Source: a virus
Virus record (IMG/VR): IMGVR_UViG_3300025872_000036
Span: 62,001 to 126,000 of that record
Direction: 5' to 3' (one strand)
Length of the DNA stretch: 64,000 nt
Both the position numbers and the translations under genes were made by a program. Positions 1 to 64,000 of this stretch are shown piece after piece (within the stretch, counting starts at the first letter, position 1; the number at the start of each line of letters is the position of its first letter). Under the pieces are notes generated by a model that saw nothing but the letters and a program-made list of their open reading frames with translations, was not told the DNA's origin and made no database searches.

Positions 1-2
1 AG

Positions 3-269
3 CTCGGCGAACACAAGGAAAAGTATATTGATATGGTTCTTGCAAGGACCATGAATCAGCTATACAATCGTATGGCAACCGAGGGCTTCAACACCGAAGA
101 TGATGTCTTCTTCAATGATTTCTGCTTTGTTGTGGAAGGATTGAAGTCTGCCATGCTTCGCCAGTGTGGACTGGAACATCCAATCCAGAAGTTCGTTGAT
201 GAGAACTTTGAATCTGCGCCACAGGAAAATACGGAAGACGATATTCCAGATGACGATGAAGACAAATAA
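3..269 (+). CDS. Conserved T4-type phage protein, N-terminus outside window
   Basis: The reading frame is open from the window edge (88 residues visible) and ends in a very acidic tail rich in Glu and Asp. The start lies upstream of base 1; an internal Met at 33 is probably not the start because the frame stays open before it. The segment NRMATEGFNTEDDVFF looks like a conserved hypothetical protein of marine T4-like phages, from memory only. No function is assigned. It lies just upstream of RNase H. Confidence 0.7.
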   Translation, partial: LGEHKEKYIDMVLARTMNQLYNRMATEGFNTEDDVFFNDFCFVVEGLKSAMLRQCGLEHPIQKFVDENFESAPQENTEDDIPDDDEDK

Positions 270-275
270 AAGTCC

Positions 276-304
276 TTGATTTTCCCAGTAACATAACATA
301 TAAT
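276..304 (+). promoter_or_regulatory. Sigma70-type promoter of rnh, probably giving a leaderless mRNA
   Basis: TTGATT (276-281), 17-bp spacer, perfect TATAAT (299-304). The spacer begins TTCCCA, shared with other promoters of this phage. Only 6 bases separate the -10 box from the rnh ATG at 311, so transcription should start on or beside that ATG. Confidence 0.8.
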
Positions 305-310
305 GAATTC

Positions 311-1153
311 ATGATTATCATTGATTACAATCAGCTCTGTATTGCAAATTTGATGAAGCAGATTGGCAATACTTCAAACCTGGAAGAGGGCCTTGTGCGA
401 CACATGGTCCTCAATTCCATTCGTGCAATCTCCAAGAAGTTTCGGAATCATGGCGATATCGTTATCGCATGTGATGGTCCGACATATTGGCGTCGCGAAG
501 TCTTTCCGCAATACAAGCAGCATCGCAAGAAGGACCGCGAAAAGTCTGGGCATGATTGGTCTGCCATCTTCACCATTCTGCACAAGATCCGTGAAGAGAT
601 TTCTACCAACATGCCATACAAGGTCATTCGTGTGGAAGGTGCCGAGGCAGACGATATCATTGCGACTCTTACCAAGAAGTATTGTCCGCATGAATCTGTC
701 GTGATCGTGTCATCCGACAAGGACTTTGTTCAGCTCCATGTCAGCAAGAATGTGAAGCAGTGGTCGCCCATTCTCGGCAAGTTCGTGGCTACGGATACGC
801 CAATGCGCGACAAGCTGGAGCATATTCTGCAGGGTGATCGTGGCGACGGTATTCCGAATGCGCTGTCCGCAGACGACTCTTTTGTCACTGGTCAGAGACA
901 GAAACCTATAAATAAGACGAGACTAGCCGAGTGGGTGGAGATGTCTTATGACGATCTATCCAAGCACGGCCAGCTCGGACATGGATTTACACGGAACAGA
1001 ATGCTTATTGATTTTGACAACATTCCTAGCGCAATCTCGCAAGCCATCGTCGCTCAGTACGAATCCATTACGCCCAAGCCTCGCGCTGCCATGATCAATT
1101 ATTTCATGGCGTCTCGCCTAACCAACCTAATTTCCTCTATTGATGAGTTTTGA
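311..1153 (+). CDS. rnh: RNase H / 5'-3' flap exonuclease (T4 rnh family)
   Basis: 280 residues, close to T4 RNase H. The family removes RNA primers and trims 5' flaps on the lagging strand. FEN/PIN-type acidic residues are visible: the N-terminal IIIDYNQL aspartate, ACDGPTYWRREVFPQYK (about 57-72), EGAEADDIIATL (about 109-120), VSSDKDFVQL (about 130-139) and GDRGDGIPN (about 174-182), where metal-binding acids and the helix-hairpin-helix start are expected. The ATG at 311 has no Shine-Dalgarno sequence and lies where transcription is predicted to begin, so translation may be leaderless. The next gene starts just after its stop. Confidence 0.93.
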   Translation: MIIIDYNQLCIANLMKQIGNTSNLEEGLVRHMVLNSIRAISKKFRNHGDIVIACDGPTYWRREVFPQYKQHRKKDREKSGHDWSAIFTILHKIREEISTNMPYKVIRVEGAEADDIIATLTKKYCPHESVVIVSSDKDFVQLHVSKNVKQWSPILGKFVATDTPMRDKLEHILQGDRGDGIPNALSADDSFVTGQRQKPINKTRLAEWVEMSYDDLSKHGQLGHGFTRNRMLIDFDNIPSAISQAIVAQYESITPKPRAAMINYFMASRLTNLISSIDEF

Positions 1154-1155
1154 AA

Positions 1156-1596
1156 ATGATATTGACAATTTCTGAAGTGTTTGAACGATTTGAGAAAGCG
1201 GAGACAGATGCTGATCGCATCAATGTTCTCCGTGCAAACAATACCAGGACGCTACGCAAGGTTCTTGCGTGTGCGTTCAATCCAAATATTGAATTCACGA
1301 CTGAAGGTCGTTGGCCAAATTGGAAGCCGTCAGATGTACCTACGGGCATGACATATGGTGATCTGCATCGCGAGTTTGATCGCATGTATCTATTCATCAA
1401 GAATCATCCAAAGCGCCCTACGACTCTTACAGAGAAGCGTTCAGATCAGCTATTGATCCAGATGCTGGAGATGATGCCTCAAGGCGATGCAATTGTCACG
1501 CTGAACATGATGGGCAAGAACCTGAAGGTCAAGGGTCTTACTAAAGAACTAGCCGAAGCTGCATTCGGTCCAAATCTATTGAATGAGAGTGTTTGA
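1156..1596 (+). CDS. DUF6433-like conserved T4-type phage protein
   Basis: 146 residues from ATG 1156; an in-frame TTG at 1150 overlaps the rnh stop and is a less likely start. The order and motifs (VFERFEKAETDADRINVLR, then RTLRKVLACAFNPNIEF, then LTEKRSDQLLIQMLE, then KGLTKELAEAAFGP) resemble the DUF6433 family of T4-like cyanophages and relatives. Its place directly after rnh, almost overlapping, suggests co-transcription and a replication-time role. The function is unknown. Confidence 0.75.
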   Translation: MILTISEVFERFEKAETDADRINVLRANNTRTLRKVLACAFNPNIEFTTEGRWPNWKPSDVPTGMTYGDLHREFDRMYLFIKNHPKRPTTLTEKRSDQLLIQMLEMMPQGDAIVTLNMMGKNLKVKGLTKELAEAAFGPNLLNESV

Positions 1597-1626
1597 TTAT
1601 GATTACCGCAAACAGGAGATATCCAA

Positions 1627-2022
1627 ATGCGAAATCGTACCAAATCAAAGTTAGCAAAGGAAATGTCACGCACACATGAGAAGTGCAAGTATGTTCCAAC
1701 GCAAGAAGAAATTTCTCGTTGGTTCAATATAATCAATCGCGAGATCTTCAAGAATGATCTTCCGCAGTTTAGAAAGATTGAGATTCGTCGTCGCCATGGT
1801 TGTTGGGGTGAGTGTATTGGAGACACCAGCAAGACCAAAGGCCGTTTCTCTGATCTTTCCCTCAACCACTACCAAAAATCAAAAAAGCATTTCATCGAGG
1901 TTCTGATACACGAAATGGTTCACCATTATCAATGGATCCACGAGAACACGATGACACACGGCGAAAGTTTTTTCGCATGGAAGCCAATCCTGGCAAAGTA
2001 TAACGTAAATCTAACCGCATAA
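1627..2022 (+). CDS. SprT-like zinc metalloprotease
   Basis: 131 residues. The HExxH zinc motif is present as HEMVHHYQ (about residues 94-101), followed by WIHENTMTHGESFFAWKP, which supplies a third histidine, as in SprT/Spartan-type proteases. An upstream WFNIINREIFKNDLP segment is also typical of SprT folds. SprT proteins in phages are of unknown role; eukaryotic Spartan cleaves DNA-protein crosslinks. A start at 1627 follows an AGGAGAT site. The C-terminal zinc ribbon of long SprT proteins is absent. Confidence 0.85.
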   Translation: MRNRTKSKLAKEMSRTHEKCKYVPTQEEISRWFNIINREIFKNDLPQFRKIEIRRRHGCWGECIGDTSKTKGRFSDLSLNHYQKSKKHFIEVLIHEMVHHYQWIHENTMTHGESFFAWKPILAKYNVNLTA

Positions 2023-2040
2023 GGAGTAAAATAGCAAAAC

Positions 2041-2205
2041 ATGTCCAAGCGTAAGTACAATACTGATGATCAGTACGAAGACGACGATATTGATTATGAT
2101 ATGAATAAGGCAGTTCGCAAGGAACGCCGACCAAATTCCAAGAACTTACTCAAGAAATGGCAAGACGCCGACGACGAATTTGATGACGATTTCTACTCAC
2201 GCTGA
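2041..2205 (+). CDS. Small acidic protein, unknown
   Basis: 54 residues, ATG to TGA, preceded by AAGGAG about 14 bases upstream. It is rich in Asp and Tyr with a basic middle (RKERRPNSKNLLKKW) and an acidic end. It fits the gap between the SprT gene and the next ORF, in the same direction. No family recognised. Confidence 0.6.
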   Translation: MSKRKYNTDDQYEDDDIDYDMNKAVRKERRPNSKNLLKKWQDADDEFDDDFYSR

Positions 2206-2214
2206 GGACATGCA

Positions 2215-2538
2215 ATGATTATGCTAAATGTGGTAAACCTTATTCTCCAGAAGACAGCCAATGGAGCAATTCATTGCGAGGAGACAACACGCATTCTCGT
2301 CCATGCTGTGGATATTCTTCAAGTGTATGAACAACATTCCAAGCGCGATACGCACACATATGCAATCGTCAAGTCGCCAAGTGGCGCAACAAACATCTAT
2401 CGCATTCGTGAGACGATTGATTGTGTTCAGAGAATGATTCTCGGTCTACCGAATAAAACTGTGCCTTCAGCACGGATTCAAGCTGCAGTAGATCTTCTTC
2501 ACGGAACTACCAATTCTGAAAATCTTCTTCATCCGTAG
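2215..2538 (+). CDS. Hypothetical protein
   Basis: 107 residues, start ATG 2215 placed 6 bases after a GAGGA ribosome site. No known domain seen. Its last 32 bases overlap the convergent minus-strand gene at 2507-2839, so the two transcripts run into one another. Confidence 0.6.
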   Translation: MIMLNVVNLILQKTANGAIHCEETTRILVHAVDILQVYEQHSKRDTHTYAIVKSPSGATNIYRIRETIDCVQRMILGLPNKTVPSARIQAAVDLLHGTTNSENLLHP

Positions 2539-2839
2539 GAAATATTGGATCAATAGGCTCATGGCCATATATGTTTCGCATGTCCATGAGCCTATCAATG
2601 TTCTTTTCCGATCTGGCAGACTTCAATTGATTGACAAGTCTTCTCTGTTCTTGCTCTGGCGTAAGTGCTTGAACACCCCAGTTACGATTCTTCGCTCCGC
2701 AGTATCTGGAACAGAATCTTGCTTTAGGTCTAATCGTGATGAATTCCTTGTTGCAATGAGCACAGATCTTTTTTACTTGTGCTGTGATCGGGCGACCGAC
2801 AGGACGACCAGTAGGAATATATTTTTTCTTTTTAGGCAT
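2507..2839 (-). CDS. AT-hook / Cys4 zinc-finger putative DNA-binding protein
   Basis: 110 residues starting at MPKKKKYIPTG; the longer frame upstream lacks coding character. It has a basic N-terminus with an AT-hook-like GRPVGRP (about 11-17), then a zinc-binding pattern CAHC (about 26-29) ... CSRYC (about 46-50), then a charged helical tail. This resembles small phage homing-endonuclease-type or transcription-associated zinc proteins, without a nuclease motif visible. It is an isolated minus-strand gene in a plus-strand region, suggestive of a morphogenetic-type insertion. Function inferred only as nucleic-acid binding. Confidence 0.7.
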   Translation of the reverse strand: MPKKKKYIPTGRPVGRPITAQVKKICAHCNKEFITIRPKARFCSRYCGAKNRNWGVQALTPEQEQRRLVNQLKSARSEKNIDRLMDMRNIYGHEPIDPIFPTDEEDFQNW

Positions 2840-2849
2840 GGAGATATTT

Positions 2850-3035
2850 ATGAGTGATGATAAGAAATTCATAGACAGGATTGCACGTTCTCTATATGCA
2901 GAACAATACAAGATTTCAACATGGGATTCCATGAGTGAAGAAAAACGACAATTCTGGAGAGATGAAGCTGAAAGGTTCATTGAAGCAGCAAACGAAACTG
3001 GTATCGCATTATATGATGTGGATGATCATAGATGA
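2850..3035 (+). CDS. Small hypothetical protein
   Basis: 61 residues from ATG 2850 (MSDDKKFIDRIARSLY). A 10-base gap separates it from the divergent zinc-finger gene, and the longer upstream frame is a shadow of that gene. Mostly helical and charged. Its stop overlaps the next start (ATGA), implying translational coupling. Confidence 0.6.
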   Translation: MSDDKKFIDRIARSLYAEQYKISTWDSMSEEKRQFWRDEAERFIEAANETGIALYDVDDHR

Positions 3036-3271
3036 ACATCAAGGATACTGAAAAGCTGATTGAGCTGCTGGATTCCATTCTAAACATGTTTGAAAAGGTT
3101 CCTACCATAGATCCAACGGGCCACAATAATTTCATGTGGCTGATGATGTATGACATGATGACGAAGCCTATCGTGATCATGCAGAACATTCTCTATCTGC
3201 ATCTAGATGCACTCAAGGAAAAAGAAAATGCACATTCTGGAACTGACGAAGACAATAGACTCGGCGATTAG
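3032..3271 (+). CDS. Small hypothetical protein
   Basis: 79 residues starting on the ATGA overlap with the previous gene. Amphipathic helices with Met-rich middle (WLMMYDMMTKPIVIM). No family recognised. Confidence 0.6.
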   Translation: MNIKDTEKLIELLDSILNMFEKVPTIDPTGHNNFMWLMMYDMMTKPIVIMQNILYLHLDALKEKENAHSGTDEDNRLGD

Positions 3272-3401
3272 TCGTGCCGTAAAGTTTCGCGAGAATGGAT
3301 CGCTTGCACATACTCTGGACCAGGATGTGTTTCGTGTCATATCAATTGCAATTGCAACGGAAATACTGGACACATACATAGTCAAAAAGAAGGACGAGTG
3401 A
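3228..3401 (+). CDS. Small hypothetical protein
   Basis: 57 residues from ATG 3228, preceded by AAGGAAAAAGAAA; it overlaps the previous gene by 44 bases in another frame. One predicted helix (VFRVISIAIATEILDTYIV) and a lysine-rich end. No family recognised. Confidence 0.5.
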   Translation: MHILELTKTIDSAISRAVKFRENGSLAHTLDQDVFRVISIAIATEILDTYIVKKKDE

Positions 3402-3402
3402 T

Positions 3403-3597
3403 ATGAAACGTGTTGGTGTTCTTGCTCTGTTTCTACTTGGTGGATGCTTGGCGCATGATCCATACTACAATCCGCCACGCTATCATCATTACTCACAGCC
3501 ATACTATCACCGACACTATCATCGTCCCGTGTGTCATACGCACTATCAGTGGAATCCATACACTCACAGATACTATCCTCGTCGTATTTGTTATTGA
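3403..3597 (+). CDS. His/Tyr-rich lipoprotein
   Basis: 64 residues. The N-terminus MKRVGVLALFLLGGC is a lipoprotein signal with an LGGC lipobox (Cys at about 15). The mature part is extremely rich in His, Tyr, Pro and Arg (about half of its residues) with two further cysteines. It may sit in the inner or outer membrane and could bind metal ions; both are inference. GTGATATG places the start right after the preceding stop. Confidence 0.75.
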   Translation: MKRVGVLALFLLGGCLAHDPYYNPPRYHHYSQPYYHRHYHRPVCHTHYQWNPYTHRYYPRRICY

Positions 3598-3622
3598 CAT
3601 ACCCAATCAATTCATATATGAT
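3594..3622 (+). promoter_or_regulatory. Sigma70-type promoter overlapping the lipoprotein gene end
   Basis: TTGACA (3594-3599), 17-bp spacer starting TACCCAAT, TATGAT (3617-3622). The next ATG (3630) is 7 bases after the -10 box, so the transcript may be leaderless. Confidence 0.7.
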
Positions 3623-3629
3623 GTGAAGC

Positions 3630-3797
3630 ATGGATAAATTCATTTTCAATTCCGTCGTTCGTAATCTGGATGATCGCATTCAGGATTACTTCTTTCTCAA
3701 GCAAAAGATGGGTGTTGATCATGCAACCGTGCATGACGCAATCCAAGACATATTCTCGCTTGCCGACCAACTGGTTTCTCTGAAAGACGACGAATGA
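3630..3797 (+). CDS. Small hypothetical protein
   Basis: 55 residues, MDKFIFNSVVRNLDDR... No Shine-Dalgarno sequence; the ATG coincides with the predicted transcription start of the promoter at 3594-3622. It overlaps the next gene by 4 bases. Confidence 0.55.
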   Translation: MDKFIFNSVVRNLDDRIQDYFFLKQKMGVDHATVHDAIQDIFSLADQLVSLKDDE

Positions 3798-3892
3798 CAT
3801 TTTGGCAATTCTGCATTCTGACTCTTGGTGTTGGATTTGTCATAACGATGGGTATCTTGTATTTTACTGACATTGGTAAAGAAGATGATTGA
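3794..3892 (+). CDS. Small single-span membrane protein
   Basis: 32 residues: one hydrophobic helix (FCILTLGVGFVITMGILYF) and an acidic C-terminus. It starts on an ATGA overlap with the gene before it and overlaps the next gene by 8 bases. Confidence 0.5.
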   Translation: MTFWQFCILTLGVGFVITMGILYFTDIGKEDD

Positions 3893-4046
3893 GAAACGAA
3901 AGATTGAAATCACCATGAAGGAATTCTATGAAGCCATTCGGCTTTTCGTGCATGAGACGCATGGTGTCGTAATGCCCGTTGAACGCACCGATGTCAAGAT
4001 GTCCACAGACGAACACAAACTTACATTTGAATGGGAATACAAGTGA
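3885..4046 (+). CDS. Small hypothetical protein
   Basis: 53 residues, MIEKRKIEITMKEFYEAI... It is coupled on both sides: it overlaps the previous gene by 8 bases and its TGA shares a base with the ATG of the QueF-like gene. Composition is like a small alpha/beta domain. Not recognised. Confidence 0.5.
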   Translation: MIEKRKIEITMKEFYEAIRLFVHETHGVVMPVERTDVKMSTDEHKLTFEWEYK

Positions 4047-4447
4047 TGAGCAAGAAACTTTGGAATACGATTGACCACACGATCCTCAAGGCTCTACCAA
4101 ATGCTGCACGAGGCTATGAACAGAGGATAACCATTCCCGAGTTCACATTCCTTGGTGCAAAGGAACAACCAGACTTTGGCGTAATCGTGATTTGGTTCTA
4201 TGGCAATGAAAAGACGATTGAGCTGAAGAGCCTAAAGCAGTACATCTATCAGTATCGTGACACGATCATTTCCTATGAGAGATGTTTGGATGTGATGTTC
4301 AAGCACATGATGGAAGTATATAAGCCAGACAGAATTCGCATTGAGATTGATTTCCGTCCACGTGGTGGAATTTCTAGCAAGCTGACTGTGGATTCCGATT
4401 GGGGTCATCTTGGTGGAACAGATAAAGTTTGGCAACATCACAAATAA
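4046..4447 (+). CDS. QueF-like T-fold protein lacking the catalytic cysteine
   Basis: 133 residues, the length of unimodular QueF (preQ0 reductase, which makes preQ1 from 7-cyano-7-deazaguanine with NADPH). Family features retained: FTFLGAKEQPDFG, the ELKSLKQYIYQYR segment matching the family E-S-K-S-x-K NADPH/QueF motif, a Glu in SYERC where the substrate-binding Glu sits, and RPRGGIS near the end. The nucleophilic Cys that normally lies five residues before the Q of QPD is absent (Leu/Gly there), and the His preceding the binding Glu is Tyr. Reduction of preQ0 by the known thioimide chemistry is therefore unlikely. It may bind a deazapurine or pterin without reducing it. Starts at the TGA/ATG junction with the gene before. 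Confidence 0.8.
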   Translation: MSKKLWNTIDHTILKALPNAARGYEQRITIPEFTFLGAKEQPDFGVIVIWFYGNEKTIELKSLKQYIYQYRDTIISYERCLDVMFKHMMEVYKPDRIRIEIDFRPRGGISSKLTVDSDWGHLGGTDKVWQHHK

Positions 4448-4450
4448 GCC

Positions 4451-4479
4451 TTGATTTTCCCAATACACCAATATATAAT
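4451..4479 (+). promoter_or_regulatory. Sigma70-type promoter
   Basis: TTGATT (4451-4456), 17-bp spacer starting TTCCCAAT, TATAAT (4474-4479). Drives the gene at 4508. Confidence 0.8.
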
Positions 4480-4507
4480 GTAGATACAATCAAATTAGGA
4501 GATTGAA

Positions 4508-4867
4508 ATGAAGACTTTTACTCGTATGGCTGCTCAGGGCGATTTCGTGATCTTCCGCATCAATGAGATGCCGAAGAATGTGGAGCGCATCGAGATCAAG
4601 AACAACCATCTCACGGTTGCTCACTCTGAGACTGGACATAATCATGTCGCTGTCCTGAAGCGTCCAGAGTCCGTTGAAGCGTTCAAGGAGACTGGCACCA
4701 AGGATGTGGATCTGTACAAGATGTTCCTTCTTGTGAAGGATCCGACTCCGATTGAACATCTTCGGCCACACGACACACATGAAACTCTGCTTGTTGCTCC
4801 GGGCAAGTATGAGATCCGCAGGCAGCGTGAGTACACCCCGGAGGGTTTCCGTCGCGCTCAGGACTAA
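4508..4867 (+). CDS. Small GD/H-motif protein, likely DUF6745 partner
   Basis: 119 residues from an ATG with AGGAG upstream. The N-terminal QGDFVIFRI and the central HSETGHNHV, plus a later HDTHETLLVAPGKYEIRRQRE, resemble a small bacterial family often encoded beside DUF6745 genes (from memory, not checked). Here the DUF6745 gene is 650 bases downstream with repeat microgenes between and after. Function unknown; the histidines suggest a metal or ligand site in a beta-rich fold. Confidence 0.65.
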   Translation: MKTFTRMAAQGDFVIFRINEMPKNVERIEIKNNHLTVAHSETGHNHVAVLKRPESVEAFKETGTKDVDLYKMFLLVKDPTPIEHLRPHDTHETLLVAPGKYEIRRQREYTPEGFRRAQD

Positions 4868-4883
4868 GCTGAGACAAACAGAA

Positions 4884-4914
4884 AAGACGGCGCCACAAAC
4901 GCCGTCTTTTTTTA
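4884..4914 (+). terminator. Rho-independent terminator
   Basis: Perfect 9-bp stem AAGACGGCG / CGCCGTCTT (4884-4892 / 4900-4908), 7-base loop, followed by a run of T. It ends the transcript of the gene at 4508. Confidence 0.9.
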
Positions 4915-4926
4915 TTGGTGGTATTC

Positions 4927-5085
4927 ATGAAGCCAATGAATGATATTATAGCGGCGCCGCGCAGCTGCGAGTGGATGTATCGGCGTGCATATCGTGCCAT
5001 TTTATGGGACTTGTTTCTGGTGGACTATGTAAAGACCAGAATAATGTTAGATGTGGAACATGAGGATCTAAACCATGAAGTATAG
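4927..5085 (+). CDS. Small hypothetical protein
   Basis: 52 residues, basic and Trp/Tyr-rich. It lies after the terminator, overlaps the next gene by 11 bases, and has only a weak GGTGG ribosome site. No family recognised; moderate doubt that it is translated. Confidence 0.4.
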   Translation: MKPMNDIIAAPRSCEWMYRRAYRAILWDLFLVDYVKTRIMLDVEHEDLNHEV

Positions 5086-5290
5086 AGTTTATACCAACGT
5101 TATTCATTCCATGTATGCTCGTCTGGATGATCAAATTGTTTCGGGATGCAGGCCTGGATTATTTGACGAGGCTGGATTGACCGTTGATATGGTAACGGTA
5201 ATTGAAAAGGTACGCAGACCAGTTCTGGCCCAGATATATTCGCAAATTGAACGCCCTGACATTTCCAATCAATCGGAAGATCAGTCATGA
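5075..5290 (+). CDS. Hypothetical protein
   Basis: 71 residues, ATG after GAGGATC. No domain seen. Its stop overlaps the ATG of the first Q-V repeat gene (ATGA), so the two are probably coupled. Confidence 0.55.
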   Translation: MKYRVYTNVIHSMYARLDDQIVSGCRPGLFDEAGLTVDMVTVIEKVRRPVLAQIYSQIERPDISNQSEDQS

Positions 5291-5448
5291 ACGAGTCATT
5301 TGATGAAGTCTGGCAACAAGCCCGAAATCAAGTCTGGAATCGTGTCATGAAACGAGTCAATGATGAGGTCTGGGGCAAAGTCTTCTGGGATGAAGTCTCG
5401 GATCAAGTCGAGGATCAAGTCTTGGATCAAGTTGAGGATCAGACATGA
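5287..5448 (+). CDS. Q-V tetrapeptide-repeat microprotein
   Basis: 53 residues. The C-terminal half is built of four-residue units ending in Q-V (for example SDQV EDQV LDQV EDQ), preceded by degenerate units with Trp. It is the first of about 13 such microgenes at four loci in the window. Starts on an ATGA overlap. The function is unknown. Bacterial DUF6745 loci are recalled to carry similar Q-V repeats, and a DUF6745 gene follows directly here. Confidence 0.6.
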   Translation: MNESFDEVWQQARNQVWNRVMKRVNDEVWGKVFWDEVSDQVEDQVLDQVEDQT

Positions 5449-5457
5449 AATTCACCC

Positions 5458-5486
5458 TTGACATTCCCAATCTATAATTGTATCAT
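5458..5486 (+). promoter_or_regulatory. Sigma70-type promoter of the DUF6745 gene
   Basis: TTGACA (5458-5463), spacer starting TTCCCAAT, TATCAT at 5481-5486 (17 bp). An internal TATAAT at 5473 is too close to the -35 box to pair with it. Confidence 0.7.
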
Positions 5487-5517
5487 TACCTCATAGTCAT
5501 CAAAGGAGATAATCGTA

Positions 5518-6390
5518 ATGGCTAAGACGAAGAAGAAGCTGGATAAGCTGACGCAGGCTCAGATTGATGCGATGCCCAAGTATGTTGAGAAGTGGGTCGC
5601 GATCGGTCTTTCCACTGAGCGTGTGGATTTTGAGAAGGTCAAGCCGCTTGTGGCCAAGTGCTACGAGAAGGCTGGATACAAGGTTCCAAACTTCCACTTT
5701 GCACAGGGTCCTGACGAGGGCTATGAGACGTATCTGGCTCTCGGTGGCAAGCCTGGGCGTTCCGAGTATACCTCGGGCTGCATGTTTGGTTCGATGGAAG
5801 CATCTTGGCTTTCCTACTACGACTACTACAAGAACGAGACGGACATCGAGATTGACAACATTGACCACATGAAGGAGCTGGTCATGTCGTCTGGTTGGGT
5901 CTATCTCGGCGACACCGATGCGATTATCCATGATCGCCCGACGATCATTGCCCGCGACGAGCAGGGTCGTCTGCACTCGGAGACTGGTCCCGCTATTCAG
6001 TATGGTGATGGCTGGGAGCGTTTCTACTGGCACGGTAACTGCATTCCGCGCGAGTGGATCATGGAGCGTGAGAAGCTGACTGCGGAGATCGCCATCGGTC
6101 AGCAGAACGTCGAGCTGCGTCGTTGCGCGTGTGAGATCCTTGGTTGGGCAAAGATCCTTGATAGTCTCAAGGCAACTGTGCTTGACGAGGACGAGGATCC
6201 GATGATCGGGACTCTGCTTGAGGTTGAGATTCCTGAGATTGGCAAGGAGAAGTTTCTGAAGGTTCTGTGTGGCACTGGTCGCACGTTTGCAATTCCGGTT
6301 CCTCCGGATGTGAATACTGCGCTTGAGGCCAATTCGTGGACGTATGGAATGGATCCGAAGATGCTGCGGGATCTTGAAGTTCGCACCTGA
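5518..6390 (+). CDS. DUF6745 protein
   Basis: 290 residues after an AAGGAG site. The central region (about 100-190) with a Trp/Tyr-rich stretch, then GRLHSETGPAIQYGDGWERFYWHG and IPREWI, matches the DUF6745 pattern (LHxxxGPA..Y.DG....WHG). The biochemical role of the family is unknown. The last 80 residues form a beta-rich part (TLLEVEIPEIGKEKFLKVL). It has its own promoter and is followed by repeat microgenes in the same direction. The association with Q-V repeats appears to be kept on a phage genome. Confidence 0.75.
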   Translation: MAKTKKKLDKLTQAQIDAMPKYVEKWVAIGLSTERVDFEKVKPLVAKCYEKAGYKVPNFHFAQGPDEGYETYLALGGKPGRSEYTSGCMFGSMEASWLSYYDYYKNETDIEIDNIDHMKELVMSSGWVYLGDTDAIIHDRPTIIARDEQGRLHSETGPAIQYGDGWERFYWHGNCIPREWIMEREKLTAEIAIGQQNVELRRCACEILGWAKILDSLKATVLDEDEDPMIGTLLEVEIPEIGKEKFLKVLCGTGRTFAIPVPPDVNTALEANSWTYGMDPKMLRDLEVRT

Positions 6391-6433
6391 GAAAAGGAAC
6401 GCGGTTTAGAGAAATCTGGGCCGCGTTTTACTT

Positions 6434-6480
6434 ATGAACATAGATGACAAGTTAGGAATCAAGTCAGAAATCCACAATGA
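6434..6480 (+). pseudogene. Frameshifted Q-V repeat remnant
   Basis: Starts ATGAACATAGATGAC like the three following MNIDD genes, but one C is missing after GATGA compared with the GATGACCAAGT consensus. The frame therefore leaves the Q-V register and reads 18 codons to 6490. Restoring the base gives a 15-residue MNIDDQV-type peptide ending at the ATGA of the next gene. Confidence 0.6.
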
Positions 6481-6659
6481 ATATCGATGATCAAGTCTGT
6501 GATCAAGTCTGTGATCAAGTCTGGAATCATGCTTGGCACGGTCAAGTCTGGGATCAAGTCGAGAATCAAGTCTGGATTCAAGTCTCGAATCAAGTCTGGA
6601 ATCAAGTCAAGAGTCAAGTCTTGAATCAAGTCAGGAATCAAGTCAGGAATCCACAATGA
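6477..6659 (+). CDS. Q-V tetrapeptide-repeat microprotein
   Basis: 60 residues: MNIDDQV head and about 13 four-residue units such as CDQV, WDQV, ENQV, WIQV, SNQV, RNQV, ending RNPQ. The 12-base DNA unit is GATCAAGTCTGG-like. Stop overlaps the next ATG (ATGA). Confidence 0.65.
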   Translation: MNIDDQVCDQVCDQVWNHAWHGQVWDQVENQVWIQVSNQVWNQVKSQVLNQVRNQVRNPQ

Positions 6660-6844
6660 ACATTGATGACCAAGTAACAAATCATGTTAGCGATAGATGC
6701 CATATTGGATCCTCCGAAGAAATTTTCAAGCAAGTCTGCTGGGATTCATACTGTATGGTCTGGAGTAAAGTTAGAATTGAAGTCGGCAATCAAGTCCAAA
6801 TTCTGGATTTAGTCTATCGTTGGATTCACAATGAACATAGATGA
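6656..6844 (+). CDS. MNIDD-head microprotein with decayed repeats
   Basis: 62 residues. It keeps the MNIDDQV head and scattered units (FKQV, GNQV) in an otherwise diverged body with Trp and Cys. Coupled by ATGA to the gene before and overlapping the gene after by 14 bases. Confidence 0.55.
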   Translation: MNIDDQVTNHVSDRCHIGSSEEIFKQVCWDSYCMVWSKVRIEVGNQVQILDLVYRWIHNEHR

Positions 6845-7019
6845 TACTGTAATAGGTTTGATTCGCAACGATCCAAACTTTACATTCCATAAAGAATGTG
6901 ATAATACAAATCAGACCGTCCTATGGGAATTTGATAGTCAGATATGGCGTAGAATATACATTGATGTTCTGCATGTAATAATGAATGATGCAGATTTTCC
7001 AGAATTCCGCGATACATGA
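6831..7019 (+). CDS. MNIDD-head microprotein, repeat-free
   Basis: 62 residues with the same MNIDD start but no Q-V units. The body is mixed alpha/beta with an acidic end. Overlaps the next gene by 4 bases. The shared head suggests descent from the repeat genes. Confidence 0.55.
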   Translation: MNIDDTVIGLIRNDPNFTFHKECDNTNQTVLWEFDSQIWRRIYIDVLHVIMNDADFPEFRDT

Positions 7020-7405
7020 AAAAGAAAGATCTTGTCATAATTGCTTGTGGCGGTCGCGATTATACAGACTCAGACTTTGTTAGTGCCACACTTTCCAAAC
7101 TATCACGATTGACCACTATCATCGTCGGCGGTGCGCGTGGTGCTGATACCCTTGCAGAATATTGGGCAAATCAACAGAATTGGAAAAATAAACGACAGAT
7201 AACAATCCAGAGAATTGATGCTGATTGGAAGACGCATGGCAAAAAGGCTGGTTATATTCGCAATTCAGAAATGCTAAAGGAATTATTGAAGCATCGTGAT
7301 AAGGGGAAAGATGTAGGTGTTGTTGCGTTTCCGGGTGGAACTGGAACCGAAATGATGATCAAACTTGCCAAGAAATCCGATGTGGGTGTATGGCAACCAA
7401 AGTAG
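7016..7405 (+). CDS. DUF2493 / SLOG-family protein
   Basis: 129 residues. Motifs in order: ACGGRDYTD (about 11-19), GGARGADTLAEYWA (about 38-51), DADWKTHGKKAGYIRN (about 68-83), FPGGTGTEMM (about 103-112). This is the Rossmann-like SLOG fold of DUF2493 (YspA-like) proteins, thought to bind nucleotides or nucleotide-derived ligands. The specific ligand is unknown. Small phage genomes often carry one. It is the end of the DUF6745/repeat operon. Confidence 0.85.
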   Translation: MKKKDLVIIACGGRDYTDSDFVSATLSKLSRLTTIIVGGARGADTLAEYWANQQNWKNKRQITIQRIDADWKTHGKKAGYIRNSEMLKELLKHRDKGKDVGVVAFPGGTGTEMMIKLAKKSDVGVWQPK

Positions 7406-7409
7406 ACCC

Positions 7410-7438
7410 TTGACAATAGATTGCTGATCATCTATGAT
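7410..7438 (+). promoter_or_regulatory. Sigma70-type promoter
   Basis: TTGACA (7410-7415), 17-bp spacer, TATGAT (7433-7438). The predicted start is near an in-frame ATG at 7445. Confidence 0.75.
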
Positions 7439-7459
7439 GGGTTCATGAAAGGAAATGGC

Positions 7460-7852
7460 ATGATTCCCAAGATTGGTCAAGAAGTGACTGTGCGTGTTCG
7501 CAATTCATTGGCAACGCATCGGCATCTGTATGCTGCTGGTGTTGTCACCGAGTTTGAGACATTCACTGGTAAGGTCTGTGCTCCTGAAAAGTGGCAAGAT
7601 CCCAAGCGAACGCTGAATCTTACTACAGGCATTCGGTCTTTTCCCATTCGCTCCCTCTCTCTGGATAATGTTGTCTCCATTGATGGCAAGCGACATGAAG
7701 CCAAGAAAACTGACATGACCACAAAGACCTGGACTGTGCCTGGTTCCAAGGGCAATGTGTATACGATCACCGAGGTCAATGGTCAGCGTTCATGCACCTG
7801 TGTCGGATATTCGTTCCGTCGCACCTGTAAGCACGTTATTGGAGGAAAGTAA
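7460..7852 (+). CDS. SWIM zinc-finger protein
   Basis: 130 residues from ATG 7460 (AAGGAAA upstream); an in-frame ATG at 7445 at the predicted transcription start is an alternative. The C-terminus SCTCVGYSFRRTCKHV is a SWIM motif (CxCx(n)CxH), a zinc-binding module linked to DNA or protein interaction. The N-terminal 80 residues are beta-rich (EVTVRVRNS). Its role in the phage is unknown. Confidence 0.8.
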   Translation: MIPKIGQEVTVRVRNSLATHRHLYAAGVVTEFETFTGKVCAPEKWQDPKRTLNLTTGIRSFPIRSLSLDNVVSIDGKRHEAKKTDMTTKTWTVPGSKGNVYTITEVNGQRSCTCVGYSFRRTCKHVIGGK

Positions 7853-8019
7853 TGTATCGCTACATTATCACGTTTGAGAAGGATGGTTATCAGCATCGTG
7901 AGTTGGCATTTGCCAGCACTGCTTTTGTTTTGGGTGAGATGCTGGCGAATGGACTATTGTCTGCGTGGAATGCGACTGTGGATGATATTCTATTTATTGA
8001 GGAGACTCCCGTATCTTGA
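7852..8019 (+). CDS. Small hypothetical protein
   Basis: 55 residues; TAATG overlap with the SWIM gene and a GGAGG site inside its end. MYRYIITFEKDGYQHREL is a short beta-hairpin type start. Not recognised. Confidence 0.6.
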   Translation: MYRYIITFEKDGYQHRELAFASTAFVLGEMLANGLLSAWNATVDDILFIEETPVS

Positions 8020-8100
8020 ACATATACGATCCTACCTAGATTCCGTACATTGCATTGCAGGTATGAGTGACTGCGTTACCATGGAAGTCAGATTTCCTCC

Positions 8101-8129
8101 TTGACAATTCCAGAGACACCTGTCATAGT
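8101..8129 (+). promoter_or_regulatory. Sigma70-type promoter
   Basis: TTGACA (8101-8106), 17-bp spacer starting ATTCCAGA, CATAGT (8124-8129). The next ATG is 6 bases beyond. Confidence 0.7.
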
Positions 8130-8135
8130 GTGTCC

Positions 8136-8273
8136 ATGATCAAGATGAAATCCAAGACGCGCCCTGCGCGCCGTCATCCGATCTTCGCGGATCTGATGAC
8201 ACCTAAATACCGAAAGCGAATTGTGCCTTCCAAGAAGGTCTATTCGCGCAAGCGCCAGAAGATGGAGAACTGA
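8136..8273 (+). CDS. Small Lys/Arg-rich protein
   Basis: 45 residues, very basic (MIKMKSKTRPARRHPIFAD...), so it could bind nucleic acid. The ATG at 8136 falls at the predicted transcription start; a second ATG at 8145 is possible. No ribosome site is seen. Stop overlaps the next ATG. Confidence 0.5.
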   Translation: MIKMKSKTRPARRHPIFADLMTPKYRKRIVPSKKVYSRKRQKMEN

Positions 8274-8440
8274 TGAAGAACTATGATTCCAAATTTCTGT
8301 GTGTCGGTGTCGGTGGACGCTATTGCGTCTGCTGCTTTGACCCACCTGGATCCAAGGCACGCCGACTGGAATACCGTCGTGCCAAGCGCGCCGCCAAGCG
8401 CGAGGCCATGAAGGTCGAGGAAATGAACCTCGAGGACTAA
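8273..8440 (+). CDS. Small Cys-rich protein
   Basis: 55 residues with a Cys cluster (FLCVGVGGRYCVCC) then a long Arg/Lys/Ala helix (KARRLEYRRAKRAAKREAM). Possible metal site plus basic helix; inferred. Coupled to the gene before by ATG/TGA overlap. Confidence 0.55.
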   Translation: MKNYDSKFLCVGVGGRYCVCCFDPPGSKARRLEYRRAKRAAKREAMKVEEMNLED

Positions 8441-8470
8441 GTCCTTGATCCTACTGGGCAATTTTAGCCC

Positions 8471-8499
8471 TTGACAATTCCCTAAGGATGTGTCATAGT
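8471..8499 (+). promoter_or_regulatory. Sigma70-type promoter with upstream element
   Basis: TTGACA (8471-8476), 17-bp spacer starting ATTCCCTA, CATAGT (8494-8499). A CCTTGATCCTACTGGGCAAT-like sequence lies just upstream, the first clear copy of the element repeated at 13-22 kb. Confidence 0.75.
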
Positions 8500-8540
8500 G
8501 TGTTCATAATCAAACTGACCACATGATGAAGGAGACAAAG

Positions 8541-8864
8541 ATGCAGGACTGGAAAATGCCCACCGAGATGCCCGCCCACGACATGGACATTGCGCTGACG
8601 ATGTTCGCCGATCACCTGATCGGCATCGCGCCGTACAGCAAGCCCAATGTCACCTTTGAGCGTGGATCCAAGTTCATGCGCGTGGTGAAGTCGGATGGTT
8701 CTTCGCGATCCGCCTATGCGTTCATCGTCATGTTTGACCATGATCGGTGGATGGTTGGTGACATTCTGAAGCCCGCGTCGTGGAAGGCGCCTGCCAAGAA
8801 CTTCAGTCGCGGTAATGTGCTGAATCCGAAGTCCTATCAGAACTTCAGCTACTACGGCCTGTGA
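8541..8864 (+). CDS. Conserved phage protein, paralogue of the one at 21628
   Basis: 107 residues from ATG 8541 (AAGGAGAC 6 bases upstream). The C-terminal half is closely similar to the protein at 21628-21972: SAYAFIV, VGDILKPASWKAPAKNF, RGNVLNP and the YYGL end are shared. It looks like a small alpha/beta domain. Unknown function; kept in two copies, one in AT-richer and one in GC-rich codon style. Confidence 0.7.
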   Translation: MQDWKMPTEMPAHDMDIALTMFADHLIGIAPYSKPNVTFERGSKFMRVVKSDGSSRSAYAFIVMFDHDRWMVGDILKPASWKAPAKNFSRGNVLNPKSYQNFSYYGL

Positions 8865-8875
8865 GGAGATAAATC

Positions 8876-9127
8876 ATGTCCAACTTTGATCTGTCGCTGT
8901 TTGTCTGGAACAAGGACAGAAAGAGCCTGGTGATGAATAATTTCACCCATGCCTTTCCACAGGAGTTTATGGTGCGTTCGCATCACACTGGCAAGGAAGT
9001 GCGGTTTTGCCGTGTGGAGCACTTTGACGTTCTATATGACCAGGATCAATGGGATGGTGAGCAGATGGTGTATCGCCCGGTTGGCACAGTTGCCAATGTG
9101 GAATATGCTGCACTCTGTCGCGGATGA
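8876..9127 (+). CDS. Hypothetical protein
   Basis: 83 residues, GAGGAG site upstream, 11 bases after the previous gene. Beta-rich, no family recognised. Overlaps the next gene by a few bases if that uses its first ATG. Confidence 0.6.
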   Translation: MSNFDLSLFVWNKDRKSLVMNNFTHAFPQEFMVRSHHTGKEVRFCRVEHFDVLYDQDQWDGEQMVYRPVGTVANVEYAALCRG

Positions 9128-9132
9128 GGATC

Positions 9133-9321
9133 ATGTCCATCTATTACCGAATTGAGGAAACTGTTGGCGCACACTACATCGTGTGGAATAATATGTTCAC
9201 AACGATGGAAAGTGCTGTGGAGTATATTGATCAGCACTCAGAAAATCTGAGGGATCGTCTTCACGTGGCTGCATATGATTCCAATGGTTGGTCGCCTGTT
9301 CGAATGGGAGTTGTTTACTAA
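9133..9321 (+). CDS. Small hypothetical protein
   Basis: 62 residues from ATG 9133 behind GAGGAT; an in-frame ATG at 9124 on the ATGA overlap is an alternative. MSIYYRIEETVGAHYIVW... with a later SAVEYIDQHSENLRDR helix. Not recognised. Confidence 0.55.
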   Translation: MSIYYRIEETVGAHYIVWNNMFTTMESAVEYIDQHSENLRDRLHVAAYDSNGWSPVRMGVVY

Positions 9322-9327
9322 TGACCC

Positions 9328-9356
9328 TTGACAAAGGGTTGGGCACCTGTCATAGT
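9328..9356 (+). promoter_or_regulatory. Sigma70-type promoter
   Basis: TTGACA (9328-9333), 17-bp spacer, CATAGT (9351-9356). Confidence 0.7.
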
Positions 9357-9384
9357 GTAGAAGATGAATCGCAAGGAGTTGGAA

Positions 9385-9711
9385 ATGTCGCATACCGGTT
9401 TCACCGTTGAGGTTTACATCCGCGATGCCAGGATTCGTGGCAAGATGACTCGTGGACGCATTGACTGGCTTTCCAAGAACTTCCTTGGTTTTCGTTTCCT
9501 TGAGGCCATGGATTTTCAGGTTGCTTCCGAGAAGGAAGCTGAGCAGCTGGCCAAGCAGGCGCACAAGCATCGTGGGCTTGACAAGCTGCACTTCAAGGTG
9601 CATCAGATCTATGTGACGCGCCAGAATGCGATGACGGGCAAAGATTACCAGGAGAGGTATGACACGCCGACCTGGTGCTCGCCTTCGTCGGAGTCATACT
9701 GGTCCATGTGA
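9385..9711 (+). CDS. Hypothetical protein
   Basis: 108 residues, ATG 9385 with AAGGAG 9 bases upstream; an in-frame ATG at 9364 lies at the predicted transcription start. Beta-strand start then a long helix (ASEKEAEQLAKQAHKHRG). No family recognised. Confidence 0.6.
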   Translation: MSHTGFTVEVYIRDARIRGKMTRGRIDWLSKNFLGFRFLEAMDFQVASEKEAEQLAKQAHKHRGLDKLHFKVHQIYVTRQNAMTGKDYQERYDTPTWCSPSSESYWSM

Positions 9712-9719
9712 GGAATCCA

Positions 9720-9914
9720 ATGTCTAATATGTCATACTGTCGTTTCCAGAACACAGAGAAGGATCTGCGAGATTGTCTGAATGCAATGCGTAAAGCATCC
9801 AGCATTTTTGACATGGATCTATCGAATGATGAATATGAGGCATTCCAGGAAATGACCTCGCTTATTTTACACTTTAGCATTGAAGCTGATAGGCTTCAGA
9901 AGGATGATGTATGA
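9720..9914 (+). CDS. Conserved small protein (MSYCRFQNT family)
   Basis: 64 residues starting MSNMSYCRFQNTEKDLRDC, a start widely seen in small phage and prophage proteins (from memory). Helical, acidic. The start at 9720 follows GAGGAA; the longer frame upstream is a shadow of the gene before. Function unknown. Overlaps the next gene by 4 bases. Confidence 0.7.
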   Translation: MSNMSYCRFQNTEKDLRDCLNAMRKASSIFDMDLSNDEYEAFQEMTSLILHFSIEADRLQKDDV

Positions 9915-10279
9915 TGGCCAATCCAATCTTGGATAAGATATCCAAGCTGAATGCGGAGATTGAACAGCTTCGCGCAGAGAATAGTCATCTGCGCCGTGTG
10001 GGCATGGATAGGCCTTCTGCCGAACTACATGAGGCGGCGATGGCGGAACTGCGCGCCGAAAACGAGCGCCTCCGCTCTGAGGTGGAGGAACAGGCGCGCC
10101 TGCTGGGCATGGGCAGCGAGCGCGAAGCGAGGTTGCGCGCTCGCGTCGAGGTGCTGAGCGCAGCAATTGTTCTTATGGCGTCGCTGGCACCGAAAATGAC
10201 AATCGACACCAGCGACCCACAAGGCGTGGCGCGGGATTTCGTGGAAATTGCGCGCGCCACTCTGGAGGCCAAGCCATGA
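9911..10279 (+). CDS. Coiled-coil protein
   Basis: 122 residues. Residues about 8-85 are a continuous heptad-like helix rich in Glu, Arg, Leu and Ala (EIEQLRAENSHLRR, ELRAENERLRSEVEEQARLL), followed by a hydrophobic stretch and a small C-terminal helix. ATGATG start overlapping the previous stop. Similar ELRAENE helices recur in the gene at 19869. Confidence 0.65.
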   Translation: MMANPILDKISKLNAEIEQLRAENSHLRRVGMDRPSAELHEAAMAELRAENERLRSEVEEQARLLGMGSEREARLRARVEVLSAAIVLMASLAPKMTIDTSDPQGVARDFVEIARATLEAKP

Positions 10280-10560
10280 CCAAGCAATATGAATCCAGTT
10301 CCAGTTATGCACAACTGAATGCCGATATTACCGCAGTAAAGAAAGACAAAATCATCGCAGATCTTATAGCTGAAAACACCGATCTTCGTACCCGCGGTAC
10401 GATATTAGAAGAGGCAGTTCGGTTTTACGCGGACGTTCACACATGGAAGTCTGCATCGGTCTTCATGTGTGGCCATGACGGAAACTCTAGGGCTACGATT
10501 GATCGCGGAGAAAAGGCTCGCGGAGCCCTAAGATCCTTGGGAAAGCCTTCGGCAAAATAA
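10276..10560 (+). CDS. Hypothetical helical protein
   Basis: 94 residues, starting on the ATGA overlap with the coiled-coil gene. Contains a helix IIADLIAENTDLRTRGTIL and a basic end. Same transcription unit as the two genes before. Confidence 0.55.
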   Translation: MTKQYESSSSYAQLNADITAVKKDKIIADLIAENTDLRTRGTILEEAVRFYADVHTWKSASVFMCGHDGNSRATIDRGEKARGALRSLGKPSAK

Positions 10561-10564
10561 GCCC

Positions 10565-10593
10565 TTGACATTGCCCAAGACCTAGTCTATACT
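10565..10593 (+). promoter_or_regulatory. Sigma70-type promoter
   Basis: TTGACA (10565-10570), 17-bp spacer starting TTGCCCAAGA, TATACT (10588-10593). Nearly identical to the promoter at 11227. Confidence 0.85.
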
Positions 10594-10622
10594 GTGTTCA
10601 TAGATCAACAAGGAGAACCCAA

Positions 10623-11069
10623 ATGGCGTTCATGAACCAGACGATCAAGTCCGAGCTGCTTCCCGGTATCAAGGCCGTGCTCCGCAAGTATGGCCTCAAG
10701 GGTACCGTCTCCGTTGGAAACCACACCGCGCTTTCCGTCACGATCCGCGAAGGCAAGCTGGATTTCATCGGTGACGCCATCTCCGTGCTGCGCTCGCCAC
10801 AGAATGCCAATATCCCCTTCCTGTCGGATTCTATCGCATCCCTCCTGAAGGAACAGTCGCTGGATGTCAATACGTACCACATCCGTTCCAACCACTCCGG
10901 CATCTGCCAAAAGGCTCTGCTGGAGCTGCACCAGGCCATGAACGATGGTAATTGGGACAAGTCCGACCCACAGACCGACTATTTCAACGTGGGCTGGTAT
11001 ACCTACATCAATATCGGAAAGTGGCGCAAGCCCTACCGCTGCACCGCTCAGATGCCAAAGGTGGCATAA
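10623..11069 (+). CDS. LPD29-like conserved protein, paralogue of 14995
   Basis: 148 residues behind AAGGAG. PGIKAVLRKYGLKGTVSVGNH, LDFIGD, DVNTYH, SDPQTDYFNVGWY and IGKWRKPY are all shared with the protein at 14995-15456. The pattern resembles the LPD29-type domain of polyvalent phage/plasmid proteins, as I recall it. No catalytic motif is apparent. Function unknown; it has its own strong promoter. Confidence 0.7.
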   Translation: MAFMNQTIKSELLPGIKAVLRKYGLKGTVSVGNHTALSVTIREGKLDFIGDAISVLRSPQNANIPFLSDSIASLLKEQSLDVNTYHIRSNHSGICQKALLELHQAMNDGNWDKSDPQTDYFNVGWYTYINIGKWRKPYRCTAQMPKVA

Positions 11070-11072
11070 ACG

Positions 11073-11216
11073 ATGACTGAAACGTTCGGCGCCTTTCTAA
11101 TGATCGTGACCTATCTTATCGGATTGGTCACGGGTTATATCATATGGGCGCCTATGTCCAATTTCAAAAGAGGATTCGTGGACGGAATCACCCTCAGATT
11201 TATTTGGAAACGATGA
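11073..11216 (+). CDS. Small membrane protein
   Basis: 47 residues, one transmembrane helix (FLMIVTYLIGLVTGYIIW) and a basic C-terminus (FKRGF...FIWKR), so likely N-out/C-in. Three bases after the previous gene. Unknown function. Confidence 0.5.
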   Translation: MTETFGAFLMIVTYLIGLVTGYIIWAPMSNFKRGFVDGITLRFIWKR

Positions 11217-11226
11217 AAATCCGTCC

Positions 11227-11255
11227 TTGACATTGCCCAAGATCTAGTCTATACT
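11227..11255 (+). promoter_or_regulatory. Sigma70-type promoter
   Basis: TTGACA (11227-11232), 17-bp spacer starting TTGCCCAAGA, TATACT (11250-11255). Confidence 0.85.
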
Positions 11256-11281
11256 GGATTCATACTTAGGGAGATCCTATC

Positions 11282-11776
11282 GTGTTCCAGGTTTTCGTCG
11301 GCTCCAAAAGCCAAGCCCGCAACCTCGTCCGCATCCATAATGCGACGCATTGGATCTCCCTGCTCGACCACGACGATACCCATCCACAGATGGATCGTCA
11401 GGATCATGTGCTCCGCCTCCTGCTGAATTGCGACGATCAGCTAAAGGTCACGGATCCACACGCACCAACCCGCAACCAAGTCCAGCAGATCCTGGATTTC
11501 ACCCGCAACCTCACCGATGCAACCATCGTCGTGAACTGCTTTGCTGGTGTGGCCAGATCTACCGCGGCTGCGCTGGCCATTCTCGTCCAGCACCATGGAT
11601 CCATAGATCACGCTATAAACCTGCTCCGCGCAGATCGCCCCCAGGCCATGCCAAATCCAGTCATCAGCCAGTTCGCTGACGATATTCTAGGCCTCGATGG
11701 AAAGCTTTTCGCAGCCTCCGAGAAGGTGGCACAGAGCCGTGTTCTGGAGATAATTGACGATATGGACAATTCGTGA
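11282..11776 (+). CDS. Dual-specificity / tyrosine phosphatase-like protein
   Basis: 164 residues starting with GTG behind a GGGAGAT site. The P-loop VNCFAGVARSTAAAL (about 89-103) is a CX5R phosphatase signature with the catalytic Cys and Arg. The residue before Cys is Asn rather than the usual His. A general-acid Asp could be one of the DHDDTHP aspartates (about 30-36), not certain. Family members remove phosphate from proteins, nucleotides or RNA ends; the substrate here is unknown. It is followed 10 bases later by Q-V repeat genes. Confidence 0.8.
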   Translation: MFQVFVGSKSQARNLVRIHNATHWISLLDHDDTHPQMDRQDHVLRLLLNCDDQLKVTDPHAPTRNQVQQILDFTRNLTDATIVVNCFAGVARSTAAALAILVQHHGSIDHAINLLRADRPQAMPNPVISQFADDILGLDGKLFAASEKVAQSRVLEIIDDMDNS

Positions 11777-11786
11777 GAAACCCACA

Positions 11787-11942
11787 ATGAACATCGATGA
11801 CCAAGTCTGGAATCAAGTCTGGAATCAAATCTATGATCAACTCTTGAATCAAGTCAGGAATCAAGTCTATGATCAAGTCGAGGATCAAGTCAGGAATCAA
11901 GTCAGGAATCAAGTCTGGACTCAAGCCAGGAATCCACAATGA
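11787..11942 (+). CDS. Q-V tetrapeptide-repeat microprotein
   Basis: 51 residues: MNIDDQV head, then eleven units of the WNQV/YDQV/RNQV type, ending TQARNPQ. The head and the RNPQ tail match the gene at 6477. Stop and next start overlap as ATGA. Confidence 0.65.
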   Translation: MNIDDQVWNQVWNQIYDQLLNQVRNQVYDQVEDQVRNQVRNQVWTQARNPQ

Positions 11943-12103
11943 ACATCGATGACCAAGTCTACAATCAAGTCTGGGATCAAGTCTGGGATCAAGTCTGGAA
12001 TCAAGTCTGGCTTCAAGTCTCGATTCGAGCCTGGGACCAGGTTCGGAATCAATATCTTCAAGATGCCAATTCCAGGGCGCCAGAGAACACGGACTCCGCC
12101 TAA
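11939..12103 (+). CDS. Q-V repeat microprotein with unrelated tail
   Basis: 54 residues. MNIDDQV head and units YNQV WDQV WDQV WNQV WLQV, then a tail LQDANSRAPENTDSA encoded partly by a 31-bp sequence that recurs at 12984. The tail looks like a recombination join. Confidence 0.6.
   Translation: MNIDDQVYNQVWDQVWDQVWNQVWLQVSIRAWDQVRNQYLQDANSRAPENTDSA
12060..12090 (+). repeat. 31-bp dispersed repeat, copy 1
   Basis: AAGATGCCAATTCCAGGGCG followed by C-CAGAGAACAC. 30 of 31 bases match copy 2 at 12984-13014. Confidence 0.75.
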
Positions 12104-12133
12104 GTCATTGATTCGACTCGGTAATTTCGAGGC

Positions 12134-12162
12134 TTGACAAGGCACAGTTTTTGCCCTACACT
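12134..12162 (+). promoter_or_regulatory. Sigma70-type promoter
   Basis: TTGACA (12134-12139), 17-bp spacer, TACACT (12157-12162), preceded by a GATTCGACTCGGTAATTTCG version of the upstream element. Confidence 0.75.
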
Positions 12163-12193
12163 CAGTCCATAAAACCAAAACAAGGAAATGGCA

Positions 12194-12457
12194 ATGTTTA
12201 TCTATGAAGTCACTAGATCCACGTGGGGTAGTTCTGGTAACGACGATCAGCCATTTGGCCTCTATGAATCCAAGGATATAGCTGATAAGCTGGCTAAGTC
12301 TCTTATGGAGGTTGATTTTCCTGTTACGGTTACCATTACACAGCATGAAGTCTTTAGTGAGCCTAAGGTAAACGGAGAATGGAGCGGCAGAAAGAAGTGG
12401 CGATATGAAAACGAACACTGGATTCGCTGGGATAAATTCTATGGTCACCGAGAATAA
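12194..12457 (+). CDS. Hypothetical protein
   Basis: 87 residues from ATG 12194 (AAGGAA 6 bases upstream; the ATG at 12188 is too close to it). Beta-rich start MFIYEVTRSTWG and aromatic C-terminus (WRYENEHWIRWDKFY). Looks like a small phage protein reading host sequence of the type MxxYEVxxxxWG; not recognised further. Confidence 0.6.
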   Translation: MFIYEVTRSTWGSSGNDDQPFGLYESKDIADKLAKSLMEVDFPVTVTITQHEVFSEPKVNGEWSGRKKWRYENEHWIRWDKFYGHRE

Positions 12458-12487
12458 TCCATTGATTCGACTGGGTAATTCTTGCCC

Positions 12488-12516
12488 TTGACAAAAGGCC
12501 CGATCTAGGTTATTCT
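12488..12516 (+). promoter_or_regulatory. Sigma70-type promoter
   Basis: TTGACA (12488-12493), 17-bp spacer, TATTCT (12511-12516). Confidence 0.8.
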
Positions 12517-12540
12517 GTGACTCTGAGAAAGGAGATGGTC

Positions 12541-12915
12541 ATGAATCTGAAGGTTCGGCAGCTGGAAACCGCATTGCTCTTTGACAGGCCGACGCCTGTT
12601 CCTGAGGGCTTTCGTCTGATCGGCCGAGATGGCTTTTATTGTCGCGGTGAAGAGGTCTGGTGGGAATACAAGGGCAAGGGCTATCTCTATGGCCAAAGCC
12701 TGAATTGCCGCGAGGATTTTGAGTACAGGCTGCGAGTGAATGATGAGGCCATCCTCATCCCACGCGAGGTGGCGGCCATGAAGACTATTCTGAAGACGAC
12801 GCGGGATGCCAATGTTCGCAAGGCATTGTCGGCGCGCCTTCGCCTTCATGAGGAGGCCTATGAACTGCGCCGTATCCGTCGTGGTGTTCGTCGTGTCATG
12901 GGACCCGTTGATTGA
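12541..12915 (+). CDS. Hypothetical protein
   Basis: 124 residues; AAAGGAGATGGTC precedes the ATG. N-terminal half is beta-rich and aromatic (EEVWWEYKGKGYLYGQ), C-terminal half is a basic helix (VRKALSARLRLHEEAYELRRIRRGVRR). First gene of the distinctly GC-rich block. Not recognised. Confidence 0.6.
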   Translation: MNLKVRQLETALLFDRPTPVPEGFRLIGRDGFYCRGEEVWWEYKGKGYLYGQSLNCREDFEYRLRVNDEAILIPREVAAMKTILKTTRDANVRKALSARLRLHEEAYELRRIRRGVRRVMGPVD

Positions 12916-12983
12916 TGGCTAATTCCAGCCCTGAAGATGCCAATAATCCAGGAAAGATGCCAATTTCGTAACGTATGACGCAA

Positions 12984-13014
12984 AAGATGCCAATTCCAGG
13001 GCGTCAGAGAACAC
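12984..13014 (+). repeat. 31-bp dispersed repeat, copy 2
   Basis: Matches 12060-12090 with one mismatch. Shorter AAGATGCCAAT pieces also lie at about 12940 and 12955, suggesting repeated recombination here. Confidence 0.75.
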
Positions 13015-13037
13015 ACAGAGACACAGGGAAACGATAT

Positions 13038-13292
13038 ATGCGCTATACAAAAGCTGACATTCCGCGGCGACCAGGTCGCAATTGGCACAAACGACGCATC
13101 ATCGGCGGCATATGGATGGCAGAACAGCGATGGTACCAAACGCCTGCGCTGCGCACCAGAGAGCGAATGGAGGACCTACAGCACCTCGCCGGACAGCCCA
13201 GGCGACGCCAGATGCCAAGGATCCTGCTATCGACGCTGCTCTGGCACGCCGCCGAGAACCGAAAAAGCCGCCTGAGGCGCCTAAGCCATTGA
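13038..13292 (+). CDS. Doubtful basic ORF
   Basis: 84 residues, extremely Arg/Trp-rich (YTKADIPRRPGRNWHKRR...). No ribosome site at ATG 13038 and a rival frame (13082-13318) is open over the same DNA. The 12916-13314 interval otherwise shows only the 31-bp repeat and the next promoter, so this could be non-coding debris. Confidence 0.25.
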   Translation: MRYTKADIPRRPGRNWHKRRIIGGIWMAEQRWYQTPALRTRERMEDLQHLAGQPRRRQMPRILLSTLLWHAAENRKSRLRRLSH

Positions 13293-13314
13293 TTCCATTA
13301 GGTAATTCCAGCCC

Positions 13315-13343
13315 TTGACAAGGCGCCTGATCTAGCATATTCT
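13315..13343 (+). promoter_or_regulatory. Sigma70-type promoter
   Basis: TTGACA (13315-13320), 17-bp spacer, TATTCT (13338-13343). Identical over more than 40 bases to the promoter at 13633. Confidence 0.85.
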
Positions 13344-13367
13344 GTGACTCTGATTGCGGAGGTATCA

Positions 13368-13589
13368 ATGTCTCAGACGTTCTACACGGTCCATGTTCCT
13401 GACGGCGACGACCCTGGTCTGGGTAATTGGAAGCTGAGCACGGCCAGCCTGGCTATCGCCTTTGCACAGGATCTCGGCGTCAGGTGTGAGGTCCGAGTCC
13501 ATGATGGCGACAAGATTCCCATGCGTCTATGCACTGTTCTCCCTGGGACCTTCGATGGCCATCCTAATCTTATCTGGCCCTATCCGTGA
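13368..13589 (+). CDS. Hypothetical protein
   Basis: 73 residues, ATG 13368 after GCGGAGG. A short beta/alpha protein (MSQTFYTVHVPDGDDPG; RCEVRVHDGDKIP). The 5' leader is shared with the ATPase gene downstream. Not recognised. Confidence 0.6.
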   Translation: MSQTFYTVHVPDGDDPGLGNWKLSTASLAIAFAQDLGVRCEVRVHDGDKIPMRLCTVLPGTFDGHPNLIWPYP

Positions 13590-13632
13590 CGTGGACTTCT
13601 AACCCATTGATCTGATTGGGCAATTCCAGCCC

Positions 13633-13661
13633 TTGACAAGGCGCCTGATCTAGCATATTCT
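13633..13661 (+). promoter_or_regulatory. Sigma70-type promoter (duplicate of 13315)
   Basis: TTGACA (13633-13638), 17-bp spacer, TATTCT (13656-13661). Same spacer and leader start as the promoter at 13315. Confidence 0.85.
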
Positions 13662-13694
13662 GTGACTCTGATTGCGGAAGAGGAAAGGAAACCG

Positions 13695-13695
13695 A
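13695..13695 (+). other. Start choice for the ATPase gene
   Basis: AGGAAAGGAAA lies directly before ATG 13695; a GTG-initiated longer frame from 13662 begins right at the -10 box and cannot be the start. Confidence 0.7.
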
Positions 13696-14594
13696 TGGCT
13701 ACCATGAACCACACGGTCAGCTTTGACCGGGCTTGCGGCAAGTATGTCGCCATGTGCGATGGCAAGGTTGTCACCAAGACCAAGTCGCTGAACCGTGCGA
13801 AGCGCCTGCTCCGTATGCACCTCGACGGCCTCCGTGAGGTTGCCAAGGCTGAGGTTGATGCGGGTCTCAATTTCTCGGTGGCTGATCGGTTCACCTTTCT
13901 CGAGGCCCTGACCACGATGGTCGCGAACGGCACCTCGCCGTCGGCTATTGTCACGGGTGAGGGTGGTATCGGCAAGACGCACACCGTCACCAAGACCCTC
14001 GCCTCCATGGGCTTTGTCAATTGCATGGAGATCCCCGAGGGCGTGTCGGTGCCAACTCGCAAGACCTACACCATGGTCAAGGGCTACTCCACGCCCTATG
14101 CGCTGTACCGTACGCTGTGCGAGAATGCCGACCGCATCGTGGTGTTCGATGACTGCGACAGCATCCTCAAGGACCCGACGGCCATCAACCTGCTCAAGGC
14201 GGCGCTCGACAGCTACTCCAAGCGTATCGTCTGCTGGCAGTCCGAGGTCAAGGGCTCCGACCTGCCCACGTCCTTCGTGTTCAATGGTGGGGTGATCTTC
14301 ATCTCCAACTACACGCTGGGCACGCTGGATCAGGCCGTGCGTACCCGTGCGCTGTGCGTGGATCTGAGCATGACGGCCGACCAGAAGCTGGAGCGCATGG
14401 AGCAGATCCTGCGCGAGCCGGATTATCGCACCGACGTGTCGCTATCCATGAAGCTGGAGGCGCTGGGTGCGATCCGCGAGAACCTGTCGAAGGTCAAGAA
14501 CCTGTCGCTCCGTACGCTGAAGCAGGTGATCGACGTTCGCAAGGGCAACCGCAAGGACTGGGCCAAGCTGGCTCTGTATGTGATGTCCCAGTAA
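13695..14594 (+). CDS. P-loop (AAA-type) ATPase
   Basis: 299 residues. Walker A GEGGIGKTHT (about 87-96) and Walker B RIVVFDDCDS (about 147-156) with a following sensor-1-like IFISNY (about 203-208). This is the pattern of AAA+ ATPases found in many phages and prophages, in which a C-terminal helical region follows. Partners are not visible: no recombinase or helicase neighbours. It may load or remodel a nucleoprotein complex; this is inference. The longest gene of the GC-rich early block. Confidence 0.85.
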   Translation: MATMNHTVSFDRACGKYVAMCDGKVVTKTKSLNRAKRLLRMHLDGLREVAKAEVDAGLNFSVADRFTFLEALTTMVANGTSPSAIVTGEGGIGKTHTVTKTLASMGFVNCMEIPEGVSVPTRKTYTMVKGYSTPYALYRTLCENADRIVVFDDCDSILKDPTAINLLKAALDSYSKRIVCWQSEVKGSDLPTSFVFNGGVIFISNYTLGTLDQAVRTRALCVDLSMTADQKLERMEQILREPDYRTDVSLSMKLEALGAIRENLSKVKNLSLRTLKQVIDVRKGNRKDWAKLALYVMSQ

Positions 14595-14624
14595 CCCCTT
14601 GATCTGACACGGTAATTCCAGGGG

Positions 14625-14653
14625 TTGACAAAGTACCAATCCCTGGATATACT
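14625..14653 (+). promoter_or_regulatory. Sigma70-type promoter cassette
   Basis: TTGACA (14625-14630), 17-bp spacer, TATACT (14648-14653), with CCCTTGATCTGACACGGTAA upstream. Nearly identical over about 80 bases to the cassette at 14936. Confidence 0.9.
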
Positions 14654-14694
14654 GGTACCAAGATTGGAAAACAGGATTCGGGAAAGGAATCTTC

Positions 14695-14877
14695 ATGCTC
14701 ATTGGAATTTTGAACTACGCTACCTCTTTCATGTTGGCCTTTGCCGCCGCGTGCTGGAATCGGGGAGGCTGGGCTAATGCGTTGATCATTAGTGCGCTTC
14801 TCCTGTTGTCCTTGTTCAATCTAATCCTCGGGGCCATGCACTACCCCGGACTCCTGGTGTTGCCGCCAAAACTGTGA
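14695..14877 (+). CDS. Small two-span membrane protein
   Basis: 60 residues with two hydrophobic helices (about 3-21 and 28-52) joined by NRGGWAN. No charged residues inside the spans. Inner-membrane small protein of unknown role, expressed from its own early promoter; an effect on host membrane is possible. Confidence 0.6.
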   Translation: MLIGILNYATSFMLAFAAACWNRGGWANALIISALLLLSLFNLILGAMHYPGLLVLPPKL

Positions 14878-14935
14878 GAGGCTAACCGAAGGCACTCATA
14901 CCTAACCACTTGATCTGACACGGTAATTCCAGGGG

Positions 14936-14964
14936 TTGACAAAGTACCAATCCCTGGATATACT
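14936..14964 (+). promoter_or_regulatory. Sigma70-type promoter cassette
   Basis: TTGACA (14936-14941), 17-bp spacer, TATACT (14959-14964). Confidence 0.9.
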
Positions 14965-14994
14965 GGTATCAAGATTGGAAAACAGGAGAAACGA

Positions 14995-15456
14995 ATGGCG
15001 TTCATGGATCAGAAGCGGAAGGCGCAGCTCGCGCCTGGTATCAAGGCGGTGCTTCGGAAGTACGGCCTCAAGGGTTCGCTGAGGGTGGGCAACCACACCT
15101 CGCTGAGCCTGACCCTGACCGAGGGTTCGCTGGACCTCATCGGTAATGGGGTGGCTGTGCTCCATCGTGAGGCTGACACCTACCCGCATGATATCAAGGG
15201 CAAGTGGATGCGTGAGGCGGCTGCCTACATGCAGAAGACCCAGTCCACGGATGTCAACACCTACCATGCGAAGGATGCGTTCACGGGCGTCTGCCAGAAG
15301 GCGATCCTGGAGCTGATCGCGGCGATGAATGTGGGCAACCACGACGAGTCCGATCCTCAGACTGACTACTTCAATGTCGGCTGGTACATCCATGTGAACG
15401 TCGGTCGGTGGAACAAGCCCTACCGGTTCACCGGCGCCAATCGGAAGGTGGCCTGA
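14995..15456 (+). CDS. LPD29-like conserved protein, paralogue of 10623
   Basis: 153 residues behind an AGGAGAAACG site. Shares its start (MAFM-Q), GIKAVLRKYGLKGS, NHTSLSLTLTEGSLDLIG, STDVNTYH, SDPQTDYFNVGWY and the NKPYRFTGANRKVA end with the copy at 10623, but has a longer middle (about 63-80). GC-rich codons compared with the other copy, so one copy has adapted differently or was acquired separately. Confidence 0.7.
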   Translation: MAFMDQKRKAQLAPGIKAVLRKYGLKGSLRVGNHTSLSLTLTEGSLDLIGNGVAVLHREADTYPHDIKGKWMREAAAYMQKTQSTDVNTYHAKDAFTGVCQKAILELIAAMNVGNHDESDPQTDYFNVGWYIHVNVGRWNKPYRFTGANRKVA

Positions 15457-15458
15457 TC

Positions 15459-15641
15459 ATGACGCGCAAGCAGCGATTGGAGCAGGCCCTATCCCATCTT
15501 GGGAAGGTGGAGGATCTTCTGAATCCCAAGGGTGTCGTGCCTGGACCGGACATGCTCCTCACCTCCCTGGAGAGGACCATTGAGGAGGTGGAATACCAGC
15601 TGGCTATGCTGGAGATGGCGGAAAGTGCCAACCAGGAGTAA
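15459..15641 (+). CDS. Small helical protein
   Basis: 60 residues from ATG 15459, 2 bases after the preceding stop. Two helices (RLEQALSHLGKVEDLL and LERTIEEVEYQLAMLEMAE). Co-transcribed with the LPD29-like gene. Confidence 0.55.
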   Translation: MTRKQRLEQALSHLGKVEDLLNPKGVVPGPDMLLTSLERTIEEVEYQLAMLEMAESANQE

Positions 15642-15671
15642 CTGGTTGATTCCACTCACAAATTTCCACCC

Positions 15672-15700
15672 TTGACTAGGGTGCCAATACCAAGTATTCT
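15672..15700 (+). promoter_or_regulatory. Sigma70-type promoter
   Basis: TTGACT (15672-15677), 17-bp spacer, TATTCT (15695-15700). Confidence 0.8.
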
Positions 15701-15731
15701 GTGAACATACTGAAAGACAAAGGAGATACCA

Positions 15732-16487
15732 ATGCGTAACTATGAAATGGTTCTTATGGCCCTGAAGTCGGGCGAGACCAAGACGGCTACGGACCTCAAG
15801 GCGGAGCTGCCGGGTCTGGAGTGGTGGAACATGCACAAGTATGTGGCGCGTGCCAAGTACCTGGCAGGTGCTGAGATTGAGCTGATGAAGGCTGGCAAGC
15901 CGCTCAAGGCTGCCCGTGCGCGGGATGCTGAGACTCTGCGCCTGGTGAATGCCGACAAGTTCAAGGCCTGGTCGCCTGTCACCAAGACTGGTGGTCCGCT
16001 GTTCCGCAAGGCCAACCCGAAGGCCAAGACCCAGAAGGCCAAGGTGAAGGCTGCGAAGCCTCCGAAGCCTGCGAAGCCGACCAAGACCAAGATCCCTCCG
16101 GCGATCCAGGCGAAGCTGAATGCCCAGCATGCCAAGTCCAACTCGCTGATCGCCGCTGCGATGGCGAAGGATCCGTGGCTCGGTCGTCGTGGCCGTGTCA
16201 CCCAGGAGGCTACCAATCTGGTCAATCCGGTGGCGCCGCCCGATCAGCCCGGTCATGGTGAGCTGAAGGGTGCCAATGTCGTGGATATGATCAAGGCTGA
16301 GCTGGCTGCGACTGCGCCGGCGAAGGGTACCAAGAAGGCTGCTGCTCTTCCGCGTGGTCCGAAGGCGACGCCTGCGCCTGCTCCGGTCAAGGTCGAGCGG
16401 GTGTCGGATGTGGTGACTCCGCTGTCGGATGATCCGCTGGACATTCCGGACTTCCTCCGTATCAAGTCCACCAAGACGGAGGAGTGA
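15732..16487 (+). CDS. Ala/Lys/Pro-rich protein with N-terminal helical domain
   Basis: 251 residues behind AAGGAG. The first 60 residues (RNYEMVLMALKSGETKTATDL, then WWNMHKYVARAKYLAGAEI) look like a small winged-helix-like domain. Residues about 95-125 are a basic linker of KAK/KPAKP units, followed by a helical part and a Pro/Ala tail. The basic linker suggests DNA or RNA binding. A possible regulator of early transcription; inference only. Confidence 0.6.
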   Translation: MRNYEMVLMALKSGETKTATDLKAELPGLEWWNMHKYVARAKYLAGAEIELMKAGKPLKAARARDAETLRLVNADKFKAWSPVTKTGGPLFRKANPKAKTQKAKVKAAKPPKPAKPTKTKIPPAIQAKLNAQHAKSNSLIAAAMAKDPWLGRRGRVTQEATNLVNPVAPPDQPGHGELKGANVVDMIKAELAATAPAKGTKKAAALPRGPKATPAPAPVKVERVSDVVTPLSDDPLDIPDFLRIKSTKTEE

Positions 16488-16490
16488 GGA

Positions 16491-16641
16491 GGCGCCCAGC
16501 ACAACCCTGGGCTAGCGTGCTTCCGCGCGAATAAAGCAGGTGGTTCCTGCAGGAAGGCAAGTCTGCTCGGCGTAGGAGCGACGGTGGGATGGGCACCGCA
16601 GGTTAGCCGGACAAAGGGATCGGACTAACCACCCATCACCT
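16491..16641 (+). ncRNA. Candidate structured RNA element
   Basis: This 240-base gap after 15732-16487 holds several strong stems. GCCCAG/CTGGGC (16494-16499 / 16507-16512), GCAGG/CCTGC (16536-16540 / 16546-16550) and a two-tier hairpin at 16583-16640 that pairs GGTG..ATGGG with CCCATCACC and, inside, GGTTAGCCG with CGG-CTAACC. No U-run follows, so it is not an ordinary terminator. No known RNA family recognised. Confidence 0.4.
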
Positions 16642-16672
16642 AAGCCCTTGATCTGATTGGGCAATTCCAGCC

Positions 16673-16701
16673 TTGACAAAGTACCAATTCTCGCCTATAC
16701 T
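16673..16701 (+). promoter_or_regulatory. Sigma70-type promoter cassette
   Basis: TTGACA (16673-16678), 17-bp spacer, TATACT (16696-16701), followed by the shared leader GGTACCAAGATCGGAAA. Confidence 0.9.
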
Positions 16702-16731
16702 GGTACCAAGATCGGAAAGAGGAGAGCAGAG

Positions 16732-16953
16732 ATGGTTCGCAAGTATACCAACATGGTTCTGGAGATGGTTGAAGAGGGCATCCTGGACAAGGATGTGGTC
16801 ATCATGGCCTGCCTGAAGTACATGTCGGAGGCTGAGGTCCGTGACATGGCCGAGGCGAACGGGTTCGTCCCCGAGGATGAGGAGGAGGAGATTCGGTCCG
16901 ACTATGAGGCCAATCGCACCTATGAGCGAGTGCGAGTGGTGGCTGGGCAGTAA
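16732..16953 (+). CDS. Small acidic helical protein
   Basis: 73 residues, ATG 16732 after GGAGAGCAGAG. MVRKYTNMVLEMVEEGILDK and an acidic stretch PEDEEEEIRSDYE. No family recognised. Confidence 0.6.
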   Translation: MVRKYTNMVLEMVEEGILDKDVVIMACLKYMSEAEVRDMAEANGFVPEDEEEEIRSDYEANRTYERVRVVAGQ

Positions 16954-16983
16954 GCCCTTGATCTGATTGGGCAATTCCAGGGC

Positions 16984-17012
16984 TTGACAGAGCGTCAATT
17001 CTCGCCTATACT
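16984..17012 (+). promoter_or_regulatory. Sigma70-type promoter cassette
   Basis: TTGACA (16984-16989), 17-bp spacer, TATACT (17007-17012). Confidence 0.9.
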
Positions 17013-17042
17013 GAGTTCATGATCAAGCAAAGGGAGACGGTG

Positions 17043-17288
17043 ATGCAGACGTTCCGTGTTGATATCGACCTCGACGGCGATAGCACTATTGGCGAGTTCC
17101 TGGAGACTCTCGCGGAGTATCGCGGCTCGGCGCAAATTGTGTCCTATGACGCGGCTCCCGACGCTGGCGGTTGCCCGACGATGGTGCTGGAATTCACGTC
17201 CTATGAGGTTGCGCTGGAGTTCGCCATGGAATGGTTCGGCGAGTCGTTTGAGGATGCCAAGGAGTACGTGGAGACGATTACGGTGTAA
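17043..17288 (+). CDS. MQTFRV-family small protein, paralogue of 21293
   Basis: 81 residues with start MQTFRVDIDLDGDSTIGEFL and end EYVETITV. The copy at 21293 has the same frame of motifs (DAAPDAGG/DATPDAGG, LEFTSYE). Small alpha/beta fold, unknown function. Confidence 0.65.
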   Translation: MQTFRVDIDLDGDSTIGEFLETLAEYRGSAQIVSYDAAPDAGGCPTMVLEFTSYEVALEFAMEWFGESFEDAKEYVETITV

Positions 17289-17319
17289 CCCCTTGACCTG
17301 ACAAGGCTTTTCCAGGGCC

Positions 17320-17348
17320 TTGACAGCGCCCTGGTTTCGCCCTATACT
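17320..17348 (+). promoter_or_regulatory. Sigma70-type promoter cassette
   Basis: TTGACA (17320-17325), 17-bp spacer, TATACT (17343-17348). Confidence 0.9.
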
Positions 17349-17376
17349 GGTACCAAGATCGGAAAGGGAAACAGAG

Positions 17377-17550
17377 ATGACCAAGACCAAGACCCCGACC
17401 AGGAAGCCCCGCAAGCCCACCATCCTCTCTTCCTGGGAATGGTCACAGTATCATCAGCAGATGATCGAGTACCTCGAGGAGAAGCTGGAGCGCAGGGAGC
17501 AGAAGATCGCGCAGCTGGAACGCCAGATCGAGCGCCTGCAGGGTAAGTAA
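17377..17550 (+). CDS. Small coiled-coil protein
   Basis: 57 residues: basic N-terminus (TKTKTPTRKPRKPT), then a helix with a Leu/Ile heptad (YLEEKLERREQKIAQLERQIERLQ). A dimerising, possibly nucleic-acid-binding peptide; inference. Confidence 0.55.
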   Translation: MTKTKTPTRKPRKPTILSSWEWSQYHQQMIEYLEEKLERREQKIAQLERQIERLQGK

Positions 17551-17580
17551 CCCATTGATCTGACACGGCTTTTCCAGGGC

Positions 17581-17609
17581 TTGACAGAAGCCTGATCCAG
17601 CCCTATACT
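17581..17609 (+). promoter_or_regulatory. Sigma70-type promoter cassette
   Basis: TTGACA (17581-17586), 17-bp spacer, TATACT (17604-17609). Confidence 0.9.
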
Positions 17610-17635
17610 GGTACCAAGATCGGAAAGGGAAACAG

Positions 17636-18376
17636 ATGCAGACGAACCTCCTCACTCGCGGCAACCCCAAGGTCCTGAAGGGCGAGAGCCAGGGCTACCT
17701 GACCTTCATCCTTCACCTGGCGCCGGCGTCGCTGTCGGGCTACAACACCTGCGCCGCGGCGACTGATGGCTGCAAGCTGGCGTGTCTGAACACCGCTGGT
17801 CGTGGTGGCATTCCCAATGCTCGCCCCGTGACCGTGCAGGCTCGCAATGGTGCCATGACGGTGTCCAACGTGATCCAGGCGGCTCGCATCCGCAAGACCG
17901 TGTGGTTCTTCCAGGACCGCGTCGGCTTCATGGCTCAGCTGGTCAAGGAAATCCGTGCGGGCATCCGCTATGCTCAGAAGATGGGCCTGATCCCCGTGTT
18001 CCGTCTGAATGGCACCTCCGATCTGCGCTGGGAGAGTGTCGGTGTGGATGGTGCGCGCAATGTCATGGAGCTGTTCCCGGACGTGCAGTTCTATGATTAC
18101 ACCAAGCTGTCCAATCGCAGGGACCTGCCTGCCAACTACAAGCTGACCTTCTCCCTGGCGGAGAATAACGACCTCCAGGCGTGGGCTGCTGCTTCGGCTG
18201 GTCTGAACGTCGCTGCGGTGTTCCGTGGCAAGCTGCCCGCGACCTTCATGGGTCGCACGGTGATCAATGGTGATGACTCGGATCTGCGTTTCCTTGATCC
18301 GGTGGGTGTGGTGGTTGGTCTGAAGGCGAAGGGCAAGGCGAAGCGGGACACGACGGGCTTTGTGAGGGCTGCCTAA
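17636..18376 (+). CDS. GP88-family protein (CX6CX3C motif)
   Basis: 246 residues. The N-terminal third has TFILHLAPASLSGYNTC and the cysteine set C-x6-C-x3-C (about 41-52: NTCAAATDGCKLACLNTAGR), then basic/aromatic segments (ARIRKTVWFFQDR), IPVFRLNGTSDLRWE and FYDYTKLSNRR. This order matches the Gene product 88 family first named from mycobacteriophages, as I recall it. The cysteines could hold an Fe-S cluster or zinc. Biochemical function unknown; a TIM-barrel-like layout is possible. It has its own promoter cassette. Confidence 0.75.
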   Translation: MQTNLLTRGNPKVLKGESQGYLTFILHLAPASLSGYNTCAAATDGCKLACLNTAGRGGIPNARPVTVQARNGAMTVSNVIQAARIRKTVWFFQDRVGFMAQLVKEIRAGIRYAQKMGLIPVFRLNGTSDLRWESVGVDGARNVMELFPDVQFYDYTKLSNRRDLPANYKLTFSLAENNDLQAWAAASAGLNVAAVFRGKLPATFMGRTVINGDDSDLRFLDPVGVVVGLKAKGKAKRDTTGFVRAA

Positions 18377-18405
18377 GCCATTGATCTGATTGGGCAATTC
18401 CAGCC

Positions 18406-18434
18406 TTGACAGAGCACCAGTTTCGCCCTATACT
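18406..18434 (+). promoter_or_regulatory. Sigma70-type promoter cassette
   Basis: TTGACA (18406-18411), 17-bp spacer, TATACT (18429-18434). Confidence 0.9.
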
Positions 18435-18464
18435 GGTACCAAGATCGGAAACAAGGAGACAGCG

Positions 18465-18698
18465 ATGGCCAAGTCCAAGACCAAGTCCAAGACCAAGTCC
18501 AAGACCAAGTCCAAGACCAAGGTCTATGTCGTGCTGAATGAGTCGAAATGGCCCACGACGGTTGTGGGTGTGTTCAGTACGCGCGGCCTCGCCATGGCAG
18601 GCGCCAAGAAGGAGCGCCAGAAATGGCCGAACATCGGGATTCTTCGGATTTCCCATCACATGGTTGATAATCCCGAATGGTACGTGGGAAAGCCTTGA
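18465..18698 (+). CDS. Small protein with KSKT repeat head
   Basis: 77 residues. The head is four tandem KSKT units encoded by a near-perfect 12-base repeat (ACCAAGTCCAAG, about 18471-18520), prone to slippage. The body KVYVVLNESKWPTTVVGVFSTRGLA resembles the protein at 20211 (KVYILFVEET...HGVYATREKA). Unknown function. Confidence 0.6.
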   Translation: MAKSKTKSKTKSKTKSKTKVYVVLNESKWPTTVVGVFSTRGLAMAGAKKERQKWPNIGILRISHHMVDNPEWYVGKP

Positions 18699-18721
18699 TC
18701 TGACACAGCTTTTCCAGGGCC

Positions 18722-18750
18722 TTGACAGAGCACCAGTTTCGCCCTATACT
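18722..18750 (+). promoter_or_regulatory. Sigma70-type promoter cassette
   Basis: TTGACA (18722-18727), 17-bp spacer, TATACT (18745-18750). Confidence 0.9.
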
Positions 18751-18780
18751 GGTACCATGATCGGAAACAAGGAGACAGCG

Positions 18781-19038
18781 ATGACCAAGATCCGCTTCAC
18801 GGCCCCCTCCCCTCGCGCCGACCGCATCCACGGCCTGACCAAGATGGGTCGCGCCATCGTGGACTACTTCGCGGCTCGCCCGGGTCAGGTGATCTCCCGC
18901 ACCACGGTGGAGCTGCACCTCGCCTCGCGTGGCTTCAAGCGCCCCGCGGTCACCGCGACGGTCTGCTCGGATCTGGCCCACTCGGGTCATCTGAAGCCGA
19001 TGCCGTTCGGCATGTACCAGTTCCGCGCTGCGGCCTAA
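18781..19038 (+). CDS. Small basic winged-helix-like protein
   Basis: 85 residues, ATG 18781 after AAGGAGACAGCG. The order ILE-type helix, KMGRAIVDYFAARPGQVISRTTVELHLAS and a C-terminal hairpin suggests a winged-helix DNA-binding domain. A putative early regulator; not tied to a named family. Confidence 0.55.
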   Translation: MTKIRFTAPSPRADRIHGLTKMGRAIVDYFAARPGQVISRTTVELHLASRGFKRPAVTATVCSDLAHSGHLKPMPFGMYQFRAAA

Positions 19039-19052
19039 GGAAAGGATTGATC

Positions 19053-19163
19053 ATGCATACCATCACGTTCCTCGCTCAGTCGCTGGCTCTGGCTGGTGTT
19101 CTGTTCGCCGCTGGCGTCGGCCTGGTCGCGCTGATCGGGTTCTTCGCTGATCGCAACCGCTAA
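19053..19163 (+). CDS. Small membrane protein
   Basis: 36 residues, one long hydrophobic helix and a basic end ADRNR. AAGGAAAGG ribosome site. Its end resembles that of the 29-residue gene at 19461 (LITRNR), suggesting paralogy. Confidence 0.5.
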   Translation: MHTITFLAQSLALAGVLFAAGVGLVALIGFFADRNR

Positions 19164-19174
19164 GGAGCAAGACC

Positions 19175-19456
19175 ATGTTTAGGATCACCGAAGGCAGGGG
19201 TTTTCAGATGACGTTCGCAAACGGATGGACGGTCTCTGTCCAATGGGGTGCTGGCAATTACTGTCCGAACCACCACGTCCTTCCGTCTGGTAAGTCGGAG
19301 AGGGCTTATGAAGATATGCAGCGTAAGCTGGGCGAGGAGGGCGTGCTTGTCGCGGAGGCAGGCTGGTGGAAGGGCTCCGGTGACGTGGAGGTTAGTGGTT
19401 TCATGACGCCCGACCAGGTTCTGGCCCTCATGGTCGAGCTGGCAGCTAGGGAGTAA
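19175..19456 (+). CDS. Conserved phage protein (WTVSVQWGxGNYC)
   Basis: 93 residues after AAGGAGC. FANGWTVSVQWGAGNYCPNHH followed by a helix and FMTPDQVLALMVELAA is a layout seen in many small phage proteins (recollection). Unknown role. Confidence 0.65.
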   Translation: MFRITEGRGFQMTFANGWTVSVQWGAGNYCPNHHVLPSGKSERAYEDMQRKLGEEGVLVAEAGWWKGSGDVEVSGFMTPDQVLALMVELAARE

Positions 19457-19460
19457 GACC

Positions 19461-19550
19461 GTGGTCTGCATTTCCGTGGACACGCTGGCTCTGTTCGCAT
19501 TTGGTATCAGTCTGGTCGTGCTGGCTCGACTGATCACCCGCAACCGCTAA
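19461..19550 (+). CDS. Tiny membrane protein
   Basis: 29 residues with GTG start, a hydrophobic helix and the basic end LITRNR. Four bases after the previous stop. Confidence 0.4.
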   Translation: MVCISVDTLALFAFGISLVVLARLITRNR

Positions 19551-19560
19551 GGAGATGCAC

Positions 19561-19656
19561 ATGGATTGCCTTCAGCCGCTAGTTTTCTTTCTGACCTACG
19601 CTGCGGTGCTCGGCATCGCCGTGTGGGTTGTAATCGCCATCCGTAATGAGGAGTAA
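19561..19656 (+). CDS. Tiny membrane protein
   Basis: 31 residues after AAGGAGA: one hydrophobic helix (LVFFLTYAAVLGIAVWVVIA) and an IRNEE end. Likely inner membrane. Unknown role. Confidence 0.45.
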   Translation: MDCLQPLVFFLTYAAVLGIAVWVVIAIRNEE

Positions 19657-19660
19657 GATC

Positions 19661-19858
19661 ATGACAATGGATTCCAGGGAGCTGGCGAAGGCGCTGGCTG
19701 AGAAGGCGAAGGCTGCTTCCATTCCCTATTCGGAGTATGAGGCGAAGGTGGACTATCCGTTCGCCCTGGGCTATCTGACAGGCACCGTGCAGGATCTTCT
19801 GCTCCGCCTGTCGCCAGGCCAGCGCGAGACTATTGCGAAGCAGTACGGTATCAGCTGA
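19661..19858 (+). CDS. Small helical protein
   Basis: 65 residues, ATG 19661 behind GAGGAGTAAG. SRELAKALAEKAKAASI is close to the start of the next gene (LELAKALAENEE), as if the two genes arose by duplication of a starting segment. Confidence 0.55.
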   Translation: MTMDSRELAKALAEKAKAASIPYSEYEAKVDYPFALGYLTGTVQDLLLRLSPGQRETIAKQYGIS

Positions 19859-19868
19859 GGAGACAGAG

Positions 19869-20099
19869 ATGACCGAGACCCTGGAGCTGGCGAAGGCGCT
19901 GGCTGAGAATGAAGAGCTGCGCGTGGCCAATAAAGAGTTGGTGTTGGGTATCACCACCATAACTCTCCGCCTTCTGGAAGATATTGATCGACAGCGCGCG
20001 GAGAATGAAGGGCTGCGCGCGGAGAATGAAGGGCTGCGCGCAGAGCTGCGCCAGGCGATCAAGGAGCTGGCAGATTGTGAACAGTTCAGCGACTACTAA
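19869..20099 (+). CDS. Small coiled-coil protein
   Basis: 76 residues, GAGGAGACAGAG upstream. A continuous helix with two tandem GLRAENE units encoded by a near-perfect 18-base repeat (about 20000-20045). Resembles the coiled coil at 9911. Confidence 0.6.
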   Translation: MTETLELAKALAENEELRVANKELVLGITTITLRLLEDIDRQRAENEGLRAENEGLRAELRQAIKELADCEQFSDY

Positions 20100-20149
20100 C
20101 TCGCCGGCTCCGACCGCTAACCCCTTGATCTGACACGGTAATTCCAGCC

Positions 20150-20178
20150 TTGACATAGGCCTGATCCCACCCTATACT
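20150..20178 (+). promoter_or_regulatory. Sigma70-type promoter cassette
   Basis: TTGACA (20150-20155), 17-bp spacer, TATACT (20173-20178). Confidence 0.9.
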
Positions 20179-20210
20179 GAGTACATAAGGTGGAAACAAG
20201 GAGACGACAG

Positions 20211-20420
20211 ATGACCCAGATCCCCGCAACCAAGGTCTATATCCTCTTCGTGGAAGAGACCGCGCATGGTGGTTGGGAGTGGGAGACCCATCTCCATGGT
20301 GTATATGCGACGCGGGAGAAGGCTCAGGAGGCCCGTAAGGCTCTCGCAGCCAAGAGGGCGTTCTCGATTCGCTGCGGTGAGTGGAAGTCGCGCATCCGCG
20401 CTGTGCCTCTGCATGCCTAA
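20211..20420 (+). CDS. Small hypothetical protein related to 18465
   Basis: 69 residues: KVYILFVEETAHGGWEWE, then HGVYATREKAQEARKAL. The beta-strand/helix order matches the body of the protein at 18465. Unknown function. Confidence 0.6.
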   Translation: MTQIPATKVYILFVEETAHGGWEWETHLHGVYATREKAQEARKALAAKRAFSIRCGEWKSRIRAVPLHA

Positions 20421-20449
20421 CCCCTTGATCTGACACGGCAATTCCAGCC

Positions 20450-20478
20450 TTGACATAGGCCTGATCCCGCCCTATACT
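20450..20478 (+). promoter_or_regulatory. Sigma70-type promoter cassette
   Basis: TTGACA (20450-20455), 17-bp spacer, TATACT (20473-20478). Confidence 0.9.
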
Positions 20479-20512
20479 GAATACATAAGTTGGAAACACA
20501 AGGAGACGACGA

Positions 20513-20839
20513 ATGGCGAAGCTGCTGATCCAGACCCAGGTCTATGAGAACTACGGCGCCCATGATTGGAACGGCGAGGGCGAGTGCCCGCAGTACTGGA
20601 AGCCGAAGTTTGGTTCGGACTACGTCCTTCCCAATTTCACCGCCTTCACCGACGCGGCCTCGGTGGTCGAGGCGCTGAAGCCTCAGGTGGAGGCCAACGA
20701 CCACAGCTGGCGCGAGTGGATCATCCACTGGGAGGTGCTGGCCGATGACCAGCCGACGCCCTGGGAGGCCGACCAGCTCCGCTGGGATGGTCGAGTGACC
20801 TTCCCAGCCAAGGTCCTCACCCTCCCGGTGGCGGCCTGA
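20513..20839 (+). CDS. Conserved phage protein (QTQVYENYGAHDW)
   Basis: 108 residues after AAGGAGACGACG. LIQTQVYENYGAHDWNGEGE and CPQYWKPKFG recall a conserved family in phages and cyanobacteria (recollection). Trp-rich C-terminal half (HSWREWIIHWEVLADDQ). Function unknown. Confidence 0.65.
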   Translation: MAKLLIQTQVYENYGAHDWNGEGECPQYWKPKFGSDYVLPNFTAFTDAASVVEALKPQVEANDHSWREWIIHWEVLADDQPTPWEADQLRWDGRVTFPAKVLTLPVAA

Positions 20840-20858
20840 ACGGAACAAGGAGACAGAG

Positions 20859-21202
20859 ATGACGCAGACCTTCGATTTCGGCTTCGGCCCTGTCCCGGCT
20901 CACAAGCACCCGAATGGCGGTGGCTGGGTCGCCGACACCGCTTATGTCGCCGACACCGCTTATGTCGGGCCTGATGCTCGGGTCTTCGGCAATGCTGTGG
21001 TCGGCAGCAATGCTCGGATCTACGGCTATGCTCGGGTCTACGGCAATGCCTGGGTCTGCGACGATGCTCGGGTCGGCGACAAGGCTCTGGTCTCCGATAT
21101 GCTATAGTCAACGGCAATGCTGTGGTCTCCGGCAATGCTGTGGTCGGCGGCAGCGCTTGGGTCGGCGGCAATGCTTGGGTCACCGAGGGTACTCACACCT
21201 AA
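20859..21202 (+). pseudogene. Frameshifted hexapeptide-repeat (left-handed beta-helix) protein
   Basis: The frame from ATG 20859 gives 82 residues ending DKALVSDML, but the repeat pattern continues in the next frame from about 21108 (GNAVVSGNAVVGGSAWVGG...) to TAA 21202. One base is missing in GATATGCTATAG: GATAATGCTATA would keep the NAxV register. The repeat (A-x-V-x-x-N/D) makes a left-handed beta helix as in many acetyltransferase-like proteins, but no acyltransferase active site is seen. It is either a broken gene, a sequencing error, or a programmed shift. Confidence 0.8.
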
Positions 21203-21231
21203 CCCATTGATCTGACACGGCAATTCCAGCC

Positions 21232-21260
21232 TTGACCTGGCGCCAGATCCGCCCTATACT
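21232..21260 (+). promoter_or_regulatory. Sigma70-type promoter cassette
   Basis: TTGACC (21232-21237), 17-bp spacer, TATACT (21255-21260). Confidence 0.85.
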
Positions 21261-21292
21261 GAGTACATAAGTTCGAAACAAGGAGAGCAGAG

Positions 21293-21544
21293 ATGCAGAC
21301 GTTCCGTGTTGTGATAGACCTTGACAGCGAGTGGACTCTTGGCGAGTTCCTCAACCTGCTCTCTGAGCATGGCTCGCCGCGGATTGTGTGCTATGACGCG
21401 ACTCCCGACGCTGGCGGCAGCCCGATGATGATCCTTGAATTCACGTCCTATGAGGATGCGCTGGGGTTCGCCCAGCTTTGGTTCGCCGAGGACGAGGCGC
21501 CATCGCGGATGTCGGCGGAGTACGTGGAGACGATTACGGTGTAA
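21293..21544 (+). CDS. MQTFRV-family small protein, paralogue of 17043
   Basis: 83 residues; MQTFRVVIDLDSEWTLGEFL and EYVETITV are shared with 17043. Their ends are encoded by the same GGAGACGATTACGGTGTAA sequence, so the copies are recent or gene-converted. Confidence 0.65.
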   Translation: MQTFRVVIDLDSEWTLGEFLNLLSEHGSPRIVCYDATPDAGGSPMMILEFTSYEDALGFAQLWFAEDEAPSRMSAEYVETITV

Positions 21545-21573
21545 CCCCTTGATCTGACACGGCTTTTCCAGCC

Positions 21574-21603
21574 TTGACAGAGGCCTGATCGGGACCCTAT
21601 ACT
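21574..21603 (+). promoter_or_regulatory. Sigma70-type promoter cassette
   Basis: TTGACA (21574-21579), 18-bp spacer, TATACT (21598-21603); one base longer than the other cassettes. Confidence 0.85.
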
Positions 21604-21627
21604 GAGTACATGATCAAGGAGACAGAG

Positions 21628-21972
21628 ATGACCCAGACCTTCACTGCCCCGCACGACCTCGACCTCGCGCTGACGGCCTACGCCGATGCGCTGGAGCAGA
21701 AGCGCACCGCGGCGGCCAACATGGCCAGCTACCACGTGTCGGTCACCTTTGAGCCCGGGTCCAAGTACCTGCGCGTGGTGATGGCTGATGGGTACAGGAC
21801 CACGGGCACGCACCGGTCCGCCTACGCCTTCATCGTGGCGAAGGACATGGGCCAGTTCAAGGTGGGTGACATCCTGAAGGCGGCCTCCTGGAAGGCTCCG
21901 GCCAAGAACTTCGCCCGGGGCAATGTGTTCCGCCCGGAGACCTACGCGAAGCACAGCCCGTACGGGCTTTGA
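21628..21972 (+). CDS. Conserved phage protein, paralogue of 8541
   Basis: 114 residues; shares SAYAFIV, VGDILKAASWKAPAKNF and RGNVF with 8541 but has an extra inserted stretch (RTTGTH) near the middle. Behind an AAGGAGACAGAG site. Confidence 0.7.
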   Translation: MTQTFTAPHDLDLALTAYADALEQKRTAAANMASYHVSVTFEPGSKYLRVVMADGYRTTGTHRSAYAFIVAKDMGQFKVGDILKAASWKAPAKNFARGNVFRPETYAKHSPYGL

Positions 21973-21992
21973 TCCGAACCAAGGAGTCTATC

Positions 21993-22175
21993 ATGAACCA
22001 GCCGACCAAAGCCTTCCTCATCCAGCTCCGCGACCTCTGCCGCGCCCATGGCGTGGATTTCTCTGCTGACCTGAATGGCGTGTCCTTCACCAGCGCCGAT
22101 GAAAGCCCGATCTACTGGGTCCACGCCGACGTGGAGAGCCTCGAGGACCTCGAGGCCCAGCTGGCGCAGGACTGA
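21993..22175 (+). CDS. Small hypothetical protein
   Basis: 60 residues, AAGGAGTCTATC upstream. MNQPTKAFLIQLRDLCRAHGVDFS; no family recognised. Confidence 0.55.
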   Translation: MNQPTKAFLIQLRDLCRAHGVDFSADLNGVSFTSADESPIYWVHADVESLEDLEAQLAQD

Positions 22176-22209
22176 TCTAAGCCATTGATCTGACACGGCT
22201 TTTCCAGCC

Positions 22210-22238
22210 TTGACCTGGCGCCAGATCCGCCCTATACT
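22210..22238 (+). promoter_or_regulatory. Sigma70-type promoter cassette
   Basis: TTGACC (22210-22215), 17-bp spacer, TATACT (22233-22238). Confidence 0.85.
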
Positions 22239-22268
22239 GAGTACATGATCAAGGAAAGGAAGACAGAG

Positions 22269-22349
22269 ATGAACCGGATCGTGATCGCCTGCCACCTGTT
22301 CAATACGGCCGTGGCTTTTACCTACCTCGCGACGTGGCTGTTCAAGTAA
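22269..22349 (+). CDS. Tiny membrane protein
   Basis: 26 residues, ATG after AAAGGAAGACAGAG; a single hydrophobic helix with LATWLFK end. Thirty-two bases before the next gene. Confidence 0.4.
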   Translation: MNRIVIACHLFNTAVAFTYLATWLFK

Positions 22350-22381
22350 GCAACCACCCCATCCCAACCAAGGAGATCCCT

Positions 22382-23095
22382 ATGACCGTGACGTATCACG
22401 ACCACTCCACCACCCCCTTCACCTACCGCACCGACGCCTTCAAGGGCGCGACCCTGGCTGTCTGGTCCGAGTGCATCCGCATCATGTCGGATGTGTGGGC
22501 GCACGAACAGCGCGCCCTGGTGTGGGATGAGGAAGCCGGCAAGTTCGGCACCCTCTCGCTGGACAATTCCGAATTCTCCAGCAAGACCCAGCCCCAGCAC
22601 GCCACCGTGGACGCGCCGGCCGAGCTGATCGCCCGCTACCGCGATTCCGTCATCGCCCGCAACCACACCCGCCTCCTCGAGGCCTTCAAGGCCAAGAAGG
22701 AAGAGGAGCGCATGGCCGTCCGCACCGGCGCCGTCGTCCTGGTCAAGCGTGGCCGCAAGGACATCGGCAAGGTGGGGAAGGTGGTCTTTATCAAGGACAT
22801 GCCCTACTCCACCGGCTGGCGCTCCCACCTGGCGCCCAAGGCCTGCATCGCCCTCGATGGTCAGAAGACCACCGTCCAGGGCCGCTATGGCAAGACCTTC
22901 GACCGCTACACCAACACCATCTGGGTGTGGGTGAAGAACCTGGACCTGGCGAAGGTGCCGGCGCCCTATGAGGTCACCGACGAGGATCTGGCGCGCATCC
23001 GCCAGCAGGCTGAAGCCGAGGCTGACATGCAGCTGATCCGCTGGGGCATGAAGGAGGTGTCGTGGCGCAAGCCGGCGAGCTGGCAGGCAGCGTGA
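22382..23095 (+). CDS. Conserved phage protein with KOW-like segment
   Basis: 237 residues from ATG 22382 (AAGGAGATCCCT upstream); the longer in-frame extension to 22334 is mostly the preceding gene's DNA. Residues about 110-165 (GAVVLVKRGRKDIGKVGKVVF, then APKACIALDGQKT) look like a KOW/SH3-like beta unit with basic residues. A helical tail follows (ARIRQQAEAEADMQLIRW). Unknown function. Last gene before the non-coding region. Confidence 0.6.
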   Translation: MTVTYHDHSTTPFTYRTDAFKGATLAVWSECIRIMSDVWAHEQRALVWDEEAGKFGTLSLDNSEFSSKTQPQHATVDAPAELIARYRDSVIARNHTRLLEAFKAKKEEERMAVRTGAVVLVKRGRKDIGKVGKVVFIKDMPYSTGWRSHLAPKACIALDGQKTTVQGRYGKTFDRYTNTIWVWVKNLDLAKVPAPYEVTDEDLARIRQQAEAEADMQLIRWGMKEVSWRKPASWQAA

Positions 23096-23101
23096 GGTGG
23101 C

Positions 23102-23148
23102 GCCCCGGTGGTGTAAAGCACAGAGCGAAGCGTGAACACCACCGGGGC
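23102..23148 (+). other. Perfect 13-bp hairpin after the GC-rich block
   Basis: GCCCCGGTGGTGT (23102-23114) pairs exactly with ACACCACCGGGGC (23136-23148) around a 21-base loop that itself could fold at GAGCGAAGC. No T-run follows, so Rho-independent termination is uncertain. It sits 6 bases after the stop of 22382-23095. Confidence 0.7.
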
Positions 23149-23270
23149 TGTACAGACCTTTACATAAGGCGAAAACTATATGGGGTTTGGGAAGACACTC
23201 TTTTAGCGACCACACCGGTTCAGAGCGCGTCCCATTTTTTCGCTGTGGGGGTCTGCATATCTCTGCACGA

Positions 23271-23404
23271 TTCTGCACCCCCCGTCAGTTTCTGTGTTTT
23301 TTCCTCTAAGTTCTCCCCGTATTTCTCTGTGCGCCCTTATTGTTCTACATACCCCCCGTCAAATCTCTGTGGAATTCCGCTAAGTTCTACCCCGTACTTT
23401 GTTC
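23271..23404 (+). repeat. Two imperfect tandem repeats, C/T-rich
   Basis: Copy 1 (about 23271-23327) and copy 2 (about 23343-23404) share CCCCCCGTCA, TCTGTG, CTAAGTTCT and CCCCGTA in the same order, spaced about 72 bases apart. The strand is rich in C and T. The interval 23149-23404 has no gene. Protein-binding iterons or leader region of the next operon are possible. Confidence 0.55.
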
Positions 23405-23443
23405 TTGACTATGTGTTTTTGGAATGATACACTACCTAGTGTA
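23405..23443 (+). promoter_or_regulatory. Promoter with palindromic operator
   Basis: TTGACT (23405-23410), 17-bp spacer, TACACT (23428-23433). The -10 is half of a palindrome TACACTA-CC-TAGTGTA (23428-23443) that covers the predicted start. A repressor bound there would block transcription of the repeat operon. Confidence 0.65.
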
Positions 23444-23466
23444 GGGTATGAACAATAGGTATTATC

Positions 23467-23658
23467 GTGGAAAACATTCATTCTGATATTCTGAGTCCTC
23501 TTCATAGTATTCTACATGCTCATATATGGATGAATGTAGGGTTCAGAGGGTTCAAATTTGATAGCAACATGGATGTTTTGAATGGTGTTTCATCAATGAT
23601 TCATCCTGTTAGCTGGAGCTGTGTTCAAGAGATATGGAAGCAGGATGTGAACTCATGA
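23467..23658 (+). CDS. First gene of the Q-V microgene operon
   Basis: 63 residues with GTG start. No Q-V units, but the end EIWKQDVNS matches the end of the gene at 24558 (LKQDVNS). Trp and His rich. Coupled to the next gene by ATGA. Confidence 0.5.
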   Translation: MENIHSDILSPLHSILHAHIWMNVGFRGFKFDSNMDVLNGVSSMIHPVSWSCVQEIWKQDVNS

Positions 23659-23786
23659 ATTCTGTCAAAGATCAAGTTTGGGATCGAGTTTGGGATCAAG
23701 CCAGAATTCAAGTCTGTGATCAAGCCGGGAATCCAGTCTGGATTGTCTGGATTCAAGTCTGGAATCAAGTCAGGTATAAGTCATGA
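23655..23786 (+). CDS. Q-V repeat microprotein
   Basis: 43 residues with the MNSVKDQV head and units WDRV WDQA CDQA WNQV. Overlaps the gene before and after by ATGA. Confidence 0.55.
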   Translation: MNSVKDQVWDRVWDQARIQVCDQAGNPVWIVWIQVWNQVRYKS

Positions 23787-23965
23787 ATTCTGTCAAAGAT
23801 CAAGTTTGGAATCAAGTTTGGGATCGAGTTTGGAATCAAGTTTGGGATCAAGTTTGGGATCAAGTCGGGATTCAAGTCTGTGATCAAGCCGGGAATCAAG
23901 TCTGGCTTCAAGTCTGGGATCAAGTCGGGAATCGAGCCCGGATTCAAATCAGGAATCAATCATGA
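23783..23965 (+). CDS. Q-V repeat microprotein
   Basis: 60 residues: MNSVKDQV head and about 12 units (WNQV, WDRV, WDQV, GIQV, CDQA), ending RNQS. A clear 12-base DNA repeat. ATGA couplings on both sides. Confidence 0.6.
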   Translation: MNSVKDQVWNQVWDRVWNQVWDQVWDQVGIQVCDQAGNQVWLQVWDQVGNRARIQIRNQS

Positions 23966-24144
23966 ATTCTGTCAAGAGTATGATTTGGGTTCAAACTCCA
24001 CATCCAGTCATCTGGCATCAGCATCAAGCCTGGCTCCAAGTCTGGAATCAAGTCTGTGATCAATTCGGGAATCAAGTCTTCCTTCAAGTCGAGGATCATC
24101 AAGCCTGGAATCAAGTCTTGTATCAAATCAGGATTCAATCATGA
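23962..24144 (+). CDS. MNSVK microprotein with partial Q-V repeats
   Basis: 60 residues. MNSVKSMIWVQTP start is nearly the same as the gene at 24558, followed by Q-V units in the second half (WLQV WNQV, GNQV FLQV). ATGA couplings. Confidence 0.55.
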   Translation: MNSVKSMIWVQTPHPVIWHQHQAWLQVWNQVCDQFGNQVFLQVEDHQAWNQVLYQIRIQS

Positions 24145-24263
24145 AGTCTGTCAAGTCTAAATTCTGGTATCAAGTTAGGGATCAAGTCGGGAATCAAGTC
24201 TCCAATCAAGTCTTGTCTCAAGTCTGGGGTCAAGTCTGGAATCAAGACGGAGATACGTTGTGA
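24141..24263 (+). CDS. Q-V repeat microprotein
   Basis: 40 residues, MKSVK head, units YQV RDQV GNQV SNQV LSQV WGQV and the end NQDGDTL shared with the gene at 24427. Confidence 0.5.
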   Translation: MKSVKSKFWYQVRDQVGNQVSNQVLSQVWGQVWNQDGDTL

Positions 24264-24430
24264 AGTCTGTCAAAGATCAAGTTCATGACCAAGTCTGGCG
24301 TCAAGTCAGGAATCAAGTCTGGGATCAAGTCAGGATTCAAGACGGACATCAAGTCTGGCATCAAGTCTTTGATCAAATCGAGAATCAAGTCATGAATCAA
24401 ATCTGGGCTCAAGTCTGGTATCAATCATGA
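24260..24430 (+). CDS. Q-V repeat microprotein
   Basis: 56 residues with a GTG start on a GTGA overlap. Units DQV HDQV WRQV RNQV WDQV and later WHQV FDQI ENQV MNQI WAQV. Confidence 0.5.
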   Translation: MKSVKDQVHDQVWRQVRNQVWDQVRIQDGHQVWHQVFDQIENQVMNQIWAQVWYQS

Positions 24431-24561
24431 AACATGTTGATCGAGAAGTCTGGTTTCAAGTCTGGCTTCAAGTCAGGAATCAAGTCGAGGATCAAGTCTT
24501 GGATCAAGTCGAGAATCAAATCTGGAATCAAGTTCGGGATCAAGTCGGAGATACGTTATGA
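24427..24561 (+). CDS. Q-V repeat microprotein
   Basis: 44 residues, MKHVDREV head and nine units (WFQV WLQV RNQV EDQV LDQV ENQI WNQV RDQV), end GDTL. ATGA overlaps. Confidence 0.55.
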   Translation: MKHVDREVWFQVWLQVRNQVEDQVLDQVENQIWNQVRDQVGDTL

Positions 24562-24722
24562 ATTCTGTCAAGAGTATGATTTGGGTTCAAACTCCAACTC
24601 TAGTCATCTGGCGTCAAGTGTCGCATCCCTTCTGGGATAGAATCAGGAGTGAAATCTATATGCCTGTTTGGAGGGAGCCGAATAATGTTTTGATTGCTCT
24701 GAAGCAGGATGTGAACTCATGA
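24558..24722 (+). CDS. MNSVK microprotein, repeat-poor
   Basis: 54 residues: MNSVKSMIWVQTP head, then a non-repeat body (IYMPVWREPNNVLIALKQDVNS) like the gene at 24719. ATGA overlaps. Confidence 0.5.
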   Translation: MNSVKSMIWVQTPTLVIWRQVSHPFWDRIRSEIYMPVWREPNNVLIALKQDVNS

Positions 24723-24895
24723 ATTCTGTCAACGATCCGGTCTGGAATCGAGCATCTAGTTCAGCTCCACCCGTCAGCCATCAAGTCACGCCTCGTGTCT
24801 CTGGTCCGGTCTGGAATGAAGTGTATATTCCTGTTTTGGAAACACTCAACATTGTTTTGACTGCTCTGAAGCAGGATATTACAAGTGGTTCATGA
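24719..24895 (+). CDS. MNSV microprotein, last of the operon
   Basis: 58 residues: MNSVNDPVWNR head, Ser/Pro-rich middle and a body (VYIPVLETLNIVLTALKQD) similar to the preceding gene. Confidence 0.5.
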   Translation: MNSVNDPVWNRASSSAPPVSHQVTPRVSGPVWNEVYIPVLETLNIVLTALKQDITSGS

Positions 24896-24986
24896 ATGGT
24901 TTGTAATGGATTCTGGTGATGGTACGCTGCGTTATAGATAGGTATAGGGGATGTTCCCCTTACATGTCTCTCAATGGAGAATACAC

Positions 24987-25160
24987 ATGAGAACACTCGC
25001 ATTTGCTATTGCTACGATTTTTGCTCTGAATACTGGTGTTGCTTTGGCTGCTGATCCACCAAAGGCTCCTGCTGCGAAGACTGACGCTGCCAACAAGAAG
25101 AAGGCACCAAAGAAGAATGCTGATGCAAAGAAGACACCAGCGCCAGCTGCCAAGAAGTAA
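24987..25160 (+). CDS. Secreted Lys/Ala/Pro-rich small protein
   Basis: 57 residues: MRTLAFAIATIFALNTGVALA is a Sec signal peptide with an ALA-type cleavage site, followed by a disordered basic tail of KK, PA and AD units. It resembles small exported bacterial proteins. The chosen ATG follows GGAGAATACAC. Function unknown. Confidence 0.65.
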   Translation: MRTLAFAIATIFALNTGVALAADPPKAPAAKTDAANKKKAPKKNADAKKTPAPAAKK

Positions 25161-25172
25161 CATGTGAGATTG

Positions 25173-25208
25173 TGGGGGGCTCTACAGTCGTGGAGCCTCC
25201 TTTTTTTT
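25173..25208 (+). terminator. Rho-independent terminator
   Basis: GGGGGCTCTAC / GTGGAGCCTCC stem with a 4-base loop, then a run of eight T. Ends the secreted-protein transcript. Confidence 0.85.
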
Positions 25209-25221
25209 ATTGGAGGAAGGA

Positions 25222-25617
25222 ATGATAGAGTGCTTGATCTTGGGTGATTCCATTGCTGTTGGCATACAGCAGCATCGCATTGAATGTGCGTCATATGCAC
25301 ATGTCGGATGGACATCGGAGAAATGGAATCGTACATACCTGAACAAGGATTTGTCTGCACAAGTCGTTGTCATATCCCTTGGCTCCAATGATTGGTCCGA
25401 TAAGGTTACCAAGTATGAACTGATGCGTCTCCGCGAGAAGGTTCGTGCCGATCTCGTGTTTTGGATATTGCCCGCGATAAAGCCCGAGATACGAAACGTG
25501 GTGCGTGAGGTCGCTGACATGCGTGGTGACTTGGTCGTGCCAATTACAGATATATCCAAGGATGGTGTTCATCCGACGCCAGCTGGATACAAGGAACTTG
25601 CAAGAAAGGTAAAATGA
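25222..25617 (+). CDS. SGNH-family hydrolase
   Basis: 131 residues, GGAGGAAGGA upstream. Block I ILGDSIAVG (about 5-13, with the catalytic Ser), block III SLGSNDW (about 52-58) and block V DGVHPTPAGY (about 114-123, Asp-His) are all present. These enzymes cleave esters, often acetyl groups on polysaccharide. Without a signal peptide it may act on cytosolic substrate or on the host envelope during lysis; unresolved. Confidence 0.85.
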   Translation: MIECLILGDSIAVGIQQHRIECASYAHVGWTSEKWNRTYLNKDLSAQVVVISLGSNDWSDKVTKYELMRLREKVRADLVFWILPAIKPEIRNVVREVADMRGDLVVPITDISKDGVHPTPAGYKELARKVK

Positions 25618-25618
25618 A

Positions 25619-26335
25619 ATGAAGCTGCATGAATTGAAAATGGACAAGGAGACATGCGACAAGTTGATTGCATGTGCGATCTCCATGGAATCTGCCGAGG
25701 AGACGCGAGGTGATCGTGATGGTACACCTGCGTTTGTCAGTCGCACAAAAGAGGTGATGCCAGGTCTACATAAACATCCAATTGGACCTAATGGAACTCT
25801 ATCATCCATTAGTCGCACAAAAGGTGGAATCAAGGAGTCAGCTGCGATCAAGGATCGCAGCATGTTTGCTGATGACCGAGAATACCTGATTCTGAAGCAC
25901 TATGAAAATCATCAGGAATCTGGATACACGAATTATACGTCGGCTGAGATTGATGCTTTGGTTCCACAGGAAATTCTGGATCATTTCAAGTTGCGTCGTG
26001 AGGATTGTCGCATTGACGTAAAGCGTTCTTCTCCGGGAAAAATACACATTCCACACAAGGACTATTACATCAACTACAAGTACAATCTCGTGGACAACAA
26101 TGGAAATCTCGAATACGTTCCAAAGGATTCCATGAATGGCATTGATGTCATACGAATCTGGATTACATTGACGGAACCGCGCTTTGGTCATGTATTGATC
26201 GTTGAGGACACTCCATTCTACCATTTGGAGCAGGGTTCAATCGTGACATGGGATACGCATGAACTGCACACGGCTGCAAATCTTGGATATGAGGATAGGT
26301 TCATCATGACGATTACGGGAAGCATTTGTGCGTAA
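25619..26335 (+). CDS. Probable Fe(II)/2-oxoglutarate-type oxygenase
   Basis: 238 residues, one base after the SGNH gene. The C-terminal half is a double-stranded beta-helix-like segment: HIPHKDYYINY gives HxD, then FYHLEQGSIVTWDTHELHTAAN gives a distal His and RFIMTITG may supply the 2OG-binding Arg. The first 90 residues look unrelated and partly disordered. The fold assignment is inference from the HxD...H pattern; phages of this kind often carry oxygenases that modify DNA, protein or small molecules. Confidence 0.55.
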   Translation: MKLHELKMDKETCDKLIACAISMESAEETRGDRDGTPAFVSRTKEVMPGLHKHPIGPNGTLSSISRTKGGIKESAAIKDRSMFADDREYLILKHYENHQESGYTNYTSAEIDALVPQEILDHFKLRREDCRIDVKRSSPGKIHIPHKDYYINYKYNLVDNNGNLEYVPKDSMNGIDVIRIWITLTEPRFGHVLIVEDTPFYHLEQGSIVTWDTHELHTAANLGYEDRFIMTITGSICA

Positions 26336-26336
26336 G

Positions 26337-26540
26337 ATGGAAACACCCTGCGTCAAGGTTTGCGTGATTGACGAGAAGACGACGCATTGCATTGGATGTG
26401 GGCGCACTCGCCGCGAGATTGCCGAGTGGACATGCTTGACAAAGAACGAGCGGTTGTCTATAATGGCAGAATGCTTGGTTCGCATTGAGAGGATGACGAA
26501 ACGTGGAAAACTGGATTCGGGAAAAAGTAGACGCGACTGA
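26337..26540 (+). CDS. DUF1289-like Cys protein
   Basis: 67 residues. The N-terminal CVKVCVIDEKTTHCIGCGRTRREI carries the four cysteines of DUF1289 (metal or Fe-S binding, function unknown, common in proteobacteria). A C-terminal basic tail follows. Starts 1 base after the oxygenase stop. The next ORF overlaps it. Confidence 0.8.
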   Translation: METPCVKVCVIDEKTTHCIGCGRTRREIAEWTCLTKNERLSIMAECLVRIERMTKRGKLDSGKSRRD

Positions 26541-26898
26541 CATGGAGACGAAGATTGCTCTGGTCGCATGGGTCATGAAGCATATCGTGGATCATGCGAA
26601 AGATGGCGGTTCTTTTCGATATCTGATCTACACTCGTCTTGGACTGGATACGTCTGCGTATGTTCCACTGTGTGCTGATGGCATGACGATTTCCAATGAG
26701 TTTGATCTAAATCTGAAGGATGATCTGGTCGCAGCATTGAAGGCGAAGGATTATCGCAAGATGAAGGATATCCTTGGATTGTGCGATCAGTTGGATTGTT
26801 GGAATCATGCATCTGTCTGGACACCTCAGGTTGATGGTGTTTCCGCGCTGTGTTTCATGCATTCTGGAAAAGACTTGTGCGGTAATAAAGACGCTTGA
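26503..26898 (+). CDS. Conserved phage protein
   Basis: 131 residues with GTG 26503, overlapping the DUF1289 gene by 38 bases; ATG 26542 gives 118 residues and is an alternative. IVDHAKDGGSFRYLIYTRLG is a conserved-looking segment of a family found in rhizobial phages (recollection). Function unknown. Confidence 0.6.
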   Translation: MENWIREKVDATDMETKIALVAWVMKHIVDHAKDGGSFRYLIYTRLGLDTSAYVPLCADGMTISNEFDLNLKDDLVAALKAKDYRKMKDILGLCDQLDCWNHASVWTPQVDGVSALCFMHSGKDLCGNKDA

Positions 26899-26923
26899 CA
26901 TTTCCAATAGTTTGGTGCATAAT
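26895..26923 (+). promoter_or_regulatory. Sigma70-type promoter, leaderless design
   Basis: TTGACA (26895-26900), 17-bp spacer starting TTTCCAAT, CATAAT (26918-26923). ATG 26930 lies 6 bases further, at the predicted start. Confidence 0.75.
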
Positions 26924-26929
26924 GACAGC

Positions 26930-27127
26930 ATGATGTACACGATACACTTCACCAATCTGGAAAGCGCGGACGCTGAGTTCGCGCATTTTCATGATGTTCT
27001 GGATCATCTTCGCACACACAACTTTACTGCTACTGTAAAGCGCGATGGGCGAGTTATCGCGACATGGTCTCCGTCTAATGGACTGGACATGTCTTTTCCT
27101 ACCATGGAGAGTTTTGAAAATGTCTAG
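26930..27127 (+). CDS. Hypothetical protein
   Basis: 65 residues, MMYTIHFTNLESADAEFAHF. The ATG is at the predicted transcription start with no ribosome site, so it may be a leaderless mRNA. Overlaps the next gene by 8 bases. Confidence 0.55.
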   Translation: MMYTIHFTNLESADAEFAHFHDVLDHLRTHNFTATVKRDGRVIATWSPSNGLDMSFPTMESFENV

Positions 27128-27356
27128 TAGGTCCTACGATATTGATCCTGTGCTTGAGGAGTTTCCTGGGCGCTGTGGTTTCCAAATCTTCCTCTTTGAG
27201 GGAGATGATTGCGTGTGGGAAGATTTCTTCGCGACGAAGGAAGACGCTGTGGATTTTGGCGAGGACTTCCTTGAGGGTTGGTTCCGCGATGGCTTTCCGA
27301 CCTCGCATGTCAAGTGGCATCAGGAGAGGGAGACGCGAATTCCATACGATGCATAA
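27120..27356 (+). CDS. Acidic hypothetical protein
   Basis: 78 residues from ATG 27120. Trp/Phe-rich (FQIFLFEGDDCVWEDFFATKE) and acidic. Its stop is next to a CATAAATA late-promoter-like sequence. Confidence 0.55.
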   Translation: MSSRSYDIDPVLEEFPGRCGFQIFLFEGDDCVWEDFFATKEDAVDFGEDFLEGWFRDGFPTSHVKWHQERETRIPYDA

Positions 27357-27359
27357 ATA
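27352..27359 (+). promoter_or_regulatory. T4-type late promoter-like sequence
   Basis: CATAAATA at 27352-27359, 6 bases before the ATG of the next gene; T4 late consensus is TATAAATA. Confidence 0.45.
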
Positions 27360-27364
27360 TTCGT

Positions 27365-27955
27365 ATGGATACATTCAAAAGATTTCTAGAAGAGCGTTTC
27401 GTCAATTTGTTGCATGATGATCCTCGCAAGCATCAATATGCTGATGAGGTTCATGGTATGCTGCAGAAGGCTTATGAGAAGATCGGAGGCATTCATGGCT
27501 CTGGCTTCCGCGACAAGCACGACATGATCAAGAACATTCCGATGTGGAAGCTGAAGAAGAAGGGTGGCAAGATCGTCTCTGCTGTCTTCTACAAGGACAA
27601 GGATGGGCGCAAGTCCGTTGCTACTGCTTCCGATGGTTCGGAAGAAGGTAAAAAGGGTGTTGCTGAGATCTTTCGTGATGATCTGAAGCGTGGTCGTGCA
27701 TATGGCGAGAGATCTTCCGCTGCTCTATCATTCACCAAGAGAGTAGTTGGTGCAGATGAGTTGGGCAAGCATGTTGTTCCATATCATCATGTACACAAGC
27801 ATTTGTCTCCAGGTGAGGAGATTCGTCGCCCACCAGAGAATGATCCTGAGTTACAAAGACATCCAGAATATAGAGATCATTTTTATCAGAGAAAGATTGG
27901 TGATGCGTGGCACACCAAGTTGATGATTGGCAAGCCAGGGATGAAGTTGAAATGA
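27365..27955 (+). CDS. Conserved phage protein
   Basis: 196 residues from ATG 27365. IGGIHGSGFRDKHDMIKNIPMW, YKDKDGRKSVATASDGSEEGK and RAYGERSSAALSF suggest a conserved family of T4-like marine phages (recollection), perhaps a nucleotide-binding or acyltransferase-like fold. No catalytic motif can be assigned. Confidence 0.65.
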   Translation: MDTFKRFLEERFVNLLHDDPRKHQYADEVHGMLQKAYEKIGGIHGSGFRDKHDMIKNIPMWKLKKKGGKIVSAVFYKDKDGRKSVATASDGSEEGKKGVAEIFRDDLKRGRAYGERSSAALSFTKRVVGADELGKHVVPYHHVHKHLSPGEEIRRPPENDPELQRHPEYRDHFYQRKIGDAWHTKLMIGKPGMKLK

Positions 27956-28134
27956 GATCTTATAGAATTGTTGAAGTGATTTCCAACCTGCACAAGAACT
28001 ATGTGGTTCATTTGTATGAGGCTGGGATTGAGGAAGAGAAGCGGCTTGTATTTGAGAGCCGTGATCGTGCCGAAGAAGCAGCTCTGCATTATGTCACCGA
28101 GTACAGTGGTTATTTGCCATTTGATGATGAGTGA
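27952..28134 (+). CDS. Small hypothetical protein
   Basis: 60 residues, MRSYRIVEVISNLHKNYVV..., starts on an ATGA overlap. An acidic end (FDDE). Not recognised. Confidence 0.55.
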   Translation: MRSYRIVEVISNLHKNYVVHLYEAGIEEEKRLVFESRDRAEEAALHYVTEYSGYLPFDDE

Positions 28135-28211
28135 CGCTGTTCGCTAAATAATTTCGTATATCATGTATCTGATGAAACATACAGACACTCCAATGATGTG
28201 GATTTCAGAAC

Positions 28212-28535
28212 ATGAACATAAACATAGACAAGATCCTAAGGGATCCAAGGCAAGACCTATTCGTTTATGATAATATCTCCAAGAGATGGTATTGCCGAGA
28301 ATACTCCGATTCCATTTGTCCAGAACCAAGCATAGAGTTTTATACCAAACTCGTCGTCATGGAAATTTTGGTGATGTTGGGTGAATGCGAAAATCCCCAG
28401 AAAAAAGTCCTTGACGGCGCTGATCGCATTGACTATAATAGATTCATTGATATGGTTCGTGAAAGGTTCAATGTACCATGGAAAAGTACTTCATCAAGCC
28501 CACCGAAGGATTCCATTTCTCCAAAAATGGACTGA
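28212..28535 (+). CDS. Hypothetical protein
   Basis: 107 residues, MNINIDKILRDPRQDLFVYDN. The last 58 bases overlap the next gene, and a promoter for that gene lies inside it. A GCTAAATA late-like sequence is at 28143-28150. Confidence 0.5.
   Translation: MNINIDKILRDPRQDLFVYDNISKRWYCREYSDSICPEPSIEFYTKLVVMEILVMLGECENPQKKVLDGADRIDYNRFIDMVRERFNVPWKSTSSSPPKDSISPKMD
28411..28439 (+). promoter_or_regulatory. Intragenic sigma70-type promoter
   Basis: TTGACG (28411-28416), 17-bp spacer, perfect TATAAT (28434-28439), inside 28212-28535. Likely drives the gene at 28478. Confidence 0.65.
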
Positions 28536-28945
28536 AGATGGTTCAGGAGCACTACGGCGGAACATATGTCGGATACTTCTGCACGAAGCGTCGCGACGGA
28601 AGCTGGAATGATACTCCTGTAGATGTTTTCTATCAGCCGAATCCTGATGTGTCCAAGGGACATTCACATTACTTTGGTGTGTTTCGTCGTGATGTTGGCG
28701 TGTACATTACCAATGCGATTTCGGTGACTGAGCAGCCGATGCTTGGTGTTGTTGCGAACGATGGCGAAGTTGTAGTGTCCAGATATAGACATGATTATAG
28801 GAGGAGCAATGATGGATCCGTATTCATTGATGGGGGTCGAGATTATACTAAGTATGGCTGGGCTAATTCTTCTGGTGATGTTGGCGGTGTTCTACCGAAG
28901 CTGACCCAGGTCAAGATCGTGGAAGACAAGCTGGTCGCAGAATGA
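28478..28945 (+). CDS. Conserved hypothetical protein
   Basis: 155 residues, MEKYFIKPTEGFHFSKNGLK. Aromatic beta-rich protein with HYGGTYVGYFCTK and GHSHYFGVFRRD. Overlaps the previous gene by 58 bases in another frame and the next gene by ATGA. Confidence 0.6.
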   Translation: MEKYFIKPTEGFHFSKNGLKMVQEHYGGTYVGYFCTKRRDGSWNDTPVDVFYQPNPDVSKGHSHYFGVFRRDVGVYITNAISVTEQPMLGVVANDGEVVVSRYRHDYRRSNDGSVFIDGGRDYTKYGWANSSGDVGGVLPKLTQVKIVEDKLVAE

Positions 28946-29148
28946 TCGTCCAGCTGCATCCTTCCATTCCTGTTGTCACACCGCAGGGTAATGCTCAGGC
29001 CATGATGGTAATTGATTATGGTCCTGAGCATGATCTTATTTGGGTTTGTTTTCTTGACAGCAATGGTCAATGCTGGTCATATAGAAATTCGGAGATTCGT
29101 GGACAGAAGAATATAACGATGGGGCGTTTTGATGTTGAAACACGATAA
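28942..29148 (+). CDS. Conserved small phage protein
   Basis: 68 residues: MIVQLHPSIPVVTPQGNAQ, then IDYGPEHDLIWVCFLD and CWSYRNSEIRGQKNITMGR. This is a widely spread phage protein pattern (recollection). A beta-rich fold, probably binding or packaging-related; function unknown. Confidence 0.7.
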   Translation: MIVQLHPSIPVVTPQGNAQAMMVIDYGPEHDLIWVCFLDSNGQCWSYRNSEIRGQKNITMGRFDVETR

Positions 29149-29392
29149 TTCTCCTCTAGTCAGAACCAATACACAGATCAAGGACAATCTGCGAGAATTG
29201 TCCAAAGCAATTCATGCATATCAGCAGTCATTGGACAATGCTGTCGCGGAGATTGAGTTTCTTGAAAAGCAGAGGCTTCAGCTGCAATATCAAATTGAAT
29301 TTGCATTTACATTTCCTGATGGCGAGTCTTTGTCATTGGAACAGTTGGCTGACGATTATTATCGTCTGAAAAAGCAGGTCGGTGAATGGTGA
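29132..29392 (+). CDS. Helical hypothetical protein
   Basis: 86 residues, start ATG 29132 (a TTG at 29129 also in frame). A coiled-coil central helix and a LADDYYRLKKQVGEW end. Overlaps both neighbours. Confidence 0.55.
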   Translation: MLKHDNSPLVRTNTQIKDNLRELSKAIHAYQQSLDNAVAEIEFLEKQRLQLQYQIEFAFTFPDGESLSLEQLADDYYRLKKQVGEW

Positions 29393-29589
29393 CTGAATTT
29401 GATCGCATCATGAACAAGATCTCGGATCGTCAGGATGGTCGCATCTATCAGATGTGGCGAGCATGGATGGTGATGCCCGAGCCTAGATTACAGTTCCATG
29501 AAATTATCTCCAGGGAGTTTGGTTTGTCATTGAATGAGGCCTACATACTGGTGAGGCACTTATTTCCTTCAAACAGGAGTGGTCAATGA
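29386..29589 (+). CDS. Small hypothetical protein
   Basis: 67 residues, helical (MWRAWMVMPEPRLQFHEII, FGLSLNEAYILVRHLFP). Its stop overlaps the ATG of pstS, so it is coupled to it. Confidence 0.5.
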   Translation: MVTEFDRIMNKISDRQDGRIYQMWRAWMVMPEPRLQFHEIISREFGLSLNEAYILVRHLFPSNRSGQ

Positions 29590-30533
29590 AAAAAATCATA
29601 ATCTCTACACTATCAGTTCTCTTTAGTGCGTCCGTTTACGCTCAAACATTAGATCCAAACTTGAAAGCATACTCATCGGTACCAGCTGTATCAGGAACCA
29701 TTAAGTCAATCGGTTCTGATACACTCAACAATCTGATGACACTTTGGGCTGAAGGTTTTAGAAAAGTTTATCCAAATGTTCAGATTGAAATTGAAGGAAA
29801 AGGTTCTTCTACTGCTCCACCAGCTCTCGTAGCAGGAACAGCTCAGTTTGGTCCAATGAGTCGCCTAATGAAAGGCGCTGAGATTGATGCATTTGAAAAG
29901 AAGTTTGGTTATAAGCCCACAGCTATCAATGTTTCCCTTGACAGTCTAGCTGTCTATGTTCACAAGGATAATCCAATCAAGTGCTTGACCCTTCAGCAAG
30001 TTGACGCCATCTTCTCCAAGAATCGTCGCGGCGGTTATGTAGGGGATATTACTAACTGGTCTCAAGTTGGTGTGACCAACGCAGGAGTCATGAGTATTTA
30101 TGGTAGAAACTCTGCATCTGGAACTTATGGGTTTTTCAAGGAAACCGCTCTATTCAATGGCGACTATAAGGATTCTGTAAAGGAACAGCCAGGAAGTTCT
30201 ACGGTGGTGCAAGGAGTTGCATCTGATAAAAACGGAATTGGCTATTCTGGTATTGGGTACAAGACTGCTGACGTTCGCGCAGTTCCAATTGCAAGCAAGC
30301 CAGGAAGCGAATGCTTTGAGGCAACCGAAGAAAACGTGCTGAGTGGCGACTATCCTCTAGCAAGATTCCTCGTTGTCTATGTAAACAAGAATCCAACCCA
30401 AAAGATGGATCCTCTGAGACTTGAATTCATCAAGTTCATTCTTTCTAAAGAGGGACAAGAAGTAAACATCAAGGACGGTTACTATCCAGTAACTTCTGCA
30501 ATAGTTGAAGATGAACTAAACAAAGTAAAGTGA
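29586..30533 (+). CDS. pstS: Phosphate-binding PstS (auxiliary metabolic gene)
   Basis: 315 residues. MKKIIISTLSVLFSASVYA is a Sec signal peptide, then SVPAVSGTIKSIGSDTLNN, ...GKGSSTAPPAL and ...SASGTYGFFKE: the Ser/Thr-rich loops of the phosphate pocket in PstS. This is the periplasmic high-affinity phosphate-binding protein of the host Pst ABC transporter; phage copies are expected to boost phosphate uptake during infection. It lacks its own visible promoter and is coupled by ATGA to 29386. It is host-like in length and layout, indicating acquisition from a bacterium. Confidence 0.9.
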   Translation: MKKIIISTLSVLFSASVYAQTLDPNLKAYSSVPAVSGTIKSIGSDTLNNLMTLWAEGFRKVYPNVQIEIEGKGSSTAPPALVAGTAQFGPMSRLMKGAEIDAFEKKFGYKPTAINVSLDSLAVYVHKDNPIKCLTLQQVDAIFSKNRRGGYVGDITNWSQVGVTNAGVMSIYGRNSASGTYGFFKETALFNGDYKDSVKEQPGSSTVVQGVASDKNGIGYSGIGYKTADVRAVPIASKPGSECFEATEENVLSGDYPLARFLVVYVNKNPTQKMDPLRLEFIKFILSKEGQEVNIKDGYYPVTSAIVEDELNKVK

Positions 30534-30544
30534 GGAGAAATATT

Positions 30545-30841
30545 ATGGCAAAGTATATCTTGAAGTGCATTGATGATACGAATGATGCTCTTGGAGCAAC
30601 TGTGACATATGAGTTTGAAGCTGAAGAGATGACGAATATCACATATCATCTTGCTCAGTTTCTTCGTTCAGCAGGATTCACTTGGGTTGATGATGTTGAG
30701 GTCGTAAAGGATAATTTTCTTGATGATCCCGATGCGCCTGCTGAGGACATAATTGATGATTCTTCTATCATGTATAGTGCGGGTGGTTCTGATCGTGCTG
30801 ATGACAACATGTCAGTATCGCACGATAGGGATACGAAGTAA
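30545..30841 (+). CDS. Acidic hypothetical protein
   Basis: 98 residues from ATG 30545 with AGGAGAAATATT upstream. Very acidic second half (EVVKDNFLDDPDAPAED). Ends directly against the convergent Dps gene with one base between. Confidence 0.55.
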   Translation: MAKYILKCIDDTNDALGATVTYEFEAEEMTNITYHLAQFLRSAGFTWVDDVEVVKDNFLDDPDAPAEDIIDDSSIMYSAGGSDRADDNMSVSHDRDTK

Positions 30842-31396
30842 TCAGTCTGTTGGACGGATGTTCATTGAGATGTCTTGGCCAACCATGTGGCTTTTGAGCA
30901 TCCATCCAATTTTTGCATGTTTGTCGAGGCGATCTTCTAGGTAATTGACAAGACCGAAGTTACTATCTCTCTCGGCAAAACTTCTGGCAGCAATCAACGA
31001 ATCATGGGTTGAGGTGTTTGCAGCAAATAGACGAGCAAACATTGTTTTTGGGCCAGGCACTTCTGAAGAATCTGACATGGTCGACATCATTTCAAATTCC
31101 TTGAATGTGCCTGGTGCATAACTTCCCAATGCACGAATTTGTTCTGCTGTCTTGTCAATTTCTTCAAAGATCTGTTCATATAGTTTTCCAAAGAAATCGT
31201 GATATGATGAGAAGAAAGGACCCTCTACATTCCAATGATACTTGTGTGCAAGTAGATACATGCTGAATGTATTGGCTAGAACGACATGCATTGAACGGAC
31301 AAGATCTGATTTGCCCATGAATTGCTCATTGAGTTCTTGTTCCAACAAAAGTTCGGTGTTGTTTTCTTGTTCGTTCTGTTCTTCCATGATTGACAT
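30842..31396 (-). CDS. Dps/ferritin-like protein
   Basis: 184 residues. The ferroxidase-type pattern LAHKYHWNVEGPFFSSYHDFF (about 51-71; residues H/H/W and the Asp/Glu after it) and EIDKTAEQIRALGSYAPGTFKEF match the Dps family, which stores iron and protects DNA. It has an acidic N-terminal extension of about 25 residues, unusual for Dps. A TATAAATA late promoter lies upstream on this strand. Possible role in protecting phage or host DNA from iron-driven damage; inferred. Confidence 0.85.
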   Translation of the reverse strand: MSIMEEQNEQENNTELLLEQELNEQFMGKSDLVRSMHVVLANTFSMYLLAHKYHWNVEGPFFSSYHDFFGKLYEQIFEEIDKTAEQIRALGSYAPGTFKEFEMMSTMSDSSEVPGPKTMFARLFAANTSTHDSLIAARSFAERDSNFGLVNYLEDRLDKHAKIGWMLKSHMVGQDISMNIRPTD

Positions 31397-31418
31397 TCCC
31401 TCTCAACTATGATATATT
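31390..31418 (+). promoter_or_regulatory. Sigma70-type promoter for 31426
   Basis: TTGACA (31390-31395), 17-bp spacer starting TTCCCTCT, TATATT (31413-31418). The -35 box overlaps the first codons of the divergent Dps gene. Confidence 0.75.
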
Positions 31419-31422
31419 TATA
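31415..31422 (-). promoter_or_regulatory. T4-type late promoter for Dps
   Basis: Read on the minus strand the sequence is TATAAATA, a perfect match to the T4 late consensus. It overlaps the early promoter of the divergent gene. Confidence 0.65.
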
Positions 31423-31425
31423 ACC

Positions 31426-32001
31426 ATGAATATCTTCTATCTCTCCCATGATCCCGTTCAATGTGCCGAGTGGCATGTTGACAAGCATTGCGTAAAGATG
31501 ATTCTGGAAAGCGCACAGTTGCTTTCCACTGCTCATCGCGTAATTGATGGCACGCCGACGACTGAAAAACGTCTTATTGCAGGATCGTCTCCTGCACGTT
31601 GGCGTAATATCAAGCGTTGGTCATTGCCAAATGATTCGCGTTTTCCAAATGATCGTGATGCAATTGTCTATCAGGCTACGCACATGAATCATCCATCTGC
31701 GGTTTGGTCGCGAGAAAACAATGAAAACTACAGTTGGCTTTTCAATTTGTTTACATGCCTGATGGACGAATATTCGTATCGTTATGAGAAGGAACATGTC
31801 TGTCGTAAACTTGTTCCATATTTGCAATTTGCTCCTGCAAATATTCCTGTGAATAAGTTTACGCAGCCAACTCCTGCAATGCCAGATGAATACAAGGTGA
31901 ATGGTGACAGCATTGCATCATATCACAATTATTATCGTGGAGCCAAGGCACGAATGGCTGCGTGGAAGAAGCGTGATGTACCGTCATGGTACAATAAATA
32001 A
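31426..32001 (+). CDS. Conserved T4-type phage protein
   Basis: 191 residues starting MNIFYLSHDPVQCAEWHVDKH. CVKMILESAQLLSTAHRVIDG, YQATHMNHPSAVWSRENNENYSW and the FTQPTPAMPDEYK end form a conserved pattern of cyanophage-like T4 relatives (recollection). No catalytic motif assigned. ATG is 7 bases after the -10 box, a possible leaderless start. Confidence 0.7.
   Translation: MNIFYLSHDPVQCAEWHVDKHCVKMILESAQLLSTAHRVIDGTPTTEKRLIAGSSPARWRNIKRWSLPNDSRFPNDRDAIVYQATHMNHPSAVWSRENNENYSWLFNLFTCLMDEYSYRYEKEHVCRKLVPYLQFAPANIPVNKFTQPTPAMPDEYKVNGDSIASYHNYYRGAKARMAAWKKRDVPSWYNK
31993..32000 (+). promoter_or_regulatory. Late promoter-like sequence
   Basis: AATAAATA at 31993-32000, 28 bases before the radical SAM gene. 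Confidence 0.35.
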
Positions 32002-32027
32002 ATTGTATTATTTTTTGGAAATATAGA

Positions 32028-33239
32028 ATGAGTTCTACTTTTTGTGCGAGAAACTATGATTATTACTTCGTAGAGTTAGATAGACTTGTTTGGAAAATGT
32101 GTTGTCACACCACTCCAAGGACCATGGCTGCTGGTGCTGATTGGTTCAATGGTGCAGAAATGCAGGATCGTAGACATGCAGCTAGCAATAATATAAAACA
32201 TAAAGACTGTCATTTTTGTTGGAAATTAGAAGATTCTGGATTTCTAAGTCCTCGTCATCATTCTTTAAAAACATATAAAGACTCCAGTGAATTTGGTAAT
32301 AAAGATATTTTAGAAATAAAACTTAGTAATATTTGTGATTTAGCATGTAGATATTGTGATGCTCCATTTAGTACTATTTGGGCCCAGAGAAAAGGATCTT
32401 ATGTTAAAAATGACATAAATGGTGTTCCTACGGTACAACAATATGATAAAAAATTTATGAGTAATTTTACGTCTACTGCTGATTATAAAAAAGTTTTTCA
32501 ACAATTTGTTGATTGGTTGAATAGAGAAATGCCCAGATTTACCAAAGGTCGTGGCATAACATTTACAGGTGGTGAACCATTTTTAGACAATAATTTGTAC
32601 GAACTTATTGAACAATTAAATTTAAAAGACACAAGAATAGTATTTAATACAAACATAAACACACCCGAAAACAAATGGAAACAACAAACTGATTTGTTGC
32701 AAAAACTTATTGCAAAAAATAATACAGTCATGCTAAGATGTAGTATTGATGGAATTGGTGCTCAACAAGAGTGGCAAAGACAAGGCTGTGATTGGAATCT
32801 CATGAAAGAAAATTGGATGAGACTTGGTTCTTTGCCGCTAACAATGGGTGCCGCCCTTACTGTAACACCTTTAACTCTAGAAAGTATGTGTGGTGTTGGT
32901 GCTTTTGTAAAACTAACCTCAAAAAAAATGAATAAAATACCAATATGGTTTCCTTCATCTGTAGTAAATTTTCCAAAACAACTTTGTCCAATAGAATGGT
33001 TTTCTTCTTTTAAAAAAGAAATAGAGACAATGTTAAAATTGGTTAGAGCTGATACTGTATTTTCTGGTGAAGTTGTTTTAAACGAATTAAATTCTTGGCT
33101 AAGTAGTTCAAATATTCAACCTTCAATACAAGCAAAAGACATGCTTGTGTCCAAATTGGATGAAGCCGAAAAACTTTATGGTGGCGGTTCTTGGAGAGAA
33201 ATCTATCCTAAAGTTGCAGAAATAGCCACAAAGAAATAA
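32028..33239 (+). CDS. Radical SAM protein (Twitch-type)
   Basis: 403 residues. SNICDLACRYCDA (about 99-111) has the CX3CX2C [4Fe-4S] motif. TFTGGEPFLD (about 178-187) is the SAM-binding GGE. Before the domain are further Cys/His clusters (CCHTTPR about 25-31; CHFCW about 61-65), perhaps auxiliary cluster or substrate binding. The gene is AT-rich compared with its neighbours. Such phage proteins are known in cyanophages without established substrate. Candidate modifications of peptide, tRNA or cofactor remain open. Confidence 0.85.
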   Translation: MSSTFCARNYDYYFVELDRLVWKMCCHTTPRTMAAGADWFNGAEMQDRRHAASNNIKHKDCHFCWKLEDSGFLSPRHHSLKTYKDSSEFGNKDILEIKLSNICDLACRYCDAPFSTIWAQRKGSYVKNDINGVPTVQQYDKKFMSNFTSTADYKKVFQQFVDWLNREMPRFTKGRGITFTGGEPFLDNNLYELIEQLNLKDTRIVFNTNINTPENKWKQQTDLLQKLIAKNNTVMLRCSIDGIGAQQEWQRQGCDWNLMKENWMRLGSLPLTMGAALTVTPLTLESMCGVGAFVKLTSKKMNKIPIWFPSSVVNFPKQLCPIEWFSSFKKEIETMLKLVRADTVFSGEVVLNELNSWLSSSNIQPSIQAKDMLVSKLDEAEKLYGGGSWREIYPKVAEIATKK

Positions 33240-33243
33240 TAAG

Positions 33244-33251
33244 CATAAATA
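33244..33251 (+). promoter_or_regulatory. Late promoter-like sequence
   Basis: CATAAATA at 33244-33251 upstream of 33285. Confidence 0.4.
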
Positions 33252-33284
33252 ATAGCATGTTCAACTCTAACCCAGGATTATATA

Positions 33285-33542
33285 ATGCCAACGTATGACT
33301 TCATCAATGAAGAGACTGGTGAGATCTTTGAGATGCAGATGTCCATCGCTGAGAAGGAAAAGTATCTAAAGAAGAACAAGCATATCAAGCAGGCTGTGAC
33401 GAAAATGTCTATCGGCGATTCAGTTCATCTTGGAATCACGAAGCCGCCAGCCGATTTCCAAAAAGGAGTTATTGGTCGCATGAAGGAAAAGATTCATGGA
33501 AACAAGATCAATTCCAAATTCGGTATTCCGAGAGAGTGGTGA
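33285..33542 (+). CDS. Conserved T4-type small protein
   Basis: 85 residues: MPTYDFINEETGEIFEMQMS start resembles FmdB-like zinc-ribbon proteins, yet the cysteines are missing. Similar proteins occur in marine T4 relatives (recollection). Function unknown. Confidence 0.65.
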   Translation: MPTYDFINEETGEIFEMQMSIAEKEKYLKKNKHIKQAVTKMSIGDSVHLGITKPPADFQKGVIGRMKEKIHGNKINSKFGIPREW

Positions 33543-33642
33543 GTGATTAGTCCCATTTCTCCCGTGTATAGAACAGTATTCAACACCAAAAGAGGATCTC
33601 GCGAAAATGCAGGATCCTCTTTGTCATTTCAGAGAGGCGTAC

Positions 33643-34341
33643 ATGTCAAAGAAAAAGAAGAGACTGCAAAACCAGCAACAGCAAAATCATTTCTCTCTAC
33701 GAACAATCTCTCCACTAACACTCAATCAATCATCAACATTCAAGGCCTTTGAGCAGGGCAAGCACCTTCTTCTACACGGCGTCGCAGGCACAGGCAAGAC
33801 ATATATCTCTCTCTATCTTGCACTAAACGAGGTGCTAAACAAATCAAGATACAAACAAATAGTCATCATACGAAGTGTCGTTCCATCACGCGACATGGGA
33901 TTTCTTCCAGGAACTGCAAAAGACAAAGCCAGAGTCTATGAAGATCCATACAAGATGATTTGCGATGATCTTTTCAGTCGTGGTGATGGATATGAGATTC
34001 TAAAGACCAAGAGACTTGTAGATTTCAATACGACATCATTCTTGCGCGGTGTTACATTCAATGATGCGATCATCATTGTTGACGAATGTCAGAACATGAT
34101 AGGTCAGGAATTGGATACTGTGATGACTCGCGTTGGAAACAACTGTCGTATTGTTTTCTGTGGTGACTTTAGGCAAACTGATTTGGCCAAGCATGAGGAA
34201 AAGCGAGGACTCTTGACATTCATGAATATTCTTGATAAAATGTCTTGTTTTGAAAAGATTGAGTTCGGAAAGGAAGACATTGTTCGTTCCGCACTTGTCA
34301 AATCATACATTATTTCCAAACTGGAGTTAGGATACGTTTGA
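33643..34341 (+). CDS. phoH: PhoH-like P-loop NTPase
   Basis: 232 residues from ATG 33643 (no close ribosome site). Walker A HGVAGTGKTYISL (about 46-58), VIIRSVVPSRDMGFLPG, and Walker B AIIIVDECQN (about 144-153) with DFRQTDL following: PhoH family ATPase, common in phages and linked to phosphate stress in bacteria. The biochemical role in phages is unsettled. A 100-base stretch upstream (33543-33642) holds no clear gene. Confidence 0.9.
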   Translation: MSKKKKRLQNQQQQNHFSLRTISPLTLNQSSTFKAFEQGKHLLLHGVAGTGKTYISLYLALNEVLNKSRYKQIVIIRSVVPSRDMGFLPGTAKDKARVYEDPYKMICDDLFSRGDGYEILKTKRLVDFNTTSFLRGVTFNDAIIIVDECQNMIGQELDTVMTRVGNNCRIVFCGDFRQTDLAKHEEKRGLLTFMNILDKMSCFEKIEFGKEDIVRSALVKSYIISKLELGYV

Positions 34342-34342
34342 T

Positions 34343-34504
34343 ATGTTGATTTATGCTGCGCCTTTGATCATTTGGATGATCATGCAATTAATGAGGACAA
34401 TCATGCTCACTTGGCCAAATGCATTCAATGCTTGGATGTGCGTCTTTACATATTTGGCAATTGGATTGATTTTCCTAAACTTCTTGTTTTCATTGGCACA
34501 GTAA
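34343..34504 (+). CDS. Small membrane protein
   Basis: 53 residues in two hydrophobic segments (MLIYAAPLIIWMIMQLM and CVFTYLAIGLIFLNFLFSLA). Starts 1 base after the PhoH stop and shares its stop with the next ATG (TAATG). Inner-membrane, unknown role. Confidence 0.55.
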   Translation: MLIYAAPLIIWMIMQLMRTIMLTWPNAFNAWMCVFTYLAIGLIFLNFLFSLAQ

Positions 34505-35157
34505 TGAAGAAGTTTCGTCATGCATTTGTGAATCTTCCGCAGTTGACGGAAGAATATATTGACGGAAGGAGACACTACAAGACTCCAGAAGGTAATGTGT
34601 ATCCTTCCGTCACTACCATTCTCTCGCGTCTACCAAACGAAAGTTTGCGTGAGTGGCAAAAGAGAGTTGGTGAAGAAGAAGTAAATCGTGTTTCCAAAGT
34701 ATCTGCTCGTCGTGGCACCAATCTTCATGAAATATGTGAGCGATATCTATTGAATGAAGAAAGACCGATGCGTGGACACATGCCGGATGTTCAAGGCATG
34801 TTTGTAGAATTGTGCAAGTATATTGATCGGATAGATGAGATTTATGCGATTGAAGCACAGTTGTATTGTGACACATATCAATTTGCCGGACGATGCGATG
34901 TCATTGGTACATTTGATGGGCATCCTGCAATCATGGACTTCAAGACTACGAAGTCTGAAGTTGATTCCAGCATGGATAAGGTCAAGAAGTATTTCATGCA
35001 GTTATCCGCATATTCTCTTGCGTTTGAGGAAAGAACTGGTCAGGAAATAAATCTTGGTGTGCTGTTGTTTGCATCCAATGAGACTGAACCTAGTTGCATT
35101 CAAGCGGACTTGACCAAGTACAAGATGGAATTTATTTCAGTTCTTGACAATCCCTAA
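34504..35157 (+). CDS. PD-(D/E)XK exonuclease (Cas4/RecB-like)
   Basis: 217 residues. The nuclease core is GRCDVIGTFDGHPAIMDFKTTK (about 136-157), Asp ... Asp-x-Lys, with a Glu in EAQLYCD before and QLSAYSLAFE after, the order of RecB-family nucleases. The head YPSVTTILSRLP fits the phage exonuclease family. Likely a DNA end-processing enzyme in recombination or replication. Coupled by TAATG to the membrane-protein gene. Confidence 0.85.
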   Translation: MKKFRHAFVNLPQLTEEYIDGRRHYKTPEGNVYPSVTTILSRLPNESLREWQKRVGEEEVNRVSKVSARRGTNLHEICERYLLNEERPMRGHMPDVQGMFVELCKYIDRIDEIYAIEAQLYCDTYQFAGRCDVIGTFDGHPAIMDFKTTKSEVDSSMDKVKKYFMQLSAYSLAFEERTGQEINLGVLLFASNETEPSCIQADLTKYKMEFISVLDNP

Positions 35158-35172
35158 ATATTAGATTATACT
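35144..35172 (+). promoter_or_regulatory. Sigma70-type promoter of the tmRNA
   Basis: TTGACA (35144-35149), 17-bp spacer, TATACT (35167-35172). The -35 is inside the nuclease gene end. CCCTAAATA (35153-35160), a late-like sequence, lies between. Confidence 0.85.
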
Positions 35173-35241
35173 ATGGATATTGCTGTTGATGACGACGCAA
35201 TAAGCAGGCTGGACCCGGCTTCAATGCCGGCATCTCCACCA

Positions 35242-35338
35242 GTAGATACAATGTGAGGGGCTAGTTGCATGGCACACGCGAACAGAGTGCAACCCATCAC
35301 ATAATAGTCGCGATAAAGGTGATGAGCATTGTATCTAC
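35242..35338 (+). repeat. Inverted repeat bounding the tmRNA spacer
   Basis: GTAGATACAATG directly after the encoded CCA is the exact reverse complement of CATTGTATCTAC, 4 bases before the 5' half. It would close the spacer into a stem that presents both ends of the split for processing. Confidence 0.85.
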
Positions 35339-35426
35339 TAATGGGGATGTAAGGGATCGACAGATGCGTAAAGGTTGTCGGAGGTAATCGGTAAGGAACG
35401 ACCGTCAATTAGTCCAAACAATAGAT

Positions 35427-35468
35427 GCAAACGATAATTACGCATCTGAGATGGCTCTAGCAGCCTGA
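35427..35468 (+). other. tmRNA tag reading frame
   Basis: GCA resume codon, then a 13-residue tag ending ALAA and a TGA stop. ANDN plus ALAA is the form of alphaproteobacterial tags, read by ClpXP-type proteases. Confidence 0.92.
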
Positions 35469-35535
35469 ACGGGGTTCGGTGGGGACCTGGCAACAGAATC
35501 CCACCACTTTCATAAATCGTAGAGGAGTAATCACG

Positions 35536-35718
35536 ATGACTGAAGTATCTTGCTATGTTATGCGACCATTGTCTTTCGCAACTGATAACGAATGCACCTA
35601 TAAGAATCTGCGTTCGGTCAATTTGAATCGTGCCAAGAAGCAGAAGAATGTCTATAAACTTTCTTATGGACAGTATGGCACGGAAAATTATGTTTGCTAT
35701 CTAGCAACACGCGACTAA
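35536..35718 (+). CDS. Small hypothetical protein
   Basis: 60 residues, GAGGAGTAATCACG upstream. TEVSCYVMRPLSF start and YGTENYVCYLATRD end. The upstream frame into the tmRNA is not coding. No family. Confidence 0.55.
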   Translation: MTEVSCYVMRPLSFATDNECTYKNLRSVNLNRAKKQKNVYKLSYGQYGTENYVCYLATRD

Positions 35719-35723
35719 TTACC

Positions 35724-36329
35724 ATGAAGAAACTACTGGCAATAGGATTAGTCCTATTGGCTAGCACTCTTGCTTTGAGACAGTATCCATACGATACTGC
35801 GCCAAAAGCCTATGCTCAATTACCCGACACAGACAAGGTTTATGAGTATAGACACGAACTTCCAGATCTTAGCGAGTATAAGCTGGAAGAGCCTGAGATC
35901 AAGATGGTATATGTTGATCCGAAGGAAAGAGAGTGTTTGGCTAAGGCGATATATTGGGAGGCTCGCAATCAGTCCCTTGATGGAAAGATTGCGGTTGGCT
36001 TTGTCGTGATCAATCGTGTCAATGCTGGTCTATGGCATGACAGCGTTTGCAAGGTCGTGTTTCAAGGTTGCCAGTTCTCTTGGGTTTGCACAGCAAATGC
36101 AAAGAAGAATCCTGCAAATAACAAGAACTACGACGAGCAGATTGCGTGGGCTGAATCAATTGCCCTTGCAAACGAGTTACTTTCAGAGTATAATGAAATT
36201 CAAGACGTTACATATGGTGCGGTTTTCTTTCATGCTCACTATGTGAGACCAGATTGGTCAAAGTGGAAGAAGGTTGAACGTACTGTGCGTATTGATGATC
36301 ATATCTTTTATCGTTTGAGGTCCATGTAA
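35724..36329 (+). CDS. SleB-type cell-wall hydrolase
   Basis: 201 residues. MKKLLAIGLVLLASTLALRQ looks like a signal peptide or anchor. The Hydrolase_2 (SleB) pattern ECLAKAIYWEARNQSLDGKIAVGFVVINRV (written in parts) includes the family Glu in YWEAR, and later FQGCQFSWVC and FHAHYVRPDW. These lytic transglycosylase-type enzymes cut peptidoglycan, so this may be a lysis or entry enzyme secreted by the host Sec system. Overlaps gp33 by 1 base. Confidence 0.85.
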   Translation: MKKLLAIGLVLLASTLALRQYPYDTAPKAYAQLPDTDKVYEYRHELPDLSEYKLEEPEIKMVYVDPKERECLAKAIYWEARNQSLDGKIAVGFVVINRVNAGLWHDSVCKVVFQGCQFSWVCTANAKKNPANNKNYDEQIAWAESIALANELLSEYNEIQDVTYGAVFFHAHYVRPDWSKWKKVERTVRIDDHIFYRLRSM

Positions 36330-36550
36330 TGCCCACTAAGGATGAAATGCTTTCCTTTGCCAAAAACATTGAAAGCATCGTGAAGGAAAAAGACCTAAAC
36401 TACATTGATGCCATCACGCATTTTTGTGAGGTCAATTCATTGGAGATTGAGTCTGTGACAAATCTCATCAATCAATCGCTCAAGGCCAAGATTGCATATG
36501 ATGCATCACAGCTCAATCTTCTTCCAAAGAGTAATACGCTTCCCGTATGA
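36329..36550 (+). CDS. 33: gp33-like late-transcription coactivator
   Basis: 73 residues: MLSFAKNIESIVKEKDLNYIDAI, then CEVNSLEIESVTNLI and LKAKIAYDASQLNLLPKSNTLPV, a pattern of T4 gp33 homologues in marine T4 phages. T4 gp33 links host RNA polymerase to the sliding clamp at late promoters. It fits with the ATAAATA sequences before the structural genes. Confidence 0.75.
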   Translation: MPTKDEMLSFAKNIESIVKEKDLNYIDAITHFCEVNSLEIESVTNLINQSLKAKIAYDASQLNLLPKSNTLPV

Positions 36551-37203
36551 AAATTGTTGCTATAGAAGCATACAAGTTATTTCAGGCGATCAGACTTCAC
36601 TTTGTTCGCAAGAGTTTCAACTACTTCAAGAGTGGTGGAAGCGTGAAAATAACCGAGAAAGCGTTTCTTGCCCGAAGGGACAAGTTTGCTTTCTATAGAT
36701 TGGCCAAGATGTATGATCGTGATACATTCATTGATTTGTCATTGTCAAATGTATTGTATAGTGTATCATATTCAAAGAACAATCAACTTGTTTTGAGAAC
36801 GAACAGTTCATTGTATTCGCTGGCTCTTCTTGAGCCAGAAGCAGAAGATATTTTGATTGAGTATCAAAAAAGATTTCAAGCATTGACATACAATTTCAAG
36901 CAGGACTTGAAAAAGATTTTAGATTGGGCGCATGATAATGAATGTACTGTGGATAGGATTCTTGATCCTGGTGATTCTTATCCTCCGCTCTTGACTATGG
37001 TGATGCAAGAGAATATTTCTTTGGAAACTCTTGTGATCATTAATGGTGTGATAAACTTTTTACCCATGTGGAATCGTCGCATCAAGGACGAAATCATATG
37101 GCCCGATTTTGCATTCAAATGCGAGAAGTATACTCCATTTGTTTTGCAGAGAATTGATTTGGAGAGCATGAAAAAGATCATCAAAAATGAACTTTGTTCT
37201 TGA
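36547..37203 (+). CDS. 59: gp59-like helicase loader
   Basis: 218 residues, ATGA overlap with gp33. AYKLFQAIRLHFVRKSFNYFKSG at the start and the WAHDNE... TMVMQENISLETLVIIN regions match T4 gp59, which loads the gp41 helicase on gp32-coated DNA. The next gene is gp32, as in T4. Confidence 0.8.
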   Translation: MKIVAIEAYKLFQAIRLHFVRKSFNYFKSGGSVKITEKAFLARRDKFAFYRLAKMYDRDTFIDLSLSNVLYSVSYSKNNQLVLRTNSSLYSLALLEPEAEDILIEYQKRFQALTYNFKQDLKKILDWAHDNECTVDRILDPGDSYPPLLTMVMQENISLETLVIINGVINFLPMWNRRIKDEIIWPDFAFKCEKYTPFVLQRIDLESMKKIIKNELCS

Positions 37204-37229
37204 CTTCAATTCAACGCATGATATATAAT
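37200..37229 (+). promoter_or_regulatory. Promoter of gene 32
   Basis: TTGACT (37200-37205), 18-bp spacer, TATAAT (37224-37229). Confidence 0.7.
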
Positions 37230-37297
37230 AGTGATTATTATGAATCATGTGAACAAGCTGATATACAAAACATACAACGCATACGAAAGGAAATACA

Positions 37298-38176
37298 ATG
37301 TCTACATTTGCAGCACTAAAGAAGTCCAGCGGTTCGATTGACAAGCTGGCACGCGAGTTAGAGAAACTCAACGCTCCCGCAACAAATTCTTCTGAAGATA
37401 CACGTTTTTGGAAGCCAGAACTTGATAAGGCTGGTAACGGCTTTGCGACCATTCGCTTTCTTCCTGCGCCAGCAGTTGATGGTGATGATGCGCTTCCTTG
37501 GGTTCGTATCTTTGATCATGGCTTCCAGGGTCCTGGCGGCTGGTACATTGAGAATTCGTTGACGACTCTGGGTCAGAAAGATCCTGTGTCTGAGCATAAC
37601 TCGGTTCTTTGGAATTCTGGTATTGAGGCTAACAAGGAGATTGCTCGCAAGCAGAAGCGTCGCTTGAAGTATATCGCCAACATTCTTGTCATTAGCGATA
37701 CGAAGAATCCAGACAACGAGGGCAAGGTATTCTTGTTCAAGTTTGGCAAGAAGATCTTTGACAAGATCACCGAAGCAATGAATCCTCAGTTTGATGACGA
37801 GAAGGCAACCAATCCTTTTGATTTCTGGGCTGGTGCAAACTTCAAGTTGAAGGTTCGTAAGTTTGAAGGTTATCCAAATTACGATAAGTCCGAGTTTGAG
37901 AAGTCTTCAGCACTTTATGATGGTGATGATGCGAAACTTGAGAAACTTTGGAAGATGGAATATTCACTCAAGGAATTCCTTGATCCGAAGAACTTCAAGA
38001 GTTATGACGAACTCAAGACCAAGTTGAATCGTGTTCTTGGTCTTGATGGTGCAGCGCCTGCACCAAAGACAAAGGCTTCAGATGAAAAGTCATCTTCAAA
38101 GGAGACTCCGCCTTGGAGTGGAGATGATGACGACGATGATATGAAGTTGTTTGAGAAGTTGGCTCGGGAAGACTGA
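37298..38176 (+). CDS. 32: gp32 single-stranded DNA-binding protein
   Basis: 292 residues. The N-terminal SGSIDKLARELEKL is the LAST-type cooperative motif region. Core WVRIFDHGFQGPGGWYIENSL and PVSEHNSVLWNSG is the T4 gp32 fold, but the Zn-ribbon cysteines of T4 are absent, as in cyanophage gp32. The C-terminus is highly acidic (DDDDDDMKLFEKLARED), the usual partner-binding tail. Strong terminator follows. Confidence 0.92.
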   Translation: MSTFAALKKSSGSIDKLARELEKLNAPATNSSEDTRFWKPELDKAGNGFATIRFLPAPAVDGDDALPWVRIFDHGFQGPGGWYIENSLTTLGQKDPVSEHNSVLWNSGIEANKEIARKQKRRLKYIANILVISDTKNPDNEGKVFLFKFGKKIFDKITEAMNPQFDDEKATNPFDFWAGANFKLKVRKFEGYPNYDKSEFEKSSALYDGDDAKLEKLWKMEYSLKEFLDPKNFKSYDELKTKLNRVLGLDGAAPAPKTKASDEKSSSKETPPWSGDDDDDDMKLFEKLARED

Positions 38177-38187
38177 GTCAATATGGA

Positions 38188-38216
38188 AGAGGGGAGCAAA
38201 AACTCCCCTCTTTTTT
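38188..38216 (+). terminator. Bidirectional terminator after gp32
   Basis: GAGGGGAG (38189-38196) / CTCCCCTC (38203-38210) with a 6-base loop and six T; the mirrored A-run also serves the minus-strand gene ending at 38215. Confidence 0.9.
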
Positions 38217-40170
38217 ATGACAGCGCACCAGCTGCTATCATGTTTTGCATTCTAACAAGAGAACTTTCTTCATTTCTAATACTTGCAACGGGTCCTTGTT
38301 GAGCACCAGCACCAATCGAAGGTGCATTATTTGTTGTGTTGTTTATTATTGTTGGTGCACCGCCGGCTTGAGTTTCGTCTCTTGCGCCCGCTAATTGTGC
38401 TTCCATCGCACCAAGAACTGGACCTGTCTGACGAGATTGCGGTACTGGTAGACCACTAGGTGGCATTTTATTAAGATCAAAATCCGGTGGTAAGTTCTGC
38501 ATGTGTTGTGGTCTATATGGACCAGATCCTGTTGAAGGTTGAATCGATCCATCAGAAGATGTGTTTGGTTGTATTGGAACCATTTTTCCTGTATTCGGAT
38601 CCATGACCGGAGAAACGGGTAATTGTGGTTGTGATGGTAAAGTTATTTTTCCAAAATTATTTGCAGGACCAACAAACGGTTGTGATTGTGCCTGTGCTTG
38701 TTGTAAGTTATTTGTTCTTTTATTTTTAGGAACTAATGGATCATATAATTCCGTTTCAAGACCTTCAAACTTTTTTGTATCGAGTTTTTTATTTGGATCT
38801 AATATTGCATCTGCCCTATCATTTGCTCTTTTTACTAATCCACCTAATACTTTTCCATCGGCTGTGTGCATCGAACCTCTAACAGTTTCAGCAAGATCGC
38901 CGTAGTCGCCTGTTGTTTGACCTTTTTTTAATCCTTCAACTATCTTTGGATTTTTATTGAATATTGCAGGTCCATTAAACCCTAGGTCTTTCATCACATC
39001 TTGTACATGTGGTGGTAGTTTGTCTAGATCAATTCCTTTATTTTTCAGAGTTTTTCTTGTCAAGTCATCGAGTTTTGATCTATCACTTTGATATAATTTT
39101 TCGGCATCTTCTTTCGTTATTCCCTTGTTTACATCCAACTCTGTTCCATCAGGTAATTTTATTTTACCTGTTCTTAGTTCTTCATCTGTTAATCTGTGTC
39201 CATATCCTATATGATCACTGCCTCTTCTTCCACCAACTCTATCTGCTCTATTTGTTGGTTCAACTGGTGGTGTGGGTTGAGATGGCTGTATTGGCTGAAC
39301 GGGCTGTGGTGGAATTACTGCACTTCCGCCAGGCACGGCTGGTTGTATAGGAATTGTGGGTTGAGCGGATTTTGGCATTTCACGAACACCTAGTCCGCCA
39401 GATAGTTCTATTGGAACTTTTGTAAAGTTAGACTTATCAAGATAAGTTGCTCCAGTACTAGGATCGTGTTTCCAGCCCGGAGGTAGTTTTGATGGATCAA
39501 TTTTTGATGTTTGATTTTCAATTATTCCAATATTCTTAGCAATTTCGGCTAGATCTTTTGCCGAATCTGATGACTTTGAGAACTTTACTGCTATTGTATT
39601 TTGAGATTCTAATTTTTCTCTTATTGCTTCTAGTTCTTGAACGGCAGGATTCATAAAATCATTTAAGCCTTCTACAAGATTCATTGCTGATGAATTTTGT
39701 GCCCCAGGAATCATTGCTGAAGTTGGTCTACCACCAGGAATAGCTGCACTCGCACCACCACCATGGCCTCCAGGAAGAAGTCTTCTCATTCCGCCAAAGA
39801 GTGTTTCTAATATTCCACCCCCGCCACCTTCTTCAACCGCTGTTTTTATTTCCTTTAGTGTCTTTGACATTTCTGTCAAGATACCTTTTATTTCACCCAA
39901 TTGTCTATCTACATTTTTAACATGTGCATTTGTTGCATTTTGTCTAAATGCTTCAACTTCTCTAGAGGTTCCTGTTGGACTTGAACTTGATGTTTTTGTC
40001 TGTCTATCTGGATATAACGGCTCAAATTCAGAGCCAAAAAGTTTTGTGTATGCACTTCTAACTTTTCTTGTTATTGCATAGTCAATTTTAGCAGCGGTAC
40101 TTCCTTCTGCGAAGGGGCTTTTACCCTGAAATGATACTCTGCGCGTGTTTGTATTGCGTCTTCTTGCCAT
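38215..40170 (-). CDS. Large virion protein with GH24-like lysozyme domain
   Basis: 651 residues, probably structural. A helical N-terminus is followed by Pro/Gly-rich linkers and, at about residues 305-460, a lysozyme-like (GH24) region: RGSDHIGYGHRLTDEE, ITKEDAEKLYQSDR, KLPPHVQDVMKDLGFNGPAIFNKNPKIV. The C-terminal 190 residues are Pro/Gln-rich with Asn repeats. It lies directly after gp26/gp51 in the same operon, where a tape measure or hub protein is expected. The catalytic Glu of the GH24 is not certain. Confidence 0.7.
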   Translation of the reverse strand: MARRRNTNTRRVSFQGKSPFAEGSTAAKIDYAITRKVRSAYTKLFGSEFEPLYPDRQTKTSSSSPTGTSREVEAFRQNATNAHVKNVDRQLGEIKGILTEMSKTLKEIKTAVEEGGGGGILETLFGGMRRLLPGGHGGGASAAIPGGRPTSAMIPGAQNSSAMNLVEGLNDFMNPAVQELEAIREKLESQNTIAVKFSKSSDSAKDLAEIAKNIGIIENQTSKIDPSKLPPGWKHDPSTGATYLDKSNFTKVPIELSGGLGVREMPKSAQPTIPIQPAVPGGSAVIPPQPVQPIQPSQPTPPVEPTNRADRVGGRRGSDHIGYGHRLTDEELRTGKIKLPDGTELDVNKGITKEDAEKLYQSDRSKLDDLTRKTLKNKGIDLDKLPPHVQDVMKDLGFNGPAIFNKNPKIVEGLKKGQTTGDYGDLAETVRGSMHTADGKVLGGLVKRANDRADAILDPNKKLDTKKFEGLETELYDPLVPKNKRTNNLQQAQAQSQPFVGPANNFGKITLPSQPQLPVSPVMDPNTGKMVPIQPNTSSDGSIQPSTGSGPYRPQHMQNLPPDFDLNKMPPSGLPVPQSRQTGPVLGAMEAQLAGARDETQAGGAPTIINNTTNNAPSIGAGAQQGPVASIRNEESSLVRMQNMIAAGALS

Positions 40171-40202
40171 CTATTTTTCCTGCTTTATTTGTCCTTGATC
40201 AT

Positions 40203-40400
40203 TTACTTTTTTCTTGCTGCGTTTAAGTCTTTCAATCTTTGATTTTCATTTTCAATATACTGTATCAATAATACTGTGTATATGTCTCTTTCCCAAGGTA
40301 TCATATTTTCAAGTTCTGTTAAACTATACTTATGATGCTGCATCATTGAAAAATTTGTTTGAAAATAGTTCGCTAGCGTTTCATGACCAAGGCTTATTCG
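40203..40400 (-). CDS. 51: gp51-like domain reached by -1 frameshift from gp26
   Basis: 65 codons in the -1 frame after gp26. It reads SLGHETLANYFQTNF, MMQHHKYSLTELENMIPWERD, then IYTVLLIQYIENENQRLKD, an arrangement of the gp51 hub-assembly family. No ATG, GTG or TTG precedes the conserved start; the frame opens at a TGA 12 codons before the slip, and the first ATG is well inside. The heptamer T-TTT-TTC (minus-strand 40406-40400) overlaps the last gp26 sense codons. Confidence 0.75.
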   Translation of the reverse strand, partial: RISLGHETLANYFQTNFSMMQHHKYSLTELENMIPWERDIYTVLLIQYIENENQRLKDLNAARKK

Positions 40401-41125
40401 AAAAAACTTGTTAGGCCCTCCAATGGTATCTTGTGATCAAAACCACATTTTTCACACTTATGTTCTATGATAGACTTTACATATGGAATTGTATTAAAAA
40501 AGTTTTGAATCTTATCAAAACTTGCTTTAGGAATACTTTCAACGTATTCTAGAATTTCTTCTTTTTTCATTTCTTTTAAGTAGTATATGTTATCTTTGTC
40601 AAAAATATAGTCAATGCTATTAATAATTGATTCCAAAGCATCTTCAACATTTCTTTTCTTATTACTTTTTAATCCTATTTCACCAAAACTTAATGTTGGA
40701 TATTTCATTACAACACCTATATCCTTTGTAAAGAATATTGTTTTTTCATGATTTGGATTTTTTTCAACTGTAGCAGTTAGAATGTCGTGTTCAAATTCCA
40801 TCAAATGACCACACTCTTCATCTTCAATCATATTTTTGCATTTAAAAGATAGTGAAACTTTTTCACTAATTGATCTTGCTCTTAGATGAATGAAAAAATA
40901 CTCGATGTCAAATGTTGACATTTCATCTACTTTGAAATCTTTGTCGATAATACAATTAGAAACTATTTGTTTTACCGCATCTACGATATCCTTTTCTTTA
41001 CCAGACTCTAGTGCTATTAGCAAAATTTTTTGTTCTTTGACTAAAAATGGTCTAAATTTTACTTTTTTACCAGAAGAAGGTATTTCAAAATCATAAGTTG
41101 GCAAATCAATTTTGGGTAATTTCAT
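40394..41125 (-). CDS. 26: gp26 baseplate hub protein
   Basis: 243 residues. SGKKVKFRPFLVKEQKILLIALE start, FKCKN...ECGH and HKCEKCGFDH near the end (a Cys4-type zinc set, about 219-231). T4 gp26 is an assembly factor of the baseplate hub. A TTTTTTC slip site precedes its stop and gives a gp26-gp51 fusion. Start at 41125 preceded by AAAGGATTATAAT. Confidence 0.8.
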   Translation of the reverse strand: MKLPKIDLPTYDFEIPSSGKKVKFRPFLVKEQKILLIALESGKEKDIVDAVKQIVSNCIIDKDFKVDEMSTFDIEYFFIHLRARSISEKVSLSFKCKNMIEDEECGHLMEFEHDILTATVEKNPNHEKTIFFTKDIGVVMKYPTLSFGEIGLKSNKKRNVEDALESIINSIDYIFDKDNIYYLKEMKKEEILEYVESIPKASFDKIQNFFNTIPYVKSIIEHKCEKCGFDHKIPLEGLTSFFE

Positions 41126-41159
41126 ATTATAATCCTTTCATGAAATCAAAATCATGTTT

Positions 41160-41990
41160 TCATTGATTCGGTTGTTGTCCAGGAAGAGACGGATTAACCG
41201 GAAATCCTTCCAATTCCAGCAAACCCTGTTCTCTGGTTTGTGGTGGAAGAGTTTCAGCAGTTTCCGGAGTAATTGGAGGACCTTGTCTTTGTGCTTCAGA
41301 TTTTCTAGGAACCTCTTGCTGTGTTGTTGCGTATAGTATGGGTTCTTCGGTTTTGCACTCGCACATGTTCGTGTATCTAAAATACTTATATGTGAACGTT
41401 ACAGAAACTCTAGCAACTTCCTCACTACCCCAAGTCATTGAAACTGGACTAACTACAATAGGATATGCTTCTTCAAAATCCATCATATATGATGCTACGT
41501 CAGAGGTATCATAACAAATTATATTGATTGGTGCAACATAATCATTTCTATATCTAAAGTTATGATACACTTGATTTTGTGGAGTGCTAGATCTTGATGG
41601 ATAAGAATTTATATAATTCATCCAATTTTCAAAAGTGACTTTTTCGTCCATTCCCGTAAAAGGCGGACTGGATATACTTCTTCCGCTTATTCCCAGTCCG
41701 TCATCTCTAACTTGTAATCTTCCTGATTTATTTGATGAACATAAAAAAGTTAAGGTGATTTCACTAAAAAAAGATTGTGTTGGATACTTTATTATTGGAC
41801 CATATGTTCTATGATCAAACGTGTTAAATGATCTTCCGGGTAAATCTACAGATTCGCATCTTAGAGTTAGATCTGCTAATGTAGGACAGCACTTAGGTAT
41901 GCTGGGAAAAAAAACCTTGAACCTACTTTGTCTTTGTAGACTATGATATTTGTTTATGCTTGAAATGAAAGTTTGTACTGATGAACTCAT
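41160..41990 (-). CDS. Tail-tube-like baseplate protein (gp54/gp19 superfamily)
   Basis: 276 residues. CESVDLPGRSFNTFDHRTYG, SEITLTFLCS, VTFENWMNYINSYPS and the VSVTFTYKYFRY segment fit the T4 gp19-like tube fold, which also builds gp48 and gp54 of the baseplate. By position it is the likely gp54 initiator. The C-terminal 60 residues are Pro/Gln-rich. Overlaps the next gene's stop by 4 bases. Confidence 0.65.
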   Translation of the reverse strand: MSSSVQTFISSINKYHSLQRQSRFKVFFPSIPKCCPTLADLTLRCESVDLPGRSFNTFDHRTYGPIIKYPTQSFFSEITLTFLCSSNKSGRLQVRDDGLGISGRSISSPPFTGMDEKVTFENWMNYINSYPSRSSTPQNQVYHNFRYRNDYVAPINIICYDTSDVASYMMDFEEAYPIVVSPVSMTWGSEEVARVSVTFTYKYFRYTNMCECKTEEPILYATTQQEVPRKSEAQRQGPPITPETAETLPPQTREQGLLELEGFPVNPSLPGQQPNQ

Positions 41991-42568
41991 TGATATTTCT
42001 TTCTAGAATCTGAAAAGACTTTTTGTTTTCTTGCGCCTATAAAACTTTCAACTGGCAAGAATATTGCAATATCCCATTCATTTGCATTTATACGCAAGAA
42101 TTGTGATCTTATGTGATGTGAAAGATATCTTTTCAAGCATGGACGAAATGCTTCTGTGCTAGATAAGCCCTTCAACATTTGATATGACGCGGCTATTCTT
42201 GTCTTATCATCATATTTGTCGTTTGTAGAAAATTCGCTCAAAGCATCAAGTAATTTTGCACGAGGAACTGGGGCCAAATAGTGTAGATTTAATCCCAAAA
42301 ATCCATCCGAGTACGTTTCAATGGGTATTACAAGAGGAAATAAATCATAAAATGGTAAATTATCCTTTAGTTTGGGATTATATACAAAAAAGTACATTCC
42401 CCCTAAATCAAAGGTTGTTTGTTTGCGTTTCAAATCACGCATGAGCGTATTTGGTCTGAGACCGGTAAGATCTCTAACTTTATTTTTGATCCATTGTCTA
42501 GCCTTGTTTGAACTTACAGCTAGATTCTGTTTCTGTAATTCTTTTTGTAGTCTATCTATTAGTGCCAT
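41987..42568 (-). CDS. Conserved T4-type structural/assembly protein
   Basis: 193 residues from ATG 42568 (AATAAATA late-like sequence immediately upstream on this strand). GGMYFFVYNPKLKDNLPFYD, FPLVIPIETYSDGFLGLNLHYLAP and KRYLSHHIRSQFLRINANEWDIAIFLP are a conserved block of marine T4 phages, from memory. No T4 gene number assigned. Confidence 0.65.
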   Translation of the reverse strand: MALIDRLQKELQKQNLAVSSNKARQWIKNKVRDLTGLRPNTLMRDLKRKQTTFDLGGMYFFVYNPKLKDNLPFYDLFPLVIPIETYSDGFLGLNLHYLAPVPRAKLLDALSEFSTNDKYDDKTRIAASYQMLKGLSSTEAFRPCLKRYLSHHIRSQFLRINANEWDIAIFLPVESFIGARKQKVFSDSRKKYQ

Positions 42569-42576
42569 GAATATAT

Positions 42577-43014
42577 TTATTTGATTCCTAGATCCTCTTC
42601 CGTAAGCACTTTGAACTGCCAATTCCGATCAAGACAGTATTCTTCAGCCGCTTTCCACTTTGCTTCGTTTACTCCCCATGTGACAACTTCGGATATGTAT
42701 TTTTGAGTAATACGCGATCTTTTCTTTGGTGGTGCTGACTCTTTTTTGGGCTTTATTTCCCAAACCATCTCGCGAACTTTACCTTCTTTATCGCGTACTT
42801 TGACATAAAAATCTGGAAAATAACGATGTACTTTTCGATCCACTGGCGAGAAATAAGGTATCACGATTTCTTCAGAAGACCATTGCATCACGGACGGGTT
42901 TACGTCAAGAAAGACCATGACACGACGTTCCCAAAGACTACGATATATTATCCGTGTAGGGTCCCCGCGATATTTACTACTATTTGTTGGAATGAAACGG
43001 CCTTTGTACGACAT
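42577..43014 (-). CDS. 4: gp4 head-completion protein
   Basis: 145 residues from ATG 43014. SYKGRFIPTNSSKYRGDPTR, IYRSLWERRVMVFLDVNPSV, EEIVIPYFSPVDRKVHRYFPD (D and E in the nuclease-like core) and EMVWEIKPKKE are the T4 gp4(50) signature, with a PD-(D/E)XK-like fold. The protein completes the head before tail joining. Confidence 0.85.
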   Translation of the reverse strand: MSYKGRFIPTNSSKYRGDPTRIIYRSLWERRVMVFLDVNPSVMQWSSEEIVIPYFSPVDRKVHRYFPDFYVKVRDKEGKVREMVWEIKPKKESAPPKKRSRITQKYISEVVTWGVNEAKWKAAEEYCLDRNWQFKVLTEEDLGIK

Positions 43015-43045
43015 GATAAATATATGGAAAGAGTATAGGATATTT
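43014..43045. promoter_or_regulatory. Divergent late promoters
   Basis: Plus strand ATGATAAATA at 43014-43023 (for gp48) and minus strand ATCTAAATA (43037-43045) facing gp4. Both resemble T4 late promoters. Confidence 0.4.
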
Positions 43046-43047
43046 AG

Positions 43048-44094
43048 ATGGCAGAGCCCAATAGATTTAGTATAAGAGAAGATGATAGAGATATTGCAGG
43101 TGGTCATCAATCTCAAGGTGCTGGACCTCTAGCAACTCTTCCTGAAAACAAATTTAAGTTTTCGGCGTATAATTATCCGATTGATATGGAAAATCTATCT
43201 CATTGCATGTTGTTCAATATCAACGTTCATACAAAATCAAAGGATTTAGAAACAGGCCGTGAACAAGAACTCGGTGAAGTAGAGACTGCCGATGGGGCAA
43301 AAGGTCCAATAGTTAGAAGACAGGATAGATTAACAGCTCGTCAATTAGGATTGACAAGAAGATATAAGAGAGTAAAACGAGCAATTTCATTATATGTACC
43401 AGATAGTGTTGTATTTGATAATAGACAGCAATATGAGCAGGCAAGTCTTATTGATAAGTTAGGAATTAGTGGAACTCTTGCGGCTTCTGCAGCCTCAAAG
43501 ATACAATCACAATCTGGAGATTTGGGACTTGGCGCTGCTGCTGCTGGAGGAACTGCAGCTGCGGTGTTGGGTTCAATTGCAGCAGGCGGAACAGCAATGA
43601 CACTACTCGCTGGAGCGGCAATGTTAAATAGAATTGATAGAACTTTCGTTACGCCTGCGATAAAAACTGGTTTGCAGCTAATGGGTTATGCTATAAATCC
43701 TGTAATTGAAGTATTATATACAGCCCCTCAACTAAGAAAATTTAATTTTGATTTTGTTTTTGCGCCAAGAAGTCGTCAAGAAGCCGATATGGTTTGGCAA
43801 ATAATTTACGAATTTAGAAGACATTCAGCACCAGAACTGCTTTTAAACGGAGTACTATTTCTTCCGCCTTCAGAATTTGAAATTACTTTTTTAAGAAAAA
43901 CTACTGGTGGATTTGTTGAAAACACAAATATTCCTCGAATGACAACTTGTGTTTTAGAAGATGTGCAAGTTGATTATGCATCTTCGGGTTCATTTGTAAC
44001 GTTTGAAGATGGTATGCCTGTGCAAATACGAATGAGACTAAGTTTTGTAGAACTCAATCTCATAACCAGAGAAGCAATAGACAAGGGTTACTAA
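43048..44094 (+). CDS. 48: gp48 baseplate tail-tube cap
   Basis: 348 residues. NYPIDMENLSHCMLFNI, a Gly/Ala-rich hydrophobic middle (about 150-195), VIEVLYTAPQLRKFNFDFVFAP, RSRQEADMVWQIIYEFRRHSAPE and IPRMTTCVLEDVQVDYASSG correspond to T4 gp48. Caps the tail tube at the baseplate. The next gene starts on its stop (TAATGG). Confidence 0.85.
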   Translation: MAEPNRFSIREDDRDIAGGHQSQGAGPLATLPENKFKFSAYNYPIDMENLSHCMLFNINVHTKSKDLETGREQELGEVETADGAKGPIVRRQDRLTARQLGLTRRYKRVKRAISLYVPDSVVFDNRQQYEQASLIDKLGISGTLAASAASKIQSQSGDLGLGAAAAGGTAAAVLGSIAAGGTAMTLLAGAAMLNRIDRTFVTPAIKTGLQLMGYAINPVIEVLYTAPQLRKFNFDFVFAPRSRQEADMVWQIIYEFRRHSAPELLLNGVLFLPPSEFEITFLRKTTGGFVENTNIPRMTTCVLEDVQVDYASSGSFVTFEDGMPVQIRMRLSFVELNLITREAIDKGY

Positions 44095-44717
44095 TGGCAT
44101 ATTTTGAAAATTTTCCCCTAACAGGATATGATCTTGTAGATTCAAGTTTTAAAAATGTCAAGATCGTTACGGACATATTTTTAAGAACGAGAATTCTTGA
44201 AAGTATTCAAAATCAAACTTTTATATTCTACAAATATACTGTTACAGATAACGATACGCCAGAATCCTTAGCATTCAATTATTATGACAATCCAAACCGT
44301 CATTGGATAATATTATTAGCAAACAATATAGTTGATCCATTTTACGATTGGCCTTTAAAATATGAAAATTTCGTGGATTATGTTGAGTCAAAATACGGTT
44401 CAATTTCAACCGCAAAAACGACAACACATCATTATGAAAAGATAATTACAAAAACAGATTCGGTTACAAGCACAGTGACTATAGACAAGTATAAATTAGA
44501 TTATAATACATATGCTAATTTGGCATCAACAAATACTGAAACGGTAAATTTGAAAGATGGAAATGCAGTTACAATAGTAACTACAAAAAATGCTGTTTCA
44601 TATTATGATTACGAAGAGGAAGCAAACGAGGCTAAAAGAAATATAAAGATATTAGATAAAATCTATGTTCCTCAATTAGAGGATGAATTGTTGAAGTTGC
44701 TTTCAAATAATGTTTGA
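44094..44717 (+). CDS. 53: gp53 baseplate wedge
   Basis: 207 residues. YFENFPLTGYDLVDSSFKNV, YKYTVTDNDTPESLAFNYYDNPNRHWIILLANNIVDPFYDWPL (in parts) is the gp53 LysM-like region, a baseplate wedge component. Overlaps the next gene by 8 bases. Confidence 0.85.
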   Translation: MAYFENFPLTGYDLVDSSFKNVKIVTDIFLRTRILESIQNQTFIFYKYTVTDNDTPESLAFNYYDNPNRHWIILLANNIVDPFYDWPLKYENFVDYVESKYGSISTAKTTTHHYEKIITKTDSVTSTVTIDKYKLDYNTYANLASTNTETVNLKDGNAVTIVTTKNAVSYYDYEEEANEAKRNIKILDKIYVPQLEDELLKLLSNNV

Positions 44718-46083
44718 AAACGATTATAGTTCAGAAAAAAGTTTTGTCTTAAAAAGTCTAAACATCATTAGTACAAATGGTGAGTTTATAAACATATATC
44801 CACAATTAATAGAATTATCTATGTTTGAAGACATATACAATTCTACAATTTCTGGACAAATATCATTGTCGGATTCTCAAGACTTTTTTGCAAGAATTCC
44901 GTTGTCGGGATTTGAATTTATTGCAATAACAGTAGGAAAACCGGGCTCTGAAAGAGAAGTTGTTTTTGACAAGATTTTTAGAATTTATAAAATGACTGGC
45001 GGTGAAATAAAATCAGCAACAACTTCAAATCAAATTTATGTGCTTCATTTCTGTTCCGAAGAAAACATCATATCTGCATCAAGACGCATTTCAAAGTCTT
45101 ATAGGGGTAAAACAACGTCTGAAATAGTTAAAGACATTTTAATCAAAGAACTGGTCGTATCTCCGCAAAAAATACAAAATCAAAACATAGAGCCGACATT
45201 TGGTATTCATGATATCATTATTCCATATATGAATCCATTTGCTGCAATTGGTTGGCTTGCAGCAAGAACAGTATCAGCAAGTTCAAAAAGTTCTGGTGCA
45301 AATTTTATGTTTTATGAAAATACGCAAGGATATAATTTCAAATCTCTTGAAACACTATTTCAAAGATCATCAAAGGGAAAATATACATACAAGATCAAAA
45401 ACGTTGACTATCCTGATGATACCTCAGTAAGTGAAATACGAGATGTAATAAAATACGAATTCATGAACAATTTTGACGTTCTATCTGGTATAACGTCTGG
45501 TATGTTTTCTAGTGTTCTACGAGGTGTCGATCTTGTTAAATTAAAAGTAAATGATACAGTAATGAATTATGAAAACTTCTTTAATAATTCTGTACATGTT
45601 GAAAATAAAAAGGCATTTTCATTTCAGAATGAGTATCAAGACAGATTGAAAAATAAAATATATGAAAACTATTACTCAGTTATGAGAATGTATCCAACAA
45701 ATAGAGGACATGATACAGATCCAACAATATCTTCTAAGCAACCATCAATAAAGCAAAATTTGGTAGAGTCTTGGATGCTTCAAAGAATATCTCAAATTAA
45801 TCAATTGAATTATTTTAAATTGAAAATGGTAGTTCCTGGAGACACATATCTAACTATTGGTGATATAATTGAGTTTGATCTACCACTTGTCTCTACAAAA
45901 GATCCTGGAAGTAAAAACATAAATCCATATTATAGCGGAAGATATTTGATTACAGCCATAAGACACATAATAGATGTTCATCGTTACGAAATGATAATTG
46001 AAGCAACAAGGGACTGTTTATCAGTATCATATCCTGAAGCACAAAATAGTGATCGAGGAATTGACATGATGAGGAAGCAATGA
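44710..46083 (+). CDS. Baseplate hub protein (gp27-like)
   Basis: 457 residues. Overlaps gp53 and gp5 (8 and 4 bases), the usual hub position. Regions LKSLNIISTNGEF, YNSTISGQISLSDS, YRGKTTSEIVKDILIKEL and FKLKMVVPGDTYLTIGDIIEFD are consistent with the gp27 hub-tube fold. The assignment leans on position and pattern rather than a diagnostic motif. Confidence 0.6.
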   Translation: MFENDYSSEKSFVLKSLNIISTNGEFINIYPQLIELSMFEDIYNSTISGQISLSDSQDFFARIPLSGFEFIAITVGKPGSEREVVFDKIFRIYKMTGGEIKSATTSNQIYVLHFCSEENIISASRRISKSYRGKTTSEIVKDILIKELVVSPQKIQNQNIEPTFGIHDIIIPYMNPFAAIGWLAARTVSASSKSSGANFMFYENTQGYNFKSLETLFQRSSKGKYTYKIKNVDYPDDTSVSEIRDVIKYEFMNNFDVLSGITSGMFSSVLRGVDLVKLKVNDTVMNYENFFNNSVHVENKKAFSFQNEYQDRLKNKIYENYYSVMRMYPTNRGHDTDPTISSKQPSIKQNLVESWMLQRISQINQLNYFKLKMVVPGDTYLTIGDIIEFDLPLVSTKDPGSKNINPYYSGRYLITAIRHIIDVHRYEMIIEATRDCLSVSYPEAQNSDRGIDMMRKQ

Positions 46084-47783
46084 TAAATCGTAATAATTTT
46101 ATGGGTCTTGATGGTTTTGTGTGGTGGTTTGGTGTTGTTGAAAATCGTAAGGATCCTTTATCTTTAGGCAGATGTCAAGTTCGTATATTTGGCTGGCATA
46201 CTGAAGACAAAAATAGAATACCAACTAGAGATTTACCTTGGGCCCATCCAATAGTTCCTTTAGGTTCTAATACGTCAAGTATGGTTGCTCCTAAAGAAGG
46301 TGAAATGATATTTGGTTTCTTCATGGATGGCGACGACGGACAATTTCCTGTTATGCTTGGCACTGTACCTGGTATTCCTGAAGGAACACCGAGAATAGAT
46401 AAAGGATTTTCAGATCCAAGAGATTCGTCTGCTCTAAATCAAGCACCAAGAGTTGTTGCAAAGAGAACTTATAATCAAGATAGTAGCGGAGCCATAATTG
46501 AGGATGAATCACAAAAAAGATTTCCCAGTTTTGCAAATGAACCTAGCGTTAGTCGTCTTGCGAGAAATCAAGGAATAGACGACACGATTGTTGGTGTGAA
46601 GAAACAGACAGCTGTACAAAATATACTAACTGCTAGTGAAGGTTTTTGGTCTGAGCCGCAAACAAAATATGCAGCGCAATATCCATACAATCATGTATAC
46701 GAGTCTGAATCGGGTCATGTTGTAGAATTGGACGATACGCCTGGTGCTGAAAGAGTGCATATTGCACATCGTACAGGAACTTTTGATGAAATGCATCCTG
46801 ATGGCACTCGTGTGATGAAGGTAGTAAAAGACAAATATGAAATAGTATTGTCTGATAATAATGTAATTGTTTATGGCGATTGCAATATTACAATCAATGG
46901 TCGAGGATCAATATTTGTAAGAGGTGATGCCGACTTGAAAGTTGGCGGCAACATGAAAACATCAGTAAAAGGAACATATGAGGTTGTTTCTACTGGCAAC
47001 ATGAAGTTTGTATCACCTAGAATTGATTTCAATCCACCAGGAGATACGCCGACATATCAAGAACAGCAATATGATCCCAAGACAGCAGTTTTTGAAAAAC
47101 GTCAAGTTCCGGGGGGATCCGGCTCTTTCAATTTTGCGGGCGTTGATCTACAAGTAAGTCCAAATTATTCAGCATCACCCGATTATGTGCCTAATGATGC
47201 ACCAAAAGATACTTCACCAGAACAAGCAAACACAGAACCATCGCCTCCAGTAACTTGTGGAGATTTTTCCGATCCATTAACTGAGGCAGATTATGATAAA
47301 AATCTTAGTGCAAATTATAAATTAAGAAATCTAACTATAGGACCTGGAATTTTATTTCCATATAGAATCAATGCTCAAAGGGGTCGATCAAAAAGAACTG
47401 AGTCCTTTAGACTGTTTAGTGAATCTGAAATTGCTTGCAATCTTCAAGCGTTGGCTGAAAACTGTCTTGAACCACTTCGCAAACAATATCCAGGTATGCG
47501 TATCAATAGTGCATTTAGAATTGGTGAAGATCAGGCTCAGCATGGAATAGGAGAAGCTGCCGATGTCTCTTGGCCAAGTAAATCAAAAGCTGAACTTCTA
47601 GAAATTTGCAAATGGGCCTCTACAAATTTAAATTTCGATCAATTGATTTACGAGGTTCCTTCAAACTCTCCCAATGGATGGATGCATATTAGTTTTAATC
47701 GTAGAGGAAATTTGACAGGAACTGGTAGACCCAGATTATTGACATGGAGAGGTGGTGGTTATGAAACAGGACTTAACGCATAA
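46080..47783 (+). CDS. 5: gp5 spike with M15 peptidase-like domain
   Basis: 567 residues. N-terminal OB-like part (about 1-110: CQVRIFGWHTEDKNR, MVAPKEGEMIFGFFMDGDDGQF), a beta-helix part (about 225-300), then a C-terminal domain (about 430-567) with NSAFRIGEDQAQHGIGEAADVSWP and a later MHISF: His-x6-Asp ... His, the M15 D-Ala-D-Ala peptidase zinc pattern. In T4 the corresponding region is a lysozyme; here a peptidase would cut peptide cross-links. The peptidase call is from this pattern. Confidence 0.85.
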   Translation: MINRNNFMGLDGFVWWFGVVENRKDPLSLGRCQVRIFGWHTEDKNRIPTRDLPWAHPIVPLGSNTSSMVAPKEGEMIFGFFMDGDDGQFPVMLGTVPGIPEGTPRIDKGFSDPRDSSALNQAPRVVAKRTYNQDSSGAIIEDESQKRFPSFANEPSVSRLARNQGIDDTIVGVKKQTAVQNILTASEGFWSEPQTKYAAQYPYNHVYESESGHVVELDDTPGAERVHIAHRTGTFDEMHPDGTRVMKVVKDKYEIVLSDNNVIVYGDCNITINGRGSIFVRGDADLKVGGNMKTSVKGTYEVVSTGNMKFVSPRIDFNPPGDTPTYQEQQYDPKTAVFEKRQVPGGSGSFNFAGVDLQVSPNYSASPDYVPNDAPKDTSPEQANTEPSPPVTCGDFSDPLTEADYDKNLSANYKLRNLTIGPGILFPYRINAQRGRSKRTESFRLFSESEIACNLQALAENCLEPLRKQYPGMRINSAFRIGEDQAQHGIGEAADVSWPSKSKAELLEICKWASTNLNFDQLIYEVPSNSPNGWMHISFNRRGNLTGTGRPRLLTWRGGGYETGLNA

Positions 47784-47792
47784 GGAAAAAAC

Positions 47793-48128
47793 ATGGCAGA
47801 GAATGATTTTGGTTTTAGCGCAGTAGATGAAGAGGAGTATCTGAAGTCATTGACGATACCACCAACTCCTATTGCACCTGCTGCAACTGAAGATGTAAAG
47901 AAACTTGAAGAAAAATTAGATAATCTTTTGTCTAAAGTAGATGTTGATGAACATAAACGTCTTGTTGAACTTGAGATAAGAGATAGATTAAAAAAGGTAG
48001 AAGAAATGATTTTACCTTTGTTAAATAATTTGGCAAAAAACCCAGAAAAAATATACATCAAATGGCCAAATCGTAAAGAAATTATAGAAAAGCAAATAGA
48101 AAAATTCTTACAAATAACCAGAGAATAA
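47793..48128 (+). CDS. Conserved T4-type virion protein
   Basis: 111 residues: acidic N-terminus, coiled-coil middle and KIYIKWPNRKEIIEKQIEKFL end, a conserved end in cyanophage-type phages next to the spike (recollection). Role unknown. Confidence 0.65.
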   Translation: MAENDFGFSAVDEEEYLKSLTIPPTPIAPAATEDVKKLEEKLDNLLSKVDVDEHKRLVELEIRDRLKKVEEMILPLLNNLAKNPEKIYIKWPNRKEIIEKQIEKFLQITRE

Positions 48129-48129
48129 T

Positions 48130-48420
48130 ATGCCGGCAGTAACATTACTATCAGATGTTTGTTCGGGACACGATTGCTATCCCTCAAGACAAAATGACAC
48201 AGCCAGTCCTGATGTTTTCATAGAAGGTCGTGGCATTCATCGTCAAACTGATCATTGGGCCAGTCATTGTTGTCCTAATCAAGGTTGTCACGATAGCATT
48301 TTGGCTATAGGTTCGACTTCAGTTTTCATAAACGGTCTCGGCTGCGGGCGTGTTGGAGATTTGATTGAGTGTGGTTCCATAGTTTCTACAGGAGCCATAA
48401 CTGTTTTTGCTGGCGGTTAA
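48130..48420 (+). CDS. PAAR spike-tip protein
   Basis: 96 residues. Cys/His-rich (CSGHDCYPSRQ, GIHRQTDHWASHCC) and the beta-strand repeat VFINGLGCGRVGDLI is the PAAR pattern of spike-tip proteins that bind a metal at the point. One base after the preceding gene. Confidence 0.85.
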   Translation: MPAVTLLSDVCSGHDCYPSRQNDTASPDVFIEGRGIHRQTDHWASHCCPNQGCHDSILAIGSTSVFINGLGCGRVGDLIECGSIVSTGAITVFAGG

Positions 48421-48441
48421 TAAAATTGAAAGAGGATAATA

Positions 48442-49200
48442 ATGACTGTAAATCCATCATCAACTTCACCAATCGCAATACCTGATCCATTTGCATATCC
48501 GGGAAATATTCCTGCAGGATCTATTGCGTCACCAACTCAAAAAAGTATTTTTGAAACTTTCGTCAATGAAGGTCGCGGTGGTATATTTCAAAACCCTCTT
48601 ACTGATGCCATAGGTGGATTGGGTGATAATTTAACTCAATTATATGATATTGTCAATAGTAGTTCATGCCTATCTTCCGGAGAAAAAACGACAATAACAA
48701 ATGCATTAGGAACAGGGGGTGTTGGTGGATTGTCTGAACAATTATCATTGTTTAGCACACATGTGCAAATACTTTCTGGTGTCATACCTCAAGGAACAAG
48801 TTCAACTCCCGGACTAGATAGAATTTTATCTGTTGGACGTTCACTTGGAAATCTATCTAATGCAATAGATGGAGTTTCGGACTGTTTTAGTTTACTTAAT
48901 AGCATGACAGGACTATTTTCCGAAGAACTACTAAATGGATATACGGGTGAAATTGCAAACATGATTGCTCAGGTCAATAATTGCTTGGCCGATGCTATTG
49001 CGATTGCAGATAGATTGAATGAAATAACCAATATTTTACAGTCAATTATAAATTCGGATAGAAACTTCTTTCAAAATTCTTTGGATAGATTAATTCAATC
49101 TTCACTATCGTCTCTATTAGAAAGCATGTATGACAATCCTTGTGGAAAAGTTCTTCTAGAGAGAATCGGACAAGATAAACTACTTGGATTTCTTAGATAA
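48442..49200 (+). CDS. Conserved virion protein
   Basis: 252 residues, AGAGGATAATA upstream. Helical with hydrophobic face, Ser/Asn-rich, ending DNPCGKVLLERIGQDKLLGFLR. Likely structural by place between PAAR and gp25. No named fold. Confidence 0.6.
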   Translation: MTVNPSSTSPIAIPDPFAYPGNIPAGSIASPTQKSIFETFVNEGRGGIFQNPLTDAIGGLGDNLTQLYDIVNSSSCLSSGEKTTITNALGTGGVGGLSEQLSLFSTHVQILSGVIPQGTSSTPGLDRILSVGRSLGNLSNAIDGVSDCFSLLNSMTGLFSEELLNGYTGEIANMIAQVNNCLADAIAIADRLNEITNILQSIINSDRNFFQNSLDRLIQSSLSSLLESMYDNPCGKVLLERIGQDKLLGFLR

Positions 49201-49203
49201 ATA
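49196..49203 (+). promoter_or_regulatory. Late promoter-like sequence for gp25
   Basis: GATAAATA at 49196-49203, 6 bases before the gp25 ATG. Confidence 0.4.
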
Positions 49204-49208
49204 AAATC

Positions 49209-49604
49209 ATGGCAATAAATTCAGTTAGAACGTTTAGAGATCTTGACTTAAATTTCACAAAACATCCGGCAACAAAGGATGTGGCTACTCGCGTGGGCGA
49301 TCAATCCGTCATCAGATCAATTAGAAACTTGTTATATCTGGGAAATTATGAAAAACCATTTCATCCAGAAATAGGAAGTTCTCTTCGCCAAATGTTGTTT
49401 GAAAATTTATCATCTTTGACCGCACAGCACATAAAGCAGGCAGTCAAAGATGTTATAAACAATTTTGAACCAAGAGCAAGATTGAGAGACGTTGTCGTTC
49501 AAGTTAAAGAAGATACGAATGCATATGAAGTTTCCATATCTTTTTATGTGATAAATCAAGCAACACCAATAGATATAACTGTATTTTTAGAAAGAGTAAG
49601 ATAA
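49209..49604 (+). CDS. 25: gp25 baseplate wedge
   Basis: 131 residues: MAINSVRTFRDLDLNFTKHP, VGDQSVIRSIRNLLYLGNYE and the SISFYVI strand are typical of T4 gp25, an EPR-motif-type wedge. Adjacent to gp6 with one base between. Confidence 0.85.
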   Translation: MAINSVRTFRDLDLNFTKHPATKDVATRVGDQSVIRSIRNLLYLGNYEKPFHPEIGSSLRQMLFENLSSLTAQHIKQAVKDVINNFEPRARLRDVVVQVKEDTNAYEVSISFYVINQATPIDITVFLERVR

Positions 49605-49605
49605 T

Positions 49606-51684
49606 ATGGCTGGATCTAACACAGTTTTTAGAATTGCTGAACTTGATTTTGATACCATCAAGTTAAATCTTAGAAACTATTTGCGTAGTCAAAACCAGTT
49701 TACAGATTACGATTTTGAAGGTTCAGGTTTGAACATTCTACTAGATGTTCTCGCATATAACACCCATTATATGGCCTACTATCTAAACATGATTGGGAAT
49801 GAAATGTTTTTAGATAGTGCAATACTAAGAAATTCTGTTGTTTCACACGCCAAACATTTGAACTACGTTCCTACGTCTCTTCGTGGTTCAGTTGCAAAAG
49901 TAGATGTTGTTGTTGAAGATACAAATCCAACCAGCGGCCTTTCTACAATTACTCTTCCAAAGTATTCACAATTTCAATCACAACAAATTAATGGTATAAA
50001 TTATACTTTTGTAAACTTAGATGCGTATATAGCAAGTAAAAATGTAACTTCAAATACATATACATTTAGTAACGTATCAATTGTCCAGGGTGAAAAAATT
50101 TCATATAATGTTTCTGTTGATGTATCAAACTCGAAAAGAAGGTTTTTGATACCCGAGGCAAACATTGATACGTCAACTCTTATTGTTACAGTGCAAAATT
50201 CTTCAGCTGATCTAGTAAAGACAACTTATAGTCTGGCTGATGATGTTACTACTTTAGATTCAAACTCAAAAGTTTATTTTTTGGAAGAATCTAATGGAAA
50301 TCAATATACGTTATATTTTGGAGATAACTATATTGGAAAAAACTTAGATGACGGGAATATTGTTCAACTGGTATATCTCTCAACAAGTGGAGAAGCATCA
50401 AATAAAGCCAACTCATTTACTTTGACAACACCAATCAATAGTTTTTCAAACGTTGTCGTGAATTCTATTTCTGCAGCAGCTGGTGGTGCCGAAAGAGACA
50501 CGATTGATAGAATCAAGTTTTTAGCACCAAGATTTTATACTACTCAAAACCGAGCAATTACAAAAGACGATTACGGAACTCTTTTGTTGAAAGATTATCC
50601 AAATGTTGAAACAATATCCGTTTGGGGTGGTGAGGAAAATGATCCCGTTGTTTATGGTAAAATTTTCATATCCATGAAACCAAGAAGTGGATATGTCATC
50701 ACCGACATTGAAAAAGACAGAATCATAAATCAATTGGTTTCAAATAGAAATGTAATTACAGTTACACCTGAAATAATAGATCCGGACTATCTGTATCTAA
50801 AATTAGAAATTACAGTAAATTATGATACAACAAAGACAACTTCAGATGAAACTACTTTGACAAACATTGTCAAAAATATTGTCAATTTGTACAACGATAC
50901 CGATCTTGAAAAGTTCAATTCAACATATAGAACTTCAAAATTGCAAGGTCAAATAGCATCAGGCGATGTATCATTTTTGGGAAGCGATTTGAAGACTATT
51001 ATTCAAAAAAGATTTGAGCCCACTTTAAATGTATCAAAAAATTATACTATTGATTTCAATGTACCCCTGAGTCGTGGACTTTACACCGAAAAACTATATT
51101 CTTATCCAACTTTTGCCATTCTAGATGGTCAGGGCATTTCAAGAAATGCACTCATAGAAGAAACACCATTATCATTTACTGGAGTTGAAAGTGTTGATAT
51201 AACAAACTCTGGTTCTGGTTATACTGATAGTCCTATAGTTACTGTAACAGGTGATGGATCTGGTGCAACCGCAAAAGCAGTAGTTGTAAATGGAAAAATA
51301 ACTTCAATCATGATTGAAAATCGCGGTTCAAATTATACAGCTGCTGTTATAACAATCACGGATTCAAGTGGGTCTGGTGCAACTGCAACCGCAGTTCTAT
51401 CTGTCTCTATAGGAACATTAAGAAGTTATTACATAGCATCTACAACAGGCGAAAAAGTTATAATAAATGAAAACTTTGGCGACATAAATTATGAGACAGG
51501 CAGAATAAACATCTATAATTTTAGACCACTATCTATTGCGTCAAATCCAAATTATGCATCTGGTGTACTAACTTTGAACATGTATCCCCTACAATCAACA
51601 ATACATCCTCTTAGAAATAGATTATTGTCAATAGATTCTGAAGATCCTACTGCCATTGAGGTTACAATGGAGATTGATACCTAA
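49606..51684 (+). CDS. 6: gp6 baseplate wedge
   Basis: 692 residues. RNYLRSQNQFTDYDFEGSGL, LLDVLAYNTHYMAYYLNMIGNEMFLDSA (in parts) and LAPRFYTTQNRAITKDDYGTLL are the gp6 signature. Between about 520 and 600 it holds one GSGYT...GDGSGATA repeat module also seen in gp7, gp8 and 61032. Stop and next start overlap by 1 base. Confidence 0.9.
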   Translation: MAGSNTVFRIAELDFDTIKLNLRNYLRSQNQFTDYDFEGSGLNILLDVLAYNTHYMAYYLNMIGNEMFLDSAILRNSVVSHAKHLNYVPTSLRGSVAKVDVVVEDTNPTSGLSTITLPKYSQFQSQQINGINYTFVNLDAYIASKNVTSNTYTFSNVSIVQGEKISYNVSVDVSNSKRRFLIPEANIDTSTLIVTVQNSSADLVKTTYSLADDVTTLDSNSKVYFLEESNGNQYTLYFGDNYIGKNLDDGNIVQLVYLSTSGEASNKANSFTLTTPINSFSNVVVNSISAAAGGAERDTIDRIKFLAPRFYTTQNRAITKDDYGTLLLKDYPNVETISVWGGEENDPVVYGKIFISMKPRSGYVITDIEKDRIINQLVSNRNVITVTPEIIDPDYLYLKLEITVNYDTTKTTSDETTLTNIVKNIVNLYNDTDLEKFNSTYRTSKLQGQIASGDVSFLGSDLKTIIQKRFEPTLNVSKNYTIDFNVPLSRGLYTEKLYSYPTFAILDGQGISRNALIEETPLSFTGVESVDITNSGSGYTDSPIVTVTGDGSGATAKAVVVNGKITSIMIENRGSNYTAAVITITDSSGSGATATAVLSVSIGTLRSYYIASTTGEKVIINENFGDINYETGRINIYNFRPLSIASNPNYASGVLTLNMYPLQSTIHPLRNRLLSIDSEDPTAIEVTMEIDT

Positions 51685-54600
51685 TGGCAACAAATAACAA
51701 GATCTCTACGGTAGTTAGTAATCAATTACCCGATTTTATAAAATCGGATCATCCTACATTTATTGCATTTGTAAAAGCGTATTATGAGTATTTGGAACAA
51801 TCAAATACAACTTTAGCATTTGGTAAAACAGTAGAACGCGCAAAAAATATTCCAAATTATTTTGATACCGACAAGATAACTGAAACTGGATTGAATGAAT
51901 TCAATGATCATTTGTACAACGAATTTATATCAGTCATACCCAAGGAAGCATTAACAGATAAGTCTAAACTATTAAAGAATATTAAGGACTTCTATCGCGC
52001 AAAAGGAACAGAAAAAGCATACGATTTTTTCTTTAGACTCCTATACAATGAAACGCCTGAAATATATTATCCAAAAAATGATATATTGATTGCATCTTCT
52101 GGCAAATGGCTTGTTGAAAGATCAATAAGACTTGCCAATACCTATGTCAATGGAATTTTAGACGAATCCATCGCTAGTTTAAAAAAGTTTGAAAGCACTC
52201 TAATAAGAGGAAATGTTTCTACAGCAACAGCACAAGTTGAAAGGGTTTCCATATCATACGAAGCGGGAACACGAATAAACGAATTCTTCATTTCAAAAAA
52301 GAAGGGCGATTTTTCTGCGGATGAAGAAGTTTTTACAACAACAATTGATGGTGAGACATTATCAGCAAAAATAGTTAGCGGATTTATTTCTTCTGTAACA
52401 TTGAAAAATGGCGGATCAGGTTATACTATCGGAACTTCAATACCTGTTGTTGGTGGTGGTGGATCTGATGGAACAGTAGTTGTTTCTGAAGTGTCATCTG
52501 GAAATATATCAAACGTTACAGTTGTCGTTGGTGGTGCTGGTTTTAGAGTTGGTGATTTTGTTTTGTTTTCTGGTGGCGGCGGCGTTGGTGCAAATGCAAA
52601 TGTCGTTGAAGTCTTTGATGATAATTTCACGCACCCGAACACATACAATATAAATTCCGACGTTATCAATACATATAACTTGACTGCAATTGGTGCATAT
52701 AGCAATTCATCTGGCGGAAATGCAAATACGTCAATGGCAAATACATTGACATTTTTTGCATATGCAAATACCGGTCCGGCAAGATCAATTGTCTTGATAT
52801 CTGGAGGAAATAACTATACTTCACTTCCAACTGCGTCAATACAAGGAAATACACGAATAAAGAATCTAGGTATTATTGGTAAATTGACAATCAATAATGG
52901 CGGAACTGGATATTCAAATGGTGCACAGTTAATATTTACAAATATTCCTGGTGGATTTGGATATGGCGCTAACGGTAATGTAGTAACGAATGCAACGGGC
53001 ACGATTGTAAATACAAACTTGACGCTTTTAGGTCCAGGTCATCTAATAGGTGGTGCTGGTTATGATATAAATTATCTACCGACAGTTTCTGTTTCTGGTT
53101 CTGGATCTGGGGCTAACATAGTTGTTTCTTCTCTTTTGGGATTTGGAGAAACTCTCGTATCTAATACAGGTTCAATTGGAGTTATTGAAGGACTTACAAT
53201 TACTAATCGAGGTTCAGGATATGCAACTCCACCAACTCTTGATTTTACAGGAAGTGGTGATGGTCTTGCAAATGCAAATGCTTCAGTTGTTTCTGGTACA
53301 TTCACTTACGCGGGTCGATTTAAGGACGATACGGGACTACTAAGCAGTTCAAATTATTTGGAAGATAGAGATTATTATCAAAACTTTAGTTATGTGATAA
53401 GAATTCGAAAAGCATTACAAGAATACAAGCAGCACGTTTTGAATTTCATTCATCCTGCAGGATTGAAGTTCTTTGGTGAATTTTTATACGAATCAGAACC
53501 AGTTGTTAATAATGTTGTTGTCATTGAGGATTCAAATACAAGAACATATATTCCATATGTTGCAAACTCGATTGATTTCAATGGTTCAAATTCTGTAATC
53601 TACAAGACATCATCTTTGGGCAATACAACAAATGGCTCAACGGGAACAATTAGTTTCTGGTTTAGACCCAATAGTCTTGCCAACGATCAAACGATTCTAT
53701 CGCTATCAAATACATCAAATTCAATGTATTCGCCAAGAGTTTCTGTATCTCTTGCAAAGAGAGCAAATTCTCTAGTTGGTAGAATTTCAGGATTGACTGT
53801 TGTTTATGGTGGTGCAGGATTCACAGTAGATGACAATGTGATCTTTACAGGAACTGGAACAAACGCAAATGCAACGATAGTTACTGTTCTTAGTGACGGG
53901 AGTTTTCATCCAAATACATATAATATCAATTCTGATGTTATCAATACATACAATGCAACTGTTATTGGTGCATATAGCAATGGTGCAAGCGGAAATGCAA
54001 ACACAGCACTTCTACCAACATTGACATTTTTTGCATTATCTGGTCTAGGTCCAATTTCAGCCGTTTCCCTAAACGCTCAAGGAAATGGTTATAATGTTTT
54101 GACAACGACGGTTAATGCTACAGGAAATACTTATCTAAGAAATCTTGGTATAATTGGTAGATTGAAGATCAATTCTACAGGTACAGGATATTCAAATGGT
54201 AATATTATCACATTTACCAATATTATTGGTGGTTATGGATTTGGTGCAAATGCAACTGTCACAGTAAATGCAACAGGTGCAATTATAGCAACTACGATGA
54301 CTCCATACTCAAGTGATTCGGGTCATCTAGTTGGTGGTTTTGGATATAGTACAGATGCATTACCTATCGTTGCTGTATCTGGTTCTGGTTCAGGTGCAAA
54401 TCTAACGATTGGTGCATTGATAGGAGATGGTGATATCATATCACCAGATACTTTTGCAAATACATCCAATAATGATGGTGATATTATCAAGATTGTTGCT
54501 AGAGATTCGACAAATACAAAGTTGCTTGAATTGACAACAAACACTTCAACCTTGATATTCAAGAATTCTTGGAATCACATAGTTGCAACTTGGGATCTAT

Positions 54601-55013
54601 CTTCAAATTCAAATTGTCATGTATACTTGAATGATATCAATTCAACGAGACTCGACACAATCAATTTCGGTGTAATTGACTATACGGGCGGAAGTAACGT
54701 TTCAATTGGTGCTGAAGTAGACTTGAGTCGTGCGTATGATGGTTGCTTGTCCGAAGTTTGGTTTTCAAATTCACATGTCAATGTTTCAAATGCTACGATA
54801 AGAAACTTCTTTATTGGAGCAAATGGTGATCTATTACCAAGTAATATGCTGCAGTCAAATGGATACATGGGTAGAGTGAGTGTAGAGGTCACTCCATCAA
54901 TCTATCTAAGAAGCAATGCACTTTATGCAAATATCAATAGCGGAATTGCAAATAACTTCACGTTTGCAAATAATATCACGGATTGCTCAAACTCCTCAAG
55001 TACTCCAGCATAA
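51684..55013 (+). CDS. 7: gp7-like giant wedge protein with split LamG domain
   Basis: 1109 residues. The N-terminal 170 (FIAFVKAYYEYLEQSN, KNIKDFYRAKGTEKAYDFFF) is the phage wedge type. Residues about 275-494 hold module copy 1 (ISNVTVVVGGAGFRVG to SSLLGFG), residues about 702-922 a second copy (ISGLTVVYGGAGFTVD). Copy 2 sits inside a LamG/concanavalin-like domain (about 629-701 SIDFNGSNSVIYKTSS...; 923-1050 SWNHIVATWDLSSNS, GCLSEVWFSN). The LamG part may bind glycans. Confidence 0.7.
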   Translation: MATNNKISTVVSNQLPDFIKSDHPTFIAFVKAYYEYLEQSNTTLAFGKTVERAKNIPNYFDTDKITETGLNEFNDHLYNEFISVIPKEALTDKSKLLKNIKDFYRAKGTEKAYDFFFRLLYNETPEIYYPKNDILIASSGKWLVERSIRLANTYVNGILDESIASLKKFESTLIRGNVSTATAQVERVSISYEAGTRINEFFISKKKGDFSADEEVFTTTIDGETLSAKIVSGFISSVTLKNGGSGYTIGTSIPVVGGGGSDGTVVVSEVSSGNISNVTVVVGGAGFRVGDFVLFSGGGGVGANANVVEVFDDNFTHPNTYNINSDVINTYNLTAIGAYSNSSGGNANTSMANTLTFFAYANTGPARSIVLISGGNNYTSLPTASIQGNTRIKNLGIIGKLTINNGGTGYSNGAQLIFTNIPGGFGYGANGNVVTNATGTIVNTNLTLLGPGHLIGGAGYDINYLPTVSVSGSGSGANIVVSSLLGFGETLVSNTGSIGVIEGLTITNRGSGYATPPTLDFTGSGDGLANANASVVSGTFTYAGRFKDDTGLLSSSNYLEDRDYYQNFSYVIRIRKALQEYKQHVLNFIHPAGLKFFGEFLYESEPVVNNVVVIEDSNTRTYIPYVANSIDFNGSNSVIYKTSSLGNTTNGSTGTISFWFRPNSLANDQTILSLSNTSNSMYSPRVSVSLAKRANSLVGRISGLTVVYGGAGFTVDDNVIFTGTGTNANATIVTVLSDGSFHPNTYNINSDVINTYNATVIGAYSNGASGNANTALLPTLTFFALSGLGPISAVSLNAQGNGYNVLTTTVNATGNTYLRNLGIIGRLKINSTGTGYSNGNIITFTNIIGGYGFGANATVTVNATGAIIATTMTPYSSDSGHLVGGFGYSTDALPIVAVSGSGSGANLTIGALIGDGDIISPDTFANTSNNDGDIIKIVARDSTNTKLLELTTNTSTLIFKNSWNHIVATWDLSSNSNCHVYLNDINSTRLDTINFGVIDYTGGSNVSIGAEVDLSRAYDGCLSEVWFSNSHVNVSNATIRNFFIGANGDLLPSNMLQSNGYMGRVSVEVTPSIYLRSNALYANINSGIANNFTFANNITDCSNSSSTPA
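52507..53165 (+). repeat. Intragenic module, copy 1
   Basis: Encodes GGAGFRVGDF, PNTYNINSDVINTYN, NLGIIGKLTINNGGTGYSNG and SVSGSGSGAN. All recur in order at 53788-54450. Confidence 0.75.
53788..54450 (+). repeat. Intragenic module, copy 2
   Basis: Encodes GGAGFTVDDN, PNTYNINSDVINTYN, NLGIIGRLKINSTGTGYSNG and AVSGSGSGAN; interrupts the LamG-like domain. Confidence 0.75.
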
Positions 55014-55016
55014 ATA
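55009..55016 (+). promoter_or_regulatory. Late promoter-like sequence for gp8
   Basis: CATAAATA at 55009-55016 just before gp8. Confidence 0.45.
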
Positions 55017-55038
55017 TGAGTTACAATAGAGTTTTTTA

Positions 55039-56361
55039 ATGACAGCCATAACAACAAGAAATTTAAGAATCAATTCAGCCGAGCAACTTCTAGAATCGGT
55101 CTCAGAACCTGCCGCAACGTATTTGTACGTTGCTTATGGCAAAAATACACCTTGGGCAAATGATTCTCTTCCCAATACAGCCGTAGATACGACAAGCGAC
55201 AGAGACGATGTCTGGAGAAACATTATTGGCGGAAAACGAGTTACAGGTAACGATATTACTCTTGCAATAAAAAGAGTTAATTGGACAACAAATACAGTAT
55301 ATCAAGCGTATGATGACACTTCAAGCACGCTTTATGATGCCAACACTCAATTTTATGTAATGACAGATGACTATAACATCTACAAGTGTCTATACAATAA
55401 TAATTCAGCAAACTCTACAGTAAAACCAACATATGTTCAAGCAAGTTTCTCAAGCACAGAAGCTGATGGATATATTTGGAAATACATGTACACCCTCAAT
55501 ACCAGAGATAGACAAAAATTTCTGACAAATGATTGGATGCCGGTTCGTACATTGACAATTGATGATGCATCACAACAGTATGCTGTCGAACAAGCTGCCG
55601 TTGATGGTGCAATAGATGTTATTCTTGTCACAAATGGCGGATCAAATTATACAAACACATCAAATGTTACGGTAACAATTTCTGGTGACGGTAGTGATGC
55701 GACAGCAGTTGCATATGTAAATACGATTAGTAACACGATTGCTAATGTCGTTGTAACTACAAGAGGAACAGGATACACAACCGCAAATGTTACTGTGTCT
55801 GGTGGCGGTGGATCAAATGCGTCACTTCGTGCTATAATTGGACCTCAAGGTGGACACGGAAAAGATCCTGTTTATGAATTGGGTGGCTCAAACATTCTTA
55901 TGAGCGTTAGAATTGATGGTGATGAAGATGGAGCATTGATTGCAAACAACGATTATAGACAAGTTAGTATAATCAAGGATCCATTGATATACAATTCATC
56001 AAATGCATTTACAAATACTGTATTTTCACAAACATTGACTTTGTCAATTGCCGGTTCTGGTCCTGATTATGTTTCAGACGAATATGTTTATCAGGGTGCG
56101 TCTCTCGATTCTGCAACGTTTAGTGCCCGAGTTCTTTCTTGGAATACTTCAACAAACATAATGAAGGTTACAGAATATACGGGAACACCAACAACAACCA
56201 CATTGAATGGGCAAGTTTCTGGCGGAAATCGTTTCATAACTTCCATTTCAAATCCAAACTTAAAAAATCGTTCTGGACAAGTCATATACATAGACAATAT
56301 AACACCAGTAACAAGAGTTGATGATCAAGCAGAAATAATGAAGATAGTCATAAAATACTAA
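55039..56361 (+). CDS. 8: gp8 baseplate wedge
   Basis: 440 residues. LYVAYGKNTPWANDSLPN, VWRNIIGGKRVTGND and DGYIWKYMYTLNTRDRQKFL are the T4 gp8 pattern. Around 190-275 it has an inserted GSNYT/GTGYT module shared with other baseplate proteins. Confidence 0.9.
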   Translation: MTAITTRNLRINSAEQLLESVSEPAATYLYVAYGKNTPWANDSLPNTAVDTTSDRDDVWRNIIGGKRVTGNDITLAIKRVNWTTNTVYQAYDDTSSTLYDANTQFYVMTDDYNIYKCLYNNNSANSTVKPTYVQASFSSTEADGYIWKYMYTLNTRDRQKFLTNDWMPVRTLTIDDASQQYAVEQAAVDGAIDVILVTNGGSNYTNTSNVTVTISGDGSDATAVAYVNTISNTIANVVVTTRGTGYTTANVTVSGGGGSNASLRAIIGPQGGHGKDPVYELGGSNILMSVRIDGDEDGALIANNDYRQVSIIKDPLIYNSSNAFTNTVFSQTLTLSIAGSGPDYVSDEYVYQGASLDSATFSARVLSWNTSTNIMKVTEYTGTPTTTTLNGQVSGGNRFITSISNPNLKNRSGQVIYIDNITPVTRVDDQAEIMKIVIKY

Positions 56362-56370
56362 GGAAGTCAG

Positions 56371-59300
56371 ATGACAGATAAGATTGTTCCATCAGAAACC
56401 GTATCAACACCATACTATAATGATTATGACGAAACAAAAGATTTCTATAGTGTTTTATTTCGTCCTGGATTTGCCGTTCAGGCTCGCGAACTAACACAGC
56501 TTCAAACAATTCTACAAAAGCAAGTACAGCGCTTTGGTGATCACGTTTTCAAGAATGGTAGCATTGTAACTGGCGCACAAATTTCAACATCGTTCGCTAC
56601 TGCTTTAAATCTATCATCTCAATATTCTGGCTCTGACATTACTGTCACAAACTTTGATCGCAAATATGTAAACAATACGACAAATACGACTTCAACAATT
56701 GCATCCGCATTCGTTCTTAAGACTGAATCTGGCACAACTCCAGTTTTGATGGTCAAGTATATTACCGGCGATGAGTTTGCAAATGATACGATCAATGCAG
56801 CTAACTCTAGTGATTTTGCTGTAGTTTCTGGTCCCCAGGGAACAGGTTCAGTTGCAAGTATTTCAGAAGGCGTGATGTTTGTTGATGGTTATTTTGCTAG
56901 AGTTGCTGATCAAACAATCATTTTGGAAAAATATTCAAAAACACCATCTTATAGAGTTGGTCTAGAATTAAACAAGACTATCGTTTCTCCAACTTCAGAC
57001 ACATCTCTTCTTGATCCTGCACTGGAAGCATCGAATTATCAAGCGCCGGGTGCGACAAGATACAAGTTGGAACTCGTTCTTGCAAAAAGAACACTAACAA
57101 GTACTGACGATAGTCAATTCATTGAACTTCTTCGTGTTGAAAATGGTGTGATAAAAAACATCATCAAATATCCTATCTATTCAGAATTAGAAAAAACATT
57201 GGCAAGAAGAACCAATGACGAGTCAGGTAGTTACACTGTACGTCCATTCAATATTCGTCTAAGAGATCATGCGAATACGACACCAAATGCTGAATTGTTC
57301 ACTGTTAGCCTAAGTCCAGGAAAAGCATATGTTCAAGGATTTGAGTATGAATTAGTATCTCAACTAGACTTGACAAATGAACGTTCTCGCACGACATCAA
57401 ACGTAAATAATTATCCACTATCATTGAACTATGGTAATTATGTAATTTGTACAAATGCAAATTCAACAGGTGGAGCAACAGCAACTGGATTCTTCAAGAT
57501 TGATGATTCCGGTATTGGTCCACAACTTGTAGACCTGCATTCAGTAATTCGTAGTTCAATTAACACCAATAATTCTACTGTATATGCTGCAACAAAAATA
57601 GGTACGGCAAGAGTTGTGAGCGTTGACTATGATAGTGCATCAAATACTCAAAATTCACAAACATATAATTACAGAGTTTATTTGAATGATTTTACATTTT
57701 CAAATGTAACGGGAACCATATTTGCAAATACATCAAATGATAGGATTGTTCTTGCAAATATTGCTAATTTAGCAGCTGCACAAACTGTCTCAGCAGTTGC
57801 AAATGCATATACTGGTGCAATAATAAGAATTGCAAACGGGTCTCTGTCTGGATTAACAAGAACAATCGTGAACTATGACGGTTCAACAAGAACCGCAATC
57901 CTAGATTCTAATTTGTCAATGACATCAGTTTCCGCAAATGTAGATCGTTGGTCGATTGATTTCTCGGCTAAAGATGTTGAAGCATTTGCAAACATCGTCG
58001 CCGGAACAACGACAACACCAGTTTCCATTGGTGGTTCGATGGATGTGTCTGCATCAAGTAGAGTTACAAATCCATTGACCGCAAATACATCGGGTTCGAC
58101 GCAGATTACTGACCCAAGATTTAGCAAATATTTGTTTGAACTGCCGCAAAATTATATTGCAACTGGTATAAGCGATCAGACATACGACTATTTCAAAGTA
58201 CTTCAAACTGCAGTTCCTTTCACTTCAGGCGTAACTAGCGCAATTAGTGCTGGCGCAGGAGAGGTCTTCCTTTCAAATGGAACTCAGTCGTCAACCCAAA
58301 CTCTAGAAAATTTCATTGTCATAATTCGTGACAATCAAGGATCCACAATTGGAGCAAATGGTTCAATTCTTCCATTTACGCCAACTGGCGCTTCAATCGT
58401 AGTCAACAACGGCGGAACACCAACTGCAACATTTACCGCATATCGTGCAAATACGTTTACTGCAGATATTCTTGCAAAGGTTACGATCAATTCTGGCACG
58501 AAGATAAACGAAAAGTTAAAAACGTTCATTTCCTCAAACTCTACTCATATTCTGACACAAGGTGGAACTGCAAATGCTACATTTGCAAACGTGTCTGTTT
58601 ATTCAGCAGTGGGTCAGGTTCACTTGTCAAATCCTAATAAGACACCGGGTCTAAAGGATAGTCTATATACTTCAGACGTATATCAAATTGACAAGATTTA
58701 TGATATTGGAACTGCAGCGTTTACTTCAGGAACCGCATTATCCGCATACACAGATATCACAGCAAGATATTCTATTGATACCGGTCAGAGAGACGATCAT
58801 TATGATCACGGCGGTATCACATTCTTACCAGGATATTCTCCACCTACAGGTAATGTCGTGGTGTGCTTTAGTTACTTCAAGCACGAATCAGGTAGTAGCG
58901 ATGGATTGGGCTATTTCTCGGTCGATTCATATCCATTCTATGCAAATATACCACAGTATATAAGTGCATCTTCTGGCGAAACACACGATTTAAGAGATTG
59001 TATCGACTTTAGACCAAGAAGACAAGACAATTCAAATACATCGCCCGGTTATACTCTTCAAAACTTTAGAATTGGATTACCAAATCAGGAATTCTCTGCC
59101 GATTATCAGTACTATTTGGCAAGAAGAGATAAAGTTGTTCTTACAAAAGATAGAGTATTTCAAGTTATAAAGGGTGTTCCATCTCTAAATCCAGTCTCAC
59201 CACGAGAGCCTGAAGGATCAATGGTTCTTTATAACTTGACCGTGCCTCCGTATACAGCAAGTCCTGCAAACGTAATCATAAAGTTTGTAGAAAACAAGCG

Positions 59301-60990
59301 TTACACCATGCGAGATATTGGCGCGATTGAAAAGCGTGTTGAAAATCTAGAGTATTATACAGCATTGAATCTTCTAGAAAAAGATACCGAAGTCATGTCG
59401 ATCAAAGATGTCAACGGTCTTGATCGCACAAAGAATGGTATTCTTGTTGATTCATTCAAGGGACACTCAATAGGTGATGTAAGAAATCTTGATTATAAGT
59501 GTTCTATTGACTTTAGAACAGAAGAATTAAGACCACAAACAAATACAAACGCACATTTCTTGGATTATGATTTTTCAACAAGCACCGCAGTTGTTTATAA
59601 CTCGGGTCTTGTCACTCTTCCATTTACGGAAGAGATCATGATAACTCAAAATGTAGCATCGCAAACAGTAACTGTTCAGCCATACTTGTTTGCAAGATTT
59701 GTCGGATCTGTATACATGATTCCTGAGTCTGATTGGTACTTTGAAAAGTACGAATTGCCAGATGTCAATATAAATTACTCGGGTGAAAATGATGGATACT
59801 CAAGTCTACAATCTGCTCTCACAGGTGCAGTATCTACGTTTGATACTGAGTTTGGTCATTGGGAAACAAGATCAACCGGTGCAGAAATTGTTACATCCGA
59901 AGTAAACGAGCAAGGCAGAAACGGTCTTCAAATTTGGGAAAACGGAGTAAATAGAACAACAACAGTTGGTGGATTCCAAAATGGATTCCTTAGACGTTCA
60001 TCATTTGATCAAATATCTCAAGTTGTCAATGACCGCGTCGTTAATCTTGGCGTAACACCAATCATGCGTCAAATTGACATTGACTTTGTCGGAATGTCAT
60101 TGAAGCCTAGAAAAGTCGTTTATTATTACTTTGACGATGTCAACGTTACGGGTTATGTGCAAAGGGCAAACGAACTTGTATTTTCTGGTAATAATTTCTT
60201 TGATATTGTGAATAGTGAAAAAATTACGTCTGGTGCAAATGCTGCAAACGTGATTCTATCACGAACATTATCTTCAACAAACGTTGCTTATATCACCGAT
60301 GTCGTAGGAAATGTTCTTGTAGGTCAAACATGGACAGGTGCAAGATCTGCAAATACCGCGACTGTTGTGTCGTATAGACATTATTCAGGAACAGCAAGAA
60401 GTGCAAATTCAACTGCAATAAATCTATCGTTTGATGCGGCAAATACTGATAGTTTTTATGTCGGAAATACAATGTATTTTGTTGATGGTCTTGGTGTTGG
60501 CGAGTCTTATAGAATCGACTCATATGTCGGCTCAACAAGAACCGCTTCAAACACAGCAGGATTTACAACTATACCAGGATCAAATACAAGATATTCGATT
60601 GGTAACTCAAAGACAAATGAATTTGGTCAAATTGCAGGTACATTTGTAGTGCCTAAGAATTCAACGATCAAGTTTAGAACTGGCGAAAGAAAGTTCAAGA
60701 TCATTGACGTTGCAAATGGAGTTTCTGCAAATTCAACGACCGTCGGTGAAGGCCGATTCATAGCACAGGGTCTACTCGGCGTTTCAATTGGAGTTACAGC
60801 AACCAGAGTACCATCACCAACTTATTATCCAAGCGGTTCATATTATTACGATTCTGACGCCATGGGAGCATCATCTGGACATGGTGGTTTGGGTGATCCT
60901 GGTACTATGGGTGGTGGTGGCGGATCATTTGGTCCAGATGGAAACGACGGCTCCGGCGACGGCGCCGCCGGAGGTGGAATTGGAAATTAA
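56371..60990 (+). CDS. DUF4815-type giant tail/baseplate protein (gp10-region)
   Basis: 1539 residues. FYSVLFRPGFAVQARELTQLQTILQKQV with DHVFKNGSIVTGAQ is the DUF4815 start found in marine T4 phages. A long beta-rich Ser/Thr/Asn-rich fibre body follows, and the C-terminus is almost pure Gly/Asp/Ser (HGGLGDPGTMGGGGGSFGP). Probably attached at the baseplate edge as fibre or wedge. Host-recognition role is inference. Confidence 0.75.
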   Translation: MTDKIVPSETVSTPYYNDYDETKDFYSVLFRPGFAVQARELTQLQTILQKQVQRFGDHVFKNGSIVTGAQISTSFATALNLSSQYSGSDITVTNFDRKYVNNTTNTTSTIASAFVLKTESGTTPVLMVKYITGDEFANDTINAANSSDFAVVSGPQGTGSVASISEGVMFVDGYFARVADQTIILEKYSKTPSYRVGLELNKTIVSPTSDTSLLDPALEASNYQAPGATRYKLELVLAKRTLTSTDDSQFIELLRVENGVIKNIIKYPIYSELEKTLARRTNDESGSYTVRPFNIRLRDHANTTPNAELFTVSLSPGKAYVQGFEYELVSQLDLTNERSRTTSNVNNYPLSLNYGNYVICTNANSTGGATATGFFKIDDSGIGPQLVDLHSVIRSSINTNNSTVYAATKIGTARVVSVDYDSASNTQNSQTYNYRVYLNDFTFSNVTGTIFANTSNDRIVLANIANLAAAQTVSAVANAYTGAIIRIANGSLSGLTRTIVNYDGSTRTAILDSNLSMTSVSANVDRWSIDFSAKDVEAFANIVAGTTTTPVSIGGSMDVSASSRVTNPLTANTSGSTQITDPRFSKYLFELPQNYIATGISDQTYDYFKVLQTAVPFTSGVTSAISAGAGEVFLSNGTQSSTQTLENFIVIIRDNQGSTIGANGSILPFTPTGASIVVNNGGTPTATFTAYRANTFTADILAKVTINSGTKINEKLKTFISSNSTHILTQGGTANATFANVSVYSAVGQVHLSNPNKTPGLKDSLYTSDVYQIDKIYDIGTAAFTSGTALSAYTDITARYSIDTGQRDDHYDHGGITFLPGYSPPTGNVVVCFSYFKHESGSSDGLGYFSVDSYPFYANIPQYISASSGETHDLRDCIDFRPRRQDNSNTSPGYTLQNFRIGLPNQEFSADYQYYLARRDKVVLTKDRVFQVIKGVPSLNPVSPREPEGSMVLYNLTVPPYTASPANVIIKFVENKRYTMRDIGAIEKRVENLEYYTALNLLEKDTEVMSIKDVNGLDRTKNGILVDSFKGHSIGDVRNLDYKCSIDFRTEELRPQTNTNAHFLDYDFSTSTAVVYNSGLVTLPFTEEIMITQNVASQTVTVQPYLFARFVGSVYMIPESDWYFEKYELPDVNINYSGENDGYSSLQSALTGAVSTFDTEFGHWETRSTGAEIVTSEVNEQGRNGLQIWENGVNRTTTVGGFQNGFLRRSSFDQISQVVNDRVVNLGVTPIMRQIDIDFVGMSLKPRKVVYYYFDDVNVTGYVQRANELVFSGNNFFDIVNSEKITSGANAANVILSRTLSSTNVAYITDVVGNVLVGQTWTGARSANTATVVSYRHYSGTARSANSTAINLSFDAANTDSFYVGNTMYFVDGLGVGESYRIDSYVGSTRTASNTAGFTTIPGSNTRYSIGNSKTNEFGQIAGTFVVPKNSTIKFRTGERKFKIIDVANGVSANSTTVGEGRFIAQGLLGVSIGVTATRVPSPTYYPSGSYYYDSDAMGASSGHGGLGDPGTMGGGGGSFGPDGNDGSGDGAAGGGIGN

Positions 60991-61031
60991 TAAAGATATT
61001 TACAAATTAGATTGAACAGGAAAAATAAAAA

Positions 61032-62543
61032 ATGCCAGCATTAGTAGCACAAACATTTTCTATAGACGCATTTCTCTATCGTGAAGGCGTGTTTCTATCT
61101 AGTGTCGATCTATTTTTTGTCAATAAGGATTCCTCAGGCATTCTTCCCATCGAAGTTCAATTACGACCAACAAGAAATGGATTTCCTCTTTCTAGTTACG
61201 CAATTCCAAATTCGCGTGTTTCGATTGATGCAATTCGTGTAAATACATCTGATTTGCCTGATACGACAGATCCTGATACAGCAACAACATTTAAATTTCC
61301 TGCTCCAGTTTATCTTGAGCCAGGGGGTGAATATGCACTTGTAGTCTATTCTGATAGTCCTGAGTATGTTCTTCACTCCGCTAAAATTGGCACACCAATT
61401 CTTGGAACAGATAGACTTGTCTCTAAACAGCCAGCATCAGGTGTGTTATTCAAGCCGCAAAATGCTTCACAATGGGTTCCTTTTGCAGATGAAGACTTGA
61501 TGTATGTTCTTCGTAAATGCGTATTTACGACAGGTAGTACTGGAACTGCAATCTTCAATGTTCGTGCACCATCTTCAAATGTTGAAATGGATGCAATGTA
61601 TGTTAGAACCGATCAAGTAAAATTTGCAACTTCTAGTGTTGATTACGCATATAAAGCAACATTGAAATCAACAGGAACTCTTGATTCTTCTTACACATCC
61701 TTTCTAACAAACAAAGACTATGAGTTCATTGATGGTTTTGGTCGCAGAAGAATTGATGTAAATAGATCAGATCAGTTTGTTCTCAAGTCTGAAATGTCAA
61801 CATTAAATGAAGACGTTTCTCCATATGTTGACGTACAGAGAGCGGGTTTGTTTACGATTGAAAACATCATCAACAATGCAAATCTATCAAATGCAGTTGT
61901 AGTCGTTACCGACGGTGGCGCAGGTCATAATCTATCAAATAGCATGACTGTAACAATCTCTGGTGGGAATGGAAGCGGAGCGACAGCAGTTGCAAACGTC
62001 ACACCTTCCGGAACAATTGATAGGATCTATATTACCAGCTTTGGTTCAGGATATACAGAAACACCAACAATCACAATAGAAAATGCATTTGCAACAAGAA
62101 ATGCATCTGCCATCATCTTGGGTGAGACCAGAAGTTCTGGTGGTAATTATCTTGCTCGCTATATTAGCCGTCGTGTTACCTTAAATGACGGTTTTGAATC
62201 AAGTGATCTTCGAGTATTCTTGACTGCATACAAGCCTCCAGCTACAGGTATTGAGGTATATTACAAGATACTAAATGCCGATGATTCGGATGATTTTGAT
62301 ACGAAACCATATACAAGAATGTTACAATACACACCATCTGGAGTAACATCCACAAACTACAATGATTATATTGAATATGAATATCGTCCATCGTTGAACA
62401 CGGATTCAATTCTTTATACAAGTGGAACTACAACGTATGATACCTTCAAATATTTTGCGATAAAAATCGTGCTAAGTAGTTCGGATACAACACTTGTGCC
62501 TAAAGTTCGTGACATGAGAGCAATTGCTCTACCAGCAGGATGA
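61032..62543 (+). CDS. Tail/baseplate fibre-associated protein
   Basis: 503 residues. Begins AQTFSIDAFLYREGVFLSSV, a pattern like a C-terminal part of the DUF4815 proteins (perhaps split here). A GAGHN...GSGATAVANV...GSGYTETP module lies at about 288-352. Beta-rich, structural. Confidence 0.65.
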   Translation: MPALVAQTFSIDAFLYREGVFLSSVDLFFVNKDSSGILPIEVQLRPTRNGFPLSSYAIPNSRVSIDAIRVNTSDLPDTTDPDTATTFKFPAPVYLEPGGEYALVVYSDSPEYVLHSAKIGTPILGTDRLVSKQPASGVLFKPQNASQWVPFADEDLMYVLRKCVFTTGSTGTAIFNVRAPSSNVEMDAMYVRTDQVKFATSSVDYAYKATLKSTGTLDSSYTSFLTNKDYEFIDGFGRRRIDVNRSDQFVLKSEMSTLNEDVSPYVDVQRAGLFTIENIINNANLSNAVVVVTDGGAGHNLSNSMTVTISGGNGSGATAVANVTPSGTIDRIYITSFGSGYTETPTITIENAFATRNASAIILGETRSSGGNYLARYISRRVTLNDGFESSDLRVFLTAYKPPATGIEVYYKILNADDSDDFDTKPYTRMLQYTPSGVTSTNYNDYIEYEYRPSLNTDSILYTSGTTTYDTFKYFAIKIVLSSSDTTLVPKVRDMRAIALPAG

Positions 62544-62544
62544 T

Positions 62545-62754
62545 ATGACAAAAGTCAAAATTACAGATACTCAATATGTCCGCGATATTCATTCAAAAGC
62601 CATTTTGAATACAAATAAGGCGCAACTTGATGAATACAAGGTAAAGAAGAACATGATGGCCAAAGTCAATGAAATAAATACATTAAAGCAAGAAGTTTCT
62701 GAAATCAAGGATACCATGAACAAGATACTAGCATTGTTGTCGGAGAACAAATAA
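62545..62754 (+). CDS. Conserved small T4-type protein
   Basis: 69 residues: TDTQYVRDIHSKAILNTNKAQL with a coiled-coil end, conserved in marine T4 phages at this place (recollection). Shares a base with the next ATG. Confidence 0.65.
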   Translation: MTKVKITDTQYVRDIHSKAILNTNKAQLDEYKVKKNMMAKVNEINTLKQEVSEIKDTMNKILALLSENK

Positions 62755-63641
62755 TGGCAGTCAGTAATGTTGCATTGACAAATACTTTTGATCAATGGAG
62801 ATTGGTTACCAATCAACTTGCTGTCATTGCAAATGACATCCTCGATGATGGTCGTCAAACATATCGCAACTTGATTGCAAATGTTGCAACGTCAAATACC
62901 GTTGTTTCAAACGTCGTTACAATTTCGGCGATGAATGTTGAACCAACAATTATCGCAGCCTTTGCAAAGGCTAATGCCGCAAACGTTGCATTTGATGTTG
63001 CTAATGCTGGATTTAACAAAGCAAATACTGCTGCATCAATAGGTTCTGCGGCTTTTGACAAGGCAAACACTGCTAATGTTGTTGGATCTGGTGCATTTGA
63101 CAAGGCAAATAGTGCGAATGTTGTAGCAGTCTCCGCGTTCAATGCAGCAAATACAGGTACACCTGCGGGCGTCATAATGCCTTATGCGGGATCATCTGAA
63201 CCATCTGGTTGGTTGTTCTGTTCCGGTAATGCTGTTTCCAGAACAACATATTCTGGACTATTTTCTGCAATTGGAACAACATATGGTCCAGGAGATAATT
63301 CAACGACATTCAATCTACCCGATCTTCGTGGTCGTGTAATTGCTGGTCGAGACGACATGGGCGGCACTGCAGCATTGCGTGTTACTGATTCTGGCTCAAA
63401 TGCAAATAGTGGCATTGCTGGAACTACGCTTGGTGCAAATGGCGGTACACAGACACACATACTAACAACAGCTCAGCTGCCTACGTTTAACATGAGAAGC
63501 ACTACAGCCACAAGTTCTCCTGCACATGGTGATTTTGCACCATTCCCTGTTGCTGATGATGTAAATGTCACAGTCGGTGAAAATTATCCACACTTGAATA
63601 TGCAGCCAACAATAATTCTCAATTACATAATTAAAACATAA
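62754..63641 (+). CDS. Tail fibre with collar domain
   Basis: 295 residues. Residues about 60-125 are repeats of AFDKANTANVVGSG type. Then a phage tail-collar domain: MPYAGSSEPSGWLFCSGNAV, TYGPGDNSTTFNLPDLRGRVIAG (in parts). C-terminal part HLNMQPTIILNYIIKT is the typical collar end. It is probably a short receptor-binding fibre like gp12. Confidence 0.85.
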   Translation: MAVSNVALTNTFDQWRLVTNQLAVIANDILDDGRQTYRNLIANVATSNTVVSNVVTISAMNVEPTIIAAFAKANAANVAFDVANAGFNKANTAASIGSAAFDKANTANVVGSGAFDKANSANVVAVSAFNAANTGTPAGVIMPYAGSSEPSGWLFCSGNAVSRTTYSGLFSAIGTTYGPGDNSTTFNLPDLRGRVIAGRDDMGGTAALRVTDSGSNANSGIAGTTLGANGGTQTHILTTAQLPTFNMRSTTATSSPAHGDFAPFPVADDVNVTVGENYPHLNMQPTIILNYIIKT

Positions 63642-63652
63642 CGGAAATTTAA

Positions 63653-64000
63653 ATGTCAAATAGCACTCAATTTGAAGCCGAAAAACACAAAAAATTTGCT
63701 CTTTTAGTTAGTGAATTTACTTTTGGGTTTTCACACAAAGATTTTTTGTGTGATGGTGTAACATATTGTTTTAGTCTACACGAATTTGCACATCTACTTA
63801 TAGGCTATATCGGTGGTGTTCAAACATTTCCTGTTAGAACACATGACGGAACATTGCTGACATTAAATAGACAGCAGCTTGAAAAACTATTTGGTGCAGC
63901 ATACATGAACGTACTAAAGCAGAGAGATATTGAATTTGCAGCAAATTATAAAAAATGGATTGATTGCGAGACAATTGAAGATCTGAATAATTTGAATCCA
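63653..64000 (+). CDS. Hypothetical protein, cut by window end
   Basis: 116 residues visible, MSNSTQFEAEKHKKFALLVSE. AYMNVLKQRDIEFAANYKKW resembles helical phage tail-associated proteins (DUF4376-like), not firm. Follows the collar fibre with 11 bases between, so it may be a fibre chaperone. Confidence 0.6.
   Translation, partial: MSNSTQFEAEKHKKFALLVSEFTFGFSHKDFLCDGVTYCFSLHEFAHLLIGYIGGVQTFPVRTHDGTLLTLNRQQLEKLFGAAYMNVLKQRDIEFAANYKKWIDCETIEDLNNLNP

Follow-up and report, generated by a model that had tools for sequence, protein, structure and literature searches.

The 64,000-nucleotide stretch of DNA analyzed here (the window; bases 62001–126000 of a 196,948-base virus record) contains a circularly permuted tmRNA gene on its plus strand, at positions 35140–35508. 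We judge, with a probability of about 0.8, that this gene encodes a functional, alphaproteobacterial-type two-piece tmRNA of a T4-like phage, which would carry out ordinary trans-translation with host SmpB during infection as part of a phage-supplied set of translation RNAs. The locus is a new, well-supported example of the phage two-piece tmRNA already described, rather than a new kind of thing.

A first-pass annotation of the DNA had proposed a phage-encoded permuted tmRNA at this site and had named a covariance-model search as the check; that proposal is borne out by covariance models and ARAGORN, and also by compensatory base changes and by synteny across independent contigs. Using cmscan, the alpha_tmRNA model matched 35140–35508 over its full length (model positions 1–355, with position 355 at 35508) and scored 127.1 bits, where the cut-off is 50, with an E-value of 2.7e-34. 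A scan with all Rfam models additionally matched tmRNA_permuted (model positions 1–213) to 35179–35468 on the plus strand; its score was 109.5 bits, the cut-off for this model being 47. The scores for 35140–35508 are far above chance level, and the families behind the identification, RF01849 (alpha_tmRNA) and RF04321, are those of alpha-type two-piece tmRNA. The 3′ end of the gene lies at about 35508; the end given by ARAGORN, 35559, is too far downstream. The parts of the gene and its neighbors are listed in Table 1.

Table 1 Parts of the permuted tmRNA gene and neighboring genes, in window coordinates.
Feature	Position	Strand	Basis
PhoH-like ATPase, conserved neighbor	33646–34341	+	PHROG 170, E 9e-79
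PD-(D/E)XK exonuclease, upstream neighbor	34504–35157	+	PHROG 298, E 1.9e-59; Pfam PDDEXK_1
Sigma-70-type promoter: TTGACA 35144–35149, 17-nt spacer, TATACT 35167–35172	35144–35172	+	Sequence
Acceptor piece (3′ half of the tRNA-like domain), with the encoded CCA (35239–35241) at its end	35179–35241	+	Covariance-model alignment, cofold, compensatory changes
T-stem with 6-nt loop	35215–35219/35226–35230	+	Covariance-model alignment
Acceptor 3′ strand CATCTCC, followed by A73 at 35238	35231–35237	+	Sequence
Intervening segment, 101 nt, expected to be removed	35242–35342	+	Sequence, cofold
Perfect 12-bp inverted repeat, GTAGATACAATG / CATTGTATCTAC	35242–35253/35327–35338		Sequence
Coding piece: acceptor 5′ strand GGGGATG (35343–35349), D-arm/P2 region, tag frame, 3′ hairpin	35343–35508	+	alpha_tmRNA model
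Tag reading frame ANDNYASEMALAA, TGA stop at 35466–35468	35427–35468	+	ARAGORN
3′ hairpin, GGTGGGG (35478–35484)/TCCCACC (35499–35505) around conserved ACCTGGCAACAGAA	35478–35505	+	Covariance model, cofold, compensatory changes
60-aa ORF with no assigned function, just downstream, kept in relatives	35536–35718	+	
Cell-wall hydrolase/endolysin-like	35724–36329	+	PHROG 938, E 1.2e-22
T4 gp33-like late-transcription coactivator	36329–36550	+	PF16805, E 2.1e-21
gp59-like helicase loader	36547–37203	+	
gp32-like ssDNA-binding protein	37298–38176	+	

The structural claims of the first-pass annotation were recovered in full. The 3′ half of the gene precedes the 5′ half, as can be read directly on the sequence from the encoded CCA and the later GGGGATG; this is the permuted order of alpha-type two-piece tmRNA. 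The two acceptor strands pair over 7 bp with a G-U at the third pair, and the perfect 12-bp inverted repeat is seen around the spacer, where cofolding has it prolong the acceptor stem in the precursor. The tag frame is intact, with a resume codon and a stop, and ARAGORN independently gives the tag as ANDNYASEMALAA. Pairing between and within both pieces is seen in the cofold and in compensatory changes in the acceptor stem, T-stem, and 3′ hairpin; the P2 pairing is weaker and includes some non-standard pairs in the covariance-model alignment. The T-arm (35215–35230) has a 6-nt loop and a C-G instead of a G-C as the last pair of its stem, both of which are common to the whole lineage. Both hexamers of the gene's own TTGACA/TATACT promoter were likewise found where they had been placed. 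Sigma-70-like matches number 14 in 4.8 kb versus 11.6 expected in shuffles, so the promoter match is weak by itself and draws its support from conservation in relatives.

Orthologous loci were gathered by two scans of viral contigs. A tmRNA, scored by ARAGORN, blastn of the gene, or covariance model, lies behind the exonuclease in 23 of the 23 contigs whose exonuclease is at least 72% identical. ARAGORN overlooks many true orthologues that the covariance models detect (e.g., L045, L151, L166, and L184); it reported no tmRNA in two contigs whose exonuclease is 36% identical, one of which (L187) was also without a covariance-model match. Another gene is inserted between exonuclease and tmRNA in L045, L133/L172, and L086/L173, and homology restarts exactly at TTGACA; the promoter and the RNA thus act as one unit. 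TTGACA and a TATAMT −10 are retained in all 15 distinct relatives, despite the overlap of the box with the stop codon of the exonuclease. Across the 15 distinct versions, G3-U70 is invariant, and the tag amino acids are identical in 14, with synonymous changes only. The acceptor stem is paired in every cell of this comparison, with pair 5 switching from A-U to G-C; pair 1 of the T-stem switches from C-G to G-C, and the 3′ hairpin varies with compensation. The spacer stem has compensatory changes at 10 of its 12 positions, pairing being kept except at the innermost pair and in a few cells; these pair counts were made by a script that ignores kinship, and the changes are spread over several separate clades. 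Judged from its presence in all 23 contigs, its compensatory changes, and its kept promoter, the tmRNA gene is under selection and evolutionarily maintained.

The same observations bear on whether the gene could be a passive copy of host ssrA, either an attachment-site relic or a transduced fragment with no phage function. Fragments of ssrA are frequent in integrative phages (PMC9004378, PMC12656738), but the gene in the window is complete and sits between core genes of replication and late transcription. All 23 close relatives have it, with compensatory changes and with the promoter preserved, and the 197-kb record yielded no tyrosine integrase. We consider a passive copy extremely improbable, and its attachment-site form was rejected on the complete gene, the conserved covariation, and the lack of an integrase in the record. 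Searches outside the lineage returned little: a DNA search for close homologues in named phages gave only a weak match to a Streptomyces phage tmRNA, and a degenerate tag scan covering 84,980 genomes of bacteria and archaea (stops TAA or TGA only) gave a single match, L122 (JAFMJQ010000169.1). This contig belongs to the same phage lineage and is binned in a Thermoleophilia MAG, apparently as a misbinned phage contig.

The baseplate protein is nearest to those of Pelagibacter phages Mosig and HTVC008M and Methylophilales phage Melnitz, with 40–43% identity, and this affinity, together with the neighboring genes (Table 1), identifies a T4-like phage of the marine or aquatic kind. Between them, the 33 tRNA genes of the record serve all 20 amino acids, and 32 tRNAs are above the Rfam cut-off; the genes form an array at record bases 47901–55875 (L195:7902–15875), upstream of and outside the window. 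Because these tRNAs share a record with the tmRNA, we view the latter as a probable member of a phage-supplied set of translation RNAs. SmpB was not found in the 197-kb record, and a compatible host SmpB would therefore be required. The phage also encodes a PstS-like periplasmic phosphate-binding protein (window 29586–30533) and a ferritin/Dps-like protein (window 30842–31396).

Phage two-piece tmRNAs were published in 2022 together with Melnitz (MZ577097; PMC9004378), which is the closest parallel to the window: in both, the tmRNA is permuted and of alpha type, its tag is intact, and an inverted repeat flanks its spacer. In Melnitz the gene occupies the T4-like slot phoH–PDDEXK nuclease–tmRNA–gp33–gp59–gp32, and the window tmRNA lies within the same phoH-exonuclease/gp33-gp59-gp32 interval that marks Melnitz-type ssrA, with two extra genes between tmRNA and gp33. 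The Melnitz tmRNA scores 106.7 and 113.4 bits with the covariance models; its tag is ANDNYVPVDYALAA in place of ANDNYASEMALAA, and its spacer is 142 nt with a 9-bp repeat, compared with 101 nt and 12 bp. Melnitz further carries a glutamine riboswitch directly downstream of the tmRNA, whereas the window yielded no match to this riboswitch up to an E-value of 1 in 34950–35750 (Melnitz positive control, 52.8 bits). A riboswitch in or after the gene was accordingly rejected for that interval; the element has been described as common 3′ of Melnitz-type ssrA, not as defining it.

With the alphaproteobacterial two-piece tmRNA (RF01849), the window shares the gene order, G3-U70 acceptor, T-arm, D-arm motif, resume region, and terminal hairpin with ACCTGGCAACAGAA. 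Four plasmid-borne alphaproteobacterial ssrA genes (L201–L204) score 259–310 bits, whereas the phage lineage scores 84–133 and the window 127. The T-loop of the lineage has 6 nt instead of 7. In the bacterial copies the tag stop is separated from the terminal CGGGG element by 45–48 nt, as measured by eye (the 29–31 nt returned by a script for two copies reflects an early pattern match), whereas in the window the distance is 1 nt. The distal helix segment that lies in this interval in the four bacterial copies is absent from the window; it varies within the family, and we did not count it as decisive. This distance is below 20 nt in 59 of 60 measured phage-contig copies, and we regard the RNA, shorter by ~40 nt, as a probable pared-down form common in phages. 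Given the shorter RNA and the lower covariance-model scores, its efficiency could be reduced.

An RNA trimmed in this way might instead compete with host tmRNA, taking up SmpB and AlaRS and so blunting or re-routing host ribosome rescue in place of full trans-translation. Such a role fits the ~40 nt of 3′ region that the four bacterial versions have and the phage RNA does not, and it has a precedent in a tRNA-like-domain-only molecule, akin to that of mycobacteriophage DS6A, which is a strong inhibitor of tmRNA and may act by titrating SmpB (PMC4131195). A pure decoy needs no tag, however, and in this lineage the tag frame and its stop persist, while 14 of 15 versions encode the same tag amino acids, any differences among them being synonymous. 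The conservation of the tag thus disfavors a decoy, a role we find distinctly improbable next to ordinary trans-translation.

The first-pass annotation also considered it unusual for a phage to have a permuted copy whose tag is intact, a view that we could not sustain: 53 two-piece phage tmRNAs had been published (PMC9004378), and IMG/VR contigs yielded about 70 further distinct ones. In the published survey, tmRNA was present in 402 of 18,146 phages, and 50 of the 53 two-piece forms, which were called by ARAGORN, came from marine or aquatic samples (PMC9004378); a tmRNA database from 2025 has entries for 79 unique phage sequences (PMC11915505). Our comparison set comprised 78 distinct permuted tmRNAs from viral contigs and named phages, and some of the contigs may be host DNA or prophages. 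Of the 45 copies whose spacer is 40 nt or longer, 41 had a stem of at least 7 bp that starts at or 1–2 bases from the CCA and ends about 4 bases before GGGG, while the best stem anywhere in a random pair of 30-mers is about 6. The inverted repeat around the spacer is therefore the usual precursor architecture.

Among named phages, permuted alpha-type tmRNAs above the Rfam cut-off were found in Roseobacter phage DSS3P8 (L205:2447–2833), Mesorhizobium phage Cp1R7A-A1 (L206:2299–2684), and Rhodobacter phage RcSimone-Hastad (L207:1437–1827); all three are absent from the annotations of these phages' records, and their tags and gene neighborhoods are unlike those of the window. DSS3P8 also has a GOLLD RNA (L205:1843–2276). 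The Bxz1 group of mycobacteriophages carries a tmRNA alongside a large tRNA set, and mycobacteriophage tmRNAs have the standard one-piece gene form. Bxz1 and Wildcat resemble the window in placing a tmRNA in a lytic phage (PMC4131195, PMC7474061), and very high expression has been shown for the Wildcat tmRNA (PMC4131195, PMC7474061), but these phages and their hosts are unrelated to those of the window.

The tags of phage tmRNAs are diverse, with about 40 kinds. One of them, ANDNYAPEMALAA, occurs in 21 distinct phage tmRNAs (e.g., L020, L063, L105, and L145) whose acceptor stems and spacers differ, a pattern that points to tags having converged or been shared. In L014, L025, L042, L083, and L096, the predicted tags are unusually long and have an ALGFADLTV motif in common, but the ARAGORN frame may be off there.

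A further departure was seen in a sister phage, L186, which belongs to the same lineage (exonuclease 80% identical) and carries a mosaic tmRNA (L186:3273–4127, including an endonuclease region). Up to GTCCAAAACAAT this tmRNA is lineage-like, with 75.6% identity to L122; its tag, AANDNAPFEIALAA, and its 3′ domain match the tmRNAs of two otherwise unrelated contigs, L209 and L211 (~79%). Directly downstream, on the other strand, is a gene for a 174-aa homing endonuclease (PHROG 655, E 2.6e-12) that the sister loci do not have. This one locus suggests gene conversion linked to homing. More tentatively, we can picture a T4-like lineage with complete, self-supplied translation RNAs (tRNAs for 20 amino acids and, with them, a two-piece tmRNA in pared-down form), in which the tag module may be exchanged between unrelated phages by homing-endonuclease-linked recombination, tags being swapped as units to suit host or protease.

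The variety of tags, and the exchange of tag and 3′ module in L186 with the rest of the RNA kept, would also fit a phage tmRNA that replaced that of the host to attach the phage's own tag, so that certain proteins, of phage or of host, were spared or selectively degraded; a proposal that host proteins are tagged selectively has been made (PMC9004378). Most tags nevertheless still end in ALAA, RLAA, or AMAA, consistent with ordinary protease recognition, and tmRNA works on stalled ribosomes, with no known means to select host messages. We hold this replacement to be unlikely, though less so than competition with host tmRNA, and prefer ordinary trans-translation.

Trans-translation itself is established: precursor cutting, charging by AlaRS via G3-U70, binding of SmpB, and the tagging and release of stalled chains. 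In the window, the gene's own promoter would give a single precursor transcript, in which the acceptor stem and 12-bp repeat would present the spacer to host tRNA-processing enzymes for excision. Two base-paired products would remain, an acceptor piece of ~63 nt with CCA at its end and a coding piece of ~165 nt. Host AlaRS would charge this tmRNA via G3-U70, and host SmpB would bring it to stalled ribosomes, where ANDNYASEMALAA would be added to nascent chains. The LAA-like end of the tag would direct these chains to degradation by host proteases such as ClpXP, and the freed ribosomes would be recycled for phage translation. Together, the tmRNA and the tRNAs may keep decoding and rescue running while host RNAs decay.

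The covariation and synteny indicate that a phage-borne two-piece tmRNA is kept by selection as a working RNA in this lineage and is not merely carried. The tag swap in L186 offers a natural experiment on the tag's purpose. Taken with the tRNA set for 20 amino acids, the tmRNA also makes it a testable proposition that some lytic phages bring along RNAs of their own for decoding and ribosome rescue.
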